Shown piece after piece: positions 1 to 64,000 of a stretch of DNA of 64,000 nt; position 1 is the first letter of the stretch, and every line of letters begins with the position of its first letter. Source of the DNA: Roseovarius dicentrarchi (lineage in GTDB: Bacteria > Pseudomonadota > Alphaproteobacteria > Rhodobacterales > Rhodobacteraceae); NCBI RefSeq assembly GCF_003316635.1, contig NZ_QNQP01000001.1:239647-303646 (forward strand). The letters run 5' to 3'. The notes beneath the pieces were generated by a model. The model searched no databases, had not been told where the DNA came from, and was given only the letters and a program-made list of their open reading frames with translations. Position numbers and translations under genes: made by a program.

Positions 1-302
1 CCGCGCTCAGGCTCCGAGCCCCAGAGCCGGGTGTTGTCGCCGTCCAGAAAGCCGCAGATGTCGGCGGCGTCGACATCGATCGGGCCAAACCGGACCGACG
101 GGCAGGACGCGTAGGAATAGCCATACGCCATTTTGTTCACGAAAAGGAAATCACCGATCAGCAGCGTATCCTTCATCGAGCCGGACGGAATCCAGAACGG
201 TTGAAAGAACAGTGTGCGGAAAATGCCGGCGATCAGGAGGGCGAAAACCACCGTCTTGATCGTCTCGATGATGGGATTGCCTGTCTTGGCCTCGGATGCC
301 AT
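1..302 (-). CDS. lepB: Signal peptidase I, N-terminal part (cut by window edge)
   Basis: Membrane-bound type I signal peptidase, which removes signal peptides from exported proteins. About 100 residues are visible. A hydrophobic segment at roughly residues 16-36 is followed by the family motif PSGSM, with the catalytic serine near residue 42, and by the conserved stretch GDFLFVNKMAYG. The catalytic lysine region lies beyond the window edge. The ATG is at 300-302. The gene follows acpS on the same strand after about 69 bases and probably belongs to the same run as pdxJ and acpS. Confidence 0.93.
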   Translation of the reverse strand, partial: MASEAKTGNPIIETIKTVVFALLIAGIFRTLFFQPFWIPSGSMKDTLLIGDFLFVNKMAYGYSYASCPSVRFGPIDVDAADICGFLDGDNTRLWGSEPER

Positions 303-371
303 GCGCGGTCTCCGCCTTTGCAATATGGGTCTGTCAATCGTGCTGCTTCATGGGCGCGGGGGCGGGCCAAG

Positions 372-794
372 TCAACCCGCGCTGTCGGGCGCGGGCGGGA
401 CCGGGCGCGCCTCGATCACCACAAAGGCCTGCGCCCAAGGGTGGTCATCGGTCAGCGTGACGTGGATGATGGCCGTGTGTCCCGGCGGGGTCATTTGCGC
501 CAGCCGTTCCTTGGCCCAGCCTGTGACCTGCATCACCGGCTGGCCGGTGGGCAGGTTGCTGACGGCCATATCCTTCCACGCGATGCCCATGCGCAGGCCG
601 GTTCCCAGCGCCTTTGAGCATGCCTCCTTGGCGGCCCAGCGTTTGGCATAGGTGCCGGGGGTGTCGGCGCGCGCTTCGGCCTTGCGCTGCTCCACCTCGG
701 TAAAGACGCGTGCGCGGAAGCGGTCGCCGAAACGGTCCAGCGTGCGGGCGATCCGCTCGATATTGGCCAGATCGCTGCCGATGCCAAGGATCAC
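372..794 (-). CDS. acpS: Holo-[acyl-carrier-protein] synthase
   Basis: Transfers the 4'-phosphopantetheine arm of CoA to apo acyl carrier protein, which activates fatty-acid synthesis. The 140-residue product is the usual family size. It starts [15 protein letters not shown], the conserved metal-binding N-terminus, and carries the second signature [15 protein letters not shown] with the catalytic glutamate and lysine. The start overlaps the stop of the upstream membrane protein by 4 bases, so the two are probably translationally coupled. Position between pdxJ and lepB is a common alphaproteobacterial order. Confidence 0.95.
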
Positions 795-1234
795 AGTTTA
801 TCCACGCCGTTCCGGCGGCTGATCGCATCCTGCTCGCTGCGCGCGCCGATGCTCAGGAAAAAGCGGTTCGACAGAAGATAGCCCAGCGCATAGAGCGCCA
901 GCAGGATCAGAAACTGCCGCGAGCCGAATTCGGCAATGGTCAGCTTGGCAAATTCGGGCAGCAGCGCCGCCATTGCGTAGCTCAGCGCGACATTCAGCAC
1001 CACCGCAAGCGCCGTGGCCAGCAGGGCAAAGTTCCACGCTTCGGCCATGTTGGGCTTGCGCCCCTCCTCGCGGACGAATGCGCGCCCCTCGATCAACGCC
1101 GCGACCATCGCGGGCGCCAGAAGCTGCGCGGACGATCCAAGCCCCGCATCAAGCCACGCATTGGCCGCCATGACGATCAGCGCAACGCCGATGGCCATGC
1201 CCAGAAAGACGGCCGTATAGCGCGGATAATTCAC
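791..1234 (-). CDS. Small integral membrane protein (ABZJ_00895-like)
   Basis: A 147-residue protein with about four hydrophobic segments (near residues 8-28, 33-48, 68-92 and 107-125). It resembles the poorly known ABZJ_00895 family, which has no assigned function. Its start overlaps the pdxJ stop and its stop overlaps the acpS start, each by 4 bases, so it is embedded in the pdxJ-acpS operon. The protein is certainly expressed with its neighbours if they are, but the family assignment is from memory of the pattern and only moderate. Confidence 0.7.
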
Positions 1235-1977
1235 CGCGCCGCGTCCATCCGGCGGCGCATCTCCGCGATGGCGGGCGCCAGCCCCATGAACACCGCCTCG
1301 CCGATCAGGAAATGACCGATATTCAGCTCCATCACTTCGGGCAATGCCGCGATGGGGGCCACGGTGTCAAAGGTCAGGCCATGCCCCGCATGCACCTCAA
1401 GGCCCAGCGAATGGGCATAGGTCGCCATTTCCGACAGCGCCGCCAGTTCGGCATCGCGCGCGTCAAAACGGCCCTCGGCATGGGCGTCGCAATAGGCGCC
1501 GGTGTGCAATTCGATCACCGCCGCGCCGATGCGCGCGGCCGCGTCGATCTGTGCCGCATCCGCGCCGATGAAGATCGACACGCGGCTGCCCGCCTCGCGC
1601 AGGGGTGCGATGTAATCGGCCAGCTTGGGTTCGCTGCCGACCACGTCCAGCCCGCCCTCGGTCGTGCGTTCCTCCCGCTTTTCCGGCACCACGCACACGG
1701 CGTGGGGTTTCAGGCGCAGGGCGATCTGCGCCATCTCGTCGGTTGCGGCCATTTCAAAGTTCAGCGGCACGGCCAGCGCGTCCATCAGCGCATCGATATC
1801 GGCGTCACGGATATGGCGGCGATCCTCGCGCAGATGGGCGGTGATGCCATCGGCGCCGGCCTCTTGCGCCAGCAGGGCCGCGCGCACCGGACACGGCACG
1901 GCGCCGCCGCGCGCGTTGCGCAAGGTGGCGACGTGGTCGATATTCACGCCAAGGCGCAGCTTGGATGCATCCGTCAT
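1231..1977 (-). CDS. pdxJ: Pyridoxine 5'-phosphate synthase
   Basis: Condenses 3-amino-2-oxopropyl phosphate with deoxyxylulose 5-phosphate to form pyridoxine 5'-phosphate, the last ring-forming step of DXP-dependent vitamin B6 synthesis. The 248-residue TIM barrel shows [19 protein letters not shown] near the N-terminus, [26 protein letters not shown], and the C-terminal [11 protein letters not shown] and [12 protein letters not shown]. The open frame continues 33 codons upstream, but the ATG at 1975-1977 follows a purine-rich GGGGGGAC and gives the family N-terminus, so that start is chosen. The stop overlaps the next gene. Confidence 0.96.
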
Positions 1978-2000
1978 GGTGTCCCCCCGAACAATACTCA

Positions 2001-2013
2001 ACCTTAGTAAGGT
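2001..2013. promoter_or_regulatory. 13-base palindrome upstream of pdxJ
   Basis: ACCTTA-G-TAAGGT is a perfect inverted repeat around one central base, 24-36 bases before the pdxJ start, in the short gap after the DUF2062 gene. An imperfect hairpin (CCCTGC...GCAGGG) lies just beside it at about 2013-2030 and could end the upstream transcript. The palindrome could be an operator, but I cannot name a regulator. Confidence 0.35.
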
Positions 2014-2041
2014 CCCTGCCCGGCGCAGGGTCAAGCGGCGT

Positions 2042-2716
2042 TCAGCGCTCGGGCGGCGACTGTGGCGCTTTGGCATCGTCCACCGCGGCCTTTTGTTTCA
2101 GCGCGATCCACTTGGCCTTGAGCCGGGCCTGCCTGCGTTTTTGATAGACCAGTATGACGGGAAGCGAGAAATAGTAGGCGGCGATGGCGCAGATCAGGCC
2201 GGGGATGATGCCGCCGATCAGATAGGGCAGGAAAACCTCGTCATAAAAAACGGCCAGCTTGCTCCAATGCGCCGTTTCATCGGTGAACATCGCCATGAAG
2301 TTGTGCTTCAGATCCGCCATCGCGCCGACGATCTTGGCCCCCAGTGTCAGGTGGACATCCTCGGCCGTGCGCCCGCTGCCGGTGCCAAGAATGAAATAGC
2401 CGGTTTGCAGGGCGCTGGCGGCAATCGCAGGAAAGGTCAGCGGATTGCCGACGAATGTGGCCAGCAGCGCCGCCACGATATTGCCGCGAATGATCTTGGA
2501 AATCAGCGCCGCCAGAACGAAATGCAGCCCGAAGAACGGCGAGAATGTCACCAGCACCCCGACAAAGATGCCCCGCGCGATGCGGTGCGGCGGGTCCGGC
2601 AGGCGGGTGACGCGATATTTGACGTAGCGGGCCGCACGGGTCCAGCCGCCCTTGGGCCAGAAAAAGGCGCCGACGGTTCTCCAGAACGATCTTTTATCTC
2701 GTCGCTTGAAGACCAA
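2042..2716 (-). CDS. DUF2062 domain membrane protein
   Basis: A protein of about 224 residues of the DUF2062 family, found in many alphaproteobacteria and without an established function. Conserved features are [21 protein letters not shown], which leads into a hydrophobic segment, and the glycine/proline-rich [10 protein letters not shown] second membrane segment ([18 protein letters not shown]) lies near the C-terminus. The open frame extends upstream into rsh. A TTG at 2714-2716, preceded by GGGAG at good spacing and located just after the rsh stop, is the most likely start, though not certain. Confidence 0.82.
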
Positions 2717-2735
2717 CGCGGCGCACTCCCGTTTC

Positions 2736-4868
2736 TCAGGTTTCGCCCTTGCCGGCGGCACGGGACAGATCGCGAAGACGCTCGACCTGCGCAACGTCGG
2801 TATCTGCATTCAGCATATTGATCACGCTGTGCAACTGTTCGGCATCACGCAACTCGACCTCGACCAGCAGACGGTAAAAATCGGGCTTACGATCCACAAA
2901 GGTCATGTTCGAGATATTGGCACCGCACTCGCCGATCAAGGTGCAAATGCGCCCCAGCACGCCGGCGTCATTGCTCATCGTGATATTCAGCGACACACCG
3001 TAGGACGCCGCATGCGTGCCCGAATGCCAGGCCAGATCAATCCAGCGCTCCGGCTGCTCCTCATAGGTGCTGAGGCTGTCGCAGTCGATCGAATGGACGA
3101 CAACGCCCTTGCCGCGAAAGGTGATCCCGACAATCCGCTCGCCCGGCAGCGGCTCGCAGCATTGCGCGCGCTCGAATCGCTGGTCAGGCTCAAGGCCGAT
3201 GACGGCGCGGTCGCGGCCCACCTCATCGCCGCCTTGCGGCGCCAGATCGGGATAGACGGCGCTGACCACCTCGCGCGCGGTCAATTCGGCGCTGCCCATG
3301 CGCGCCAGCACGGAATCGACATCCTTCAGCTGGAGGGTGCGCGCGGCGGCGGTCAGCGCCTTGTCTGTGGCGCGTTTGCCCACATGCTCGAACGCGGCGC
3401 GGGCCAGTTCGCGGCCCAGCTTGATGTAGCGGCCGCGATCCACCTCGCGCAGGGCGCGGCGGATGGCGGATTTCGCCTTGCCCGTCGTGGCGATGTCCAG
3501 CCATGTCGATTGCGGCATCTGTCCGTCCGCGGTGATGACGTCCACCGACTGGCCATTCTTGATCCGTGTCCAGAGCGGCACGCGCATGCCGTCAATCTTG
3601 GCCCCGACCACCGAATTGCCCACGCGGGTGTGGATGGCATAGGCAAAATCAATCGGGGTTGCGCCGCGCGGCAGCTTGACCACCTCCCCCTTGGGGGTAA
3701 AGCAAAAGACCTGATCGGAATACATCTCAAGCTTGACCGCCTCAAGGAAATCGGCGTCGTCATCACCGTCCAGCTGATCGGTCAGCGTGTTGATCCACTT
3801 GGCCGGATCGACGGCAAAGGGGTTCTCGCTGCGCACGCCGTCGCGGTAGGACCAATGCGCGGCAACGCCCGATTCGGCCACGTCATGCATCTGGCGGGTG
3901 CGGATCTGCACCTCCACCCGCTTGCCATCGCGGCCCGACACGGTGGTGTGGATCGACCGGTAGCCGTTCGATTTGGGCTGGCTGATGTAATCCTTGAACC
4001 GGCCCGGTACGGCGCGCCAGCGTTGATGGATCGCGCCCAGAATGGCGTAACATTCGGCCTCATCCGCGCAGATGATGCGGAACCCGTAGATGTCCGACAG
4101 GCGCGAAAAGGCCAGATCCTTTTCCTGCATCTTGCGCCAGATCGAATAGGGTTTCTTGGCGCGGCCCAGCACTTCGGCCTCGATGCCGACGCGGGTCAGT
4201 TCCTTGCGGATGTCGGCGGTGATCGAGCTGATGACGTTGCCCGATTCGTGTTGCAGCGTGATGAACCGGCGCATGATCGACGCGCGCGCCTCGGGGTTGA
4301 TGACGCGAAAGGCCAGATCCTCCAGCTCTTCGCGCATCCATTGCATGCCCATGCGCCCGGCCAGCGGCGCATAGATATCCATCGTCTCGCGTGCCTTTTG
4401 CACCTGCTTGTCGGGGCGCATCGCCTTGATAGTTCGCATGTTGTGCAGACGGTCGGCCAGCTTGACCAGAATCACGCGCAGGTCCTTGGACATGGCGATC
4501 AGCAGCTTGCGGAAATTCTCGGCCTGCTTGGTCTCGCTGCTGCTGAGCTGAAGATTGGTCAGCTTGGTCACGCCATCGACCAGATCGGCCACCTCGACGC
4601 CGAACATTTCAGCCACGCTGGCGTAGGAGGCGCGCGTGTCCTCGATCGTGTCATGCAGCAGGGCGGTGACGATGGTCGCATCCCCCAGCCGCTGCTGCGC
4701 CAGAATGGCGGCAACAGCGATGGGGTGCGTGAAATAGGGCTCTCCCGAATAGCGGGTCTGCCCTTCGTGCATGCGCAGGCCGTAATTATAGCCCCGCCGC
4801 AGCAGGCCCTCATCGCAGCGGGGGTTGTAGCTGCGCACCAGCGCGATCAGGTCATCGGCGGTAATCAT
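2736..4868 (-). CDS. rsh: Bifunctional (p)ppGpp synthetase/hydrolase (RelA/SpoT family)
   Basis: Makes and degrades the alarmone (p)ppGpp in the stringent response. In about 710 residues it carries an HD hydrolase domain with an intact LLHDTIEDT near residue 71, a synthetase domain with NGYRSIHTTV near residue 300, a TGS domain (VFCFTPKGEVVKLPRGATPIDFAYAIHT) and a C-terminal ACT domain (MSNDAGVLGRICTLIGECGANI). Both active sites look complete, as expected for the single Rsh of an alphaproteobacterium. The ATG at 4866-4868 gives MITADDL; an in-frame GTG lies three codons upstream. rpoZ lies 50 bases upstream on the same strand. Confidence 0.95.
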   Translation of the reverse strand: MITADDLIALVRSYNPRCDEGLLRRGYNYGLRMHEGQTRYSGEPYFTHPIAVAAILAQQRLGDATIVTALLHDTIEDTRASYASVAEMFGVEVADLVDGVTKLTNLQLSSSETKQAENFRKLLIAMSKDLRVILVKLADRLHNMRTIKAMRPDKQVQKARETMDIYAPLAGRMGMQWMREELEDLAFRVINPEARASIMRRFITLQHESGNVISSITADIRKELTRVGIEAEVLGRAKKPYSIWRKMQEKDLAFSRLSDIYGFRIICADEAECYAILGAIHQRWRAVPGRFKDYISQPKSNGYRSIHTTVSGRDGKRVEVQIRTRQMHDVAESGVAAHWSYRDGVRSENPFAVDPAKWINTLTDQLDGDDDADFLEAVKLEMYSDQVFCFTPKGEVVKLPRGATPIDFAYAIHTRVGNSVVGAKIDGMRVPLWTRIKNGQSVDVITADGQMPQSTWLDIATTGKAKSAIRRALREVDRGRYIKLGRELARAAFEHVGKRATDKALTAAARTLQLKDVDSVLARMGSAELTAREVVSAVYPDLAPQGGDEVGRDRAVIGLEPDQRFERAQCCEPLPGERIVGITFRGKGVVVHSIDCDSLSTYEEQPERWIDLAWHSGTHAASYGVSLNITMSNDAGVLGRICTLIGECGANISNMTFVDRKPDFYRLLVEVELRDAEQLHSVINMLNADTDVAQVERLRDLSRAAGKGET

Positions 4869-4918
4869 GTGATGCACCCGTCGCGCCGCGGCGCTGTGCC
4901 GCGGATGGGCCGGGGGTA

Positions 4919-5272
4919 TCAGCCCTGGCCCTGCGCCTTCATCAGTTCGCGCAAAAGACGCTCTTCGGACATGTCGTCTTCGGCGGGCTTGTCCGCCTCA
5001 CCGCCCATCAGAAGCGCCATCTGGTCCTCTTCAGGCTCGTCGACTTCGATTTCGGTCTGGTTCGACTCGATCATGCGCTCGCGCAGGTCGTCGGCGCTTT
5101 GGGTTTCCTCTGCGATTTCGCGCAGGGCCACGACCGGGTTCTTGTCGTTGTCGCGGTCCACGGTCAGCGGCGCCCCGGCGGTGATTTCGCGGGCGCGATG
5201 CGCGGCCAGCATCACCAGCTCGAACCGGTTGGGAACCTTGTCGACGCAGTCTTCGGTAGTTACGCGGGCCAT
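4919..5272 (-). CDS. rpoZ: RNA polymerase omega subunit
   Basis: Small subunit that helps assemble RNA polymerase and contributes to a (p)ppGpp-binding site, which fits its place directly upstream of rsh. The 117-residue product starts [20 protein letters not shown], with the family motifs AAHRAREI and [12 protein letters not shown]. The C-terminal half is a long acidic tail ([21 protein letters not shown]), as in other Rhodobacteraceae. It probably begins the rpoZ-rsh-DUF2062 transcript. Confidence 0.96.
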
Positions 5273-5316
5273 GAGACCTCCGGAATTTAAGCAGCGTGGA
5301 AACGTCTCCCTTACGC

Positions 5317-5334
5317 GCGTATCGCGCGATACGC
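5317..5334. repeat. 18-base perfect palindrome between folK and rpoZ
   Basis: GCGTATCGC-GCGATACGC is a perfect inverted repeat in the 69-base gap between the folK stop and the rpoZ start, about 45 bases upstream of the rpoZ ATG. No T-run follows on either strand, so it is not a typical intrinsic terminator. It could be an operator or a transcript hairpin. Confidence 0.4.
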
Positions 5335-5341
5335 AAGCAGG

Positions 5342-5911
5342 TTATGGCAGGCGGACCACCTCGGCGCGGACCTGTGCGGGCAGCGCGTCCGCCATTTCGC
5401 GCACCGTGCGGCCCAGCACCGGATGGCGCCAGTCCGGCGCGATATCGGCCAGCGGCACCAGCACAAAGGCGCGGTCCTGCACCCGCGGATGCGGCAGGAT
5501 CAGCTCATCGGGGGTGCGCGTCATCTGGTCATCCAGCGGCAGATCGCGCCAGGCAGCATAACCGGCCGGGTCCGGCAGAACCGTCTGCCCCTGCGCGATC
5601 AGATCCAGATCCAGCGTGCGCCGCCCCCATCGCTGCACCCGTTCGCGGCCAAAATGCGCCTCAACCCGGTGCAACAGGTCCAGCGCCTGCTGCGCATCCC
5701 CCCTGACCCCGATTTCGGCCGCCGCATTGACATAGTCCGGTCCCGCCCCCGCCGGAAAACATGGCGTGGCATAGAATGGACTGACGGCGCGCAATTCGGC
5801 CCCTTCGGCCACCAGCAAATCCAGCGCCGCGCGCAAGGTTTCGCCGGGCGCGCCTGCGCTGGACGGCAGATTTCCGCCCAGTGCAATCAGAAAACTTTCA
5901 ATTACCGTCAC
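5342..5911 (-). CDS. folK: 2-amino-4-hydroxy-6-hydroxymethyldihydropteridine pyrophosphokinase
   Basis: Transfers pyrophosphate from ATP to hydroxymethyldihydropterin in folate synthesis. Conserved residues are ALGGN near the N-terminus, the central VQRWGRRTLDLDLI (family pattern RWGPRxLDLDLL), and LILPHPRVQDRAFVLVPLADIAP. Two GTG starts compete. The one at 5909-5911 is preceded by AGGTGG at 5 bases and is chosen here; the one at 5920 would add three residues. The gene is divergent from the NYN-domain gene across a 150-base gap. Confidence 0.93.
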   Translation of the reverse strand: MTVIESFLIALGGNLPSSAGAPGETLRAALDLLVAEGAELRAVSPFYATPCFPAGAGPDYVNAAAEIGVRGDAQQALDLLHRVEAHFGRERVQRWGRRTLDLDLIAQGQTVLPDPAGYAAWRDLPLDDQMTRTPDELILPHPRVQDRAFVLVPLADIAPDWRHPVLGRTVREMADALPAQVRAEVVRLP

Positions 5912-6001
5912 GTCACCCACCTAAAGATCGAACCCGGTGGCCTTGCCCCGCGTTACGCTTGAAATTAAGCCTGTGCCAGATTAATCCGGCAACACTTTCT
6001 T

Positions 6002-6026
6002 TTACGGTAATTTTTCACCGCCGTAA
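6002..6026. promoter_or_regulatory. Inverted repeat TTACGG...CCGTAA upstream of the NYN gene
   Basis: TTACGG at 6002-6007 and CCGTAA at 6021-6026 form a spaced inverted repeat in the folK/NYN divergent region, 36-60 bases before the NYN start. It is AT-rich between the arms and may be part of the promoter. No regulator is suggested. Confidence 0.3.
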
Positions 6027-6061
6027 GCGATCCTGTGCAAGCCGGCGGAAAGGATCAAGGA

Positions 6062-6634
6062 ATGTTTTACAAAGATGAGCGCCTTGCGCTGTTTATTGAC
6101 GGCTCGAACCTCTACGCGGCCGGCAAGGCGCTGGGCTTCGACATTGACTACAAGCTGCTGCGGTCGGAATTCATGCGCCGCGGCAAGCTGCTGCGCGCGT
6201 TCTACTATACTGCCCTGCTGGAAAACGACGAATATTCACCGATCCGCCCGCTGGTTGACTGGCTGAATTACAACGGTTTTTCCATGGTGACAAAACCGGC
6301 CAAGGAATACACCGACAGTCAGGGCCGCCGCAAGGTCAAGGGCAACATGGATATCGAGCTGGCCGTCGATGCGATGGAACTGGCACCGCGCGTCGACCAC
6401 ATCGTTCTGTTTTCGGGCGATGGCGATTTCCGGCCTCTGGTCGAGTCGCTCCAGCGGCAAGGCGTGCGCGTGTCCGTCGTGTCCACCATCCGCAGCCAGC
6501 CCCCGATGATCTCGGACGAGCTGCGCCGTCAGGCAGACAACTTTATCGAGCTGGAAGACCTGAGGGACGTCATCGGCCGCCCGCCGCGTGAAATGCCCGC
6601 GCCGCGCGAGGATACGCTCGAAGAGCAGGACTGA
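6062..6634 (+). CDS. NYN domain (LabA/DUF88-like) protein
   Basis: A 190-residue protein of the NYN (LabA/DUF88) group, a PIN-like fold with predicted metal-dependent ribonuclease activity. The acidic residues that would bind metal are visible in LALFIDGSNLYAA near the N-terminus, in KGNMDIELAVDAM, and in HIVLFSGDGDFRPLVE. The ATG at 6062 is preceded by AAGGA and a GGAAAGG; the open frame begins nine codons earlier without a good ribosome site. It stands alone, followed by an intrinsic terminator. The RNA target is unknown. Confidence 0.87.
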   Translation: MFYKDERLALFIDGSNLYAAGKALGFDIDYKLLRSEFMRRGKLLRAFYYTALLENDEYSPIRPLVDWLNYNGFSMVTKPAKEYTDSQGRRKVKGNMDIELAVDAMELAPRVDHIVLFSGDGDFRPLVESLQRQGVRVSVVSTIRSQPPMISDELRRQADNFIELEDLRDVIGRPPREMPAPREDTLEEQD

Positions 6635-6653
6635 CCGGCGACGATATGAGCCC

Positions 6654-6682
6654 AGCCGCGCTGCCACCGGCGCGGCTTTTCC
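6654..6682 (+). terminator. Intrinsic terminator after the NYN gene
   Basis: An 8-base stem, AGCCGCGC paired with GCGCGGCT, with an 8-base loop is followed by TTT in the run CTTTTCC. It lies 20 bases after the NYN stop and before ispH. Confidence 0.75.
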
Positions 6683-6757
6683 GCCCTGCCCACTGGACGC
6701 GCGGCGCTGCGCAGCTTACCTCTGCCGCCAAGTCGCGCAGACCAAGGAGCGCCGAAA

Positions 6758-7708
6758 ATGAGCAAACCACCCCTGACCCTGCATCTGGCCGCCCCGCGCG
6801 GGTTTTGCGCCGGCGTCGATCGCGCGATCAAGATCGTGGAAATGGCGCTGACCAAATGGGGCGCGCCGGTCTATGTCCGCCACGAGATTGTTCACAACAA
6901 GTACGTCGTCGACGATCTACGCACCAAAGGTGCGATTTTCGTCGAGGAACTGGACGAATGCCCTGACGACCGTCCGGTCATCTTTTCCGCGCATGGCGTG
7001 CCAAAATCCGTGCCGGCCGAAGCGACCGCCCGAGAGATGATCTATGTCGACGCCACCTGCCCGCTGGTCTCCAAGGTGCATATCGAGGCTGAAAGGCACC
7101 ACGAGGCGGGGCTTCAGATCGTCATGATCGGCCATGACGGCCACCCCGAAACTATCGGCACCATGGGCCAGTTGCCCCCCGGCGCGGTCATTCTGGTCGA
7201 AACCGAAGATGACGTCGCCCGACTGGAGGTGCGTGACGCCTCCGCCTTGGCCTATGTCACGCAAACAACGCTGAGCGTGGACGACACGATCGGCATCGTC
7301 GCGGCGCTGAAGGCGCGGTTCCCCGCCATCATCGGCCCCCACAAGGAAGACATCTGCTACGCCACCACCAACCGGCAGGCGGCGGTCAAGGCAATGGCGC
7401 CCGATTGCGACGCGATGCTGGTGGTCGGCGCGCCCAACTCCTCCAACTCGCGCCGACTGGTCGAGGTTGGCGCGCGTGCGGGCTGCGAGTATGCGCAGCT
7501 GGTGCAGCGCGCGGATGACATCGACTGGCGCAGCCTGACAGGCGTGCGCAGCATCGGCGTGACGGCTGGCGCGTCCGCCCCCGAAGTGCTGGTGAACGAG
7601 GTGATCGCCGCCATTCAGGACCGCTATGACGTGACCATCAATCACGTCGAAACCGCCGTTGAAAACGTCGAATTCAAGGTGCCGCGCGTGCTGCGGGCGC
7701 CGGCATGA
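6758..7708 (+). CDS. ispH: 4-hydroxy-3-methylbut-2-enyl diphosphate reductase
   Basis: Last enzyme of the MEP isoprenoid pathway; an iron-sulfur protein that reduces HMBPP to IPP and DMAPP. The three cluster cysteines are visible in APRGFCAGV (residue 17), [12 protein letters not shown] and [12 protein letters not shown], together with [15 protein letters not shown] and [15 protein letters not shown]. The 316 residues match the family length. Its stop overlaps the start of the DUF3429 gene by 4 bases, which starts a tightly coupled five-gene run ending with the TRIC-type gene. Confidence 0.97.
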
Positions 7709-8166
7709 TGGGCATGACCGGCGTGCCGCGCTCCGCGCTGATTCTGGGCCTTGCCGGGCTGATCCCGTTCCTGTGGGGCGCGATCACGATCCTGCAACCC
7801 GGCCTTGCTGACTGGACGATCCGCAGCATCGGCCCACGCTTTGCCGGGCCATATGTCATGCTGTTCTACGGCGCGATCATTCTGGCCTTCATGTCCGGCG
7901 TGCTCTGGGGATTTGCCACGAAGCTGGAGGGGAATCAGGCGGCGGTCGGCTATGTCTTATCGGTGATCCCTGCCCTCTGGGCATTTTTCACCACCGGCGG
8001 CGGGCCGGTCAGCGCGGGCATGTCGCTGATGGCGGGCTTTGCCGGCCTTCTGGGCATCGATTGGCTGTTCTGGCGCTTTGGCGTGGCGCCAGAATGGTGG
8101 ATGCAACTGCGCGTGCTGCTGACGGCGATCGTGCTGGGCTGCCTGGCCGTGGCGGTCTTTCTATGA
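7705..8166 (+). CDS. DUF3429 membrane protein
   Basis: A 153-residue integral membrane protein with about five hydrophobic segments and the pattern [19 protein letters not shown] typical of the DUF3429 family. That family has no proven function. Start and stop both overlap neighbouring genes (ispH and the methyltransferase) by 4 bases, so it is co-translated with them. Confidence 0.87.
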
Positions 8167-8756
8167 CCGTCGATGACGAAACTCTGGGCGTCTATCGCGC
8201 CCGCGCGCAGGACTACGCCGCGATGACCGACGAGCTGTCAGGCGACAAACATCTTGCCGCCTTCATCGCAGCCATGCCACCCGGCGCGCGCGTGCTTGAT
8301 ATCGGCTGCGGCCCCGGCCGCGCAGCGGGCCAGATGGCCGCTGCCGGGCTGGCCGTCGATGCCATTGATGCGGTGCCCGAAATGGTCGCCATGGCCGCCG
8401 CACAGCCCGGCGTCACCGCATGGCAGGCCAGCTTTGATGATATCGGCGGCGATGCGATCTATGATGGCGTCTGGGCCAATTTCAGCCTGCTGCACGCGCC
8501 ACGCGCGGCGCTGCCCGGCCACCTCGCCGCGATCCACCGCGCGCTGAAACCCGGCGGACTGCTGCATATCGGCATGAAAACCGGCACCGGCGCGGGCCGT
8601 GACGATCTGGGCCGCTTCTACACCTACTATACCGAGGCCGAGCTGCGCGAACTGCTGATTGCCGCGGGCCTGACCCCCGCGCGCAGCTGGACAGGCCGCG
8701 ATACCGGCCTTGCCGGAACCTGCGACGAATGGAGCATCCTGCACGCCCATGGCTAA
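8163..8756 (+). CDS. Class I SAM-dependent methyltransferase
   Basis: A 197-residue methyltransferase with the SAM-binding motif [19 protein letters not shown] near residue 40, an acidic loop ([10 protein letters not shown]) after the second strand, and the post-motif [14 protein letters not shown]. The substrate is not evident. The ATG at 8163 overlaps the previous stop, which settles the start over the longer frame. The last 8 bases overlap rnhA. Confidence 0.87.
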
Positions 8757-9213
8757 GCTTTTCGCCTATACCGACGGCGCCTGTTCAGGCAATCCCGGCC
8801 CCGGCGGCTGGGGCGCCCTGCTGCGCGCAATGGACGGCGATACCATCGTCAAGGAACGCTGCCTCAAGGGCGGGGAGGCCAACACCACCAACAACCGGAT
8901 GGAGTTGCTGGCGGCGATCAACGCGCTCGAAACGCTGGCCAAACCCTCCAAGCTGACAATCGTCACCGACAGCCAATATGTCAAAAACGGCGTCACCGGC
9001 TGGATTCACGGATGGAAGCGCAACGGCTGGAAAACCGCCGCCAAAAAGCCGGTCAAGAACGCCGAACTGTGGCAGCGCCTCGATGCGGCGCAGGCCCGTC
9101 ACACAGTCACATGGGAATGGGTCAAGGGCCATGCCGGCCATCCCGAAAACGAACGCGCCGATGAGCTCGCCCGCGAGGGTATGGCCCCCTTCAAAAGCAA
9201 GTCCGCGAAATGA
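8749..9213 (+). CDS. rnhA: Ribonuclease HI
   Basis: Cleaves the RNA strand of RNA-DNA hybrids. All four catalytic acidic residues can be placed: the Asp in [16 protein letters not shown], the Glu in [10 protein letters not shown], the Asp in [10 protein letters not shown] and the Asp near [12 protein letters not shown]. The product is 154 residues, standard for the family. The start at 8749 lies inside the methyltransferase end, and the stop overlaps the next start (ATGA). Confidence 0.97.
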
Positions 9214-9833
9214 GCGCGGTTGCCCTGCTCGATTACGCCTCGGTGCTGATCTTCGCGCTGACCGGCGCGCTGGTCGCCAGCCGCGCGCAGTTGGACATCG
9301 TCGGCTTTGCCTTTATCGCCAGCCTGACGGCGGTAGGCGGCGGCACCCTGCGCGATGTGATGCTGGACCGGCATCCGATCTTCTGGATGGGCGATCCAAC
9401 CTACATTTTGCTGGCCGCCGGCGCCGCCGTGCTGATCTTCTTCACCGCTCACCTGGTCGAAAGCCGCTATCGCTGGCTGCTGTGGCTTGACAGCTTTGCC
9501 TTGGCCGTTGCGGTCCCTGCGGGCGTTTCGGCGGCGCTGGCAATGGGACAGGCGCCGCTGATCGTTGTGCTGATGGGCGTCTCCACAGGCTGCATGGGCG
9601 GCCTGATGCGCGATGTCGTGGTCGGCGAGGTGCCGCTGGTCCTGCGCAAGGGCAAGCTATATGTCAGCGCCGCCTTCGCCGGGTCAAGCGTTGCGGCCAT
9701 ACTTGATCAATTCCAGTTCGACACCATCGTCGTGCTTGGCAGTTGCGGAGTGGTCACATGGTCGCTGCGCGCAGGCTCGCTCGCCTTCGGCTGGTCGATC
9801 CCGGTGTATAAAACATCACCGCCGCGCCAGTAA
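9210..9833 (+). CDS. TRIC-type (UPF0126) membrane protein
   Basis: A 207-residue membrane protein with two repeats of three membrane segments, the architecture of the UPF0126/TRIC cation-channel family. Signature glycine motifs are [17 protein letters not shown] in the first half and [18 protein letters not shown] in the second. Bacterial TRIC homologues conduct potassium or other monovalent cations in vitro; the physiological role here is unknown. It closes the ispH operon and is followed by a strong terminator. Confidence 0.88.
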
Positions 9834-9838
9834 AAAAC

Positions 9839-9872
9839 GCCTGCCTTATCGCGCGCCCCGCAGGCTTTTCTT
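9839..9872. terminator. Bidirectional intrinsic terminator
   Basis: GCCTGC pairs with GCAGGC around a 15-base loop, with an A-run on the left and TTTTCTT on the right. It can end both the plus-strand ispH operon and the minus-strand def-fmt operon. The right edge carries TCTTGGTCCAAATACCC, a motif also found after other terminators in this window. Confidence 0.78.
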
Positions 9873-9901
9873 GGTCCAAATACCCAAATCCGCCGCCGCG
9901 T

Positions 9902-10144
9902 TCAGCGCCGTCCGCGCCAATGGAACGGAACGATCACCAGCGCGCCAATGGAGGACACGATCGCATTCACTCCCGGCGACCCAAAGCCGATCCCGAACAT
10001 CAGCCGCACAAAGTAAAACAGGAATGCCCCGCCGACGCAGATGATGATCGACGGCAAAAACCCGTTGCGCGTGAACCCGGATTTCTCCGAGATATATCCG
10101 ACGATCCCGGCAATCACGACCGTCCCCATGATGGTAGGAAACAT
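9902..10144 (-). CDS. GlsB/YeaQ/YmgE family membrane protein
   Basis: An 80-residue protein with three hydrophobic segments and the glycine-rich layout of the transglycosylase-associated (GlsB/YeaQ/YmgE) family. These are small stress-related membrane proteins, and enzymatic transglycosylase activity has not been shown for them. The start ATG shares its A with the fmt stop (TGATG), so translation is probably coupled to fmt. Confidence 0.82.
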   Translation of the reverse strand: MFPTIMGTVVIAGIVGYISEKSGFTRNGFLPSIIICVGGAFLFYFVRLMFGIGFGSPGVNAIVSSIGALVIVPFHWRGRR

Positions 10145-11058
10145 CAGCCGTCACCCAAAATATCGCCCGCCGCAACGGACATGCCGCGCAGAAATTCCGC
10201 CCGGCCTTGCGCCGCGCGCCCGGCCCGCTGCAAGCGCAGAAGCTCCACAGCGCCCGATCCGCACGCGACCTCCAGCGCGTCGTTCAGCACCTGGCCCGCC
10301 GCGCCCTGCCCGCCTGTGACGCGCGAGGCCAGCAGCTTGACCCGCTGCCCGGCGATCTGCGTCCAGGCACCTGGAAACGGCGCAAGCCCTCGTATTTTCC
10401 GGTCAATCTCGGGCGCGCCGAGGGTCCAGTCGATCTGCGCTTCGGCCTTGTCGATCTTGGCGGCGTAGGTCACGCCCTGCTCGGCCTGCGGCTCCGGCAC
10501 CAGCGCATCCAGCCGTGCCAGCGCGTCGCAAATCAACGCAGCGCCCATAATGCTCAGACGGTCATGAAGCTGGCCGGTCGTCTCCTCGGCGCCAATCGGC
10601 GTCTGTTGGCGCATCAGGACCGGGCCGGTATCCAGCCCACGCTCCATCTGCATGATGCACACGCCGGTCTCGGCATCGCCGGCCATGATCGCGCGATGGA
10701 TCGGCGCCGCGCCGCGCCAGCGCGGCAACAGCGACGCATGAATATTCAGGCAGCCGCGCTGCGGCGCGTCCAGCACCTCTTGCGGCAGGATCAGGCCGTA
10801 GGCCACCACCACCGCAACATCTGCCTTCAGCGCAGCGAAGTCCGCGCGCTCCGCTTGCTCGCGAAAATTCAGCGGGTGGCGCACGTCCAGCCCCATTTCG
10901 GCCGCGCGGGCATGAACGGGCGTGGGCCGGTCCTTTTTCCCGCGCCCGGCCGGACGGGGCGGCTGAGTATAAACGGCGGCAATATCGTGACCTGCGGCGA
11001 CCAGCGCCTCCAGCACCGGCACCGAAAAATCGGGCGTTCCCATGAAGATCACGCGCAT
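10144..11058 (-). CDS. fmt: Methionyl-tRNA formyltransferase
   Basis: Formylates initiator Met-tRNA with 10-formyl-tetrahydrofolate. The 304-residue product shows [19 protein letters not shown], the flexible loop [17 protein letters not shown], the active-site region [22 protein letters not shown] and a C-terminal OB-like domain. It is co-transcribed with two deformylase-family genes immediately upstream, the usual pairing because deformylase removes the same formyl group. Confidence 0.97.
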
Positions 11059-11063
11059 CCGCC

Positions 11064-11561
11064 CTACCCCGCCAGCTTTCGCGCCTTGCGCAACAGCATG
11101 TCGCGGCGCAGTTTTGTCAGGCGGTCAAAATACATGCGACCGTTCAGGTGGTCGATCTGATGCTGCACCGAGGTGGCCCATAGCCCGACAAAATCGCGCT
11201 CCTCCACAGCGCCATCCGCGTTCATGAACCGCACCGTCACGGCACGGGGCCGCGCAACCAGCGCGGACAGGCCGGGCAGGTTCGGGCTGGCTTCCTCATG
11301 CGGGCGGAACTGGACGCTGGCATGCAGCACCTCGGGGTTGGCCATGCGGATCGCCTGACCGCGCGCCTCGCTGGCATCGACCACGGCAAGACGCAGCATC
11401 ACGCCAATCTGCGGCGCGGCAAGCCCGACGCCCGGCATCGCCTCCATCGTGTCGATCATGTCGTCCCACAGCGCAAGCGTATCCTCGGTGATCGCGTCCA
11501 CCGAGGCCGCGGACATGCGCAGCCGCTTGTCCGGCCAGGGGATGCAGCGGCGCACGGCCAT
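11064..11561 (-). CDS. Peptide deformylase-like protein lacking catalytic residues
   Basis: A 165-residue paralogue of peptide deformylase. Motif 1 is intact (GVGLAAPQ). Motif 2, normally EGCLS with the metal-binding cysteine, reads LPGLS. Motif 3, normally HEIDH, reads HQIDH, so the catalytic glutamate is replaced by glutamine. Both histidines remain. By family knowledge it should not be an active deformylase; a structural, regulatory or ribosome-binding role is possible. It sits between the complete def and fmt with gaps of about 5 bases, and the frame is open and undamaged. Confidence 0.88.
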
Positions 11562-11566
11562 ATGCC

Positions 11567-12085
11567 CTAACCCCGCGCCATTTCGCGCTTCAACTTTTGC
11601 ATCCGGCGCGTGATCAGCTGCCGCTTCATCGGGCCAATATGGTCAATGAACAGCTTGCCATCCAGATGGTCGATCTCGTGCTGGACGCAGGTCGCCCACA
11701 GGCCGTCAAACCCGGCTGTCTGCTCGTCGCCGTCCATATCGATCCAGCGCACTTCCACCTCGGCGGGGCGCTTGACCTCGGCATATTGGTCGGGGATGGA
11801 CAGGCACCCCTCCTCATAGACGTTCATCGCGTCGGACACGGCGGTGATTTCCGGGTTGAACATGACCACAGGTTCGGGCGCGGCGCCCTCCTCCTTGACG
11901 CAATCCATGACGATCAGGCGGCTCAGCACGCCGACCTGCGGCGCGGCCAGGCCAATGCCCGGCGCGTCATACATCGTCTCCAGCATGTCCTTGGCCAGAG
12001 CGTGCATTTGGCCCGTCACATCCGCGACAGGATCGCAGAGCTTTTTCAGGCGCGGGTCGGGATGGATCAGGATCGGCATTTTCAT
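11567..12085 (-). CDS. def: Peptide deformylase
   Basis: Removes the N-formyl group from nascent proteins. All three motifs are present: GIGLAAPQ, EEGCLSIPD with the metal-binding cysteine, and QHEIDHLDG with two metal histidines and the catalytic glutamate. It is 172 residues from the ATG at 12083-12085 (MKMPILIHPDPRLKK). The frame is open 15 codons further and an alternative ATG lies two codons downstream; no clear ribosome site separates them. It heads the def / def-like / fmt / YeaQ-like operon. Confidence 0.96.
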   Translation of the reverse strand: MKMPILIHPDPRLKKLCDPVADVTGQMHALAKDMLETMYDAPGIGLAAPQVGVLSRLIVMDCVKEEGAAPEPVVMFNPEITAVSDAMNVYEEGCLSIPDQYAEVKRPAEVEVRWIDMDGDEQTAGFDGLWATCVQHEIDHLDGKLFIDHIGPMKRQLITRRMQKLKREMARG

Positions 12086-12194
12086 GGAAATGCATGTAGG
12101 CCACCCGCAGCCCCAGCGCAACGGGTGCAACGGCCCTTGCGCTTGCCCGCAGGTCGTTTAGCGTCGCGCCGGGCGACAAAACGGAGGTGGCACC

Positions 12195-13364
12195 ATGAAT
12201 TTCGACGAAATAATCGACCGCGTCGGCACACATTCCAGCAAATGGGACATGATGGAGCCGATTTATGGCGTCAGCCCGCAGGACGGCATCCCGATGTGGG
12301 TCGCCGACATGGATTTCCGCCCGCCGCAATGCGTGTCGGACGCGGTCAAGGCGATGCATGACCACGGCGTTTACGGCTATTTCGGAGACGAGGGCGCCTA
12401 CCGCGCCGCAATTCAATGGTGGATGAAAGAGCGGCACGGCTGGACGCTGGACAAGGATGCGATCTTTACCACGCATGGCTTGGTCAACGGCACGGCGATG
12501 TGTCTGGACGCATTTACCCGGCCCGGCGACGGCGTCGTTCTGATGACGCCGGTGTATCACGCATTCGCCCGCGTCATCAAAGCGGCGGGGCGCCAGGTGA
12601 TCGAATGCCAACTGGCCCTGGAGGCGGGCAAGTACCGGATGGACTTCAGCGCATGGGACGCGCAGATGACCGGCAACGAGACGCTGCTGATCCTTTGCTC
12701 ACCGCACAACCCCGGCGGGCGCGTCTGGACGGCGGACGAATTGCAGGGCGTTGCCGATTTTGCCCGGCGTCACGACCTGCTTCTGGTATCGGACGAAATT
12801 CACCACGATCTGGTTATGCCGGGTCACCGCCACATTCCGATGGCTAATATAGGCGGCGTCGAAGATCGACTGGTAATGATGACCGCCACGACCAAGACCT
12901 TCAACATCGCCGGATCGCACACCGGCAACGTGATAATTCCCGATCCCGATCTGCGCACTCGTTTTGCGGCACGCATGGCAGCGATGGGCCTGTCGGCCAA
13001 CTCCTTTGGCCTATTCATGACCGAGGCGGCCTATTCCCCCGAAGGTGCGGCTTGGGTCGATGCCTTGGTGCAGTATCTGGACGGCAACCGCCAGATATTT
13101 GACGACGGCGTGAACGCCATCCCGGGTGTTACATCAATGCCGCTTGAGTCGACCTATCTGGCATGGGTGGATTTCAGCGGCACTGGCATGGCTCAGGACG
13201 ACATCATCGACCGCGTGCAATCCGGCGCCCGCATCGCCGCCAACCACGGACCGACCTTTGGCAAAGGCGGGGACAGCTACCTTCGCTTCAACATCGCAAC
13301 CCCCCGCGCGCGCATTGTCGAAGCGGTTCAGCGGCTGCAAGCCGCATTTGAGGATCTCCAATAA
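12195..13364 (+). CDS. MalY/PatB family PLP-dependent C-S lyase (cystathionine beta-lyase type)
   Basis: A fold-type I PLP enzyme of the PatB/MalY group, whose members cleave C-S bonds in cystathionine, cysteine or their conjugates. Seen in 389 residues: GVSPQDGIPMWVADMDF near the N-terminus, LCSPHNPGGRVW, VSDEIHHDLVMPG, the PLP lysine in TATTKTFNIAGSHTGN, and the C-terminal LRFNIATPRARI. GGAGG lies 6 bases before the ATG. It is divergent from def and single. The true substrate cannot be read from sequence. Confidence 0.88.
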   Translation: MNFDEIIDRVGTHSSKWDMMEPIYGVSPQDGIPMWVADMDFRPPQCVSDAVKAMHDHGVYGYFGDEGAYRAAIQWWMKERHGWTLDKDAIFTTHGLVNGTAMCLDAFTRPGDGVVLMTPVYHAFARVIKAAGRQVIECQLALEAGKYRMDFSAWDAQMTGNETLLILCSPHNPGGRVWTADELQGVADFARRHDLLLVSDEIHHDLVMPGHRHIPMANIGGVEDRLVMMTATTKTFNIAGSHTGNVIIPDPDLRTRFAARMAAMGLSANSFGLFMTEAAYSPEGAAWVDALVQYLDGNRQIFDDGVNAIPGVTSMPLESTYLAWVDFSGTGMAQDDIIDRVQSGARIAANHGPTFGKGGDSYLRFNIATPRARIVEAVQRLQAAFEDLQ

Positions 13365-13470
13365 CCGTACGGTCAATAGGCGAGAAGCGAGCAAACGATT
13401 GCGTACCGGCCCCGGCTTGCATGATCGGGACACATCGACGCCCGGCTGCGCACTCGAACCCTGCCCGGCC

Positions 13471-13827
13471 TCAGCTGCTGAAATCCTCCAGCAGCCCGGC
13501 CGGGCGGTCCGGCGCACGCTCAAAGTCCAGCGGCTGATTTCCGGATGCATCAGTCACGCGCTTATAGTCGAAATGCCACTCGCCCCCCTCCTCCGCCGCA
13601 GCGACAATCAGGCATTGCGAAATATGACGCGCCCCGTCAAACAGATCCACCCGCCCGCGCAGATGCGGCGCATCGGCGGCATCCACGGCAAATCCGCCCG
13701 GCCATGCCCGCAGAATCCGGTAAACCTTACCGTCTACCTCAACCCTCAAACGGTGGCTTTTGAGACAGGCAGCGCGGCGCGCGGCATCCAGTCCAAGTTG
13801 CACCTCACTGGGTAAACCCGATTCCAT
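13471..13827 (-). CDS. Conserved hypothetical protein, possibly PilZ-like
   Basis: A 118-residue soluble protein. GGAGG lies 7 bases before the ATG at 13825-13827, which favours this start over the upstream ones. The central stretch from HRLRVEVDGKVYRIL to DAPHLRGRVDLFDG resembles a PilZ-like beta-barrel in layout, but the diagnostic RxxxR and DxSxxG signature for cyclic-di-GMP binding is not convincing. No operon partner is clear; the receiver-domain gene is upstream on the same strand, about 105 bases away. Confidence 0.6.
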   Translation of the reverse strand: MESGLPSEVQLGLDAARRAACLKSHRLRVEVDGKVYRILRAWPGGFAVDAADAPHLRGRVDLFDGARHISQCLIVAAAEEGGEWHFDYKRVTDASGNQPLDFERAPDRPAGLLEDFSS

Positions 13828-13932
13828 GACCATTCCTCCCGCGCTCTTGGCTTCCTGTCTAGGATGCAGGCAAAATGGTTCCAATCAAGTTAAGATCTCC
13901 GAAAAATTTCGGACGTCGCGCTTTTGCATGCC

Positions 13933-14307
13933 TCAAACTGTATCCGGGCTATGCCGTCCATAATGCGCCACCATGGTCGCCAGGTCTTCGGGCGGGGTGC
14001 TGTTGTGAACAAATGCGCGCGCATTCGAGCACAGCTCGAAAATAGAGCCGTCAGAGAAAAAAGAGGTGCTGTTGACGAAGATGATCTGCGCCTCGGGATG
14101 TTTGTAGCTGGCGTAATCGGCCACCGCCAGCGCGCTGCCGTCACTTAAGACCAGATCCAGGACGATGACGGCAAAGAAGGCTGTCTGAAGCGCCGAAATC
14201 GCTTGTTGCTGGTCAGCCTCCAGACGCACAGTCAGCCCCTGACGCTCCATGTGGCGCTGCCACAACCGTCCCAGATCAGGATCGCTTTCGACAATAAGAA
14301 CGTTCAT
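13933..14307 (-). CDS. Single-domain response-regulator-like protein with altered active site
   Basis: A 124-residue receiver domain with no output domain. The probable phosphorylation aspartate is in VIVLDLVLSDG (near residue 51), and the strand-4 Ser/Thr is present in IIFVNSTS. The acidic pair reads ES rather than DD/ED, and the strand-5 lysine (normally KP) is replaced in FVHNSTPPED. It may therefore signal weakly or without phosphorylation. The start follows GGGGAT. No kinase is adjacent. Confidence 0.78.
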   Translation of the reverse strand: MNVLIVESDPDLGRLWQRHMERQGLTVRLEADQQQAISALQTAFFAVIVLDLVLSDGSALAVADYASYKHPEAQIIFVNSTSFFSDGSIFELCSNARAFVHNSTPPEDLATMVAHYGRHSPDTV

Positions 14308-14528
14308 CGCAATCCCCAACACACCCACATCGTCCACCATCGAAGCGCCCGTCCAGCAACCGCGCCGCAAGAACAGGAGCGTTTAGTCTTTCGCAATTCT
14401 CATTGCAAACCTACTGCTGAATGAGGCAGGTCCAAAGCTGGCGCGAAGACGCCCCCTTGGTCGCAGGCTTCGGCAAGTATCCGCCTGTATCACGCTGGAA
14501 TTGTGCACGAGAGGTAGGAGTTGAGACT

Positions 14529-15440
14529 ATGAGCATCGCTGCAATCGTGACAATCGCCATGGCGCTGGACGCCTTGCTGGGCGAGCCGCGCTGGCTGTGG
14601 CAAAAATTGCCTCATCCAGCGGTTTTGATGGGCCGGGCCATCGACGCACTGGACAGCAGGTGGAACATTGGCACCGCGCGCCGCGCGAAGGGTGTCGCGG
14701 CTATTGCCCTGCTTGGCACTGCCGCGATCGCCATTGGCGTTTTGCTGTCGCAGGGCGGCGTTATATTTAGCGCCGTCATCGCGGCCATTTTAATCGCGCA
14801 GCGATCCTTGTGCGATCATGTGGCTGCCGTCGCATCCGCATTGCGCCTGTCCCTGCCGGAGGGGCGCGCGGCAGTCGCCATGATTGTCGGCAGGGATACA
14901 GCCCAAATGGACGCGCCTGCAGTGACGCGAGCGGCCATCGAATCGGCGGCTGAAAACTTCAGTGATGGCGTGATCGCACCTCTCTTCTGGCTTGGCATCG
15001 GTGGGTTGCCGGGGCTGATACTGTATAAGATGGTCAATACGGCCGACAGTATGATTGGCCACCTGACGCCCCGCCACGCGCAATTCGGTTGGGCAGCAGC
15101 ACGTCTCGACGATTTCATGAACCTTGTTCCCGCCCGCATCAGCGCTCTGCTCATCTCGGCCCTATCCCGCCCACGGCCCGTATGGTCCGACATAGCGACC
15201 GAGGCACGGCAGCACCGCTCACCGAATGCCGGCTGGCCCGAAGCGGCCATGGCACGCGCAATCGGCGTCGCGCTGTCAGGTCCACGTGCGTATCACGGCA
15301 AGATGCAGATGCATCCTTTCGTCAATCCGAATGGTTCGAAAAACCCCAGACCGCTGCATATCGATGCCGCGGTTACGGTGCTGTGGAAAGCTTGGTCAGT
15401 TGTTTTTTCCATCGCGCTCCTTTTCATTCTTTTCCTCTAA
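14529..15440 (+). CDS. cbiB: Adenosylcobinamide-phosphate synthase (CbiB/CobD type)
   Basis: Membrane protein that attaches the aminopropanol linker to adenosylcobyric acid in cobalamin synthesis. Features in 303 residues: ALDALLGEPRWLWQKLPHPAVLMG at the N-terminus (family DxxxGDP-like opening), GRDTAQMDAPAVTRAAIESAAENFSDG, LYKMVNTADSMIGH and AARLDDFMNLVPAR. Several hydrophobic stretches are present, including one at the C-terminus. GGTAGGAG precedes the ATG. It stands alone, and no cobalamin riboswitch is visible directly upstream. Confidence 0.93.
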   Translation: MSIAAIVTIAMALDALLGEPRWLWQKLPHPAVLMGRAIDALDSRWNIGTARRAKGVAAIALLGTAAIAIGVLLSQGGVIFSAVIAAILIAQRSLCDHVAAVASALRLSLPEGRAAVAMIVGRDTAQMDAPAVTRAAIESAAENFSDGVIAPLFWLGIGGLPGLILYKMVNTADSMIGHLTPRHAQFGWAAARLDDFMNLVPARISALLISALSRPRPVWSDIATEARQHRSPNAGWPEAAMARAIGVALSGPRAYHGKMQMHPFVNPNGSKNPRPLHIDAAVTVLWKAWSVVFSIALLFILFL

Positions 15441-15546
15441 AGACCTGCACGTTGCCCAAGAATGGCCTCATAATCGTTAAATTTCCGTTTCAAACCGGCA
15501 GCAACTTGCACGTCTTGGCAGCAATTTAATTCAAACGAGGACAAAC

Positions 15547-16716
15547 ATGCGTTTTCTGCACATAATGGCCGCCATTGCGCTAAGCGCTGCGCCCGCATTG
15601 GCCACACCATGTGGTGGAAACTTTGGCGACTTTGTCGCGGATTTGAAGCAGGACGCGATAGACCAAGGCCACGATCCGGCGACTGTTAACAGTTTCTTCA
15701 GCCATGTGCGCCAGGATGCAAAGGTATTGCAAGCGGACCAGGCACAGGGCGTATTCCAGAAACCATTTACCGAATTCGCGCGACATCTTATTTCATCTAA
15801 TCGCCTCAACACAGGAAAGGCCAAAGCGAAAACCAACAGCACCGTTTTTGACCGAATTGACCGACAATATGGCGTCAATCGGGGTATCTTGCTATCTTTC
15901 TGGGCTTTCGAAACAGATTTCGGCGGGTTTCAGGGCGATTTTAACACGTTGAATGCACTGGTGACATTGGCCCATGATTGTCGCCGCCCGGCACTGTTCC
16001 GTCCTCAGGTTCTTGCGGCACTCCGCCTGTTCGAGCAGGGAAGCTTTGATCCGGCACGGACCACCGGAGCGTGGGCCGGCGAAATCGGCATGGTGCAGAT
16101 GTTGCCACAGGATATTCTGGACAACGGTGTGGATGGTGATGGTGACGGACGGGTTTCGCTAAAGGTTTCCGCGCCGGACGCGTTGATGTCCGGTGCGCGC
16201 ATGTTGCAAAGCCTGGGCTGGCGCGCAGGCGAGCCTTGGTTACAGGAAGTTGCCGTGCCCCAAACCCTCGACTGGTCCCTGACTGGATTGCGCACCACAA
16301 AGACAGGGGCGGAATGGAAGGCGCTGGGCGTGAGCGCCCGGACCGGTGAGATCGCGGCAGACCTGCCCGCAAATATCTTGCTGCCCGAAGGACGCAGCGG
16401 GCCCGCGTTTATCGCTTATCCTAATTTTCAGGTCCTTTTTGAATGGAATCAAAGCTATACTTACGTTCTGACCGCAGCCTATTTCGCCACCCGGCTTGAA
16501 GGTGCGCCGATCATGACGGCCGGCCAACCTGCGCCCGGTCTGGCGTCAAGCCAGATGAAACAGTTGCAGCAAAAGTTGTCCGAGCGTGGATATGATGTGG
16601 GCAAGATTGATGGAATCCTTGGCGCAGGAACGCGCGCTGCTGTTCAGGATGTCCAGCAGGAATTGGGACTACCGGCAGATGCCTGGCCAACGCGTGATCT
16701 TTTGAACCGCTTGTAG
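15547..16716 (+). CDS. Lytic murein transglycosylase (MltB-like) with C-terminal peptidoglycan-binding domain
   Basis: An exported cell-wall enzyme that cleaves glycan strands to 1,6-anhydro ends. A signal peptide (MRFLHIMAAIALSAAPALA) is followed by an SLT domain of the MltB type: the catalytic Glu is in LSFWAFETDFG, followed by FRPQVLAALRLFEQG, GEIGMVQMLPQDIL and VDGDGDGRVSL. A C-terminal peptidoglycan_binding_1 domain (LQQKLSERGYDVGKIDGILGAGTRAAVQDVQ, read with breaks) completes 389 residues. About 145 bases without a recognised feature separate it from smc, which is convergent. Confidence 0.93.
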   Translation: MRFLHIMAAIALSAAPALATPCGGNFGDFVADLKQDAIDQGHDPATVNSFFSHVRQDAKVLQADQAQGVFQKPFTEFARHLISSNRLNTGKAKAKTNSTVFDRIDRQYGVNRGILLSFWAFETDFGGFQGDFNTLNALVTLAHDCRRPALFRPQVLAALRLFEQGSFDPARTTGAWAGEIGMVQMLPQDILDNGVDGDGDGRVSLKVSAPDALMSGARMLQSLGWRAGEPWLQEVAVPQTLDWSLTGLRTTKTGAEWKALGVSARTGEIAADLPANILLPEGRSGPAFIAYPNFQVLFEWNQSYTYVLTAAYFATRLEGAPIMTAGQPAPGLASSQMKQLQQKLSERGYDVGKIDGILGAGTRAAVQDVQQELGLPADAWPTRDLLNRL

Positions 16717-16861
16717 GCTTTGCTCATCACTCCTTGAAGGTTTTCGATTAGTCAGACTTCAATGGCGCCCCCAGATTACAGAGATCGCCCGTATCAGGCG
16801 CTCCAGATTGAAGGGGCAATCTTTGCTTCAAAACACGAACGACGTATTTTTGCGTTACAGA

Positions 16862-19800
16862 TCAAGCAACCATTTCCTCGGCTTTTTTAAGGTCAACTGA
16901 AACCAATTGAGACACGCCTTGCTCGGCCATTGTGACGCCGAACAGGCGATCCATACGGCTCATCGTGACGGCGTTGTGGGTGATAATCAAAAACCGTGTT
17001 TCTGTACGGCGGCACATTTCGTCCAGAAGATCACAAAAACGCGCGACGTTGGCATCGTCCAGTGGCGCGTCGACCTCATCCAGAACGCAAATGGGTGCGG
17101 GGTTGGCCAAGAACACCCCGAAGATCAGCGCGAGGGCTGTCAGCGTCTGCTCCCCCCCTGAAAGCAGGCTGAGCGTGGCCAGTTTCTTGCCGGGCGGCTG
17201 GCACATGATTTCCAGACCGGCCTCCAGTGGATCGTCGCTTTCGACCAGTACCAGATTGGCCTCGCCGCCGCCAAAGAGATGCTTGAACAAGGTGGAAAAG
17301 TTGGTGTTTACCTGATCAAACGCCGCCAAAAGGCGCTCGCGGCCTTCGCGGTTCAGGCTGCTGATTCCGCTGCGCAGCGCCTTGATCGCCTCTTCCAGAT
17401 CGGTTTTTTCCGATATCAGCGCGCCATGCTCTGCCTCGATCTCCTTGGCATCCTCCTCGGCGCGCAGGTTGACCGAGCCCAGTGCGTCGCGCTGGCGCTT
17501 CAGGCGGTTTACATCGGCCTCGATGCTGTCCAGCGACGGCATGTTTTCAGTATCCACCGCGAGCGTGTCCGCCAGCGCCTCTGGCGTTGAGTCCAGTTCG
17601 TCCCTGATGCGCTCATGCGCGGCGCGTCTTGCTTCGCTGGCGCCGTCAGCGCGTGCCTCGCTGCGGGCGCGCGCCTCGCGCGCCTCGCCGGCGGCGCGCT
17701 CGGTCGTGCGTTCGGTTTCCGTGGCATCGCGCAGCGCGGTGTCAGCAGCAGCCAGCGCCGTGCGGGACTGATCGCTCCGCGCGCGCGCATCGGCAATCTT
17801 TTGCGTCAGCGCCTCGGCCTTTTGCGCCAAAACCGCCGGTATCGCGGACGCCTCCGCCAGTTCCGCCTGAGCGCTGTCCTTGCGCGCGATCAATTCGGCG
17901 CTTCTCTTTTCGGCCGTTTCAAGCCGGGTGCGCCAGCTTGCAAGCTCGCGCGCCACGTCTTGCCGGCGGCGCACGCGGGCGTCGCCCTCGCGGCGCAGCT
18001 CGTCATGGGCCGCGCGGCGCGACATCATGGTGATGCGCGCAGCCTCTACCGCGGTTTTGACGTCGTCGACGCGGGCGCGTTCCTGGTCCAGATCGCCAAG
18101 CGCCGACAGCGCGGCCTCGGCCTCCGCCAACTGGGCGCGGCCGGCCATCGCGTCCTCCTCATGCCGGGTCACGGCGAGGCCCAGCGCCTCCTGCTTGGAC
18201 GCGGCCAGCGTCCGATCGGCTTCGGCGCGGCTGAGCGCGCGGGAGGCGTCGCCGATGGCGCTGTCTGCGCTGCGACGGGCGGCGCGGGCGGCTGTGTCGG
18301 CTTCGGTCCGCTCGGCCAACTGGCGCTTGAGCGTGTCATGCGCGGCGCGGGCGCCTTCCGCACGGGCGGTGGCGTGTTCCAGCAATTGTTTCAGCTCTTC
18401 CAATCGGTTAAGCTGCTGAAGGCGTAGCGCCGCTGCGGATGGGGCATCCTCCGCCCAGGCGCGGAATCCATCCCAGCGCCACAAATCCCCCTCGACGCTG
18501 ACCAGCCGCTGGCCGGGTTTCAAAAGCGCCTGCAAACGCGGGCCATCATCTGAATCGACCAGACCGATCTGGCTCATCCGGCGCGCCAGAACATCGGGAA
18601 CCGATACGTTTTGCGTCAGGGGCGGCACCCCTTCGGGCAGGGTTTGAGCTTGCGGATAATCCGGCAACTCCGTCCAGCCGGACGGCCCGTCCGCCGCGAC
18701 CTGAGGCGCGCGCAGATCATCGGCCAGCGCGGCGCCCAGCGCCTTTTCATAGCCTTGCTGCACTTGCAGCCGGTCCAGTATCTGGCCGCCTTCTGCCGTA
18801 TCCCGGTCCAGCATCCGGGCCAGCGCTGACACTTCGGCGCTGAGCGCGCTGAATTCACCGTCCGCGGCGCTGCGCTCGGCGCGCGCATCCGCCTCGCGCG
18901 TTTGCGCCTCGCTGCGGGCCTCATCGGCAGCGATCAGCGCGGCCTCAGCGGCATCGGCGGCCTGCCGGGCCGTCTGCTCGGCCTCCCTCGCGGCTTCGAA
19001 ATCGCGGCCGGCGGTGTCCATCATCGCGCGGCTTTGCTCGACTGCGGCGCGGGCGCGCGACGCCTCAGCCTCGCTGCGGTCCAGCGTTTTGCGGCTGTCA
19101 GAGACGAGCCGGGCAGCAGATTGGTGCCGGGCAGACAGGCGCGCGACATCCTCGGTCAGGATGGCCAGATCGCTTTCGCGTTCCTGCAAAACCTCGCTTG
19201 CCTCAGTTGCCGCTTCCGCGGCAGCGTCCAGCATATCCTCATGGCCCTCATCGGCATCGGCCAGTTCCGCCTCTTCGGCGCCAAGGCGCGTGATCGTGTC
19301 GTCCGCGTCCTGATTCAGCTCCGCCTCGCGGGCAAAGTCACGGTCCAGTTGCGCAATGCGGCCTTCCAGCGTTTCGATGCGCGTGCGGGCGGCGGTGGCC
19401 TGATCGGTCAGGCTGGCCTGCTCAACGGTCAGGCGCTGAAGCACAGCGGCGGCGATCGCCTCCTCCTCGCGCAGACCCGGCAGCGCCTCTTCGGCGCCGA
19501 TGCGTGCCTTGGCCGCCGCGCGCGCGGCTGTTTCGGCGCGCGTCGTGGCCGTGATCCGCTCGCGCAGTTCGGCGCGGGCGGCGGCCAGCGCCTGATCCGC
19601 CTCATGCCAGCGACGATAGAGAAGCAGGCCCTCGGCGGCGCGCAGGGCATCCCCGATGGTGCGATACCGGGCCGCCTGCCGGGCCTGCCGGGCCAGCGTC
19701 GCCAGTTGCGCGGCCAGCTGGTCCACCGTGTCATCGACGCGTGTCAGATTGGCCTCGGCGCCGCGCAGCTTCAGCTCCGCCTCGTGGCGGCGCTGATAGA

Positions 19801-20317
19801 GGCCGGAAATACCCGCGGCTTCCTCCAGAATGCGGCGGCGCGATTTCGGCTTGGCGTTGATCAGCTCGGAGATCTGCCCCTGCCGAACGAGTGCGGGCGA
19901 ATGGGCCCCGGTCGAGGCATCCGCGAACAGCATCTGAACGTCGCGGGCGCGCACATCCTTGCCGTTGACCTGATAGGCGCTGCCGACGTCGCGGGTGATG
20001 CGGCGCACGATTTCAATGTGATCGGCGTCGTTGAAACCCGCAGGCGCCAGACGATCCGCGTTATCGATGTGAATCGTGACCTCGGCAAAGTTGCGCGCCC
20101 CGCGCGAGCTGGTCCCGGCGAAAATCACGTCTTCCATGCCGCCGCCGCGCATCGCCGTGGGCCGGTTTTCGCCCATCACCCAGCGCAGCGCCTCCAGCAG
20201 GTTGGATTTGCCGCAGCCATTGGGGCCGACAACGCCGGTGCGCCCGTCACCGATGATCAGATCGGTCGGGTCGACAAAGCTTTTGAAGCCGGTCAGTCTG
20301 AGCTTGGAAAATCGCAA
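16862..20317 (-). CDS. smc: Chromosome segregation protein SMC
   Basis: Condensin ATPase that organises and segregates the chromosome. About 1151 residues carry Walker A GPNGCGKSNLLEALRWVMGE near residue 32, long Ala/Glu/Arg-rich coiled coils broken by a hinge near residues 480-600, the C-terminal signature LSLLSGGEQTLTALAL and Walker B ICVLDEVDAPLDDANV. The chosen start is TTG at 20315-20317 (MRFSKLRLTGFKSF), which matches the family N-terminus; another in-frame TTG lies at 20365. scpA and scpB are not in the window. Confidence 0.96.
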   Translation of the reverse strand: MRFSKLRLTGFKSFVDPTDLIIGDGRTGVVGPNGCGKSNLLEALRWVMGENRPTAMRGGGMEDVIFAGTSSRGARNFAEVTIHIDNADRLAPAGFNDADHIEIVRRITRDVGSAYQVNGKDVRARDVQMLFADASTGAHSPALVRQGQISELINAKPKSRRRILEEAAGISGLYQRRHEAELKLRGAEANLTRVDDTVDQLAAQLATLARQARQAARYRTIGDALRAAEGLLLYRRWHEADQALAAARAELRERITATTRAETAARAAAKARIGAEEALPGLREEEAIAAAVLQRLTVEQASLTDQATAARTRIETLEGRIAQLDRDFAREAELNQDADDTITRLGAEEAELADADEGHEDMLDAAAEAATEASEVLQERESDLAILTEDVARLSARHQSAARLVSDSRKTLDRSEAEASRARAAVEQSRAMMDTAGRDFEAAREAEQTARQAADAAEAALIAADEARSEAQTREADARAERSAADGEFSALSAEVSALARMLDRDTAEGGQILDRLQVQQGYEKALGAALADDLRAPQVAADGPSGWTELPDYPQAQTLPEGVPPLTQNVSVPDVLARRMSQIGLVDSDDGPRLQALLKPGQRLVSVEGDLWRWDGFRAWAEDAPSAAALRLQQLNRLEELKQLLEHATARAEGARAAHDTLKRQLAERTEADTAARAARRSADSAIGDASRALSRAEADRTLAASKQEALGLAVTRHEEDAMAGRAQLAEAEAALSALGDLDQERARVDDVKTAVEAARITMMSRRAAHDELRREGDARVRRRQDVARELASWRTRLETAEKRSAELIARKDSAQAELAEASAIPAVLAQKAEALTQKIADARARSDQSRTALAAADTALRDATETERTTERAAGEAREARARSEARADGASEARRAAHERIRDELDSTPEALADTLAVDTENMPSLDSIEADVNRLKRQRDALGSVNLRAEEDAKEIEAEHGALISEKTDLEEAIKALRSGISSLNREGRERLLAAFDQVNTNFSTLFKHLFGGGEANLVLVESDDPLEAGLEIMCQPPGKKLATLSLLSGGEQTLTALALIFGVFLANPAPICVLDEVDAPLDDANVARFCDLLDEMCRRTETRFLIITHNAVTMSRMDRLFGVTMAEQGVSQLVSVDLKKAEEMVA

Positions 20318-20454
20318 GGGGGGTCTGGTCCGTTCTGGTTGTGTCTGTTCAGCTTTGCGGCGCAATGTGGTGACCGGGCGGGCGGGCTGTCAATGCGAAA
20401 CGCGCGCAGCGCCCCGCTTGACTTTGCCCGCAAGGGCGCGCCACATCTGGCCTC

Positions 20455-20904
20455 ATGATAATCGTCGCCCCTGCCAACCCGCTTGACCCTGCGCCGCGCG
20501 CGCTGCTGGAGCAAAGCCATGCGCTGATGCAGCAGCTGTTCGCGCCCGAGGATAACTTTTTCCTCGGGTTTGAGGCGCTGTGCGCGCCCGAGGTTCATTT
20601 TATCACGGCCCGCGATGGCGGGACGGTTCTGGCAACGGGCGCCGTGGTGCAGATGGACGGTTACTGCGAAGTCAAATCCATGTTTACCGCCGCCGAGGCC
20701 AGAGGGCGCGGTGTTGCCGCCGCCGTGCTGCGCGCGTTGGAAGATCATGCGCGCAGTTTAAAGGTGCCACTCTTGCGGCTTGAAACGGGCGAAGCCCTGG
20801 CCAGCGCCATCCGTCTGTACGAGCGCCATGGCTTCACACGCTGCGACCGCTTTGGCGACTACCAGCCCAATGACGTTAGCGTTTACATGGAAAAAACTCT
20901 GTGA
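20455..20904 (+). CDS. GNAT family N-acetyltransferase
   Basis: A 149-residue acetyltransferase. The acetyl-CoA loop is seen in MFTAAEARGRGVAAAVLRALEDHARS (positions about 80-105, pattern RGRGVA), followed by LRLETGEALASAIRLYERHGF typical of motif B. The substrate is unknown. It is divergent from smc with about 137 bases between starts. Confidence 0.87.
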   Translation: MIIVAPANPLDPAPRALLEQSHALMQQLFAPEDNFFLGFEALCAPEVHFITARDGGTVLATGAVVQMDGYCEVKSMFTAAEARGRGVAAAVLRALEDHARSLKVPLLRLETGEALASAIRLYERHGFTRCDRFGDYQPNDVSVYMEKTL

Positions 20905-20936
20905 ATACCGGGCAGTAACAGGCTCCTTTGCACGGT

Positions 20937-21128
20937 TCAGCTGTCGTCGCTGCCCTCTTTGCTACGCTCGTCCTGTGCTGCTTTCATACGTGCCAAAAGT
21001 TCGGCCTTGCTGGGCCGCCCGCCCGAGCGCTGGCCAAACGGATCCTTATCCGACCCCGGCGCATTGTGTTCGGAGTGGCGGGGGGCATTGCGTCCCATCT
21101 TGGGGGCGCCCTGTGCCTTGTAATTCAT
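20937..21128 (-). CDS. Small conserved hypothetical protein
   Basis: A 63-residue, very hydrophilic and basic protein (MNYKAQGAPKMGRNAPRHSE...), apparently disordered apart from a short C-terminal helix SKAELLARMKAAQDERSK. GAGGA lies upstream of the ATG at 21126-21128. I recall similar short proteins in other Rhodobacteraceae, but I know no function. It is convergent with the GNAT gene and co-directional with the lipoprotein gene. Confidence 0.6.
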   Translation of the reverse strand: MNYKAQGAPKMGRNAPRHSEHNAPGSDKDPFGQRSGGRPSKAELLARMKAAQDERSKEGSDDS

Positions 21129-21233
21129 GACTCTATCCTCGCGGGCGAAGCTGCCCAAAGCCAGCTATCGCGCAAATATACGCATTATTCAAGCGCTGCC
21201 AAACCGCCCGTCAGCGGCGGGTGGACCGCTTTT

Positions 21234-21635
21234 TCAGTATCGCACCCCCTCGCATGTCAACTCGGCCAGTCCATCCGTAATTGCGTAAACATCACAGTCA
21301 TATGTGTTGCCGCGTGGCAAGGGCGCCAGCGGCTGACCGCAATCCAGACGCGCCGTCATCAGCGCAGCATCGCCGCCAAGCCGCCTGACCCGGCAGCCCG
21401 ACACACGCTCGATCGCGGCAACACCCTGCGGCGCCACTGAATCAAGGCGCGGCGCCCATTGCCGGTCCAGGCGAATCGCCTCGGCGCGAGCGCCATCCAC
21501 ACGCACATCGAAGGTCGCGCCCGCGACAGTGATGCGCGTCGCTTCAACCCCGCGAAAGCCAGGGCCGGGCGTATTGCACGCGCTGCACAGCAGCACGGCG
21601 AGCGGGATCAGGTAGCGCAGCAAATCACTCATCAT
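21234..21635 (-). CDS. Predicted lipoprotein of unknown function
   Basis: A 133-residue exported protein with a lipobox at LLCSAC (lipidated Cys near residue 20) after a hydrophobic segment. Four further cysteines (in GCRVRR, LDCGQP, YDCDVY and LTCEG) could form periplasmic disulfides. No domain is recognised. It is divergent from preT across an AT-rich intergenic region. Confidence 0.72.
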   Translation of the reverse strand: MMSDLLRYLIPLAVLLCSACNTPGPGFRGVEATRITVAGATFDVRVDGARAEAIRLDRQWAPRLDSVAPQGVAAIERVSGCRVRRLGGDAALMTARLDCGQPLAPLPRGNTYDCDVYAITDGLAELTCEGVRY

Positions 21636-21739
21636 GCCAACCTAACCGCCTGAACCTTAACACCCGCCTAACAACGCCGCAGCGCAGCAATCATTCATGG
21701 CACAGCCGATAATCGCAACAAAATATCGCCACCCAATAT

Positions 21740-21755
21740 TTTACCAATTGATAAA
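21740..21755. promoter_or_regulatory. RutR-like operator upstream of preTA
   Basis: TTTACCAATTGATAAA matches the known RutR consensus TTGACCA-NN-TGGTCAA at 11 of the 14 defined positions and is nearly palindromic. It lies about 62 bases before the preT start in an AT-rich promoter region. A closer match lies in front of the amidase gene next to the rutR-like gene, which supports a shared regulator. Confidence 0.65.
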
Positions 21756-21816
21756 ATAAAAAACTGTGAAATAGTGAATGCAGCCACCCCACCCGACCTG
21801 CGTGATGGAGGACGCC

Positions 21817-23145
21817 ATGAAAGACACCGCGTTGACCCCCGGCATAACCGCCGGACGACTGCCCCCCGAAGACTATGCTCAGAACTTCTCGGATCTGCAC
21901 GCGCCGCTGGACCGGCACGAGGCGCTTGTCGCGGCGGATCGCTGTTATTTTTGCCATGACGCCCCATGCATCACGGCCTGCCCCACCGCCATCGACATTC
22001 CGCTGTTCATCCGGCAGATCGCCACCGGAACGCCGGAGGCCGCCGCCCGGACCATCCTGACGCAGAACATCATGGGCGGCATGTGCGCCCGCGTCTGCCC
22101 CACCGAAACCCTGTGCGAAGAGGCCTGCGTGCGCGAAGTGGCCGAAGGCAAACCCGTGCTGATCGGCCAGTTGCAGCGCTACGCGACCGATACGCTGATG
22201 GACGCCGGCGTGCATCCCTTCACCCGCGCGGCTCCAACCGGAAAACGCATCGCCGTGGTGGGCGCCGGGCCTGCTGGCCTTGCCTGCGCGCACCGGCTGG
22301 CGATGCATGGACATGATATCACCGTGTTTGACGCACGTGAAAAACCCGGCGGGCTGAATGAATATGGCATCGCCAGTTACAAAACCCCCGATGACTTTGC
22401 CGCGCGCGAGGTTGAGTGGCTGCTGAAAATCGGCGGGATCGACATACAGACCGGCCAGCGCCTGGGCGAGAGCCTGACGCTGGAACAGCTGAAATCAGAC
22501 TATGACGCTGTGTTCCTGGGCATCGGGCTGGGCGGTGTGAACGCGCTGAACCTTGAGGGCGAAGACAAGGACGGGTTGCGCGATGCGGTCGATTTCATTG
22601 CCGACCTCAGACAGGCAGGCGACGTCTCAAACGTACCCATCGGCCGCGATGTGGTGGTGATTGGCGGCGGCATGACCGCTGTGGACGCCGCCGTGCAGGC
22701 AAAGCTGCTGGGCGCACTGAACGTCACGCTGGTCTACCGGCGCGGCCGCGAGCGCATGAACGCCAGCCCGTTCGAGCAGGATCTGGCTGCCTCGACCGGC
22801 GTTCGGATCATCACAGGCGCCACACCGCGCGGCATCATCGGCAACGGCGCCGTGCGCGAGATCGAGTTTGAATATACCGACGACGATCTGAACCCGACCG
22901 GCCAGACCTTTCGCCTTGCCGCCGATCAGGTCTTCAAGGCAATCGGTCAGTCGCTGCAGGGTGATGCCCTGCCGGATCTGGAAGGCCGCAAGATCGCTGT
23001 CACCGGCGCCGGACGCACCTCGATGCAGGGTGTCTGGGCAGGCGGTGACTGTGCTGCGGGCGGCGACGATCTGACCGTCACGGCCGTGGCCGAGGGCCGC
23101 GACGCCGCAATGGATATTCACGCAAGTCTGACGAACGCGGGCTAA
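21817..23145 (+). CDS. preT: NAD-dependent dihydropyrimidine dehydrogenase, PreT subunit
   Basis: Flavoprotein subunit that, with PreA, reduces uracil and thymine to dihydro-forms (first step of the reductive pathway). The N-terminal Fe-S region has CYFCHDAPCITACP and GGMCARVCPTETLCEEACV, followed by two dinucleotide-binding folds: VVGAGPAGLACAHRLA near residue 145 and VVIGGGMTAVDAA near residue 285, as in glutamate synthase small-subunit relatives. The start at 21817 is preceded by GGAGG at 6 bases. preA follows after 30 bases. Confidence 0.93.
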   Translation: MKDTALTPGITAGRLPPEDYAQNFSDLHAPLDRHEALVAADRCYFCHDAPCITACPTAIDIPLFIRQIATGTPEAAARTILTQNIMGGMCARVCPTETLCEEACVREVAEGKPVLIGQLQRYATDTLMDAGVHPFTRAAPTGKRIAVVGAGPAGLACAHRLAMHGHDITVFDAREKPGGLNEYGIASYKTPDDFAAREVEWLLKIGGIDIQTGQRLGESLTLEQLKSDYDAVFLGIGLGGVNALNLEGEDKDGLRDAVDFIADLRQAGDVSNVPIGRDVVVIGGGMTAVDAAVQAKLLGALNVTLVYRRGRERMNASPFEQDLAASTGVRIITGATPRGIIGNGAVREIEFEYTDDDLNPTGQTFRLAADQVFKAIGQSLQGDALPDLEGRKIAVTGAGRTSMQGVWAGGDCAAGGDDLTVTAVAEGRDAAMDIHASLTNAG

Positions 23146-23175
23146 GGCCCGACACGCAAGACAGGGAGACATAAG

Positions 23176-24480
23176 ATGGCTGACCTCACGAGCGACTTCA
23201 TCGGAATCAAATCGCCGAACCCCTTCTGGCTGGCCTCCGCGCCGCCGACGGACAAGGAATACAACGTGCGCCGCGCCTTCGATGCAGGCTGGGGCGGCGT
23301 GGTCTGGAAGACACTGGGCGAGGCTGGCCCGCCCGTCGTCAACGTCAACGGACCGCGCTATGGCGCGATCTACGGCGCGGACCGGCGGCTTTTGGGCCTG
23401 AACAACATCGAGCTGATTACCGACCGCCCTTTGGAGGTGAACCTTGAGGAAATGAAGCGCGTCAAGCGGGACTACCCTGACCGCGCCCTGATCGCGTCCC
23501 TGATGGTGCCCGTAAACGAGGACGCTTGGCGCGAGATCCTGCGCCGCGTCGAGGATACCGGATGTGACGGGGTCGAACTGAACTTCGGCTGTCCCCACGG
23601 CATGAGCGAGCGCGGCATGGGCAGCGCGGTGGGCCAGGTGCCGGAATATGTCGGGCAGGTTGCGCATTGGTGCAAGAAACACTCGGATTTGCCGGTGATC
23701 GTCAAGCTGACGCCGAATATCACCGATGTCCGCAAACCCGCACAGGCCGCGATGGAAGGGGGCGCCGATGCGGTCAGTCTGATCAATACCATCAACTCGA
23801 TCACCTCGGTTGATCTGGACCTTTTTGCGCCGCAGCCGACGATCGACGGCAAAGGTGCCCATGGCGGCTATTGCGGGCCTGCGGTGAAACCGATTGCGCT
23901 GAACATGGTTGCGGAAATCGCCCGCGATCCGGCCACGCGACACTTGCCGATCAGCGGCATCGGCGGCATCACCACCTGGCGCGACGCTGCCGAATTCATG
24001 GCGCTGGGCGCAGGAAATGTGCAGGTTTGCACGGCGGCCATGACCTACGGGTTCAAAATCGTCGAAGAGATGATTTCAGGTCTTAGCCAGTGGATGGACG
24101 AAAAAGATCTGACATCCACATCGCAAATTGTGGGCCGTGCTGTGCCAAACACCGTCAACTGGCAGGATCTGAACCTGAACTATGTCGCCAAGGCGGTCAT
24201 AAATCAGGACGATTGCATCAAGTGCGGCCGCTGCTTTGCTGCCTGCGAGGACACGTCGCATCAGGCTATTTCGATGTCCGAAGACCGCGTATTCGAAGTG
24301 ATCGACGCTGAATGCGTTGCGTGCAACCTGTGCGTCAATGTGTGTCCGGTCGAAAACTGCATCACGATGGAGCAGATGGCACCCGGCACAACAGACCCCC
24401 GCACTGGCAAAGTTGTCGAGGCAGACTATGCCAACTGGACGACACACCCCAACAACCCAGGCGTCTGCGCCGCCGAATGA
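23176..24480 (+). CDS. preA: NAD-dependent dihydropyrimidine dehydrogenase, PreA subunit
   Basis: Catalytic subunit of dihydropyrimidine dehydrogenase. A dihydroorotate-dehydrogenase-like FMN barrel (IKSPNPFWLASAPPTDK at the N-terminus, ELNFGCPHGM, and a catalytic-loop cysteine in this region) is followed by a C-terminal ferredoxin domain with two 4Fe-4S motifs, CIKCGRCFAACED and CVACNLCVNVCP. The 434 residues fit the family. It forms a two-gene operon with preT. Confidence 0.95.
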   Translation: MADLTSDFIGIKSPNPFWLASAPPTDKEYNVRRAFDAGWGGVVWKTLGEAGPPVVNVNGPRYGAIYGADRRLLGLNNIELITDRPLEVNLEEMKRVKRDYPDRALIASLMVPVNEDAWREILRRVEDTGCDGVELNFGCPHGMSERGMGSAVGQVPEYVGQVAHWCKKHSDLPVIVKLTPNITDVRKPAQAAMEGGADAVSLINTINSITSVDLDLFAPQPTIDGKGAHGGYCGPAVKPIALNMVAEIARDPATRHLPISGIGGITTWRDAAEFMALGAGNVQVCTAAMTYGFKIVEEMISGLSQWMDEKDLTSTSQIVGRAVPNTVNWQDLNLNYVAKAVINQDDCIKCGRCFAACEDTSHQAISMSEDRVFEVIDAECVACNLCVNVCPVENCITMEQMAPGTTDPRTGKVVEADYANWTTHPNNPGVCAAE

Positions 24481-24483
24481 GTC

Positions 24484-24529
24484 AGATTTTTCGCGAAAAA
24501 TCTCACTGGAGAAAATTCGCGAATTTTCT
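24484..24529. repeat. Two tandem 20-base perfect palindromes
   Basis: AGATTTTTCGCGAAAAATCT at 24484-24503 and AGAAAATTCGCGAATTTTCT at 24510-24529 are each perfectly self-complementary. Both are centred on TTCGCGAA, and the centres are 26 bases apart. They begin 3 bases after the preA stop, and the second touches the stop of the convergent small gene. They may act as a bidirectional terminator or a protein-binding site. Confidence 0.85.
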
Positions 24530-24759
24530 TAAAATATCACTTCGATCGGGCCGTTGTGGCACACAACAATGAACTGATCGGCGGTGCGTATCAGGTGAAA
24601 TCCACGCTTGCGCACCGCCTGAACGAAGGTTTCGCGCCCCACTTCGCGGTCTACCCACGCCTGAGACCGGCGTACGACGCCGCCGCAACGCGCGGCTTTG
24701 GCCGCAAACATCTGATCAAGCCAATACTCCGGTTCTGTGATTCTGCTAAGGTTCTGCAT
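24529..24759 (-). CDS. Small conserved protein (Roseobacter type, unknown function)
   Basis: A 76-residue protein (MQNLSRITEPEYWLDQMF...). The pattern WLDQMFAAKAARCGGVVRR followed by VGRETFVQAVRKRGFHLIRTADQFIVVCHNGPIEV resembles short Rhodobacteraceae proteins sometimes labelled phosphoribosylanthranilate isomerase; that label is not supported by length or motifs. ATG at 24757-24759 is chosen because it fits the conserved start; an upstream in-frame ATG exists. Function unknown. Confidence 0.62.
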   Translation of the reverse strand: MQNLSRITEPEYWLDQMFAAKAARCGGVVRRSQAWVDREVGRETFVQAVRKRGFHLIRTADQFIVVCHNGPIEVIF

Positions 24760-24794
24760 GGCAAACATCTTGCAAGAACAAGATGAACCCAAGA

Positions 24795-25031
24795 TTAACG
24801 GCGCCGATAATGATCGGTGCGATCTTCGATGACGCGCGCACCATCCCCGCCCAGATCATCGGCGTCCAATATTTGCCCTGACACGGCCGTCACGCGCGGA
24901 ACTGGCCCACTGCCCAAGGCAGCGGCAACACGCACTGCGCGCATCAGTTGATCCGTGCGCAACCGCGCAGCGGCAGGATCAGCCGCAGCAGAATTTTCAT
25001 AGATAAATCCTTGACGATATAACCCCGACAT
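24795..25031 (-). CDS. Small hypothetical protein
   Basis: A 78-residue open frame (MSGLYRQGFIYENSAAADPA...). GGGGGAGCG sits directly before the ATG at 25029-25031, a good ribosome site. Together with the small gene at 24529-24759 it fills what would otherwise be a 600-base gap between preA and the TetR gene. No domain is recognised, and it could still be a chance frame in GC-rich DNA. Nothing else is visible in 24793-25122. Confidence 0.45.
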   Translation of the reverse strand: MSGLYRQGFIYENSAAADPAAARLRTDQLMRAVRVAAALGSGPVPRVTAVSGQILDADDLGGDGARVIEDRTDHYRRR

Positions 25032-25122
25032 TTCGCTCCCCCACGGAGCCCTCACCCACCCCCACCATAAAACCCGCAGCTGCGGGCACCAAATTCAATC
25101 TGGCATCAAGATTAACGCAATT

Positions 25123-25755
25123 CTAATCCGAATCGGCGCGTAACAGGCGGGTATAGAGCGTCATCAGAAACGCTTCGGCGCCGTCTGTCGCATCGCGCCC
25201 CGCCATCAGGACGCCGACTTGCGCCTCGAAATCGGCGTAATGCTGCGTGGTGGCCCAGATGGAAAATATCAAATGTTGCGGGTCCGTGGGTGCGATGCGG
25301 CCCGCGTCGATCCAACGCTGGATCGTTCTTGCGGCGTCGTCCACCAGCGGCTTCAGATCACCATCCAGATGCGGGGCGATTCGAGGGGCGCCCTGAAGGA
25401 TCTCATTGGCGAAAAGCCGGCTTTCACGCGGGTATTTCTGACTCATCTTCAACTTGCGCCGAATGTAGGTCAGGATCTCCTCCAATGGCTCGCCCTCAGG
25501 GTTCAGACGGCGGAGCGGAGCCAGCCAGCGATCCATGAGCTGATTCAGCAACGTCACATGAATCTCTTCTTTGCCATTGAAATAATACAGAATATTCGGC
25601 TTACTCAGCCCGGCCTGCTCGGCAATCTGGTCCAATGTGGCGCCGCGATATCCATGCTGGGAAAACACATCAAGCGCCGCCTCGATAATCCGCGCGCGAT
25701 TGCGTTTCTGGATACGGCTGCGCCTTGCGGTCCCATCATCGCCTGCGTCGCCCAT
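25123..25755 (-). CDS. rutR: TetR-family regulator, RutR-like
   Basis: A 210-residue TetR-family repressor. The HTH is in RIIEAALDVFSQHGYRGATLDQIAEQAGLSKPNILYYF (residues about 20-60, read with breaks), and the C-terminal domain with HLIFSIWATTQHYADFEAQV closely resembles RutR, the uracil/thymine-responsive regulator of pyrimidine degradation. The start at 25755 follows GGGGAGGGG. It is divergent from the pyrimidine catabolic operon, and a near-consensus RutR site lies in the shared promoter, so autoregulation is likely (inference). Confidence 0.88.
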   Translation of the reverse strand: MGDAGDDGTARRSRIQKRNRARIIEAALDVFSQHGYRGATLDQIAEQAGLSKPNILYYFNGKEEIHVTLLNQLMDRWLAPLRRLNPEGEPLEEILTYIRRKLKMSQKYPRESRLFANEILQGAPRIAPHLDGDLKPLVDDAARTIQRWIDAGRIAPTDPQHLIFSIWATTQHYADFEAQVGVLMAGRDATDGAEAFLMTLYTRLLRADSD

Positions 25756-25830
25756 TACGCCCCTCCCCTGTTTCCGGCCGCACATGTCCGCGCAAACCGG
25801 CACATGTGCAAAACTCGCTCAACACTATTC

Positions 25831-25836
25831 TTGACA
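25831..25836 (+). promoter_or_regulatory. Likely -35 element of the amidase-hydA operon
   Basis: TTGACA at 25831-25836 is a consensus -35 hexamer. A weak -10 (AATCGT) would fall near 25854-25859, which places the start of transcription close to the RutR-like box at 25864. That is a natural position for repression. Confidence 0.45.
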
Positions 25837-25863
25837 GGCGCGGGAGCGTGCGCAATCGTTAAG

Positions 25864-25879
25864 TTGACCATTTGGTAAA
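25864..25879. promoter_or_regulatory. RutR-like operator between rutR and the amidase gene
   Basis: TTGACCATTTGGTAAA matches TTGACCA-NN-TGGTCAA at all but one defined position. It lies 36 bases before the amidase ATG and about 109 bases before the rutR-like start, and would overlap the predicted transcription start downstream of the TTGACA at 25831. Confidence 0.8.
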
Positions 25880-25914
25880 AGACGATCCAGCGACCACGCA
25901 AGGAAGGCACAGAC

Positions 25915-27165
25915 ATGGCTGCACCCGCACAAAACCTCAAGATCAACGGCCAGCGCCTGTGGGACAGCCTGATGGACATGGCCAAGATCGGCCCCGGCAT
26001 CGCCGGTGGCAACGACCGCCAGACACTGACGGACGAGGATGCCGAAGGCCGCGCGCTGTTCCAATCCTGGTGCGAGGGTGCGGGCATGACCATGGGCCTT
26101 GACACCATGGGCAACATGTTCTTTCGCCGCGAAGGCACGGACCCCGACGCGCTGCCGGTCTATGTCGGCAGCCATCTGGACACGCAGCCCACGGGCGGCA
26201 AATATGATGGTGTGCTGGGCGTTCTGGCCGGGCTGGAACTGGTGCGCACCCTGAACGATCTGGACATCAAGACCAGGCACCCCATCGTCGTCACCAACTG
26301 GACGAACGAGGAAGGCACCCGCTTTGCGCCCGCCATGCTGGCCTCCGGCGTCTTTGCCGGCGTGCATGACGAGGAATGGGCAAATGAGCGCGTGGATGTG
26401 GATGGAAAAACATTCGGCGATGAGCTGAAACGCATTGGCTGGAAAGGCGACGAGCCGGTTGGCGAACGTAAGATGCATGCCTTTTTCGAACTGCACATCG
26501 AACAGGGCCCGATCCTGGAGGCCGAAGGCAAGGATATCGGCGTCGTCACCCACGGTCAGGGACTGGAGTGGACCGAGGTGACGATCACCGGACGCGACGC
26601 GCATACCGGCTCCACCCCGATGCCGATGCGCCGCAATGCCGGGCTGGGCATGGCGCGGGTGATGGAGAAGGTCGATCAGATCGCCCTTGCCCATGCGCCA
26701 AACGCCGTCGGCGCAATCGGTGCGCTAGAGGTGTTTCCCAATTCGCGCAACGTCATCCCCGGCAAGGCCGTCTTCACCGTCGATTTCCGCTCGCCCGATA
26801 TCGATACGCTGACCGAAATGGTCGCCCAGATGAAGGATGCCGCGCAAAAGATTTGCGATGAAATGGAATTGCAGGTGACGTTCGAGAAGGTCGGCGGTTT
26901 TGACCCTGTCGAATTCGACGCCGGTTGCGTAAGCGCCATCCGCTCCGCTGCCGAGCGTCTGGGCTATTCGCACAAGGATCTGATCTCGGGCGCGGGCCAC
27001 GATGCCTGCTGGATCAATCAGGTCGCGCCCACGGCAATGGTGATGTGCCCCTGCGTGGACGGTCTGTCGCATAACGAAGCCGAGGAAATCACACTGGACT
27101 GGGCGCGCGCGGGCGCCGACGTGCTGTTGCACGCGGTTGTTGAAACGGCGGGTGTTGCCGACTGA
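25915..27165 (+). CDS. Zn-dependent M20-type amidase (beta-ureidopropionase / N-carbamoyl-amino-acid hydrolase)
   Basis: Hydrolyses N-carbamoyl-beta-alanine (third step of reductive pyrimidine breakdown) or related N-carbamoyl amino acids. Metal-binding motifs of the family are present: VGSHLDTQPTGGKYDGVLGVLAGLE, TNEEGTRFAPAMLASG, FELHIEQGPILE and, late in the protein, SGAGHDACW. The context of PreTA and dihydropyrimidinase argues for ureidopropionase activity. It is 416 residues and begins the operon, with hydA 78 bases downstream. Confidence 0.9.
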   Translation: MAAPAQNLKINGQRLWDSLMDMAKIGPGIAGGNDRQTLTDEDAEGRALFQSWCEGAGMTMGLDTMGNMFFRREGTDPDALPVYVGSHLDTQPTGGKYDGVLGVLAGLELVRTLNDLDIKTRHPIVVTNWTNEEGTRFAPAMLASGVFAGVHDEEWANERVDVDGKTFGDELKRIGWKGDEPVGERKMHAFFELHIEQGPILEAEGKDIGVVTHGQGLEWTEVTITGRDAHTGSTPMPMRRNAGLGMARVMEKVDQIALAHAPNAVGAIGALEVFPNSRNVIPGKAVFTVDFRSPDIDTLTEMVAQMKDAAQKICDEMELQVTFEKVGGFDPVEFDAGCVSAIRSAAERLGYSHKDLISGAGHDACWINQVAPTAMVMCPCVDGLSHNEAEEITLDWARAGADVLLHAVVETAGVAD

Positions 27166-27243
27166 ACCACACACACGATCATATCCTGCGGGATAGCCAA
27201 AGCGGCGCAAAAAGACGCCGCGCGAAGCTCAGGGAGAATTACA

Positions 27244-28707
27244 ATGACCACCAAAGTCATCAAGGGCGGCACTGTCTGCACCGCCGATCGCACGTGGAAG
27301 GCCGACGTCCTGATCGAGGGCGAGACGATCAAGCAGATCGGCGAGGATCTGAAGGGCGACGAATATATCGACGCCTCGGGCGCCTATGTCATCCCGGGCG
27401 GGATTGACCCGCACACCCATCTGGAAATGCCCTTCATGGGCACAACCGCCGCAGAGACGTTCGAGACCGGCACATGGGCCGCAGCTTGCGGCGGCACCAC
27501 GATGCTGGTCGATTTCTGCCTGCCCGGCGCCGATGGCAGCATCAAGAACGCGATCAATGAATGGCACCGCAAATCCGCGCCGCAGATCTGTAGCGACATC
27601 GGCTATCACATGGCGATCACCGGCTGGAACGAGAGCGTTTTCAACGAGATGAAAGACGCCGTCGATATGGGCGTCAATTCCTTCAAGCATTTCATGGCCT
27701 ACAAGGGCGCGCTGATGATCGAGGACGACGAAATGTTCGCGTCCTTCAAGCGCTGTGCCGAGTTGGGCGCGCTGCCGATGGTGCATGCCGAAAACGGCGA
27801 CCTGGTTGCGGAAATGCAGCAGAAATATTTCGATCAGGGCATCACAGGCCCCGAGGGCCACGCCTATTCCCGTCCCCCCGAATTCGAGGGCGAGGCCGCG
27901 AACCGCGCCATCTGCATCGCCGATGCGGCGGGCGTGCCGCTTTATATCGTGCATGTCAGCTGCGAGCAGGCGCATGAGGCGATCCGCCGTGCCCGCCAGA
28001 AGGGCATGCGCGTCTATGGCGAACCGCTCGTGCAGTTCCTGACGCTGGACGAATCCGAGTATTTCAACACCGACTGGGATCATGCCGCCCGCCGCGTCAT
28101 GTCACCGCCTTTCCGCAACAAGGAACACCAAAATTCGCTTTGGGCCGGTCTGCAATCGGGATCGTTGCAAGTGGTCGCCACCGATCACGCCGCCTTCTCG
28201 ACCGAGCAGAAGCGCGCCGGACGCGACGATTTCCGCATCATTCCCAATGGCTCCAACGGGCTGGAGGAGCGTCTTCCGGTCTTGTGGACCACCGGCGTTG
28301 AAACCGGGCGCCTGACACCGAACGAATTTGTCGCTGTCACATCCACCAACGTGGCCAAGATCCTGAATATCTACCCGAAAAAGGGCGCCATTGTCGAAGG
28401 TGCCGATGCCGATATCGTGGTCTGGGATCCCAAGATCACGAAGACGATCAGCCCCGCCAATCACCACTCGATCCTCGATTACAACGTGTTTGAGGGATTT
28501 GAAGTGACCGCCAACAGTCGTTTCACCCTGTCGCGCGGCGAGGTCATCTGGGCCTGGGGCCAAAACTCACAACCACAACCCGGCCGTGGCCGCTTCGTGC
28601 CACGCCCCGCTTTCCCGTCAGCCCACACCGCGCTTGGCAAGTGGAAAGCGCTGAATTCTCCCAAGATGATCCAGCGTGATCCACTGAACATTCCGGCGGG
28701 AATTTGA
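27244..28707 (+). CDS. hydA: Dihydropyrimidinase
   Basis: Opens the dihydrouracil/dihydrothymine ring (second step). A cyclic amidohydrolase of 487 residues, with the metal motif GGIDPHTHLEMPFMG near residue 57, the lysine expected to be carboxylated in SFKHFMAYKGA, metal histidines in VHAENGD and YIVHVSCEQAHEAI, and the conserved aspartate in VVATDHAAFSTEQK. AGGGAG precedes the ATG. The stop overlaps a small frame leading into the transporter genes. Confidence 0.95.
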   Translation: MTTKVIKGGTVCTADRTWKADVLIEGETIKQIGEDLKGDEYIDASGAYVIPGGIDPHTHLEMPFMGTTAAETFETGTWAAACGGTTMLVDFCLPGADGSIKNAINEWHRKSAPQICSDIGYHMAITGWNESVFNEMKDAVDMGVNSFKHFMAYKGALMIEDDEMFASFKRCAELGALPMVHAENGDLVAEMQQKYFDQGITGPEGHAYSRPPEFEGEAANRAICIADAAGVPLYIVHVSCEQAHEAIRRARQKGMRVYGEPLVQFLTLDESEYFNTDWDHAARRVMSPPFRNKEHQNSLWAGLQSGSLQVVATDHAAFSTEQKRAGRDDFRIIPNGSNGLEERLPVLWTTGVETGRLTPNEFVAVTSTNVAKILNIYPKKGAIVEGADADIVVWDPKITKTISPANHHSILDYNVFEGFEVTANSRFTLSRGEVIWAWGQNSQPQPGRGRFVPRPAFPSAHTALGKWKALNSPKMIQRDPLNIPAGI

Positions 28708-28904
28708 TGGCTGCTGCATTTTGTGCGGGCGCGCTGTGCTTCACGTTCCGGGCAGCCTGTGCGGCGCTTGCGTCTGCCGTCTGGCAATCCTTGGCAACGC
28801 GATCTGTTGCGTCAAAGGCCGACACCCCCGGCGCGCTGATGGGTGCATCAGACTTTGCCGCTGTCGATGGCGTCTTTGCGCGCTGGAGGGTTGCAAATGT
28901 CTGA
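28707..28904 (+). CDS. Possible small coupled ORF between hydA and the transporter
   Basis: A 65-codon frame whose ATG overlaps the hydA stop (TGATG) and whose stop overlaps the ABC ATPase start. The first half is hydrophobic and cysteine-containing (AAAFCAGALCFTFRAACAALA). The overlap at both ends suggests translational coupling, but codon use is less GC-rich at third positions than its neighbours and I recognise no family. It may only be a spacer. Confidence 0.28.
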   Translation: MAAAFCAGALCFTFRAACAALASAVWQSLATRSVASKADTPGALMGASDFAAVDGVFARWRVANV

Positions 28905-29676
28905 ACCTGTCATAAGCGCCAACAACCTCAGCCTGACATTCGAGACAAATGACGGCCCGGTTCACGCCCTCAAAGACGTGAATCTGGACGTTCACAAAGG
29001 TGATTTCGTCAGCTTCATCGGCCCCTCCGGCTGCGGCAAGACAACCTTTCTGCGCGTCATGGCCGACCTTGAACAGCAGACCGCCGGCACGATTACCGTG
29101 AACGGCGTCACTCCGGAAGAGGCCCGGCGACAGCGTGCGTATGGCTACGTTTTTCAGGCCGCCGGCCTTTATCCGTGGCGCACGATCGGCGGCAACATAC
29201 GGCTGCCGCTGGAGATCATGGGCTATTCCCGCGCCGAGCAGGAGCAGCGCACCGCGGATGTGCTGGACCTTGTCGAACTGGCAGGTTTTGAGAAAAAATA
29301 CCCATGGCAGCTGTCGGGCGGTATGCAACAACGCGCGTCCATCGCCCGCGCCCTTGCCTTCGACGCTGATATCCTGCTGATGGACGAGCCGTTCGGCGCG
29401 CTGGATGAAATCGTGCGCGACCACCTGAACGAACAGCTTTTGCAGTTATGGGACCGCACCGGCAAAACGATTTGCTTCGTCACCCACTCCATCCCCGAAG
29501 CCGTCTATCTGTCGACCCGCATCGTCGTCATGTCCCCCCGTCCCGGCCGCATTGCCGACATCATAGAAAGCCCCCTTCCCCGGCACCGCCCGCTGGATAT
29601 CCGCGACAGTCCCGAATTCATCGAAATTTCCCATCGCGTCCGCGACGGGCTGCGTGCAGGGCACGGCGATGACTGA
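28897..29676 (+). CDS. ABC transporter ATP-binding protein (NitT/TauT type)
   Basis: Energises import of a pyrimidine-related substrate (inference from context). Walker A GPSGCGKTTFLRVMADL near residue 38, Q-loop VFQAAGLYPWRT, signature LSGGMQQRASIARALAFDADILLMDEP and the switch histidine in CFVTHSIPEAV are all present. The ATG at 28897 follows GGAGGG at 6 bases. Permease and binding-protein genes follow; a 201-base gap with an inverted repeat separates it from the first permease. Confidence 0.92.
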   Translation: MSEPVISANNLSLTFETNDGPVHALKDVNLDVHKGDFVSFIGPSGCGKTTFLRVMADLEQQTAGTITVNGVTPEEARRQRAYGYVFQAAGLYPWRTIGGNIRLPLEIMGYSRAEQEQRTADVLDLVELAGFEKKYPWQLSGGMQQRASIARALAFDADILLMDEPFGALDEIVRDHLNEQLLQLWDRTGKTICFVTHSIPEAVYLSTRIVVMSPRPGRIADIIESPLPRHRPLDIRDSPEFIEISHRVRDGLRAGHGDD

Positions 29677-29786
29677 TCGCGGCATCCCGCAGCCTGCCCT
29701 GGCCGGTCATGGTGGCAGCCGCACTTTCACCTTTCAGGGTCATCGGCTCTCCAGCCTGTATTGCAGGTCCATAGGAACACCGATTG

Positions 29787-29864
29787 CTTTCATCTTCCTT
29801 AAATTACTCAGGGAAATTGAGTGCGGCAGCGCAGTTGAAGTGAGTATTTTCACCAAGATGAAAG
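29787..29864. repeat. Inverted pair of a dispersed motif between ABC genes
   Basis: CTTTCATCTTCCTTAAATTA followed by CTCA (29787-29810) and, 30 bases later, its inverted copy TGAGTATTTTCACCAAGATG followed by AAAG (29841-29864) agree at 20 of 24 positions, with 10-base perfect outer arms. The transcript could fold into a hairpin within the operon just before the first permease, which may lower or tune expression of the downstream genes. Single copies occur at other terminators in this window. Confidence 0.75.
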
Positions 29865-29877
29865 TCAGGGGGGTCTG

Positions 29878-30750
29878 ATGCGCAACGTTCTGCCGATCCT
29901 GACGATCATTTTGATGATTCTTGCAGTTTGGTATGCAGCCGCAATCATGCTGAATGCCCCTTGGGCGCATGACAAAGCAAAACGTGCGGGCGTTGAGTTG
30001 AGCCAGCTTGATCTGGTTGCCGATACTTGGAGCCAGCAAAAACCCAAGTTGCCGGTGCCCCATCAGGTTGCTGCGGAAATCTGGGACACCACCGGCGCGA
30101 TGGTGCTGAAGGGCCGCGGATTTTCCAAGCGCTCGCTGATCTATCACAGCTGGGTCACATTCAGCGCGACGATCCTGGGCTTTGCGCTTGGCACCGCTCT
30201 GGGCATCGCCTTGGCCGTTGGTATTGTTTTCAACAGGACGATGGACCTAAGCGTCATGCCGTGGGTCATTGCCAGTCAGACGGTGCCGATCATTGCGATT
30301 GCGCCGATGATCATCGTCGTCCTGAATGCCGTCGGTATTTCTGGACTGCTCCCCAAGGCAATGATTTCAATGTATCTTTCTTTCTTTCCTGTGGTCGTCG
30401 GAATGGTCAAGGGGCTGCGCAGCCCTGACGCCATGCAGCTGGACCAGATGCGCACGTGGAACGCCAGCCCTGCCCAAACCTTCTGGCGACTGCGGCTGCC
30501 CTCTTCGATGCCGTATCTTTTCGCCTCGCTGAAAGTCGGCATCGCTGCCAGCCTTGTCGGCGCGATTGTGGGCGAGCTTCCGACCGGCGCGGTGGCCGGC
30601 CTTGGCGCGCGCCTTCTGGCGGGTAGCTATTATGGCCAGACCGTTCAGATCTGGAGCGCCCTTCTGACCGCCGCCGCGCTGGCCGCGCTGATGGTCGGCG
30701 TGATCGCTCTGGTTCAGCGTGTCACGCTCAAACGGATGGGGCTGGTGTGA
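29878..30750 (+). CDS. ABC transporter permease
   Basis: A 290-residue inner-membrane permease of the BPD/NitT-TauT type, with an N-terminal membrane anchor and five or six further segments. The coupling loop resembles EAA: MRTWNASPAQTFWRLRLPSSMPYLFASLKVG. It precedes a second permease with a 4-base overlap, so the two probably form a heterodimer. A long segment between the first membrane helix and the core (about residues 25-85) is unusual for the family. Confidence 0.9.
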   Translation: MRNVLPILTIILMILAVWYAAAIMLNAPWAHDKAKRAGVELSQLDLVADTWSQQKPKLPVPHQVAAEIWDTTGAMVLKGRGFSKRSLIYHSWVTFSATILGFALGTALGIALAVGIVFNRTMDLSVMPWVIASQTVPIIAIAPMIIVVLNAVGISGLLPKAMISMYLSFFPVVVGMVKGLRSPDAMQLDQMRTWNASPAQTFWRLRLPSSMPYLFASLKVGIAASLVGAIVGELPTGAVAGLGARLLAGSYYGQTVQIWSALLTAAALAALMVGVIALVQRVTLKRMGLV

Positions 30751-31595
30751 TGGGGTGGCTTGTCGCAGCAATTATTGTCTGGTTTCTTGGCCGGCAGATC
30801 AACGCCCGTCTGGCGCGGCGCCCGGCCAGCCGGGCCACCGGGCTGGCTGGGCCTGTCATATTCGGCGTGACGGTTATCGTGATCTGGGAATGTCTTGTGC
30901 ATGGGCTGGAAATCTCGCCCATCCTCTTGCCGCCGCCCAGCCAGATCGCAGTGACCTTCGCCGGATCTCTGCCAACGCTGTGGCGCGATTTTGTGCAGAC
31001 CGTGATCAAGGGGGCATTGACCGGATACATCATCGGATGCGGCGCGGCATTCTTGCTGGCTGTGGCGATCGACAGGTTTCCGTTCCTGCAACGCGGCTTG
31101 TTGCCGGTGGCCAGCTTCATGGCGGCCCTGCCGATCATCGGCCTTGCCCCGATCCTGGTGATGTGGTTCGGCTTTGACTGGCAATCCAAGGCGGCAGTCG
31201 TGGTGGTGATGGTGTTTTTCCCCATGCTGGTAAACACCGTTGAGGGATTGAACGATACCGGCCCGATGCAGCGTGACCTGATGCGCACCTATGCGGCTGG
31301 CTATTGGAAGACGCTGCTGAAACTGCGCCTGCCTGCGGCCATGCCGTTCATCTTTAATGGCCTCAAGATCGCGACAACGCTGGCGCTGATCGGAGCTATC
31401 GTCGCCGAATTCTTCGGCTCACCGACCAAGGGCATGGGGTTTCGCATTTCCATCTCGGTCGGGCAGTTGGCGATGGATCTGGTCTGGGCCGAAATTGTCG
31501 TGGCGGCAATCGCTGGGTCGGCGTTTTACGGGGGCATCGCGCTGCTGGAAAAGGCGCTGACATTCTGGCACCCTTCGCAGCGGAGCCGGGCGTGA
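30747..31595 (+). CDS. ABC transporter permease
   Basis: A 282-residue partner permease with the coupling motif MRTYAAGYWKTLLKLRLPAAMPFIFNGLK near residues 178-206 and about six membrane segments. The start overlaps the preceding permease stop. The binding-protein gene follows after 41 bases with its own GGGAGAGAG ribosome site. Confidence 0.9.
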   Translation: MMGWLVAAIIVWFLGRQINARLARRPASRATGLAGPVIFGVTVIVIWECLVHGLEISPILLPPPSQIAVTFAGSLPTLWRDFVQTVIKGALTGYIIGCGAAFLLAVAIDRFPFLQRGLLPVASFMAALPIIGLAPILVMWFGFDWQSKAAVVVVMVFFPMLVNTVEGLNDTGPMQRDLMRTYAAGYWKTLLKLRLPAAMPFIFNGLKIATTLALIGAIVAEFFGSPTKGMGFRISISVGQLAMDLVWAEIVVAAIAGSAFYGGIALLEKALTFWHPSQRSRA

Positions 31596-31636
31596 ACACG
31601 TGTGAAACGGCCACCAAATAACAGGGAGAGAGAACA

Positions 31637-32638
31637 ATGAAAAATAAATCAAAGCTTGCAGCACTTGGCCTCGGGGCGCTGGCACTCAGCGCGGCAGGGG
31701 CGGCGACTGCGGCCGATGACGTAACGCTGCAACTGAAATGGGTCACGCAGGCGCAGTTCGCCGGCTATTACGTGGCGCAGGATCAGGGATTCTACGGCGA
31801 GGAGGATCTGAACGTCACGATCAAGCCGGGCGGCCCGGACATTGCCCCGGCGCAGGTCATCGCCGGTGGTGGCGCCGATGTGGTCGTGGACTGGATGCCG
31901 TCCGCCATGGCCAGCCGCGAAAAGGGGCTGGATCTGGTGAACATCGCGCAGCCCTTCAAATCGTCGGGCATGATGCTGACCTGTCGCAAGGACACGGGCG
32001 TCAACAGCCCCGAGGATTTCCCCGGCAAGACATTGGGCGTCTGGTTCAGCGGCAATGAATATCCATTCCTCAGCTGGATGAGCAAGCTCGGGCTTGCCAC
32101 CGACGGATCGGATGGCGGCGTCACCGTTCTGAAGCAAGGGTTCAACGTCGATCCGCTGCTTCAGGGCCAGGCTGCCTGCATCTCGACGATGACTTACAAC
32201 GAATACGGTCAGGTTCTGGATGCGGGGCTGACGCCCGAAGAGCTCGTTGTTTTCAAGTACGAGGATCAAGGCGTCGCCACGTTGGAGGATGGTCTATATG
32301 TGCGGGGTGACAATCTGGACGATCCCGAATTCGTCGATAAAATGGCGCGCTTTGTCCGTGCGTCGATGAAGGGCTGGAAGTGGGCCGAAGAAAACCCGGA
32401 AGAGGCCGCTCTGATCGTTCTGGACAACGACGCCAGCGGCGCCCAGACCGAAGCGCATCAGGTTTTCATGATGAAAGAGGTCGCCAAACTGACCGCCGGA
32501 AGCAATGGGACGCTGGACCCGGCAGATTTCGAGCGCACGATTGAATCGCTCCTGTCCGGCGGATCAGATCCCGTCATCACCGAACATCCCGGCGATGATG
32601 CCTGGACCCACGCAGTGTCCGACAAGGCACTGAACTAG
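31637..32638 (+). CDS. ABC transporter substrate-binding protein (NMT1/THI5-like)
   Basis: A 333-residue periplasmic binding protein with a signal peptide ending near ALSAAGAATAA. The fold and the N-terminal VTLQLKWVTQAQFAGYYVAQDQGF are typical of the NMT1/THI5-like group, which includes binding proteins for hydroxymethylpyrimidine, riboflavin and related rings. In this operon a pyrimidine, hydantoin or dihydropyrimidine ligand is likely (inference). Confidence 0.9.
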   Translation: MKNKSKLAALGLGALALSAAGAATAADDVTLQLKWVTQAQFAGYYVAQDQGFYGEEDLNVTIKPGGPDIAPAQVIAGGGADVVVDWMPSAMASREKGLDLVNIAQPFKSSGMMLTCRKDTGVNSPEDFPGKTLGVWFSGNEYPFLSWMSKLGLATDGSDGGVTVLKQGFNVDPLLQGQAACISTMTYNEYGQVLDAGLTPEELVVFKYEDQGVATLEDGLYVRGDNLDDPEFVDKMARFVRASMKGWKWAEENPEEAALIVLDNDASGAQTEAHQVFMMKEVAKLTAGSNGTLDPADFERTIESLLSGGSDPVITEHPGDDAWTHAVSDKALN

Positions 32639-32641
32639 ATA

Positions 32642-32675
32642 CAAAAAGGGGCGCGCCGAGATCCGGCGCGCCCTG
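32642..32675 (-). terminator. Intrinsic terminator for aroA
   Basis: A 9-base stem, GGGCGCGCC paired with GGCGCGCCC, with a 7-base loop. Read on the minus strand it is followed by CCTTTTTGT, a good T-run, so it best serves aroA. Read on the plus strand it is followed directly by TGCTTTCATCTTCC, a copy of the dispersed motif, and may also end the transporter operon. Confidence 0.75.
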
Positions 32676-32714
32676 CTTTCATCTTCCTCGAAATACTCAA
32701 ATACGGCGCCGGCT

Positions 32715-34064
32715 TCAAACGCTGCGGCTGATTTGAGCGCCCAGCTTGGCCATCAGCGGCTCGAATATCGGGAATGATGTTGCAATCGGTCCGCCATCAT
32801 CCACGCTCACTGCCGCATTTGCTGCCATTCCCAAAATCAGGAACGACATCGCAATCCGGTGATCCAAATGGCTGGCGCAGGTCGCGCCGCCGGGAACATT
32901 GCCATGGCCGCGGCCGTGTACAATCCACCAGTCCGGTCCGTCTTCCACGTTGATACCGTTGGCACGCAGGCCGGTTGCCATCGCCTCGATCCGGTCGGAT
33001 TCCTTCACGCGCAGCTCGGACACGCCGCGCATAACAGTCGCACCTTCGGCAAAGGCGGCGACGACCGACAGGACCGGGTATTCGTCGATCATCGACGCGG
33101 CACGCGCCGGATCCACCTCGATCCCCTTCATGTCCGGTGAGAACCGCGCGCGCAGATCGGCCACAGGCTCGCCCCCTTCGCTGCGCTCGTTTTCATAGGT
33201 CAGGTCGGCGCCCATCTCGCGCAGCGTGGTGAACAGCCCGGCGCGCGTCGGATTCAGGCCGATATTGGGCACCAACACGTCCGAGCCGGGCACGATCAGC
33301 GCCGCACAGACCGGAAACGCGGCCGAGCTGGGATCGCGCGGCACGTCGATTGTCTGCGGACGCAGCTCGGGCTGGCCGGTCAGGGTGATGACGCGGCCTT
33401 CTTCGGTCTCGTTGGTTGTGATCTGGGCGCCAAACCCGGCCAGCATCCGCTCGGTATGATCGCGGGTTGCCTCGCGCTCGATCACCACGGTTTCGCCCGG
33501 TGCGTTCAGCCCGGCCAGCAGCACCGCCGATTTCACCTGCGCCGAGGGCATGGGCACCGTGTAGCGTACCGGCACCGGGTCGGCTGCGCCCACGATGGTC
33601 ATCGGCAGGCGCCCGCCCGCGCGGCCCACGGTCTGCGCCCCGAACAGCGCCAGCGGATCGGTCACGCGCGCCATCGGGCGTTTGTTCAGCGATGCATCGC
33701 CTGTAAAGGTGACCGCGATCGGCGAGGTCGCCATCGCCCCCATGATCAGCCGCACGCCGGTGCCGGAATTGCCGCAGTCGATCACATTCTCAGGCTCGGC
33801 AAAGCCGCCAACCCCAACGCCATGCACCGACCACGCGCCGCCGCCCAGATCCGTCACCTCGGCGCCAAAGGACCGCATGGCGCGGGCAGTATCCAGCACA
33901 TCCTCGCCCTCCAGAAGGCCGGTGATCCGCGTCTCGCCCACCGCCATTGCGCCCAGAATAAGCGCGCGGTGCGAAATTGACTTGTCCCCCGGCACATCCG
34001 CCGTGCCGGTCAGGGGGCCGCATTTGGCCGAACTCATGGGGATGGGGGTGCCGTGGCCAGACAT
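32715..34064 (-). CDS. aroA: 3-phosphoshikimate 1-carboxyvinyltransferase (EPSP synthase)
   Basis: Joins PEP and shikimate 3-phosphate in the shikimate pathway. Motifs in 449 residues: [75 protein letters not shown] and [16 protein letters not shown]. The PGDKSISHR...[10 protein letters not shown] opening is like class II enzymes. The ATG at 34062-34064 is chosen; a second in-frame ATG lies nine codons later without a ribosome site. Confidence 0.95.
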
Positions 34065-34137
34065 ACATGCGCCTTCGTATTAGGGTGTTCGCCTGATCTG
34101 ATAGCGCAACCAGCGCACGGCGTCCATCGCCGCCGCA

Positions 34138-35076
34138 TTACTGCGTTCGCTCGCCGCCCAGCGACAGGGTGTGCGCGCGCAGCCACGTCATGAAGCCGCG
34201 CGGATCACTGGCCAGCATTTGCATTCGCGCATCAGAAACAGGCGCGCCGACGACCGGCTTTTGCGGGCGGTTGCAGCTATGCACCACCTCGTGCAGCAAC
34301 AGCCCCTGACGCAGTGTGGGCGACACGCGATTGGCGATCTGATACCATCGGCTGTTGGCGCCGGGGAAATAGATCGGGACCACCTTGGCACCCGACCGGC
34401 GGATCATCTGCGCGGTGAACACGTTCCACTCCCGCTCAATCGCCGGGCCGAACATCGTGTCCGACGACGCGACAACCCCGGAGGGGAAGACACTGATCAG
34501 CCCGCCCTCCTTCAGATGCGCCATGGCATTGGCGCGCATTTCCACTGATTTGCGTTGCGCGTCCGGCTCGTGCGGGAATGGCACCGGGATCATGTAGCTG
34601 GCCGCCACCTCGTCAATGCCGGTCAGCAGGGCGCGGGTCAGAATCTTGTAATCCGTGCGGCGCCGCCCGATCAGATCGGCAAGGATCATCCCGTCAACCA
34701 ACCCATGGGGATGGTTTGCCACCGCCACCACAGGCCCGTCGCGGGGGATGTTGTCCAGCTCCGCCTCAGGCGTCAGAAGGTCGATGCCCATCGTATCCAG
34801 CGACGCGCGCCAAAACGGCTGCCCGGTCGGGGCGCCGCGCCGCTCGAATTCGCGGATCATGCGGATGATCGAGACCTTGCCGGTCAACCATTCGATTCCG
34901 CGAATGATCGACGCCGTCAGCGGTGCATCGAAAGAATTTGAATAGGTCAGACTGCGGCGATCATATTTGGGGAACGTCATCATGCGGGTATCCGCATCAT
35001 CCGCATGACTGCCCGCCCCAGCGGATGCCTGATCGCCCTGATCGCGTTGCTCATTCACCAAGTGGGACCGTTCCAT
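34138..35076 (-). CDS. Lysophospholipid acyltransferase family protein
   Basis: A 312-residue predicted 1-acylglycerol-phosphate-type acyltransferase. The catalytic HX4D is seen in ANHPHGLVDG, with the binding motif VFPSGVVAS where FPEG is usual, and PIYFPGANSRWYQI downstream. The start at 35074-35076 follows AGGACGGA; the open frame upstream runs into the HPr gene and is discounted. It sits directly downstream of HPr in the PTS cluster. The acyl acceptor is unknown. Confidence 0.82.
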   Translation of the reverse strand: MERSHLVNEQRDQGDQASAGAGSHADDADTRMMTFPKYDRRSLTYSNSFDAPLTASIIRGIEWLTGKVSIIRMIREFERRGAPTGQPFWRASLDTMGIDLLTPEAELDNIPRDGPVVAVANHPHGLVDGMILADLIGRRRTDYKILTRALLTGIDEVAASYMIPVPFPHEPDAQRKSVEMRANAMAHLKEGGLISVFPSGVVASSDTMFGPAIEREWNVFTAQMIRRSGAKVVPIYFPGANSRWYQIANRVSPTLRQGLLLHEVVHSCNRPQKPVVGAPVSDARMQMLASDPRGFMTWLRAHTLSLGGERTQ

Positions 35077-35101
35077 TCCGTCCTGAACGCGGCGCGCCGC
35101 G

Positions 35102-35380
35102 CTACATATCCTCGCCGAACCGGGCCGCGACAAGGGCAGCAATGGCATCGGCCAGCGCCTGTGCATCGGGGCCCCGGGTTTCGACGTCAATAGTGGTTCC
35201 CATCGCGGCTGCCAACATCAAAAGCCCCATAATGCTGTCACCGCTGGCCGATTGGCCGTCATGGGACACTTCGGCAGTCGCATCGAACCCTTCCACCACC
35301 TCGACCAGTTTGGCCGAGGCGCGCGCGTGCAAACCCTTGACGTTCACGATCTGCAATTTGCGTGTCACTACTGCGGACAT
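35102..35380 (-). CDS. HPr family phosphocarrier protein
   Basis: A 92-residue phosphocarrier of the regulatory PTS. The phosphorylatable histidine is in VNVKGLHARASAKLVEVVE, and the serine that HPr kinase would target is in the DSIMGLLMLAAAMG region. It lies 4 bases downstream of the EIIA gene in a cluster with HprK and RapZ. No EI (PtsP) gene is in the window. The start at 35378-35380 gives MSAVVTRKLQI. Confidence 0.94.
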   Translation of the reverse strand: MSAVVTRKLQIVNVKGLHARASAKLVEVVEGFDATAEVSHDGQSASGDSIMGLLMLAAAMGTTIDVETRGPDAQALADAIAALVAARFGEDM

Positions 35381-35384
35381 AGGC

Positions 35385-35780
35385 TCAATCTTCCACTGAA
35401 ATATTTTGGCTGTCAGTATATTTGCGCGCCGCGTATATCGCATCGCGCACGGCGTCGGGCAATGGTTTGTCGCGGCTTTTGGCCAGCTTGATCAGCATGG
35501 GCAGGTTCGCGCCATACAGCATGCGCCGGTCACCGGTCCGGCAGGCCGGCAGCGACAGGTTGGACGGCGAGCCGCCGAACATGTCCGTCACCACCGCAAC
35601 GCCGGCGCCGCTGTCCACATCGCGGGCCGCTTGGGTGATTTCCTCGGACTTGGCGGCACGGTCGTCATTGGTATCGACCGAAATGGCGCGCACACCATTC
35701 TGGGGGCCGACCACATGCTCGACCGCTGCGAGGTATTCCCGCGCCAGGCCCCCGTGGGCAACAATGACGATTCCAATCAA
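35385..35780 (-). CDS. PTS mannose-family EIIA protein
   Basis: A 131-residue EIIA domain of the mannose type. The phosphorylated histidine is in IGIVIVAHGGLAREY at the N-terminus, and VVTDMFGGSPSNLSL is the family signature. In alphaproteobacteria this standalone protein takes phosphate from HPr and acts in regulation rather than sugar transport (family knowledge). rapZ is directly upstream. Confidence 0.94.
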   Translation of the reverse strand: MIGIVIVAHGGLAREYLAAVEHVVGPQNGVRAISVDTNDDRAAKSEEITQAARDVDSGAGVAVVTDMFGGSPSNLSLPACRTGDRRMLYGANLPMLIKLAKSRDKPLPDAVRDAIYAARKYTDSQNISVED

Positions 35781-35811
35781 CGCCCTTGCATCCTTTTATA
35801 GGTAATGCGCG

Positions 35812-36747
35812 TTATGACGCGTCCGCAATGGTCGCGTGCCGCTCAAGTTCACGGTGCCTAGTTGACACCTGCCAGCCACCATCTGCAAGGGTACGCGCCA
35901 AAGTTTCCGCAACTGCGACAGATCTGTGCTGCCCACCCGTGCAGCCCAGCGCAATCGACAGATAGGATTTCCCTTCGGCCTCATATCCGGGCAGTAAATG
36001 GTCCAACATACCGGTGAGTTGTGCAAAAAACGTCGCAAAACGCGGATCGGCCATCACAAACTCTGCTACCTGCGGCGCACGCCCATCGAGGGGCCGCAGC
36101 GGCTCCTGCCAATATGGGTTTTGCAAAAAGCGACAATCCAGCACCATATCGGCCCCCCGCGGCAATCCGCGCTTGTAGGAAAACGAATGGATCGACACCG
36201 CCAGACGGCCGCCGCCACGCGGCACCAACAATCGCTCCAGCTCCGCACGCAGATCGTGCGGGCTTAATTCCGAGGTGTCGATCAGCACATCGGCGCGCGC
36301 CCTGACCGGGCGCAACAGGGCCAATTCGCGCGCGACCCCGATCTGCGCGCTTTCCGTCGGGGCAAGCGGGTGGCGGCGGCGCGTCTCGGAAAACCGCCGC
36401 AACAACACGTCGGAACGGCAATCGAGATACAACAGCTGCACCTGCCCGGCCTTCGACGCGCCCAGCGTTGCAACCGCATCAATCAGCGCCTGAGGCGAAA
36501 AATCGCGGTTGCGCGTATCAACTCCCAGCGCCAAAGGCCGCTCCAGCGGCTGCCCGTCGCCCGGCGGCGCGCTCAGCAGCCGTGGCAGCAAACCCAGCGG
36601 CAAGTTGTCAATCGCCTCATACCCCATATCCTCAAGCGCCCGGATCGCGGTACTGCGTCCTGCACCGGACGGGCCGGTAATCAGCATCACCGGCGCGCCC
36701 TGCCCCTGCTTCAACTGTATTCCGTCAGTCATTCCCGCATCTTTCAC
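35812..36747 (-). CDS. rapZ: RNase adapter protein RapZ
   Basis: Nucleotide-binding regulator (YvcJ/RapZ family). Walker A LITGPSGAGRSTAIRALEDMGYEAIDNLP is near the N-terminus, with LYLDCRSDVLLRRFSETRRRHPL in the middle and SIALGCTGGQHRSVAVAETLA at the C-terminus. The start used is GTG at 36745-36747, which overlaps the hprK stop (GTGA). An ATG five codons later is an alternative. Confidence 0.93.
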   Translation of the reverse strand: MKDAGMTDGIQLKQGQGAPVMLITGPSGAGRSTAIRALEDMGYEAIDNLPLGLLPRLLSAPPGDGQPLERPLALGVDTRNRDFSPQALIDAVATLGASKAGQVQLLYLDCRSDVLLRRFSETRRRHPLAPTESAQIGVARELALLRPVRARADVLIDTSELSPHDLRAELERLLVPRGGGRLAVSIHSFSYKRGLPRGADMVLDCRFLQNPYWQEPLRPLDGRAPQVAEFVMADPRFATFFAQLTGMLDHLLPGYEAEGKSYLSIALGCTGGQHRSVAVAETLARTLADGGWQVSTRHRELERHATIADAS

Positions 36748-37175
36748 GCAAATCGTCCATGTAACAAATACAGATAGATCGCAGCCGGAAAATGGGCTGC
36801 GGCGCTTGCGCGCACCAAGGGCACGCTGACGCCCAGATATGCCTCCTGCTCGGGCTCTGGCAGGCGCGCGGGCCTGGGGGCATCCATGTCAATCACCAGG
36901 GCAACCGGATGCGGCCCCGCCGCGGGCGCGTTCAGAATACCGACCCCACGCGCCTCGATCCGGCCCCGGATTGCAGCGGGGGCATCCACCAGCAACCGAT
37001 CGGCTTCACGCCACAACAACGTCCTGTCGTCAGACACAAGCGCGCAACCCAGCCCAATCAACTGAAGCGCCAGCCCGGATTTCCCGCGTCCCGAAGCCCC
37101 CCGTATCAGCGCCGCATGTCCGCCAATCGCAACGGCCGTTGCATGCAGCGTCACCACGCCATTCGTGTCGGTCAC
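36744..37175 (-). CDS. hprK: HPr kinase/phosphatase, short alphaproteobacterial form
   Basis: A 143-residue HprK catalytic domain that phosphorylates HPr on serine. The P-loop is GASGRGKSGLALQLI near residue 31, followed by LVSDDRTLLW and EARGVGILN. It lacks the N-terminal domain of Gram-positive HprK, as is normal in alphaproteobacteria. The GTG start at 37175 lies 4 bases after the chvG stop; ATGs upstream are inside chvG. It is part of the ChvI-ChvG-HprK-RapZ-EIIA-HPr operon. Confidence 0.9.
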   Translation of the reverse strand: MTDTNGVVTLHATAVAIGGHAALIRGASGRGKSGLALQLIGLGCALVSDDRTLLWREADRLLVDAPAAIRGRIEARGVGILNAPAAGPHPVALVIDMDAPRPARLPEPEQEAYLGVSVPLVRASAAAHFPAAIYLYLLHGRFA

Positions 37176-37179
37176 AACA

Positions 37180-38889
37180 TCAGACCGGAAGGCCGACGAC
37201 AAACCGCGCTCCCAGCGGGTCGGACGTGATATCTGCATCCGTGGGGCGAATATTCTCGGCCCAGATGACGCCGCCATGCGCTTCGACGATCTGCTTTGAA
37301 ATCGCAAGGCCGAGGCCCGAATTGTTGCCGAAATCAGTCGCAGAGCGTTCCGAATAGAAGCGTTGGAAGATCTTGGTCAGGGCCTGCTCGGGAATGCCCG
37401 GCCCCGTATCCTCGACCACCACCAACACACGATTGTCCCGCCGCCGCGCCCAGATGCGGATCGCATCGCCGGACTCGCAAAAACTGGTGGCGTTCGAGAT
37501 GAGGTTGACGAAAACCTGTGCCAGTCGCGCCTCAAGCCCGTTGATGTAGATCGGGTTTTCCGGAAAATCGACAATGAAATCGATGCCTTCCTTCGCCGCC
37601 TGTTCGCCCAGATACGAACCCAGATTCCCCAGCATCTTCAGCAGATCGAACGATTCTTCTTCTTCCTTGACCAATTCGCTGTCCAGACGCGACGCATTGG
37701 AAATGTCGCTGACCAGCCGGTCCAGCCGCCGCACGTCATGTTCAATCACATCAAGCAGCTTCTCACGCTGGTCATCGCGCTTGGCCACGCGCATGGTGCC
37801 TACCGCGCTGCGCAAACTGGCCAGCGGGTTTTTGATCTCGTGCGCGACATCTGCGGCAAACTGTTCGTTTCCGTCTATCCGGTTGTAAAGCGCGGCCACC
37901 ATGCCGCGCAGCGCACCCGAAAGGCGGCCGATTTCGTCAGGGCGCGCGGTCAGATCGGGGATGCGGATCCGCCCTGCGCCCTGTTTTCCGCGGTTGCGCG
38001 CGCCGCCAATCTCCGCCGCTGCGGCAAGATCCGCCAGCGGGTGCGCAATGGTCGAGGCCAGGATCAGGCTCAGACCTATGGAGACCAGTGTTGCGATGAT
38101 AAACATCTGAAGCACGCGCTCACGCTCGGACATGACCAGACTGTCAATCTCGCCTGTGGCGCTGATCATCGCGACGACGCCGACCGGGGTATCCCCCTGC
38201 AGGATCGGGGTGGCCACCGCAAAGACCGCGCCGCCGGTAACATCGCCCGACACCACTTGGGTTTCGCCGCTGGCCAACGCCGCCGCGACCTGATTCCGGG
38301 CCATGTCCTCGATACTTGGTGCGGGGTCGCCGGTTGATGCAAACGGGGTGGCCAGCCAGCTCCAAAAGCGCGAAAGCGCGTCCGTGATAAAGGTCGGCTG
38401 GCTTCTTGAAGTCCCCGCCGGCCGCGTGGCCTGCCCGGTCACCCGGCCTGCGACATTGCCTGCGGTGTCGAAAACAAACACCTCGGCCCCGTCCTGAACA
38501 TCAATTCCGGACAATGTGCCGGGCACATCAATGCCATCATTGGTGATCAGGTTGACCGGCGAGCGGCCGGGCATCTGAACTTCAAACACGTTGGCGACCA
38601 GCTCGGCCTCACCCACCAGACCGCTGGCGCGCTGGACTGCCAGACCGTCGCGCGACGAGTTGAGGTAAAGGATGCCGGCAACAAGGATGTTCAGCGCAAT
38701 CAGATTGAATATGATGATCTTGCGCGTCAGAGGCGACTCGCGCAGCGAGAACAGCCCCCGCCGCGCGCGGCGCGCGCGTACCTCGTCCTCGACCACGCTG
38801 TCGGGCGCGACAAAATCGTCGCCCAGGACCACATCGCCGTCACGCCCCGGTGCACCATCGCGCACATTCATCCCCTCGGCCAGTGCCAT
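37180..38889 (-). CDS. chvG: Sensor histidine kinase ChvG
   Basis: A 569-residue membrane kinase of the ChvG/ExoS group, which controls envelope, acid and metabolic responses through ChvI. Order of parts: cytoplasmic N-tail, membrane segment near residues 58-76, periplasmic sensor domain, second membrane segment near 265-285, HAMP, HisKA with the phospho-histidine in ADVAHEIKNPLASLRSAVG, and HATPase (NLISNATSF, VEDTGPGIP, NNSGLGLAISKQIVEAHGG). Two bases separate it from chvI. Confidence 0.94.
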   Translation of the reverse strand: MALAEGMNVRDGAPGRDGDVVLGDDFVAPDSVVEDEVRARRARRGLFSLRESPLTRKIIIFNLIALNILVAGILYLNSSRDGLAVQRASGLVGEAELVANVFEVQMPGRSPVNLITNDGIDVPGTLSGIDVQDGAEVFVFDTAGNVAGRVTGQATRPAGTSRSQPTFITDALSRFWSWLATPFASTGDPAPSIEDMARNQVAAALASGETQVVSGDVTGGAVFAVATPILQGDTPVGVVAMISATGEIDSLVMSERERVLQMFIIATLVSIGLSLILASTIAHPLADLAAAAEIGGARNRGKQGAGRIRIPDLTARPDEIGRLSGALRGMVAALYNRIDGNEQFAADVAHEIKNPLASLRSAVGTMRVAKRDDQREKLLDVIEHDVRRLDRLVSDISNASRLDSELVKEEEESFDLLKMLGNLGSYLGEQAAKEGIDFIVDFPENPIYINGLEARLAQVFVNLISNATSFCESGDAIRIWARRRDNRVLVVVEDTGPGIPEQALTKIFQRFYSERSATDFGNNSGLGLAISKQIVEAHGGVIWAENIRPTDADITSDPLGARFVVGLPV

Positions 38890-38891
38890 AT

Positions 38892-39596
38892 CTATTCTTC
38901 GTTATATCTGTAGCCGATGCCATACAGCGTCTCAATCGCCGAGAATTCAGGATCAACCTGGCGCAGCTTCTTGCGCAGCCGCTTGATGTGGCTGTCGATG
39001 GTCCGGTCATCCACATAGACCTGATCATCATAGGCCACGTCCATCAGCTGATCCCGGCTTTTGACAAAACCGGGGCGCTGCGCCAGCACCTGAAGCAGCA
39101 GAAATTCCGTCACCGTCAGCGACACGTCGCGCCCCTTCCAGGACACGGCATGGCGCAGCGGGTCCATCCGCAGCGCGCCGCGCTCGATCACCTTGCCCTC
39201 TTCGGCATCGGCAGGGGTCACGACCCCTTCCAGCGCGTCCTGGCGGCGCAGCAGGGCGCGGATACGCTCGACCAGAAGGCGCTGTGAAAACGGCTTCTTG
39301 ACATAGTCATCTGCCCCCATCCGCAGCCCCAGAACCTCGTCAATCTCATCGTCCTTGGACGTGAGAAAGATCACCGGCATCTGGGATTTCTGGCGCAGAC
39401 GTTGCAGCAGATCCATGCCGTCCATGCGCGGCATCTTGATATCCAGAACCGCCATATCCGGCAGTTTCTTGGCAAACGCATCAAGCGCCTGCTGGCCGTC
39501 ATTATACGTATCAACCTCAAAGCCCTCTGCCTCGAGTGTCATGGACACGGATGTCAGAATATTCCTGTCATCGTCCACCAGGGCGATTTTGGACAT
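38892..39596 (-). CDS. chvI: Response regulator ChvI (OmpR family)
   Basis: A 234-residue regulator paired with ChvG. The receiver domain has the acidic pair in [10 protein letters not shown], phospho-Asp in [17 protein letters not shown] and lysine in [10 protein letters not shown], and the winged-helix output ends with [20 protein letters not shown] and IGYRY. It heads the minus-strand operon that continues through HPr. The promoter must lie in the 393-base region shared with pckA. Confidence 0.95.
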
Positions 39597-39989
39597 GTCG
39601 TTATTCCTTGTACTGCTCAGATTGCCTGATTTTTCCCTTAATATGTCCCTGTTTCGCTCAACCGATCAATCCCAATTCGCGAATCGCCCTGCCCCGCCGC
39701 CCCATTTGGCGCCGATTTCCATAACCAATGGCTAATATGACTCACTTTTTTTCGCCCGGCGCGGCAATCCGGCAAGGTTTTGCCGGTTGCCCCGGACCCG
39801 CCCACGGTGATTGCGCTAACTCTTCTTTGGTTGCGCTAACCGGTGCAAAGCGATCTGTTCATTCCACAAATCGGCATGTTATGACCCGGACGAGCCAAGG
39901 GGAGGCCGCGCTGTAACAGCGCCCGCACCCGCTATATGCCACCACAGGCCAGACGGCCGGCACTGACCAGTATTTGGAGAGCGATTGTC
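39597..39989. other. 393-base divergent region between chvI and pckA
   Basis: No gene is evident. It contains a strong hairpin at 39763-39791 (GGCAATCCGGCAA paired with TTGCCGGTTGCC, one bulge), a T-run at 39746-39752, and two direct repeats TTGCGCTAAC exactly 20 bases apart. Promoters for both operons should lie here. Confidence 0.7.
39811..39840 (+). promoter_or_regulatory. Direct repeat TTGCGCTAAC x2 upstream of pckA
   Basis: Identical 10-base units at 39811-39820 and 39831-39840 are spaced two helical turns apart, about 150 bases before the pckA start. The spacing suggests a factor bound twice on one DNA face. The half GCGCTAAC also resembles LacI-family operators (TTAGCGCTAA), so a PckR-like or ChvI-type site is possible; neither is proven. 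Confidence 0.5.
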
Positions 39990-41594
<1,605 letters not shown>

Positions 41595-41623
41595 CGCCGC
41601 GCCTTATACACCGTAAATAATAC

Positions 41624-41660
41624 AAAAAACCCGGCAGCTTTGAAGACTGCCGGGTTTTTT
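41624..41660. terminator. Bidirectional intrinsic terminator after pckA
   Basis: CCCGGCAG paired with CTGCCGGG is flanked by AAAAAA on the left and TTTTTT on the right, a symmetric terminator that can stop both pckA and the convergent azlCD transcript. The right side runs into TTTTTTCTTGGGCCAAATAC, another copy of the dispersed motif. Confidence 0.9.
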
Positions 41661-41700
41661 CTTGGGCCAAATACCCTCGCCGAAGGCGAAAATCCCTGCC

Positions 41701-42033
41701 CTATCCAACCAGATACAGCATCAGATACAGCGCCGCGCCGCCAGCAATGATGGCGGCCAGAACATTTCGTGTGATCAGTCCGGCAATGATCGTCACGCAG
41801 GCCGCCGTCAGCCGCGCCGTGTCCAGGGTGCCCCCCGTTGCGGGCGGCCACACCACCATCGGCGCGACCAGTGCGGGCAACACCGCCACGGCCGTATACC
41901 GCAGGTGGCGCAGCACCCAGCCGGGCATCGGGCGGTCGCCGATCAGTCCCAGGAAAACGAACCGCAGACCGAAGCTACCCAGCCCAAGCACTGCAATCAC
42001 GATCCAGATATCCAGCGTCGCAATGTCCCTCAT
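41701..42033 (-). CDS. azlD: AzlD family branched-chain amino acid exporter subunit
   Basis: A 110-residue membrane protein with four hydrophobic segments. The pattern LGLGSFGLRFVFLGLIGDRPMPGWVLRHLRYTAVAVLPALVAP (in parts) is typical of AzlD, the small partner of AzlC in branched-chain amino acid efflux. Its start overlaps the AzlC stop by 4 bases. Confidence 0.9.
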   Translation of the reverse strand: MRDIATLDIWIVIAVLGLGSFGLRFVFLGLIGDRPMPGWVLRHLRYTAVAVLPALVAPMVVWPPATGGTLDTARLTAACVTIIAGLITRNVLAAIIAGGAALYLMLYLVG

Positions 42034-42749
42034 CGCCGCGCCTCCATTCGACGCGTCGTCATCAGCTCCACCTGCGCGCCCGCGATCATTCCGGCTGCCC
42101 CCGCGACCAGCAGCCCCAGACTGTAGGGAATGAACGCCAGCGACAGGGACACCATGATCGCCACCAGTGCCGCCACCACATGCGCTGCGGTGCGCAGCAT
42201 CGGCGCGATCATCGCCAGGAATGTAATCGGCACCGCAAAGTCCAGCGCGAATTCCGGCGGGATCGCCGTGCCCACGACCGCGCCGACGACGGTAAAGATC
42301 AGCCAGAGGGGAATCAGCGGCGTGATGGCCCCGAAATAAAACGCCAGCTTTGCGGGAATTCCCCAATCTGGGTTTTTCTCATAGGCCAGGATGGAGCAGG
42401 CATAGGCCTGATCGACCATCATATACGCCACCAGCGCGCGCTGGCCCAGTGGCGCGCGGCCCAGATGCGGCGTCAGGGATGCCGAATACATCGCCATGCG
42501 CAGATTGACCGCCAGCGCCGTGACGCAGATGATGATCGTCGGCGCATGTTCCGACAATAGCTGAATGGCCGTGAACTGCGCCGCGCCTGCCACCACCAGC
42601 AGGGAAAAGGCGAATGTCTCGATCAGGGTCAGCCCCGCCTCGGTTGCCACGACGCCGAACAGCATTGAAAACGGCACCAGCACCAGAATGAACGGCGCGC
42701 CGGCGCGCACGCCTTGCCAGTATGTCGATTTGGTGGTCACAGTGGTCAT
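42030..42749 (-). CDS. azlC: AzlC family branched-chain amino acid exporter subunit
   Basis: A 239-residue membrane protein of the AzlC family, with about six hydrophobic segments and the signatures PFSMLFGVVATEAGL, AGAAQFTAIQLL and NLRMAMYSASLTPHL. With AzlD it forms an amino acid efflux permease. The ATG at 42747-42749 is supported by family alignment; the much longer open frame upstream overlaps fdhD and is not coding. It is divergent from fdhD. Confidence 0.91.
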   Translation of the reverse strand: MTTVTTKSTYWQGVRAGAPFILVLVPFSMLFGVVATEAGLTLIETFAFSLLVVAGAAQFTAIQLLSEHAPTIIICVTALAVNLRMAMYSASLTPHLGRAPLGQRALVAYMMVDQAYACSILAYEKNPDWGIPAKLAFYFGAITPLIPLWLIFTVVGAVVGTAIPPEFALDFAVPITFLAMIAPMLRTAAHVVAALVAIMVSLSLAFIPYSLGLLVAGAAGMIAGAQVELMTTRRMEARR

Positions 42750-42806
42750 TTGGAAATACGCCGGCAAGGATGGGATCATCCGTTGCCTACCGGCCTGCGA
42801 CAGGAG

Positions 42807-43697
42807 ATGCAATTGCCCCGCACGGACAACGACAGCCCCTACATCATCGCGCCCGCACCGGACGCCCCCGGTCTGACGCGCGCCGTGACCGGCACCGACC
42901 AGACCGGCACGCCGCAGACCGTCAACGTCGTCGAAGAACGCCCGCTGACCATTTTCCTGAACGCACAGGAAATCGTCACCGCCATGACCATCGGCGACTA
43001 CCCTGAATATCTGGCGCTGGGGTTCCTGCGCAATCAGGGCATGCTGAAGGACGGCGAGAAAATCCTGCGCGTCGATTACGATGAAGAGCTTGAGACGGTC
43101 GTTGTCCGCACCGACGGGCAGACCACCTACGAGGACAAGCTGAAGAAAAAGACCCGCACCAGCGGCTGCGCCGTCGGCACCGTCTTCGGCGACATGATGG
43201 AGGGGCTGGAGGGTGTCACCCTGCCGCAAGCCAATTTGCGCACCTCGCACCTTTACGCGCTGGCGCATGTCATCAACACCACGCCGTCGCTCTATCTGAC
43301 GGCCGGCGCGATCCATGGCACGGTGCTGTGCGAAGGGGATCGCCCGCTGGTCTATATGGAGGATGTCGGCCGCCACAACGCGGTGGACAAGATCGCCGGC
43401 TGGATGCTGTCCGAGAATGTCGCGCCGACCGGCAAGATGCTCTACACCACCGGGCGTCTCACGTCCGAGATGGTGATAAAAACCGCGCTGATGGGCATTC
43501 CCATCCTCGCCTCGCGCTCTGGCTTTACCGCATGGGGGGTGGAGATCGCGCAACAGGTCGGGCTGACGCTGATCGGGCGGCTGCGCGGGCGCCGCTTCGT
43601 CTGCCTTGCGGGCGAAGAACGGCTGATCCGCGACGCAGATCCCGCCGCGGTGGCCGACGAGGACAGCAAACACCGCCGCAAAAGCGCCGGGGCATGA
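42807..43697 (+). CDS. fdhD: Formate dehydrogenase accessory sulfurtransferase FdhD
   Basis: Passes sulfur from IscS to the molybdenum cofactor to activate formate dehydrogenase. In 296 residues: VVEERPLTIFLNAQEIVTAMTIGDYPEYLALGFLRNQG, YMEDVGRHNAVDKIAGWML and TTGRLTSEMVIKTALMGIPIL. The usual CxxC loop reads SGCAVGT, with only one cysteine, a known variant. ATG at 42807 is used, though GGAG is closer to a TTG two codons later. It begins a molybdenum-cofactor run. Confidence 0.93.
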   Translation: MQLPRTDNDSPYIIAPAPDAPGLTRAVTGTDQTGTPQTVNVVEERPLTIFLNAQEIVTAMTIGDYPEYLALGFLRNQGMLKDGEKILRVDYDEELETVVVRTDGQTTYEDKLKKKTRTSGCAVGTVFGDMMEGLEGVTLPQANLRTSHLYALAHVINTTPSLYLTAGAIHGTVLCEGDRPLVYMEDVGRHNAVDKIAGWMLSENVAPTGKMLYTTGRLTSEMVIKTALMGIPILASRSGFTAWGVEIAQQVGLTLIGRLRGRRFVCLAGEERLIRDADPAAVADEDSKHRRKSAGA

Positions 43698-43764
43698 TCC
43701 TTGCCCGCCCCAGCCTGCCCGCCTAAGACAGTGCCGAGCGCCGCCAGTACCCAAGGATCCTAAC

Positions 43765-44367
43765 ATGCAACAACCCTATGCCATCATCCTTGCCGGAGGC
43801 CGCGCCACGCGTATGGGCGGCGGCGACAAGGGGCTGCTGCCGCTTGGGCGCAGCACGCTGCTGGAGCATGTGCTGGACCGGATCGCGCCGCAGGTCGCCG
43901 CGACGGCGCTGAATGCCAATGGCGATCCGCAGCGCTTTGCGCGGTTTGGCCTGCCGGTGCTGGCCGACCCCGTCGGCGGCTACGTTGGCCCCCTGGCGGG
44001 CGTTCTGGCAGGGCTGGACTGGGCCGCGAAGGAGGGCGCGGAAACAATCGTTTCCGTCGCCGCCGATACGCCGTTCTTTCCCTGCGATCTGGTCGCCCGG
44101 CTGGTGCTGGCCGCCGAGGGGATGCAGGCGCCGCTGGCGCTGGCCGCCACGCCGGACGGGCGCCACCCGACATTCGGCCTTTGGCCCGTGGCCCTGCGCG
44201 ACGATCTGCGCGGCGCCCTTCAAGGCGGGCTGCGCAAGGTGGTGCAGTGGACGGACGCGCACAATGCCGCAACGGCGATGTTCGACGATGGCGGCGATCC
44301 CTTCTTTAACGTCAACACGCCCGAGGATCTGGCCAACGCGCAAGCCATGCAGGAGGCCGGGCAATGA
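43765..44367 (+). CDS. mobA: Molybdenum cofactor guanylyltransferase
   Basis: Adds GMP to molybdopterin. A 200-residue NTP transferase with AIILAGGRATRMGGGDKGLLPLG at the N-terminus and DPVGGYVGPLAGVLAGLDWA, SVAADTPFFPCDLV and FFNVNTPEDLANA later. The stop overlaps mobB (ATGA). Confidence 0.95.
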   Translation: MQQPYAIILAGGRATRMGGGDKGLLPLGRSTLLEHVLDRIAPQVAATALNANGDPQRFARFGLPVLADPVGGYVGPLAGVLAGLDWAAKEGAETIVSVAADTPFFPCDLVARLVLAAEGMQAPLALAATPDGRHPTFGLWPVALRDDLRGALQGGLRKVVQWTDAHNAATAMFDDGGDPFFNVNTPEDLANAQAMQEAGQ

Positions 44368-44867
44368 AAATATACGGCGTCACCGGCTGGAAAAACGCCG
44401 GGAAAACCGGATTGATGGAACGTCTAGTGACTGAAATCACCGGGCGCGGCCTGCGCGTGTCGACGGTGAAACACGCCCATCACAGCTTTGACGTGGATCA
44501 GCCGGGGCGCGACAGCTATCGCCACCGCGCGGCAGGCGCGGACGAGGTGTTACTGGTTTCCGGCACCCGTATCGCCCTGATGCAGGAGCTGCGCGGCGCG
44601 CCCGAGCCGCCGCTGGCGGACCTTCTGGCGCGGCTCACCCCCATCGATCTGGTCCTGATCGAGGGCTACAAACGCGAGGACCACCCCAAGGTCGAGGCAT
44701 GGCGCAGCAGCGCCGGCAATCCGCTGATCGCGCCCGATGATCCCACGATCCGCGTCGTCGCTGCCGATATCCCCGCCGAGGTGGCAGGCCAGGTCAGCCA
44801 GCCGGTGCTGGACCTGAACGACACCGCCGCCATCGCCGATTTCATCCTGGCCGAGCTGGGGCTGTGA
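44364..44867 (+). CDS. mobB: Molybdopterin-guanine dinucleotide biosynthesis protein MobB
   Basis: A 167-residue GTP-binding partner of MobA. P-loop GVTGWKNAGKTGLMERLV at the N-terminus, the switch-like STVKHAHHSFDVDQPGRDSYRHRAAGADEV, and LVLIEGYKREDHPKVE. Overlaps at both ends with mobA and moeA point to a coupled operon. Confidence 0.94.
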   Translation: MKIYGVTGWKNAGKTGLMERLVTEITGRGLRVSTVKHAHHSFDVDQPGRDSYRHRAAGADEVLLVSGTRIALMQELRGAPEPPLADLLARLTPIDLVLIEGYKREDHPKVEAWRSSAGNPLIAPDDPTIRVVAADIPAEVAGQVSQPVLDLNDTAAIADFILAELGL

Positions 44868-46993
44868 CCGGGTTCGACAGCTTTCTGGTCGTCGACTGGT
44901 CGGCATCTGCCGCGCCCGCGCCCGCGCGCCCATCCAAGGATGCGATATGGCTGGGCCTTGTGCAGGGCGGCACCCCGCAGGATCCACTCTACTGCCGCAC
45001 CCGGACCGAGGCCGAGGCGCGTATTGCCGACATTATCGCGGGCGAACGCGCCGCCGGTCGCCGCCTGTTGGTCGGCTTCGATTTTCCGTTCGGCTATCCG
45101 ATCGGCACCGCGCGGCGCATCACCGGCAGCGACGATCCGCTGGCCCTTTGGGACTGGCTGGAGGCGCGCATTACCGACAGCGACACCGGCGCCAACAACC
45201 GCTTTGACGTGGCCGAGGCGATGAATGCCCGCTTCGATGATCCGGGCCCATTCTGGGGCAAGACCCACGCGGATCGCTGGCCCGGCATCCCCTACCGCAA
45301 GGCGGGCATAGACTACACCGAAATCGCGGAAAAGCGTGCCTGCGACGTGGCCGCCAAGGCCGCCAGCAGCTGTTTTCAGCTGTGTTTTCCGCCCACGGTG
45401 GGCAGCCAGATGTTGATGGGCCTGCCGATGCTCTCGCGGCTGCGCCGCCAGCATGGCGCACGCGCCTGGCCATTTGACGATTGGCAAGACGCGCCGACAG
45501 TGCTGGCCGAAATATGGCCCGGTTTGATAGAATCCGCCGTGACATCCGCGCTCGGCGCAGGCGCGCCGATCCGCGACGCGGTGCAGGTCACGCTGCTGGC
45601 GCGGGCGCTGTCGCGCCTGCCGGCGGCGGACCTGAATGCAATGATGACAGACCTGCCGCAAGCGGCACAGCAGGAGGCTTGGATCTTGGGCACCGGACAT
45701 GAAAGCACGCTGAACGATCTGGCCGGGGATGACGCGCCCCCCGCGCCGCCGCCGCTGCGCGACGATTGCTTTGCCATGCCCGCCGGGGTGGACTGGACGC
45801 CGGTGGATGATGCGCTGGCCACCCTGCGCGCCGGTCTGCACCCGGTCGTGCGCCCCGCGCACTGCAACGTGCCGGACGCCTGCGGGCGCATCCTGTCCGC
45901 GCCCGCCATCGCGCGCCGCGCCAATCCGCCCACGCCCAATTCGGCGGTGGATGGGTATGGCTTTGCCCATGACAGCCTGCCGCCGGGCGATCCGGTGCTG
46001 CCGCTGGTTTCGGGCCGCGCGGCTGCCGGCGTGCCCTATGACGGCACGGTGCCGCCCGGCCATGCCATCCGCATTCTGACCGGCGCGGCGGTGCCGGCGG
46101 GCGTCGATACCGTCATACTGGAAGAAGATACGCGCACGGGCGCAGGCCAGCTCGCCTTTCGCGCCGGGATAAAGCGCGGCGCAAACACCCGCAAGGCGGG
46201 CGAGGATGTGGACGCGGGGGCCGAACTGCTGCCCAAGGGCCGCGTGCTGACCCCTGCCGATCTGGCGCTGCTGGCCGCAACCGGGCTGGGCGTGGTCGAG
46301 GTGTTCGAGCGTCTGCGCGTCGCCGTCATTTCCACCGGGGACGAGTTGATCGAGGCAGGCGGCGCGGCCAATCCCGGCCAGATCTATGACGCCAACCGCC
46401 CGATGCTGCTGGCCCAGATCCGCGCATGGGGGCTGGAGGCGGTCGATATGGGCCGCATCCCCGATGACCGCGCCGCCCTGCGCGCCGCGCTGGATGATGC
46501 CGCCAGCCGCGCCGATGTGATCCTGACCTCGGGCGGCGCCTCGGCGGGGGACGAGGATCACGTCTCGGCCCTTTTGTCCGAGGCGGGCGCGATGCAGCAA
46601 TGGCGCATCGCGCTGAAGCCGGGCCGACCGCTGGCCCTGGGTCTGTGGCAGGGCGCACCGGTGTTCGGCCTGCCCGGCAATCCGGTGGCCGCATTGGTCT
46701 GCACGCTGATCTTTGCGCGCCCCGCGCTTGGCCTGCTGGCCGGCGCGGGCTGGCAAGAGCCGCAGGTGTTCCACGTCCCGGCCGCGTTCGAGAAATCGAA
46801 AAAACCGGGCCGCCGCGAATATCTGCGCGCCCGCATCCGCGATGGCCGCGCCGAAGTGTTCGCGTCCGAAGGATCGGGCCGGATCAGCGGCCTCAGCTGG
46901 GCCGAGGGGCTGGTGGAGTTGCCCGACGCCGCCGCCACGATCCAGGCGGGCGATCCGGTGCGCTACTACCCGTTCGGCAGTTTCGCATTCTGA
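44864..46993 (+). CDS. moeA: Molybdopterin molybdenumtransferase MoeA with N-terminal extra domain
   Basis: Inserts molybdenum into adenylated molybdopterin. In 709 residues the MoeA part begins near residue 300 and shows ANPPTPNSAVDGYGFA, ILTGAAVPAGVDTVILEEDT, the MoCF fold STGDELIEAGGAANPGQIYDANRPM and LTSGGASAGDEDHVSALL, and GLPGNPVAALV. Residues 1-290 are a separate domain starting FLVVDWSASAAP and with LLVGFDFPFGYP, an arrangement of two aspartates reminiscent of RNase H-fold (DUF429-like) proteins. The start is GTG overlapping the mobB stop. The double length is real: the frame is continuous. Confidence 0.9.
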   Translation: MTGFDSFLVVDWSASAAPAPARPSKDAIWLGLVQGGTPQDPLYCRTRTEAEARIADIIAGERAAGRRLLVGFDFPFGYPIGTARRITGSDDPLALWDWLEARITDSDTGANNRFDVAEAMNARFDDPGPFWGKTHADRWPGIPYRKAGIDYTEIAEKRACDVAAKAASSCFQLCFPPTVGSQMLMGLPMLSRLRRQHGARAWPFDDWQDAPTVLAEIWPGLIESAVTSALGAGAPIRDAVQVTLLARALSRLPAADLNAMMTDLPQAAQQEAWILGTGHESTLNDLAGDDAPPAPPPLRDDCFAMPAGVDWTPVDDALATLRAGLHPVVRPAHCNVPDACGRILSAPAIARRANPPTPNSAVDGYGFAHDSLPPGDPVLPLVSGRAAAGVPYDGTVPPGHAIRILTGAAVPAGVDTVILEEDTRTGAGQLAFRAGIKRGANTRKAGEDVDAGAELLPKGRVLTPADLALLAATGLGVVEVFERLRVAVISTGDELIEAGGAANPGQIYDANRPMLLAQIRAWGLEAVDMGRIPDDRAALRAALDDAASRADVILTSGGASAGDEDHVSALLSEAGAMQQWRIALKPGRPLALGLWQGAPVFGLPGNPVAALVCTLIFARPALGLLAGAGWQEPQVFHVPAAFEKSKKPGRREYLRARIRDGRAEVFASEGSGRISGLSWAEGLVELPDAAATIQAGDPVRYYPFGSFAF

Positions 46994-47010
46994 CGGCCCA
47001 TTCCGGCGGC

Positions 47011-47124
47011 TCAGACCAGAAACAGCCGGATGCCGTAGCCGATCGCCCCCAGCACGGCGACGGACAGCGCCCATATGGCGACGAACCACAGCAGGCGCTG
47101 CCAGAACGGGCGCGGCTGCGACAT
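47011..47124 (-). CDS. DUF2474 small subunit of bd-type oxidase
   Basis: A 37-residue peptide (MSQPRPFWQRLLWFVAIWALS...) with one membrane helix, typical of the DUF2474 peptides that follow cyanide-insensitive bd oxidases and correspond in role to CydX. Its ATG overlaps the cydB stop (ATGA), so it is co-translated. Confidence 0.9.
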   Translation of the reverse strand: MSQPRPFWQRLLWFVAIWALSVAVLGAIGYGIRLFLV

Positions 47125-48161
47125 CAGTGATAGCCGCTTTCGGGGTCGATCTTGCCGCGGAACACCCAGTAGGCGTAGGCGGTATAGGCCAGAATGATCG
47201 GCAGCAGCACCGACGCGCCGACCAGCATGAACACCTGACTGCGCCGGGGGGCCGCAGCCTCCCAAATCGTGACCTCGGTTGGCACGATATAGGGGAACAT
47301 CGACACGCCCAGCCCGACAAAGCACAAGCTGAACAGCGCCAGCGCCAGCACGAAAGGCCGGTATTCGTGCCGGTGGATGGTCAGCGACCGGAACATCAGC
47401 GCCGCAATCGCCAGCACCGCCAGCGCCACGCCACCCGCCAGCCCGATATGCCAGCCGGCGAACCAGCGGCTGTAGTACCCCTCTTGCAAGAACGGGGTCC
47501 AGAGGCTGATGATGCCGATGAACACCAGCGTCGCCACGCCCAGCGGCCATGCACGGGTGCGCATCCGCTCTTGCAACTCGCCGGTTGTCTTCATCACCAG
47601 CCACGTGGCGCCCAGCAGCATGTAACCGGCCATGACCGCCACGCCCACGGTCAGCGAGAACGGCGTCAGCCAATCCCACCAGCCGCCAGAATAGCTGCGC
47701 GCGGCCTTGTCGATGTCAATGCCTTGCAGCAGCGCGCCCAGCGCGATCCCCTGGCACAGCGACGCGATGCCCGACCCGCCGATGAATGCCGCATCCCAGG
47801 CGGCGCGCATGCTGCCCCGCTCGGCCCGCCAGCGAAATTCGAACGCCACACCGCGAAAGATCAGCGCCAGCAGCATCAGGATGATCGGCATATACAGCGC
47901 GGGCAGGATCAGCGCATAGGCCAGCGGAAACGCCGCCATCAGCCCGCCGCCGCCCAGCACCAGCCACGTCTCGTTGCCGTCCCAGACGGGGGCGACGGTG
48001 TTCATCATCACGTCGCGGTCGCCGCGCTTTCGCTCCAGCGCGAACAACATCCCAAGGCCCAGATCGAACCCGTCAAGGATGACGTAGATCAGCACCGCCG
48101 CGGCAATCAGGAACGCCCAGATCACGGTCAGATCGAATGAAAACCCTTCAACCATTGGCAT
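47124..48161 (-). CDS. cydB: Cytochrome bd (cyanide-insensitive type) oxidase subunit II
   Basis: Subunit II of the bd quinol oxidase. A 345-residue protein with eight or nine membrane segments and signatures FLIAAAVLIYVILDGFDLGLG, NTVAPVWDGNETWLVLGGGGLMAAFP and ALIFRGVAFEFRWRAE. It begins just after the cydA stop. Confidence 0.95.
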   Translation of the reverse strand: MPMVEGFSFDLTVIWAFLIAAAVLIYVILDGFDLGLGMLFALERKRGDRDVMMNTVAPVWDGNETWLVLGGGGLMAAFPLAYALILPALYMPIILMLLALIFRGVAFEFRWRAERGSMRAAWDAAFIGGSGIASLCQGIALGALLQGIDIDKAARSYSGGWWDWLTPFSLTVGVAVMAGYMLLGATWLVMKTTGELQERMRTRAWPLGVATLVFIGIISLWTPFLQEGYYSRWFAGWHIGLAGGVALAVLAIAALMFRSLTIHRHEYRPFVLALALFSLCFVGLGVSMFPYIVPTEVTIWEAAAPRRSQVFMLVGASVLLPIILAYTAYAYWVFRGKIDPESGYH

Positions 48162-48164
48162 GGA

Positions 48165-49613
48165 TCATTCCCCCGCTTCTATCGGTGCCGACCGCGGCGG
48201 CTTGTCGTCATGGGCCGCCGCCTTGCCCGCTGTGCGCACCGGGCCCTGGCTGATATCCTTCATCCGCGCCTCGCCGGTGTGGGGCGGCTGGGCCATCAGG
48301 CGCAGCATGTAATAGGTGCCGGCGCCGAATACCGAAAAGTAGATGACGATGAACGCAACCAGCGTCGCGCCCACCGCCGGCGCATCCAGCGGCGCGGCGC
48401 TGTCGGCGGTGCGCAGCAGGCCGTAAACGGTAAAGGGCTGGCGCCCCACCTCGGTCGTGATCCAGCCCGCCAGCACCGCAATCAGGCCCGAGGGCGCCAT
48501 GACCAGCGCCGCGCGGTGCAGCATGGGCGCATGAAACAGCGTGCCGCGCCAGCGCGCCCAGAGCGACCAAAGGCCAATGCCCAGCATCGCAAAGCCCAGC
48601 GCCACCATGATGCGGAAGGCCCAGAACACGATGCCGACAGGCGGCTGATCGGCGTCCGGCACGGTATCCAGCCCGGCCAGCGGCGCGTTCAGATCATGCT
48701 TCAGGATCAGCGAGGACAGCTTGGGGATGCCCAGCGCATAATCCAGCGTCTGCGTTTCGTCATTGGGGATGCCGAACAGGTAAAGCGGCGCGCCGTTCTC
48801 GTGGCTCTCGTAATGGCCCTCCATCGCCATGACCTTGGCCGGTTGATACTCCAGCGTGTTGATGCCGTGCAAATCGCCCAGGAATATCTGCACCGGCGCG
48901 ACGATCGCCGCCATCCACATCGCCATGGAAAACATGGTGCGCGTGGCCGGCGTGACCTCCTCGCTGTGGCGCCGCCGTTTCAGCAGGTGAAACGCCGCAA
49001 CGCCGCCAACGATGAAGGCCGTCGTCAGATAGGCCGCCGTGACCGTGTGCATCAGGCGGTAAGGGAAGGACGGGTTGAATACGATCTGCCAGAAATCCAA
49101 GGGAAGGAACTGCCCGGTCGCGGCGTCAATCTCGAACCCGACGGGGGTGTGCATCCAGCTGTTGACGCTGATGATCCAGAAGGCCGAGAAAAACGTGCCG
49201 AACGCCACCGCAGCGCAGGCCGCCATATGCAGGCCCGGCCCCACCTTGTCGCGGCCAAACAGCATGATGCCAAGAAACCCCGCCTCAAGGAAAAACGCCG
49301 ACAGCACCTCGTAGGCCATCGGCCCGCCGATCACCGGCCCGGCCTTGTCCGAAAACACCGACCAGTTGGTGCCGAACTGGTAGGACATGACGATGCCCGA
49401 CACGACCCCCATGGCAAAGGCCAGCGCGAAAATCTTGACCCAGTAGCGGAACAGATCCAGATAACGCCGCTTTTTCGTCCACAGCCACAGCGCGTTCAGC
49501 ACCGCCAGATAGCTGGCCAGCCCGATGGTGAACGCCGGAAACAGGAAGTGGAACGATACGGTAAATGCGAATTGCAGGCGGGCCAAAAGCACCGCATCGA
49601 AGGAACCGAGCAT
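48165..49613 (-). CDS. cydA: Cytochrome bd (cyanide-insensitive type) oxidase subunit I
   Basis: Subunit I, which binds the hemes and oxidises quinol. In 482 residues: LQFAFTVSFHFLFPAFTIGLA with the heme-ligand histidine, MSYQFGTNWSVFSDKAGPVIGGPM, EAGFLGIMLFG, NSWMHTPVGFEI and, near the C-terminus, GWITTEVGRQPFTVYGLLRT. The Q-loop looks short, as in CIO-type enzymes. The start is at 49611-49613 (MLGSFDAVLLARLQF); an upstream 44-codon extension has no family match. It is divergent from the Crp/Fnr gene. Confidence 0.95.
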   Translation of the reverse strand: MLGSFDAVLLARLQFAFTVSFHFLFPAFTIGLASYLAVLNALWLWTKKRRYLDLFRYWVKIFALAFAMGVVSGIVMSYQFGTNWSVFSDKAGPVIGGPMAYEVLSAFFLEAGFLGIMLFGRDKVGPGLHMAACAAVAFGTFFSAFWIISVNSWMHTPVGFEIDAATGQFLPLDFWQIVFNPSFPYRLMHTVTAAYLTTAFIVGGVAAFHLLKRRRHSEEVTPATRTMFSMAMWMAAIVAPVQIFLGDLHGINTLEYQPAKVMAMEGHYESHENGAPLYLFGIPNDETQTLDYALGIPKLSSLILKHDLNAPLAGLDTVPDADQPPVGIVFWAFRIMVALGFAMLGIGLWSLWARWRGTLFHAPMLHRAALVMAPSGLIAVLAGWITTEVGRQPFTVYGLLRTADSAAPLDAPAVGATLVAFIVIYFSVFGAGTYYMLRLMAQPPHTGEARMKDISQGPVRTAGKAAAHDDKPPRSAPIEAGE

Positions 49614-49661
49614 GACAAACCTCGCTCTTTGCTGCAGGTGAGGTAACGCAGCCAGCCCCTT

Positions 49662-49694
49662 AAGGCAAATGATCCGCCTTGCGTGAAATGTCAC
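49662..49694. promoter_or_regulatory. Two inverted repeats between cydA and the Crp/Fnr gene
   Basis: AAGGC-N9-GCCTT at 49662-49680 and GTGA-AATG-TCAC at 49683-49694 sit side by side in the divergent promoter region. GTGA/TCAC arms fit the Crp-type recognition helix (R-E-x-x-x-R) of the neighbouring regulator, although the 4-base spacer is shorter than the 6 of E. coli CRP sites. It may control both directions. Confidence 0.5.
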
Positions 49695-49768
49695 ACCCCC
49701 GCTTTGCAATGCTGCTGCGGACTGACTAAACTCGCACAATCGCACCCGATTTTCAGGATCTCCGCAGC

Positions 49769-50482
49769 ATGAGCAACGACACCCCCCGCCCCGGCGCAGC
49801 AGAGCATCCGGCCGGGGCGCCCGAGGTCTGGATCGACCGATTTGCCGGCCTGTCCCGGCTCAAGGGGCAGGTCCGGCAAACGCTGCTGGCGCGCAGCACC
49901 ATCATTGCCGCGCCGCGCGGCACGGTGGTATTCGGCCCCGGCAAGTCACCGGAAAACATGCTGTTTTTGCTGGATGGATCGGTGCGGGTGCAGCAAACCT
50001 CCGAAGGCGGGCGCGAAATTGTCCTCTACCGCATCCATGCCGGGGAAAGCTGCGTTTTGACCACGGCCTGCCTGCTGGCCTATGACGATTACGCCGCCGA
50101 AGGCATCGCCGAAACGGACATCCGCGCCGCCGCCCTGCCCCGGAGCGTGTTTGACGATCTGGTCGCAACATCGCCCGAATTTCGCAATTTCGTGTTCTTC
50201 GCCTTCTCCAAGCGCATTACCGATCTGTTCCTGATGATCGACGAGGTGGCGTTTCAGCGCATCGACGTGCGGCTGGCGCAGAAACTGCACGAGCTGGCCC
50301 AAGGCGGGCCAGAGGTGCAGACAACGCATCAGCAGCTGGCGGCCGAGCTGGGCAGCGCGCGCGAGGTCATCTCGCGTCAGTTGCAGGAATTCCAGCGCCG
50401 CGGCTGGATTGCCCAGACGCGCGGCACCATCGCGCTGACCGATGCGGGGGCGCTGGCCGAACTGGCACAGCACCGCAGCTGA
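49769..50482 (+). CDS. Crp/Fnr family transcriptional regulator
   Basis: A 237-residue regulator with an N-terminal cyclic-nucleotide-binding-like beta barrel and a C-terminal HTH (QQLAAELGSAREVISRQLQEF). The helix shows R-E...S-R, the residues that read GTGA-type half sites in CRP. There is no N-terminal cysteine cluster, so it is not an oxygen-sensing Fnr; two cysteines in ESCVLTTACLLAY, between barrel strands, could sense thiols or sulfane sulfur (inference). It stands between cydAB and the sulfide operon. Confidence 0.88.
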   Translation: MSNDTPRPGAAEHPAGAPEVWIDRFAGLSRLKGQVRQTLLARSTIIAAPRGTVVFGPGKSPENMLFLLDGSVRVQQTSEGGREIVLYRIHAGESCVLTTACLLAYDDYAAEGIAETDIRAAALPRSVFDDLVATSPEFRNFVFFAFSKRITDLFLMIDEVAFQRIDVRLAQKLHELAQGGPEVQTTHQQLAAELGSAREVISRQLQEFQRRGWIAQTRGTIALTDAGALAELAQHRS

Positions 50483-50506
50483 CGGGCCGGGGCTGCGCGG
50501 GCTGTG

Positions 50507-50519
50507 TGACAAAGTCACT
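50507..50519. promoter_or_regulatory. GTGAC-AAA-GTCAC palindrome upstream of the sulfide operon
   Basis: A perfect inverted repeat lies between the Crp/Fnr stop and the DUF2892 gene. A TATAGA -10-like hexamer at 50542-50547 would put transcription start near 50554 and the palindrome centre near -41, the classic position for activation by Crp/Fnr proteins. Spacing between GTGA and TCAC is 5 bases. Confidence 0.55.
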
Positions 50520-50576
50520 GACCCCGCCCCCCGCGCGGCGGTATAGATTGGTCAAACCATTTGGAAAGGCCCCGCC

Positions 50577-50789
50577 ATGACACCGAATATCGGACCCACC
50601 GACCGCATTTTTCGCATCGTTTTCGGCCTGCTGCTGATTGCGCTGCCATTTATCAGCGGCTTTGCCCTGTTTGACGCAACATGGGCCACGGCCGCATCTG
50701 TCATCATCGGCATCGTGCTGCTGGCCACCGCCGCCATGCGGTTCTGCGCGCTCTACACCCTATTTGGGATTCGCACCTGCAGCCGCTGA
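50577..50789 (+). CDS. DUF2892 small membrane protein (YgaP membrane-domain type)
   Basis: A 70-residue protein with two membrane helices. MTPNIGPTDRIFRIVFGLLLI and FCALYTLFGIRTC are typical of DUF2892, the domain that anchors the rhodanese YgaP; a cysteine pair lies near the C-terminus. It is the first gene of the sulfide operon and fits a role in handling sulfane sulfur at the membrane (inference). Confidence 0.88.
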   Translation: MTPNIGPTDRIFRIVFGLLLIALPFISGFALFDATWATAASVIIGIVLLATAAMRFCALYTLFGIRTCSR

Positions 50790-50816
50790 CCCCACCTGCC
50801 CCCTCGGAGGACATAC

Positions 50817-51698
50817 ATGAGCTATCCCATCGACATGTCGATCACACCGGACGTTTCGGCGCATTTTGACGCGGCAACCAATACCATCAGCTATATCGCC
50901 CGCGATCCGGCCAGCAATCACTGCGCCATCATCGACAGCGTGATGGACATCGACTATGCCGCCGGCCGGATCACCCATGACCACGCCGATGCGCTGATAG
51001 CCGAGATCGAATCGCGCGGGCTGGTTCTGGACTGGATCATCGAGACGCATGTGCATGCTGACCACCTCAGCGCCGCGCCCTATATCCAGCAGCGGCTGGG
51101 CGGCAAGATCGGCGTTGGCGACCAGATCATGGTCGTGCAGGACACGTTCGGCAAAGTCTTTAACGAAGGCACCGAATTCCAGCGCGACGGCAGCCAATTC
51201 GATGCCTTGTTCGAGGATGGCGATACCTACAAGGTCGGGGAAATGGACTGCAGGGCGATCTACACCCCCGGCCACACGCCCGCCTGCATGGTGCATGTGA
51301 TGGGCAACACCGCCTTTGTCGGGGATACGCTGTTCATGCCCGACGGCGGCTCGGCCCGTGCCGATTTTCCGGGCGGCGACGCCGGCACATTGTACGACAG
51401 TATTCAAAAGGTGCTGGCCCTGCCGGACGACATGCGCCTGTTCATGTGCCACGATTACGGCCCGAATGGCCGCGCCATCGCGTGGGAGACGACCGTGGCC
51501 GAGCAGAAGGCGCACAACATCCATGTCGGCGGCGGCAAGTCGCGCGAGGAGTTCGTGCGCTTTCGCAACGAACGCGACGCGACCCTGGCCATGCCGCGCC
51601 TGATCATCCCGTCGCTTCAGGTCAATATGCGCGCAGGCCACGTGCCCGCCGACAAGGACGGCAACCCGATGCTCAAGGTGCCGATCAACACGCTGTAA
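50817..51698 (+). CDS. ETHE1-like persulfide dioxygenase (MBL fold)
   Basis: Predicted to oxidise glutathione persulfide to sulfite. A 293-residue metallo-beta-lactamase-fold protein with ETHVHADHLSAAPYI, TPGHTPACMVHVMG, FVGDTLFMPDGGSARADFPGG and FMCHDYGPNG, matching the single-iron ligands of ETHE1-type enzymes and the conserved ARADF. No rhodanese domain is attached. GGAGG precedes the ATG. The adjacent SQOR-like gene would produce its substrate. Confidence 0.85.
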   Translation: MSYPIDMSITPDVSAHFDAATNTISYIARDPASNHCAIIDSVMDIDYAAGRITHDHADALIAEIESRGLVLDWIIETHVHADHLSAAPYIQQRLGGKIGVGDQIMVVQDTFGKVFNEGTEFQRDGSQFDALFEDGDTYKVGEMDCRAIYTPGHTPACMVHVMGNTAFVGDTLFMPDGGSARADFPGGDAGTLYDSIQKVLALPDDMRLFMCHDYGPNGRAIAWETTVAEQKAHNIHVGGGKSREEFVRFRNERDATLAMPRLIIPSLQVNMRAGHVPADKDGNPMLKVPINTL

Positions 51699-51720
51699 TG
51701 ACCGCCGCAAGGGAATTTCC

Positions 51721-53400
51721 ATGACGTTAGAGACCAAGACGATTTCGGCGCAGCTTTCGGTCGCGCCCCAAATTACGGCGGCCGATATCCCCGCGCTGAA
51801 ACAGCAGGGCTATCGTTCGATCATCTGCAACCGGCCCGACGGCGAAGGCGCCGATCAGCCCAGCTTTGGCGAGATCGAGCAGGCGGCGAAATCCGCCGGG
51901 CTTGAGGCGCGCTATATCCCCATCACCCACGGGCTGGTCAGCGAGGGCGACGCCGATACCTTTGGCGCGGCGCTGGCCGAATTGCCCGGCCCGGTGCTGG
52001 CTTATTGCCGATCCGGCACGCGGTCGGCAACGCTGTGGTCATTGGCGCAGGCGGGTAGCAAGACGGTCCCCGACATTCTGGCCGCCACCCAACGCGCGGG
52101 CTACGACATGAGCGGCGTGGTCCGCCGCATCGCCAATGGCGGCAAGACGCCGACAGATGCGCCCGATGCCAGCCATGATATCGTGATCGTCGGCGCCGGC
52201 GCCGCCGGTATTGCCGTGGCCGCCAGCCTGCATTCACGCGATGCCGCGCTGGATATTGCCATTATCGACCCGGCGGATGTGCATTATTACCAACCCGGCT
52301 GGACCATGGTAGGCGGCGGCATTTTCGACGCCAGCCAGACCGCCAAGACGATGGCCAGCCTGATCCCGAAAGGCGTCACTTGGATCAAATCCGCCGTCGC
52401 CGCGTTCGAGCCGCAGCAAAATGCAATCATCCTCGATGGCTGCCGCGTGGTGAAATACACCCGGCTGATCGTCTGCCCCGGCCTCAAGCTGGACTGGGGC
52501 AAGGTCGATGGCCTGATCGACACGCTGGGCAAGAATGGCGTGACGTCGAATTACCGCTATGATCTGGCGCCTTACACCTGGAAGCTGGTCCAGAACATGA
52601 GCAGCGGCCGCGCCATATTCACCCAGCCGCCCATGCCGATCAAATGCGCCGGCGCACCGCAAAAGGCGATGTACCTGTCCTGCGATGCGTGGCTGCGTCG
52701 CGGCGTGCTGAAGGATATCAATGTTCAGTTCAACAATGCCGGCGCGGTGCTGTTCGGGGTCAAGGAGTACGTGCCTGCCCTGATGGACTATGTCGAGAAA
52801 TACAAGGCGCAGTTGAACTTTCATCACAACCTGATCTCGGTCGATGGCGCCGCGAAAACAGCCGTTTTCGAGGTCAAGGAGCCTGACGCGGAGGCAAGGC
52901 GGGTCGAGATGGAATTTGACCTGATGCATGTCTGCCCGCCGCAGACAGCGCCCGATTTCATCCGCGTCTCGCCCCTGGCCGATGCGGCGGGCTGGATCGA
53001 CGTTGACCAGTCCACCCTGCGGCACAAAACCTACGACAACATCTGGTCACTGGGCGATGTGATGAATGCCCCGAACGCCAAAACCGCCGCCGCCGCGCGC
53101 GTGCAGGCGCCCACCGTGGCCGAGAATGTGATCGCCGATATCAGCGGCAAATCGGCGGTGGCGCTTTATAACGGCTATGGCTCCTGCCCGCTGACGGTGG
53201 AGCGGGGCAAGATCGTACTGGCCGAATTCGGCTATGGGGGCAAGCTGCTGCCCAGCCTGCCGGGCGCGCTGATTGACGGAACCAAACCATCCCGCGCCGC
53301 GTGGTTCCTGAAGGAACGGATGCTGCCGCCGATCTACTGGAAGGCGATGCTGCGCGGGCGTGAATGGCTGGCATCGCCGGAACATCCGGATCTGCCCTAG
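51721..53400 (+). CDS. Fusion: tyrosine-phosphatase-like/sulfurtransferase (TIGR01244) domain plus SQOR-like sulfide:quinone oxidoreductase
   Basis: Two-domain protein of 559 residues. Residues 1-110 form a TIGR01244/DUF442 domain with the Cys-loop AYCRSGTRSATLW, which in related proteins may carry sulfur. Residues from about 150 form an FAD oxidoreductase: VIVGAGAAGIAVAASLHS, YYQPGWTMVGGG, and the cysteine motifs PIKCAGAPQKAMYLSCDAW and SCPLTVERGKIVLAEFGYGG, which match human SQOR. It would oxidise sulfide to a persulfide and pass electrons to quinone. This fused form is common in alphaproteobacteria. Confidence 0.9.
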   Translation: MTLETKTISAQLSVAPQITAADIPALKQQGYRSIICNRPDGEGADQPSFGEIEQAAKSAGLEARYIPITHGLVSEGDADTFGAALAELPGPVLAYCRSGTRSATLWSLAQAGSKTVPDILAATQRAGYDMSGVVRRIANGGKTPTDAPDASHDIVIVGAGAAGIAVAASLHSRDAALDIAIIDPADVHYYQPGWTMVGGGIFDASQTAKTMASLIPKGVTWIKSAVAAFEPQQNAIILDGCRVVKYTRLIVCPGLKLDWGKVDGLIDTLGKNGVTSNYRYDLAPYTWKLVQNMSSGRAIFTQPPMPIKCAGAPQKAMYLSCDAWLRRGVLKDINVQFNNAGAVLFGVKEYVPALMDYVEKYKAQLNFHHNLISVDGAAKTAVFEVKEPDAEARRVEMEFDLMHVCPPQTAPDFIRVSPLADAAGWIDVDQSTLRHKTYDNIWSLGDVMNAPNAKTAAAARVQAPTVAENVIADISGKSAVALYNGYGSCPLTVERGKIVLAEFGYGGKLLPSLPGALIDGTKPSRAAWFLKERMLPPIYWKAMLRGREWLASPEHPDLP

Positions 53401-53472
53401 GCCGCGCCAGCCTGATCTGAAACGCGCCGTGCGGCCACCGCCGCCGGCGCCATTTTTGCCTGAGATTGACAC

Positions 53473-55215
53473 ATGCACGCCATCGCCCGCTATTTCCCGA
53501 TCCTGACATGGGGCCGCGCCTATGACCGCGCCGCCCTGTCGGATGATCTGATCGCCGCCGTGATCGTGACGATCATGCTGGTGCCGCAATCGCTGGCCTA
53601 TGCGCTGCTGGCCGGGATGCCGCCCGAGGCGGGGCTTTATGCCTCGATCGCGCCGATCCTGCTCTATGCGGTGTTCGGGACCAGCAATGCGCTGGCCGTC
53701 GGGCCGGTTGCGGTGGTGTCGCTGATGACCGCCGCCGCACTGGGCGAGGTCGCCAGTCAGGGCAGCATGGGCTATGCCGCCGCCGCGCTGACGCTGGCGG
53801 CACTGTCGGGCGTGATATTGCTGGCGATGGGGGTCTTCCGGCTGGGATTTCTGGCCAATTTCCTGTCGCATCCGGTCATTGCCGGGTTCATCACCGCCTC
53901 GGCCATCATCATCGCCCTTGGCCAGCTGCGCCATATCCTCGGCATTGCGGGCGGCGGCGATACGCTGATTGAACTGGCACAGAGCCTGGCGCTGAACCTG
54001 CACCAGATAAACATCCCCACGCTGGTCCTGGGCGCATCTGCCACGGCCTTCCTGTTCTGGGTGCGCCGGGGGCTGAAGCCCGCCCTGCGCCGCGTCGGAC
54101 TTGGCCCGCGCATGGCCGATGTCGCGGCCAAGGCGGGGCCGGTGGCGGCTGTGGTCGCGACAACTCTGGCGGTCTGGGGGCTGGATCTGGGCGCACGGGG
54201 CGTGGCCATTGTCGGCACTGTCCCGCAGGCGCTGCCGCCGCTGACCATGCCGGATCTGTCACCGGATCTGATCGGCCAGCTGCTGCTGCCGGCGCTGCTG
54301 ATCTCGGTCATCGGCTTTGTCGAATCCATTTCCGTGGCGCAGACGCTGGCCGCGAAAAAGCGCGAACGCGTCAGCCCAAATCAAGAACTTATCGGGCTGG
54401 GTGCGGCCAACATGGGCGCGGCTTTTACCGGCGGTTTCCCGGTAACGGGCGGCTTTTCCCGGTCGGTGGTGAATTTCGACGCAGGCGCGCGCACCCCTGC
54501 CGCAGGCGCGTTCACCGCCGCCGGGCTGGCCATTGCCGCGCTGGCGCTGACACCGCTGATCTACTACCTGCCAAAGGCGACGCTGGCGGCGACCATCATC
54601 GTCGCGGTCCTCGGCCTGGTCGATTTCGGCATCCTGCGCCGCAGCTGGACCTATTCCAAGCCCGATTTCATCGCCGTCGCCACCACGATCGCCGTCACAC
54701 TTGCCTTGGGCGTTGAGCTGGGCGTGACCAGCGGCGTGGTGATTTCCGTGCTGCTCTACCTGTTCAAAACCTCGCGCCCGCATATTGCCGAAGTAGGCCG
54801 GATTGCCGGGACCGAGCATTTTCGCAACATCCACCGCCATGACGTGCTGACCGATCCGGCCATCGTCACCCTGCGCATTGACGAAAGCCTGTATTTCGCC
54901 AACGCCCGGTTTCTGGAGGATCACATTCTGGACCGCGTCACCCGCGACAAGGCCGTGCGGCATGTCATCCTGCAATGCTCGGCCATAAACGAGATTGACC
55001 TCAGCGCGCTGGAATCGCTTGAGGCTATCAACCAGCGGCTGAGCGGGATGGGCGTCGCGCTGCACCTGTCCGAGGTCAAGGGCCCGGTCATGGACCGGCT
55101 GAAGCGCGCGCGTTTTCTGAACGAAATGACCGGTTCCGTGTTTCTGTCCCAACATGGCGCCATCGCCGAACTGACCGGCGCGCCGTACACTGACACCACA
55201 AAGGGAGGCATTTGA
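53473..55215 (+). CDS. SulP family anion transporter with STAS domain
   Basis: A 580-residue sulfate-permease-family protein. About ten or more membrane segments include VPQSLAYALLAGMPPEAGLYASIAPILLYAVFGTS and GGFPVTGGFSRSVVNFDAGARTP, followed by a cytoplasmic STAS domain from about residue 440 (VTLRIDESLYFANARFLED, LQCSAINEIDLSALESLEAI). In this operon export of sulfite/sulfate or uptake of a related anion is likely; direction is not certain. Confidence 0.92.
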   Translation: MHAIARYFPILTWGRAYDRAALSDDLIAAVIVTIMLVPQSLAYALLAGMPPEAGLYASIAPILLYAVFGTSNALAVGPVAVVSLMTAAALGEVASQGSMGYAAAALTLAALSGVILLAMGVFRLGFLANFLSHPVIAGFITASAIIIALGQLRHILGIAGGGDTLIELAQSLALNLHQINIPTLVLGASATAFLFWVRRGLKPALRRVGLGPRMADVAAKAGPVAAVVATTLAVWGLDLGARGVAIVGTVPQALPPLTMPDLSPDLIGQLLLPALLISVIGFVESISVAQTLAAKKRERVSPNQELIGLGAANMGAAFTGGFPVTGGFSRSVVNFDAGARTPAAGAFTAAGLAIAALALTPLIYYLPKATLAATIIVAVLGLVDFGILRRSWTYSKPDFIAVATTIAVTLALGVELGVTSGVVISVLLYLFKTSRPHIAEVGRIAGTEHFRNIHRHDVLTDPAIVTLRIDESLYFANARFLEDHILDRVTRDKAVRHVILQCSAINEIDLSALESLEAINQRLSGMGVALHLSEVKGPVMDRLKRARFLNEMTGSVFLSQHGAIAELTGAPYTDTTKGGI

Positions 55216-55216
55216 C

Positions 55217-55657
55217 ATGCTGCCAATCACACCAACCGATTTCACGCCATGGGCGTCGCTGGGGGGCGGTATCCTGATCGGCCTTTCGGCGGTCATGGTC
55301 ATGGCCCTGTTTGGCCGCATCGCCGGCATTGTCGGCATCACCGCGGGCGCGGCCACCGCAGGCGACCGGGGCTGGCGCATCGCCTTTATCGGCGGGCTGA
55401 TCGCGGCGCCGCTGCTGTGGCTGGTCGCAACAGGCGCGATGCCGCAGCAGACGGTCAGCAGCAACCTGCCCGCCATGGCCATTGCCGGGCTGATGGTCGG
55501 CGCCGGCACCGCGCTGGGATCGGGCTGTACGTCGGGGCATGGGGTGTGCGGACTGGCGCGCCTGTCGGGCCGGTCGCTGGCGGCTGTCATCACATTCATG
55601 ATTTTTGCGGCAGGCACGGTGTTCGTGCTGCGCCATGTCATCGGGGGGGCAGTGTGA
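55217..55657 (+). CDS. YeeE/YedE family permease subunit
   Basis: A 146-residue membrane protein with the conserved cysteine motif GSGCTSGHGVCGLARLSGRS of YeeE/YedE proteins, whose larger homologues import thiosulfate. It starts 1 base after the SulP stop and overlaps the next subunit (TGATG), so the two half-size proteins probably act together. Confidence 0.9.
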   Translation: MLPITPTDFTPWASLGGGILIGLSAVMVMALFGRIAGIVGITAGAATAGDRGWRIAFIGGLIAAPLLWLVATGAMPQQTVSSNLPAMAIAGLMVGAGTALGSGCTSGHGVCGLARLSGRSLAAVITFMIFAAGTVFVLRHVIGGAV

Positions 55658-56076
55658 TGCGGATCGTTTTCGGCTTCCTGTCGGGGCTTGTCTTTGGCAT
55701 CGGCCTGATCATCTCGGGCATGGCCAATCCGGCCAAAGTCCTGAATTTCCTCGATATATTCGGGGCATGGGATCCCAGCCTGGCGTTCGTGATGGGCGGC
55801 GCGATGCTGACGGCATTTGTCGGGTTCCGGCTGGCATGGAAGCAAAGCGCGCCAGTCCTGCTGCCCAAGTTCGACCTGCCCACCGCCAGCGATATCGACG
55901 GCAAGCTGCTGACCGGCGCAGCGGTTTTCGGCATCGGTTGGGGCATCGGCGGCTTTTGCCCCGGACCGGCCTGGACCGCGCTGACCATGGCGGCGCCCGG
56001 CACGCTGGTATTCGTGCCGATGATGCTGCTCGGCGTCGTGCTGGGCCGCTATCTGAAATCCAACACCTTCGCATAA
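55657..56076 (+). CDS. YeeE/YedE family permease subunit (DUF6691 type)
   Basis: A 139-residue membrane protein with FLSGLVFGIGLIISGMANPAKVLNFLDIFG, FGIGWGIGGFCPGPAW carrying the conserved cysteine, and about four membrane segments. It complements the preceding half. Paired subunits like this accompany persulfide dioxygenases and SQR in many proteobacteria. Confidence 0.9.
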   Translation: MRIVFGFLSGLVFGIGLIISGMANPAKVLNFLDIFGAWDPSLAFVMGGAMLTAFVGFRLAWKQSAPVLLPKFDLPTASDIDGKLLTGAAVFGIGWGIGGFCPGPAWTALTMAAPGTLVFVPMMLLGVVLGRYLKSNTFA

Positions 56077-56084
56077 AGGAGCGT

Positions 56085-56996
56085 ATGAACATGACAAAGG
56101 ACGCAATCACCCGCCACTCCCCCTCGACCGGCGCAGGCAGCCCGGATGTCTGGGGCATTTACGAGCCTGATACCGGGTCGATCCAGTATATCTGCGCCTG
56201 CCCTACCACCAAAAAGGCCGCGCTGATCGATGTGGTCTGGAATTTCGACCCCAAGAGCTTTGCCACCGATACGCGCAGCATGGATCAGGTGGTGGCACTG
56301 GCCAAAGAAAACGGTCTGGAGATCACCCTGATCCTCGACACGCACCCCCATGCGGATCACGTCATGGCATCGGCGCAGCTGAAACAGCAGCTGGGCGTGC
56401 CCAACGCCATCGGCGCCAAGGTGCGCGAGATCGCGGAATTGTGGCGCGATCTGTACAACACGCCGACCGCCTTTGACCCGGAGCGGGATTTCGACCACCT
56501 GTTCGAGGATGGCGACAGCTTTGCCATTGGCGATCTGGAGGTGCGCGTGATGCTGTCGCCGGGGCATACGCTGGGCTCGATCACCTATGTCTGCGGCGAT
56601 GCGGCCTTTGTCCACGACACGCTGATGATGCCCGATGCCGGCACCAGCCGCGCGGATTTCCCCGGCGGATCGGCGGATGAGCTGTGGCAGTCAATCCAGG
56701 CCATCCTCAGCCTGCCGGACGAAACGCGCCTGTATATCGGCCACGATTACGGCACCGATGACCGCGACGCGCCGATGTGGGAGGCCACCGTTGCCGAGCA
56801 TAAGGCCAAGAACAAACATGTGAAATCAGGAACGGACAAGGCGGACTATATCAAGACGCGGCAGGACCGCGATGCAACGCTGGCCCTGCCCGACCGGATG
56901 CTGGCCGCGCTGCAAATCAACCTGCGCGGCGGTCGCCTGCCGGAGGCCGAGGGTGACGGACATTCCTATCTGAAAATGCCGGTCAACAAGTTCTAA
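56085..56996 (+). CDS. Second ETHE1-like MBL-fold protein (probable persulfide dioxygenase)
   Basis: A 303-residue paralogue of the dioxygenase earlier in the operon. LDTHPHADHVMASAQL replaces THVHADH, with SPGHTLGSITYVCG, FVHDTLMMPDAGTSRADFPGG and YIGHDYGTDD; all metal ligands are kept. The start at 56085 follows AAAGGAG; an ATG two codons later is possible. Two such enzymes in one operon may differ in substrate, for example CoA-, glutathione- or protein-bound persulfide (inference). Confidence 0.84.
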   Translation: MNMTKDAITRHSPSTGAGSPDVWGIYEPDTGSIQYICACPTTKKAALIDVVWNFDPKSFATDTRSMDQVVALAKENGLEITLILDTHPHADHVMASAQLKQQLGVPNAIGAKVREIAELWRDLYNTPTAFDPERDFDHLFEDGDSFAIGDLEVRVMLSPGHTLGSITYVCGDAAFVHDTLMMPDAGTSRADFPGGSADELWQSIQAILSLPDETRLYIGHDYGTDDRDAPMWEATVAEHKAKNKHVKSGTDKADYIKTRQDRDATLALPDRMLAALQINLRGGRLPEAEGDGHSYLKMPVNKF

Positions 56997-57029
56997 AGCG
57001 TCATCAACGGCCGGCGTTCAGCCATGACA

Positions 57030-57054
57030 CGCGGCGCCAGATGGCGCCGCGTTT
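57030..57054. terminator. Hairpin between the sulfide operon and the TlpA-like gene
   Basis: A perfect GC-rich stem (CGCGGCGC paired with GCGCCGCG around CAGATG) is followed by TTTGC on the plus strand. It lies between two convergent genes. The T-run is short, so termination strength is uncertain. Confidence 0.55.
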
Positions 57055-57057
57055 GCA

Positions 57058-57876
57058 TCATCGCGCCACCGGCGCCACCTCGCTCAGCGCGCGCTCCAGA
57101 ACCGCGCGCGATATTTCCCCGGTATGCGATTGCACCAGCGCGCCGGTACGGTCGAAAATCAGGGTCGCGGGCAGTCCCTTGGCCCCCAGCGCAGTCATCA
57201 GGTCCATCTGCCGGTCCAGCACGATATGCTCGGCCCCCAGCCCCTCGGCGGCCAGAAACCGGCCGATTTGCGCGACGCCCTCACCCTGGTTGGCGAATAC
57301 GAAGGTTGCGCCGTCGCTTTGCGTCGCCAATTCCAGCATCATAGGCATCTCGCGCCGGCAGGGCGGGCACCACGTCGCCCAAAGGTTCAAGACAACCGGC
57401 CCCTCAATATTCTGAAGCGTAACATCGTTCCCTCTCAGCGCCTCGAAGGTGCCGGTCGGCAACTCGACACCGGGGCCGCTGAATGCGCTGCTGACCGCAA
57501 GAAACACCCCCGCCGCCACAACGGCGCCCAGCGCCAGTGGCATCACCGGCACCTTTCGTCGCAGACCCGCAAAGGCGATCATCACACCGGCGAAGGCGGC
57601 GCCGATCAATGGCGCGAAACTGCCCTGCCACAGCTTGAGCGCATCCCATGGGTTTGCAGCAAAACTACCGAGGTTTGCCAGAACAAACCCCGCCCGCGCC
57701 CCGATGATCCACGCAGCCAGCGCGGCAAACGCCCATGTCGATCGTGCGTGCCGCCCTTGGCGCGCGGCGGGTCCGGCGCCGCGAAATTCCGCGATCACCA
57801 GAAACACGATGACGGCGGCAATAAACGCCAGACGCGAGGCATCCATCACCAACGGCCCGAGCGATACGGCGTTCAC
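57058..57876 (-). CDS. Membrane-anchored TlpA-like thiol-disulfide oxidoreductase (Lgt-like N-terminal region)
   Basis: A 272-residue protein. The first about 130 residues hold four membrane segments with a pattern (AAWIIGARAGFVLANLGSF) reminiscent of prolipoprotein diacylglyceryl transferase, without its complete catalytic motif. The C-terminal part is a periplasmic thioredoxin fold with the active site ATWCPPCRREMP and the cis-proline GLPATLIFD. It probably reduces or oxidises envelope thiols. It is divergent from the two-component genes and convergent with the sulfide operon. Confidence 0.85.
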   Translation of the reverse strand: MNAVSLGPLVMDASRLAFIAAVIVFLVIAEFRGAGPAARQGRHARSTWAFAALAAWIIGARAGFVLANLGSFAANPWDALKLWQGSFAPLIGAAFAGVMIAFAGLRRKVPVMPLALGAVVAAGVFLAVSSAFSGPGVELPTGTFEALRGNDVTLQNIEGPVVLNLWATWCPPCRREMPMMLELATQSDGATFVFANQGEGVAQIGRFLAAEGLGAEHIVLDRQMDLMTALGAKGLPATLIFDRTGALVQSHTGEISRAVLERALSEVAPVAR

Positions 57877-57954
57877 AGCCGCGCCCGCTTGGTTAAAGGC
57901 CGCGTAGCAGGTATGAGGTCGAACATTGTCATCCTGCCTGTTTAACCCGGCAGT

Positions 57955-57971
57955 CTTAAGCCCATCTTAAG
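57955..57971. promoter_or_regulatory. PmrA/QseB-type box upstream of the response regulator
   Basis: CTTAAG-CCCAT-CTTAAG is a perfect direct repeat of a 6-base unit with a 5-base spacer. This is the arrangement of the known PmrA/BasR box (YTTAAK-N5-YTTAAK). It lies 34-50 bases before the regulator start, between it and the divergent TlpA-like gene. Confidence 0.75.
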
Positions 57972-58004
57972 ACAGATGCACCAGATTGGCGATATGGAGC
58001 GATC

Positions 58005-58685
58005 ATGCGTATTTTGATAGTCGAGGATGACGCGGTTCTGGCGAACGGGCTGATGGTGGGCCTGCGCCTGAACGGGTTCACCGCCGAACCTGTGGGCACG
58101 CTGGCCGACGCGCGCGCGGCGTTGGACACGTCGGATTTCGCGGCCATCGTGCTGGATCTGATGCTGCCCGACGGATCGGGTCTGGACCTGCTGACAGGGC
58201 TGCGCAGCAAGGGCGTGCAGACCCCCGTTTTGCTGCTGACCGCGCGCGACCAGACGCGCGACCGGGTCGATGGGCTGGATGCCGGTGCCGACGATTATCT
58301 GGGCAAACCCTTTGATCTGGACGAGCTTTCGGCGCGGCTGCGCGCGATCCTGCGGCGCGGCGAGGGGCGCGCGGCGCCTGTCATCCATTGGAACGGTCTG
58401 GTGCTGGACCCTGCTGCACAAAGCGGCGCATTGCACGGCAATGCCATCCGGTTTTCGCGCCGCGAATTTGCGGTGCTGCATGCCCTGATCGAACGGCCCA
58501 GCCACATATTGTCCAAATCCCAGATCGAAGAGCGGCTATATGGCTGGCAGGAAGACGTCGAAAGCAACGCGGTCGAGGTGCATATTCACCACCTGCGGGC
58601 CAAGCTGGGCCGCGACTTTATCGAAACGGTGCGGGGCCTTGGATACCGGCTTGCGCCCGAAGATTGTCCTGCTGCATGTCGCTGA
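58005..58685 (+). CDS. OmpR-family response regulator (QseB/PmrA-like)
   Basis: A 226-residue regulator. Receiver: MRILIVEDDAVLANGL with the acidic pair, phospho-Asp in AIVLDLMLPDGSGLDLL, and lysine in DDYLGKPFDLDEL. Output: a winged helix with SRREFAVLHALIERP and SNAVEVHIHHLRAKLG, ending VRGLGYRL. The upstream PmrA-type box suggests autoregulation. The kinase gene overlaps its end by 10 bases. Confidence 0.92.
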   Translation: MRILIVEDDAVLANGLMVGLRLNGFTAEPVGTLADARAALDTSDFAAIVLDLMLPDGSGLDLLTGLRSKGVQTPVLLLTARDQTRDRVDGLDAGADDYLGKPFDLDELSARLRAILRRGEGRAAPVIHWNGLVLDPAAQSGALHGNAIRFSRREFAVLHALIERPSHILSKSQIEERLYGWQEDVESNAVEVHIHHLRAKLGRDFIETVRGLGYRLAPEDCPAACR

Positions 58686-60013
58686 AAATACGCCTCTTTC
58701 TGCTGCTGTCCGCGGCGACCGGATTGGTCTGGCTGTCGGCGGTGCTGTGGATCGACTATTCAACGCGCGGCGAGGTCGAGAAGGTGCTGGACGCGCGCCT
58801 GCGCGAGGCGGCAACGATGGTGTCATCGCTGATCGCGGACCGCCGCATTGACGTGACAGCGGACGCGCCCCGGCAGCTGTCGGTGCCTGCCGCCACGGGC
58901 GCAGGATATAACAGGCAACTGTCCTGCCAGATCTGGTCGCTGGACGGCGGGCTTCTGGGCCAGTCCGAGGGCGCGCCGGCCGCACGTTTGACCACGGCCA
59001 CGCAGTCCGGCTTTTCCCAGGAAGTGGTCGATGGCGAATTGTGGCGCGTCTACACGACCGTCAATACAGAACTGGGCGTGCGCGTCATGGTCGGGGATGC
59101 GGTCGCGGTGCGGGGCCGCCTTGTGCGCGACGTGATGACCGGCTTTGCGATACCGGCGGCGGTGATCCTGCCGCTGCTGGCCGCGCTGATCTGGCTCAGC
59201 GTCGGGCGCGGGCTGAAACCACTGGACCGGCTGGCCGAGGGGCTGCGCGAGCGCGCCCCGCAGGATCTCAGCCCGCTGCCCGCCGGCCCTGCCCCGCGCG
59301 AAATCCGGCCCGTGCGCCGCGCCCTGAATCGCCTGTTTGCCGAGGTCGAGGCCGTGCGCGCGACCGAGCGTGATTTTGTCGCCTTCGCCGCGCATGAGCT
59401 GAAAACCCCGATGGCGGGCCTGCGCATGCAGGCACAGATCGCGCGCATCGCCGAGGATGACGACACGCGCCGTCATGCGTTGCTGACGATAGGACAATCG
59501 GTCGATCGCACGGATCGTCTGGTGCGGCAACTGCTGGATCTGGCCACGGTCGAGCGGCACGGAACCAGCGCCGCGCCCGTGGATCTGGCCGCCCTGATCG
59601 CGGACGCGTGCCGGGATCTGGGCCAGATGGCCGCACAAAAGCGAGTGCGGGTTGAGGTCTTTGGCGAAACTGCGGGGACGACCCGCACCACCCGCTATCT
59701 GCTGCACGCCGCGCTGCGCAACCTTCTGGAGAACGCGATTGCCGCATCCCCCGAAGGCGGCACCGTCGATGTAAGCGTAGAGCAAACGCCCGATCGGCTG
59801 TCGATCACCATCCGCGATCAGGGGCCGGGCATCGCACCTGACCAACTGGACCGCGTTACAGAGCGGTTCTATCGCCCGGCAGATGCACCGCAGGGCGGCA
59901 GCGGCCTCGGCCTTGCTATCGTTGCAAGCGCGGTCAACCGGCTGAACGGCAGGCTGGATCTGCCAGCCGCGGCGGGCAGCGGGCAGACCGTGCGCATTCA
60001 TTTCCCGCAGTAG
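58676..60013 (+). CDS. Sensor histidine kinase (QseC/PmrB-like)
   Basis: A 445-residue membrane kinase. Membrane segments at about residues 5-27 and 155-175 enclose a periplasmic domain; then HAMP, HisKA with FAAHELKTPMAGLRMQAQIA, and HATPase with LRNLLENAIAASP, IRDQGPGIAPDQL and GGSGLGLAIVASAVNRLNG. Start ATG at 58676. The signal is unknown; the neighbouring envelope thiol protein and betaine genes are only suggestions. Confidence 0.92.
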   Translation: MSLKIRLFLLLSAATGLVWLSAVLWIDYSTRGEVEKVLDARLREAATMVSSLIADRRIDVTADAPRQLSVPAATGAGYNRQLSCQIWSLDGGLLGQSEGAPAARLTTATQSGFSQEVVDGELWRVYTTVNTELGVRVMVGDAVAVRGRLVRDVMTGFAIPAAVILPLLAALIWLSVGRGLKPLDRLAEGLRERAPQDLSPLPAGPAPREIRPVRRALNRLFAEVEAVRATERDFVAFAAHELKTPMAGLRMQAQIARIAEDDDTRRHALLTIGQSVDRTDRLVRQLLDLATVERHGTSAAPVDLAALIADACRDLGQMAAQKRVRVEVFGETAGTTRTTRYLLHAALRNLLENAIAASPEGGTVDVSVEQTPDRLSITIRDQGPGIAPDQLDRVTERFYRPADAPQGGSGLGLAIVASAVNRLNGRLDLPAAAGSGQTVRIHFPQ

Positions 60014-60164
60014 CGCAATCGGTATCGCCGTGGATGTCTGTTTCTCAGCCCGGAATGTCGCAATCCTGTAATGACTCGCGCCTGATCCGGCGTAGAGGTG
60101 GCCTGCACCCTGCTGCGCCGCAGGTGCCGGAGCGGACCATGCCCCGCCCACTGACCCCACTTAA

Positions 60165-61424
<1,260 letters not shown>

Positions 61425-61429
61425 CGCAA

Positions 61430-62503
61430 ATGAAGGATCTCGCCCCAAGCACCGGCACCATCTGGCACCAGTCCGAGCCGCTGGAATGCGTCTCGGTCGT
61501 GCCGGAAATGGCCAATACCGCGTCTTTCACCTTTCGGGCGCCATCAGGTGCGCTGTTCGATTTCCGGCCCGGCCAGTTCCTGACGCTGGAGCTGCCGGTG
61601 CCGGGCGGCACGGTGCATCGCACCTATACCATATCATCCTCGCCCTCGCGGCCCCGATCCATCACCATCACCGCCAAGGCGCAGCCGAACAGCATCGGCA
61701 CCCGCTGGATGCTGGACCATTTGCAACCGGGCATGTGCCTGAACGTCATGGGGCCGGCCGGGCTGTTCAGCCATGTTGAACGGGCGGCGGACAAACATCT
61801 GTTCATCTCGGCCGGGTCGGGCATCACGCCGATGATGTCGATGACCACGTGGATGTACGATCTGGGCGCCGCGCCGGACATCGTGTTCATCAACTGCGCC
61901 CGCCGCCCGTCCGAGATCATCTTTCGCCAGCAGCTGGAGCATATGGCCAGCCGCGCGCCCGGCCTCGATCTGCACTGGGTGGTCGAGGCGCCGGACCGCT
62001 ACGCGCCATGGGCGGGCTATCGCGGCCAGATCAACCAGCTGATGCTGGGTCTGATGGCCCCCGATTATCTGGAGCGCGAGGTGTTCTGCTGCGGGCCAGA
62101 GCCATTCATGCAAGCGGTGCGCGAGGCGCTTCAGGGTCTGGGCTATGACATGGACCGCTACCATCAGGAAAGCTTTCAGGCGCCGGTGGCAGTACTGGCC
62201 GACGCGCCGGTTATCGACGATGTCGTGCCGGACGAGGAGACACGCGCCGAGATCACCTTTGCCCTGTCGGGCGTCACGGCAAAAGTGGCCGAAACCGATA
62301 CGGTGCTGGCCGCGGCCAAGGCAAACGGGCTGAACATCCCCTCGGGCTGCACCTTTGGCGTCTGCGGCACCTGCAAGATCCGCAAGACGTCGGGCGAGGT
62401 GCATATGGTGCATAACGGCGGCATATCCGACGATGACATTGACAGCGGTTATATCCTTGCCTGCTGCTCCAACCCCATCGGCGCCGTCACGGTCGAGGTT
62501 TAG
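61430..62503 (+). CDS. Rieske oxygenase reductase (GbcB-like flavin/2Fe-2S oxidoreductase)
   Basis: A 357-residue electron-transfer partner. FAD-binding RTYTISSSPSRP, NAD-binding FISAGSGITPMMSM and FCCGPEPFMQAV, then a C-terminal plant-type ferredoxin domain with CTFGVCGTCKIRK and a final cysteine in YILACCSNP. The start lies 5 bases after the oxygenase stop, so they form an operon. Confidence 0.92.
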   Translation: MKDLAPSTGTIWHQSEPLECVSVVPEMANTASFTFRAPSGALFDFRPGQFLTLELPVPGGTVHRTYTISSSPSRPRSITITAKAQPNSIGTRWMLDHLQPGMCLNVMGPAGLFSHVERAADKHLFISAGSGITPMMSMTTWMYDLGAAPDIVFINCARRPSEIIFRQQLEHMASRAPGLDLHWVVEAPDRYAPWAGYRGQINQLMLGLMAPDYLEREVFCCGPEPFMQAVREALQGLGYDMDRYHQESFQAPVAVLADAPVIDDVVPDEETRAEITFALSGVTAKVAETDTVLAAAKANGLNIPSGCTFGVCGTCKIRKTSGEVHMVHNGGISDDDIDSGYILACCSNPIGAVTVEV

Positions 62504-62752
62504 CGCACCGCGTCCAGCGCCGCACAGATTACGCCCTGCCCGCCGGTCAACGCCGCCGGGCCGGTCTATCGGCTCAGCGATGATTTGATCTCGACCATAT
62601 GGCCCTGCGCGCCCGCCGGAATCGCGCCCCAGCCGGGCCGCGCCGTGATCCGCTCAGGGCGCGGCGTCGATCACCTGCTGGCCTGCCAGGATACGGTCCT
62701 TGGCGGCGGGCCGCGCCGATAGCGCGGGAAATCCATCGGCGCGGCGCGTTCC
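62504..62752. other. 249 bases without a convincing gene
   Basis: Very GC-rich sequence between the reductase stop and the end of the riboswitch-controlled gene. Short frames exist on both strands but none shows a conserved motif or a ribosome site. It may be a decayed continuation of the minus-strand riboswitch operon. Confidence 0.5.
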
Positions 62753-63085
62753 TCAAGCTAGGGGGTTGGCCGCGCCTTTCCAGCCTGATCTGCCCCGGCG
62801 CGCCCGCGCACCGCCCCGCCGCGCGGGCTTGGGCAAGGCCAGATCCAGCGGCGTCAGCGGATGGCGCACAGACGCGGCCAGCAATTCGCAAAAGACCGCA
62901 ATCGCCGGGTCCGTTTCCGCGAAATCGACCGCCATCCGGTAGGCGCGCCGCGCCTCGGCCCCGTAGTCGGCATGACCCGGCAGGCCGCCCAGCCATTGCA
63001 TATAGCCCAGCTGGCCCAATTCCCGCGCCCGTTGCGGCGAAGACAGGCCTATCCGAAGTTGGTAGAGTGTTCGTTCAATCTGCAT
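62753..63085 (-). CDS. Unknown 110-residue protein under a cobalamin riboswitch
   Basis: Starts MQIERTLYQLRIGLSSPQRA, with GGAGG 5-6 bases before the ATG at 63083-63085. The first 75 residues look like a globular helical domain (LGYMQWLGGLPGHADYGAEARRAYRMAV), and the tail is basic and glycine/arginine-rich (RRGGARARRGRSG). I do not recognise a named family. The riboswitch ends about 130 bases upstream, so the gene is probably repressed by adenosylcobalamin. No known B12 gene follows on this strand. Confidence 0.65.
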   Translation of the reverse strand: MQIERTLYQLRIGLSSPQRARELGQLGYMQWLGGLPGHADYGAEARRAYRMAVDFAETDPAIAVFCELLAASVRHPLTPLDLALPKPARRGGARARRGRSGWKGAANPLA

Positions 63086-63215
63086 CGCGCCCTCCGCGCA
63101 AAGGCAGGGGATCGCAGACAGCTCAGGGTCGAATCGGGTCCGTTTTGGTCCATCTCGATCTGCTCTCTCTCCGAGGCACCCCGCCCGGTTTAAGGTGGCT
63201 ACGGCGCCAAAAGCA

Positions 63216-63400
63216 CCGGAGATGGCAGGTCTCCTGACTCGCGGGTCGCAGCTTTCCTGAACCTTCCCGGACAATACGCCCAGTGGTGTCACTCAGGATC
63301 GCTCACCGCTTACAGTTGCGGGGGCAGTCACGGAATTGGGCAAGCGCCCGCACCGTGTTCCCTATTATGACGGACAGGCCAAAGCCGATCCGCCACCATC
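63216..63400 (-). ncRNA. Cobalamin riboswitch
   Basis: Read on the minus strand, all core elements appear in order: AGGGAACACGGTG, then TTCCGTGACTGCCCCCG, CCGCAACTGTAAG, ACACCACTGGG, CCGGGAAGG, and the B12-box AGTCAGGAGACCTGCC. It lies upstream of the 110-residue gene at 62753-63085. Outer limits (P1 helix) are approximate. There is no recognised B12 transport or synthesis gene next to it. Confidence 0.95.
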
Positions 63401-63785
63401 CCGATTTGCATCGCAGACATACGCCCCGATTTCAAGAAGATTTGGCAATGCGCTGATGGCGCCTCCACGTCCCGGCACGTTCCGGCAGGCTCCTGTCGCG
63501 TGCCACGTGGACCTTGGGCAGTATGCAGGCCCACCGCCAAGGCCCATGGCGTCACATGCAGCTTCTGAAACTGCCCACGGGCGGCTGGATCAATCGGCTC
63601 GATCGTGGCGCCTGCCCGGCCATTCCGGAAACATCCCGCGAGCAGAGGCTGAAGATAACCCACATGCACAGCGCAGCGCATGCGACAGGGTTGCCTGAAA
63701 TGAAGCGACAGATCTCCGGCAAAACCGCATCAGCTGACGGCATAGCGAGCCAAAACCCTTGCTTGCGGAATGATCGCTGCCTGAC
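63401..63785. other. 385 bases between the riboswitch and the arsR-like gene
   Basis: No gene with a recognisable family or ribosome site. Open frames on both strands are short and unlike known proteins. The promoter of the riboswitch transcript (minus strand) should lie in the left part. Confidence 0.5.
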
Positions 63786-63814
63786 TTGACATGCACTTAT
63801 TGAATCAATACTTC
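63786..63814 (+). promoter_or_regulatory. Promoter and palindromic operator of the arsR-like gene
   Basis: TTGACA at 63786-63791 is a consensus -35. TATTGA-A-TCAATA at 63798-63810 is a perfect inverted repeat around one base, between the -35 and the ATG at 63822. AT-rich palindromes overlapping the promoter are typical of ArsR-family autorepression. Confidence 0.65.
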
Positions 63815-63821
63815 TGGATAT

Positions 63822-63896
63822 ATGGATACAGAACACGCTCTCAAAGCCTTCGCCGCCCTCGGTCAGCCCACGCTGTTGATTGTCATTGAGAACTGA
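63822..63896 (+). pseudogene. ArsR-family regulator, truncated after 24 codons
   Basis: MDTEHALKAFAALGQPT matches the N-terminus of ArsR-family winged-helix repressors (family pattern ALGQPTRL). After the ACG codon for Thr the match ends: the sequence passes into the IS21-like end, and a stop follows at 63894-63896. The rest of the gene may continue beyond the element outside the window. Confidence 0.75.
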
Positions 63897-64000
63897 CCCG
63901 GCATTTTCATCGAGATCTGACCCACCCAGTCGTTATGATCTGCTGATTATGATGGCGTCAATGCTGTTGCCTCCTTTCGCTTTTTCTTCGCTGTTTCGGA
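63871..64000. mobile_element. IS21-family insertion sequence, one end
   Basis: Two imperfect 16-base direct repeats, CATTGAGAACTGACCC (63884-63899) and CATCGAGATCTGACCC (63908-63923), lie 24 bases apart next to the junction with arsR. Multiple terminal repeats of this kind are characteristic of IS21-family ends. The outermost base is probably the TG near 63873, right after the last arsR match. The element runs off the window edge. Confidence 0.75.
63947..64000 (-). CDS. Probable IstB (IS21 helper ATPase), C-terminal end only
   Basis: The minus strand encodes SETAKKKRKEATALTPS followed by TAA at 63947-63949. The lysine-rich tail fits the end of an IstB-type ATPase, whose gene normally lies next to this end of an IS21 element. 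Only 17 codons are visible, so the call rests mainly on the adjacent terminal repeats. Confidence 0.55.
   Translation of the reverse strand, partial: SETAKKKRKEATALTPS

What the first reader, a model, noticed from the sequence alone, without database searches (positions are those of the whole stretch)
47011..56996. Predicted sulfide-resistance module: bd oxidase, Crp/Fnr regulator, SQOR fusion, two persulfide dioxygenases and sulfur permeases
bd-type oxidases are known to resist sulfide. Here a CIO-type oxidase is divergent from a Crp/Fnr protein that leads a seven-gene operon for sulfide oxidation and sulfur-anion transport. The regulator has no Fe-S cysteines but has two cysteines in a barrel loop (ESCVLTTACLL). 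Together this reads as a unit that senses sulfide or sulfane sulfur and switches respiration and detoxification at once. The usual BigR/SqrR-type ArsR regulator is absent from the locus.
Basis: partly seen in the sequence, partly recalled or inferred. Interest (0 to 1): 0.7.

Follow-up and report, generated by a model that had tools for sequence, protein, structure and literature searches.

The report
Sulfur-sensing Crp switch for sulfide operon
A Crp/Fnr-type gene regulator with two strongly conserved cysteines sits at the head of a bacterial sulfide-detoxification gene set, is predicted to switch that set on through a short DNA palindrome that most close relatives carry at the same spot, and would likely sense reactive sulfur, which would make it a class of sulfide switch separate from the known ones.

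Summary
The genes are as described: a bd oxidase is divergent from a Crp/Fnr gene followed by a YgaP-like membrane protein, a persulfide dioxygenase (PDO), a sulfurtransferase-SQR fusion, SulP, PmpA, PmpB and a second PDO. Comparison supports a dedicated regulator. Cys95 is invariant (166 of 166 loci; 360 of 360 listed homologues) and Cys101 nearly so (154; 358). A 13-bp palindrome, GTGAC-N3-GTCAC, lies just after the regulator gene, before the operon (50506-50518); its half-sites occur there in 68 of 81 near loci against 0.14 in shuffles. A -10 element follows at a fixed distance (53 of 72), placing the site near -41, the class II activator position. Where the YgaP-like gene is inverted the site goes with it (8 of 8), and two targets unlinked from crp carry it. 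The respiratory half fails: 0 of 21 cydA upstream regions have the site, cydA adjoins in 19 of 80 near loci, and 10 of those 19 have an Rrf2 regulator in between. crp itself shows no site upstream (0 of 81). A SqrR-type ArsR gene exists elsewhere in the genome. Binding of the palindrome by this protein and sulfur sensing by Cys95/Cys101 are inferred, not shown.

The parts
47011..47130 (-). DUF2474 small protein, overlaps the end of cydB
   Evidence: Pfam PF10617
47124..48161 (-). cydB/cioB, bd oxidase subunit II
   Evidence: Pfam PF02322, TIGR00203
48165..49613 (-). cydA/cioA, bd oxidase subunit I (ATG start, as in L003)
   Evidence: Pfam PF01654; no operator upstream
49769..50482 (+). Crp/Fnr regulator; C95 and C101; recognition helix with R198, E199, R203
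50506..50518 (.). operator GTGACAAAGTCAC
50542..50547 (+). predicted -10 element TATAGA, 23 bp after the operator
50577..50789 (+). YgaP-like membrane protein (70 aa; two cysteines near its C-terminus)
   Evidence: Pfam PF11127; sequence
50817..51698 (+). persulfide dioxygenase PDO1
   Evidence: Pfam Lactamase_B; aligns to Blh dioxygenase part; HVHADH
51721..53400 (+). DUF442 sulfurtransferase - SQR fusion
   Evidence: PF04273, TIGR01244, SQR-like match below cut-off
53473..55215 (+). SulP permease with STAS domain
   Evidence: PF00916, PF01740, TIGR00815
55217..55657 (+). PmpA, YeeE/YedE-type half transporter
   Evidence: sub-threshold PF04143; position; name recalled
55654..56076 (+). PmpB, second half transporter
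   Evidence: PF20398 DUF6691; name recalled
56085..56996 (+). persulfide dioxygenase PDO2
   Evidence: HPHADH

Best explanation
The locus encodes a two-cysteine Crp/Fnr-family protein that is predicted to be a dedicated activator of the sulfide-detoxification operon behind it, likely binding the GTGAC-N3-GTCAC palindrome found there and likely responding to sulfane sulfur through Cys95 and Cys101. Shown by sequence: the gene order, the conserved cysteines, the palindrome between crp and the operon, its fixed distance to a -10-like element, and its presence at target promoters that are inverted or unlinked from crp. Inferred: that this protein is the one that binds the palindrome (CRP-type R-E-R recognition residues, site beside crp, spacer length that tracks the recognition helix); that a site centred near -41 means class II activation of RNA polymerase; that persulfide or polysulfide modifies or bridges Cys95/Cys101 on the barrel helix near where CRP holds the cAMP phosphate, and so shifts the dimer to its DNA-binding form; that the induced proteins then oxidise sulfide to persulfide and sulfite and move sulfur anions. 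The bd oxidase is a frequent neighbour without the operator and is more likely under other control.
For: Cys95 166/166 and Cys101 154/166 loci; 360/360 and 358/360 homologues. Operator after crp: 68 of 81 near loci, shuffled mean 0.14; 103 of 165 with 5-bp and 8 of 165 with 6-bp spacer in the wide set, 0.2 each in shuffles. In 1.40 Mb of the 80 near loci 76 sites of GTGAYNNNRTCAC, 68 of them right after crp. -10 TA at offset 22 in 53 of 72 and at 23 in 13. Inverted YgaP-like genes: site 56-66 bp before their start in 8 of 8 (4 perfect, 4 with 7 of 8 bases). 61-genome scan: 18 of 46 sites beside crp, YgaP-like or PDO genes, two of them without crp nearby. Recognition residues R198, E199, R203 in 360 of 360, equivalents of CRP R180, E181, R185, which read the half-site (passages of PMC1274295). 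Targets are sulfide and persulfide genes.
Against: No binding, expression or chemical data. 13 of 81 near loci lack the full site within 130 bp of crp. Cys101 is missing in 12 of 166 loci, so a two-cysteine mechanism is not universal. Many far members have only a YgaP-like gene behind crp and no PDO or SQR near, so the sulfur link there rests on the YgaP name. 28 of the 46 sites in the 61-genome scan have no module gene: 22 inside called genes, 6 between genes. The genome also has a SqrR-type regulator. Loci share descent, which the shuffles do not control.
Confidence: 0.64

Rival explanations
1. The protein activates the operon through the same operator but senses another signal: NO, peroxide or general thiol oxidation, or an unknown ligand in the barrel; the cysteines are general redox or structural residues.
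For: Peroxiredoxin and Rrf2 (NsrR/RirA-like) genes adjoin crp in some loci. Cys95 is conserved even where Cys101 is not. HcpR, another Crp/Fnr branch, is tied to NO stress (passages of PMC1274295).
Against: The genes behind the operator are sulfide and persulfide genes or YgaP-like genes. In the 73-sequence alignment no histidine of the sensor domain is invariant, which speaks against a conserved heme ligand.
Confidence: 0.27
2. The palindrome belongs to another regulator, such as the unlinked SqrR-type ArsR protein or a global CRP, and the adjacent Crp/Fnr protein controls something else.
For: A SqrR-type ArsR is encoded in the genome. No operator binding was tested.
Against: The site has CRP-type GTGA half-sites and the protein has CRP-type recognition residues. 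16 of the 18 module-linked sites in the genome scan adjoin a crp homologue. Residue M or I at position 200 occurs in 8 of 12 rows with a 6-bp spacer and 0 of 110 with a 5-bp spacer. A site near -41 suits an activator.
Confidence: 0.06
3. One reading: the regulator senses sulfide and switches the bd oxidase and the detoxification operon together.
For: The oxidase is divergent and close in the window and within 2.6 kb in 19 of 80 near loci. In E. coli bd oxidase is induced by sulfide and cydAB reads rise in a ygaV mutant (passages of PMC9774250). The window has a GTGA-N4-TCAC palindrome before cydA.
Against: 0 of 21 cydA upstream regions hold the operator; 2 of 21 hold a 7-of-8 match against a shuffled mean of 2.52. 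The N4 palindrome is absent in L003 and L004. 10 of 19 cydA-linked loci have an Rrf2 gene in between.
Confidence: 0.1

Closest known systems
bigR operon of Xylella and Agrobacterium (BigR ArsR repressor, Blh, TauE-type exporter)
   Same: Same chemistry: DUF442 sulfurtransferase and ETHE1-type dioxygenase, regulator gene beside the operon, two-cysteine regulator (passages of PMC5823870)
   Different: BigR is an ArsR repressor on the -10 region; here a Crp/Fnr protein with a site near -41, predicted activator; DUF442 is fused to SQR instead of the dioxygenase
SqrR of Rhodobacter capsulatus and YgaV-YgaP of E. coli
   Same: Sulfide-responsive control; YgaV sits beside ygaP as this Crp sits beside a YgaP-like_TM gene; a SqrR-type gene is in this genome
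   Different: ArsR repressors, other fold, other operator; the SqrR-type gene here is on another contig
E. coli CRP / FNR and HcpR
   Same: Crp/Fnr fold; CRP-type R-E-R recognition residues and GTGA half-site; site position like class II promoters (recalled)
   Different: TGA-N5-TCA here against TGA-N6-TCA in the consensus sites quoted in PMC1274295; Arg-Ser of CAP replaced by Tyr-Ala; no four-Cys cluster; Cys95/Cys101
3dv8, EUBREC_1222 of Eubacterium rectale (solved structure)
   Same: Best profile hit in the PDB, 156 bits against 76 for the next; both cysteines present in the alignment
   Different: 26% identical; its function and gene neighbourhood were not examined here

Membership tests
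Crp/Fnr superfamily | N-terminal cNMP-type barrel, dimer helix and C-terminal HTH_Crp | tested here: met
   PF00027 and PF13545 above cut-off; model and PDB matches
FNR (Fe-S oxygen sensor) | four cysteines for a [4Fe-4S] cluster | tested here: not met
   only two cysteines in the window protein
CRP (cAMP receptor) | Arg-Ser pair and Glu that bind cAMP (residue roles recalled) | tested here: not met
   aligned with Thermus CAP they are Tyr-Ala and Thr; CRP equivalog score 46 against cut-off 266
HcpR | co-localised hcp gene and TGTGA-N6-TCACA-type site | tested here: inconclusive
   the genes of this operon hold no hcp match; the genome was not searched for hcp; the site has a 5-bp spacer
BigR/SqrR (ArsR) regulation of this operon | ArsR gene in the operon | tested here: not met
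   only two HTH_5 ArsR genes in the genome, both on other contigs; one is SqrR-type
class II activator-dependent promoter | site centred near -41.5 from the start of transcription | tested here: inconclusive
   fixed operator to -10 distance in 53 of 72, and one more base in 13; no transcript start was mapped
persulfide sensor | persulfide-driven change at regulatory cysteines that alters DNA binding | not testable with these tools
   only cysteine conservation and gene context were tested

The most novel reading that the evidence does not exclude
A broad Crp/Fnr subfamily, running from Alpha-, Gamma- and Zetaproteobacteria to at least one Bacillota protein with a solved but unassigned structure (3dv8), is a class of direct persulfide sensors. 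Cys95 and Cys101 sit on the barrel helix that stands in for the cAMP-phosphate pocket; sulfur loading turns the dimer into a class II activator on an operator mostly one base pair shorter than the CRP/FNR standard, switching on YgaP-like genes across the family and whole sulfide-oxidation operons in Rhodobacterales.
Probability: 0.43. Interest if true: 0.78.

Novelty: new variant of a known kind. Interest (0 to 1): 0.63.

Why it matters
The dedicated bacterial persulfide sensors met in the papers seen here are ArsR repressors (BigR, SqrR, YgaV), the cst operon regulator and FisR; ten searches found no Crp/Fnr one. If true, this adds a class that activates instead of derepresses, offers an explanation of how Rhodobacterales without a linked BigR/SqrR switch this operon, gives an operator that can be scanned for across genomes, and assigns a testable role to many proteins named only Crp/Fnr family and to the structure 3dv8.

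Tried and rejected

Limits of counts: one search aligned 77 of 81 near proteins because four reading frames were cut wrongly; one search repeats it with frames chosen from the middle of each hit (179 rows, 13 duplicates dropped, 166 kept, one without downstream DNA). In some searches the 12 rows labelled as 6-bp spacer include L073, whose better site is the 5-bp one before its inverted YgaP-like gene. In some searches a further site (L158) has a weak PDO-like hit (39%) and is not among the 18. L149 gave no Crp hit and was left out. Gene calls outside the window come from my own simple caller, which overextends some starts. Homologue lists are capped at 120 per search.

Literature: ten answered searches listed no paper on a Crp/Fnr protein as the dedicated regulator of sulfide or persulfide genes. 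The phrases with 'crp fnr' do not match a slash, so those three are weak. Only open-licence papers are held. PMC1274295, PMC7315123, PMC8014003, PMC5823870 and PMC9774250 were seen as passages; PMC9995734 was searched for terms and gave no passage; the rest were seen as search listings. PMC7315123 reports persulfidation of a CRP-like global regulator in Acinetobacter baumannii, by the paper 50% identical to E. coli Crp: a lead that Crp proteins can be persulfidated, but another protein type.

Full report
What is there. The window lies on contig C11 of a 3.5-Mb genome; its Crp protein is nearest to uncultured Roseovarius and Pelagivirga sequences. Every gene in the finding is present. Downstream of crp on the same strand come a 70-aa YgaP-like membrane protein, PDO1, a DUF442 sulfurtransferase-SQR fusion, SulP, PmpA, PmpB and PDO2; divergent are cydA, cydB and a DUF2474 gene. 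A search of the genome found no second SQR (only a stand-alone DUF442 match) and no second YgaP-like gene.

The module is conserved. From one scan of GTDB genomes, the best 80 loci of 154 confirmed were kept. Most bear names of Rhodobacterales genera; exceptions include Kiloniella, Thalassospira and a Rhizobiaceae MAG. The common order is crp, YgaP-like, PmpA, PmpB, PDO, sulfurtransferase-SQR, SulP, with parts missing or moved in many. Within 6 kb of crp, 69 of 80 have a PDO, SQR, SulP or Pmp hit; 58 of 80 have a YgaP-like hit within 1.2 kb; 19 of 80 have cydA within 2.6 kb. In Celeribacter and Pacificibacter loci crp stands behind a sox cluster, soxC by model and soxB by recall, with the YgaP-like gene convergent.

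The family is wide. In 398 genomes of the phylum 89 have a homologue at E 1e-15, and in 229 genomes of the class of G364 67 have one at E 1e-20. Homologue searches counted 5925, 5064 and 510 proteins at E 1e-10; the listed ones bear generic names such as Crp/Fnr family or cAMP receptor protein, with a few automatic labels such as SdrP, from Yoonia, Mariprofundus, Acidihalobacter, Sulfuricaulis and others. The YgaP-like gene stays: on the same strand within 600 bp after crp in 96 of 166 unique rows, and within 1.2 kb in 18 of 29, 22 of 39 and 15 of 30 loci of three partly overlapping far samples.

The cysteines. Cys95 is invariant in 166 unique loci and Cys101 is present in 154; in 360 listed homologues 360 and 358. 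Many far members carry a further cysteine at position 61 (70 of 166). In phmmer's alignment with Thermus CAP, Cys95 falls in a two-residue insertion, Cys101 in the stretch after it, and the Arg-Ser pair of CAP is Tyr-Ala. A confident model (pLDDT 91.3) has a helix at 96-104 with Cys95 just before it. The best PDB relative by profile is 3dv8, 156 bits against 76 for the next, with both cysteines aligned.

The operator. Enumerating palindromes in the 110 bp after crp gave one outstanding word, GTGAC-N3-GTCAC. With reading frames corrected, GTGA-N5-TCAC occurs within 130 bp after crp in 68 of 81 near loci against a shuffled mean of 0.14, but in 0 of 81 regions upstream of crp and 0 of 21 upstream of cydA. 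In the wide set 103 of 165 have the 5-bp spacer and 8 of 165 a 6-bp spacer, 0.2 each in shuffles. The 6-bp form clusters on the tree (4 changes against a shuffled mean of 11.7) and goes with M or I at position 200 (8 of 12 rows against 0 of 110). These shuffles keep base composition only and do not control descent.

It looks like an activator site. After the operator a TA of a -10-like element stands at offset 22 in 53 of 72 loci and at 23 in 13. That puts the operator centre at about -41 or -42, the class II position of CRP and FNR (recalled). In the window the element is TATAGA at 50542-50547.

It follows the targets, not crp. In the eight sox-linked loci where the YgaP-like gene is inverted, the site is 56-66 bp before that gene's start in 8 of 8 (4 perfect, 4 with 7 of 8 half-site bases). 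A scan of 61 genomes of the family with GTGACNNNGTCACNGA gave 47 rows, 46 distinct sites, and 46 loci were looked at. Eighteen lie beside a crp homologue, YgaP-like gene or PDO, the window's own among them; of the other 28, 22 are inside called genes and 6 between genes without a module gene. Sixteen of the 18 adjoin crp. The other two are a PDO-SQR operon 21 kb from crp in G083 and a lone YgaP-like gene in G431, whose crp operon lies elsewhere and also has the site.

The oxidase. Besides lacking the operator, 10 of the 19 cydA-linked near loci have an Rrf2 gene between cydA and crp, some also with peroxiredoxin or EF-hand genes. Four Rrf2 proteins scanned score best with the RirA model and also with NsrR, below both cut-offs. 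The window, L003 and L004 lack it. The oxidase is a real neighbour with probable separate control.

SqrR. The genome has two ArsR genes of the HTH_5 family; one matches structures 6o8l and kin with 136 bits and has two cysteines aligned with theirs (that this PDB group is R. capsulatus SqrR is recalled). The usual regulator is thus absent from the locus, as said, but not from the genome.

Mechanism and status. Shown by sequence: operator, promoter geometry, target genes, cysteines. Inferred: that the Crp/Fnr protein binds the site and activates, and that it senses sulfane sulfur by Cys95/Cys101. Rodionov 2005 links CRP residues R180 and E181 to bases of the half-site (passages), and the equivalents are invariant here.

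Verdict. A dedicated Crp/Fnr regulator of sulfide detoxification is well supported by comparison; its sulfur sensing is likely but untested; coupling to the bd oxidase is not supported.

Noticed in passing
L215:1345-1734 (G000 contig C19): SqrR/BigR-type ArsR gene, 136 bits to the 6o8l group, unlinked to the sulfide operon; what it controls was not examined.
   Followed up: partly
L016, L019, L026, L029, L034, L048, L049, L054, L055, L067 between cydA and crp: An Rrf2 regulator with a C-X7-C-X5-C pattern, closest to RirA and NsrR models but below their cut-offs, sits between cydA and crp.
   Followed up: partly
Far Crp homologues, position 61 of the window protein: A third cysteine stands here in 70 of 166 loci; the window protein has proline.
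   Followed up: no
Operator in L105, L122, L123, L132, L140, L143, L144, L145: A 6-bp instead of a 5-bp spacer between the GTGA and TCAC half-sites, linked with M or I at position 200 in most.
   Followed up: partly
YgaP-like hits in 119 loci: 96 of 119 match C..Y..(2-4)G..TC near the end, two cysteines that might carry sulfur.
   Followed up: no
L218 (G000 contig C2): A stand-alone DUF442 sulfurtransferase, 51% identical to the N-terminal domain of the SQR fusion.
   Followed up: no
window 44864-46993: A 709-aa ORF whose C-terminal part looks like MoeA (recalled, not searched) behind an unrelated N-terminal part: a possible fusion.
   Followed up: no
L033, L035, L065, L068, L070, L073, L074, L081: crp behind a sox cluster with DUF302 upstream and a convergent YgaP-like gene that carries its own operator.
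   Followed up: yes
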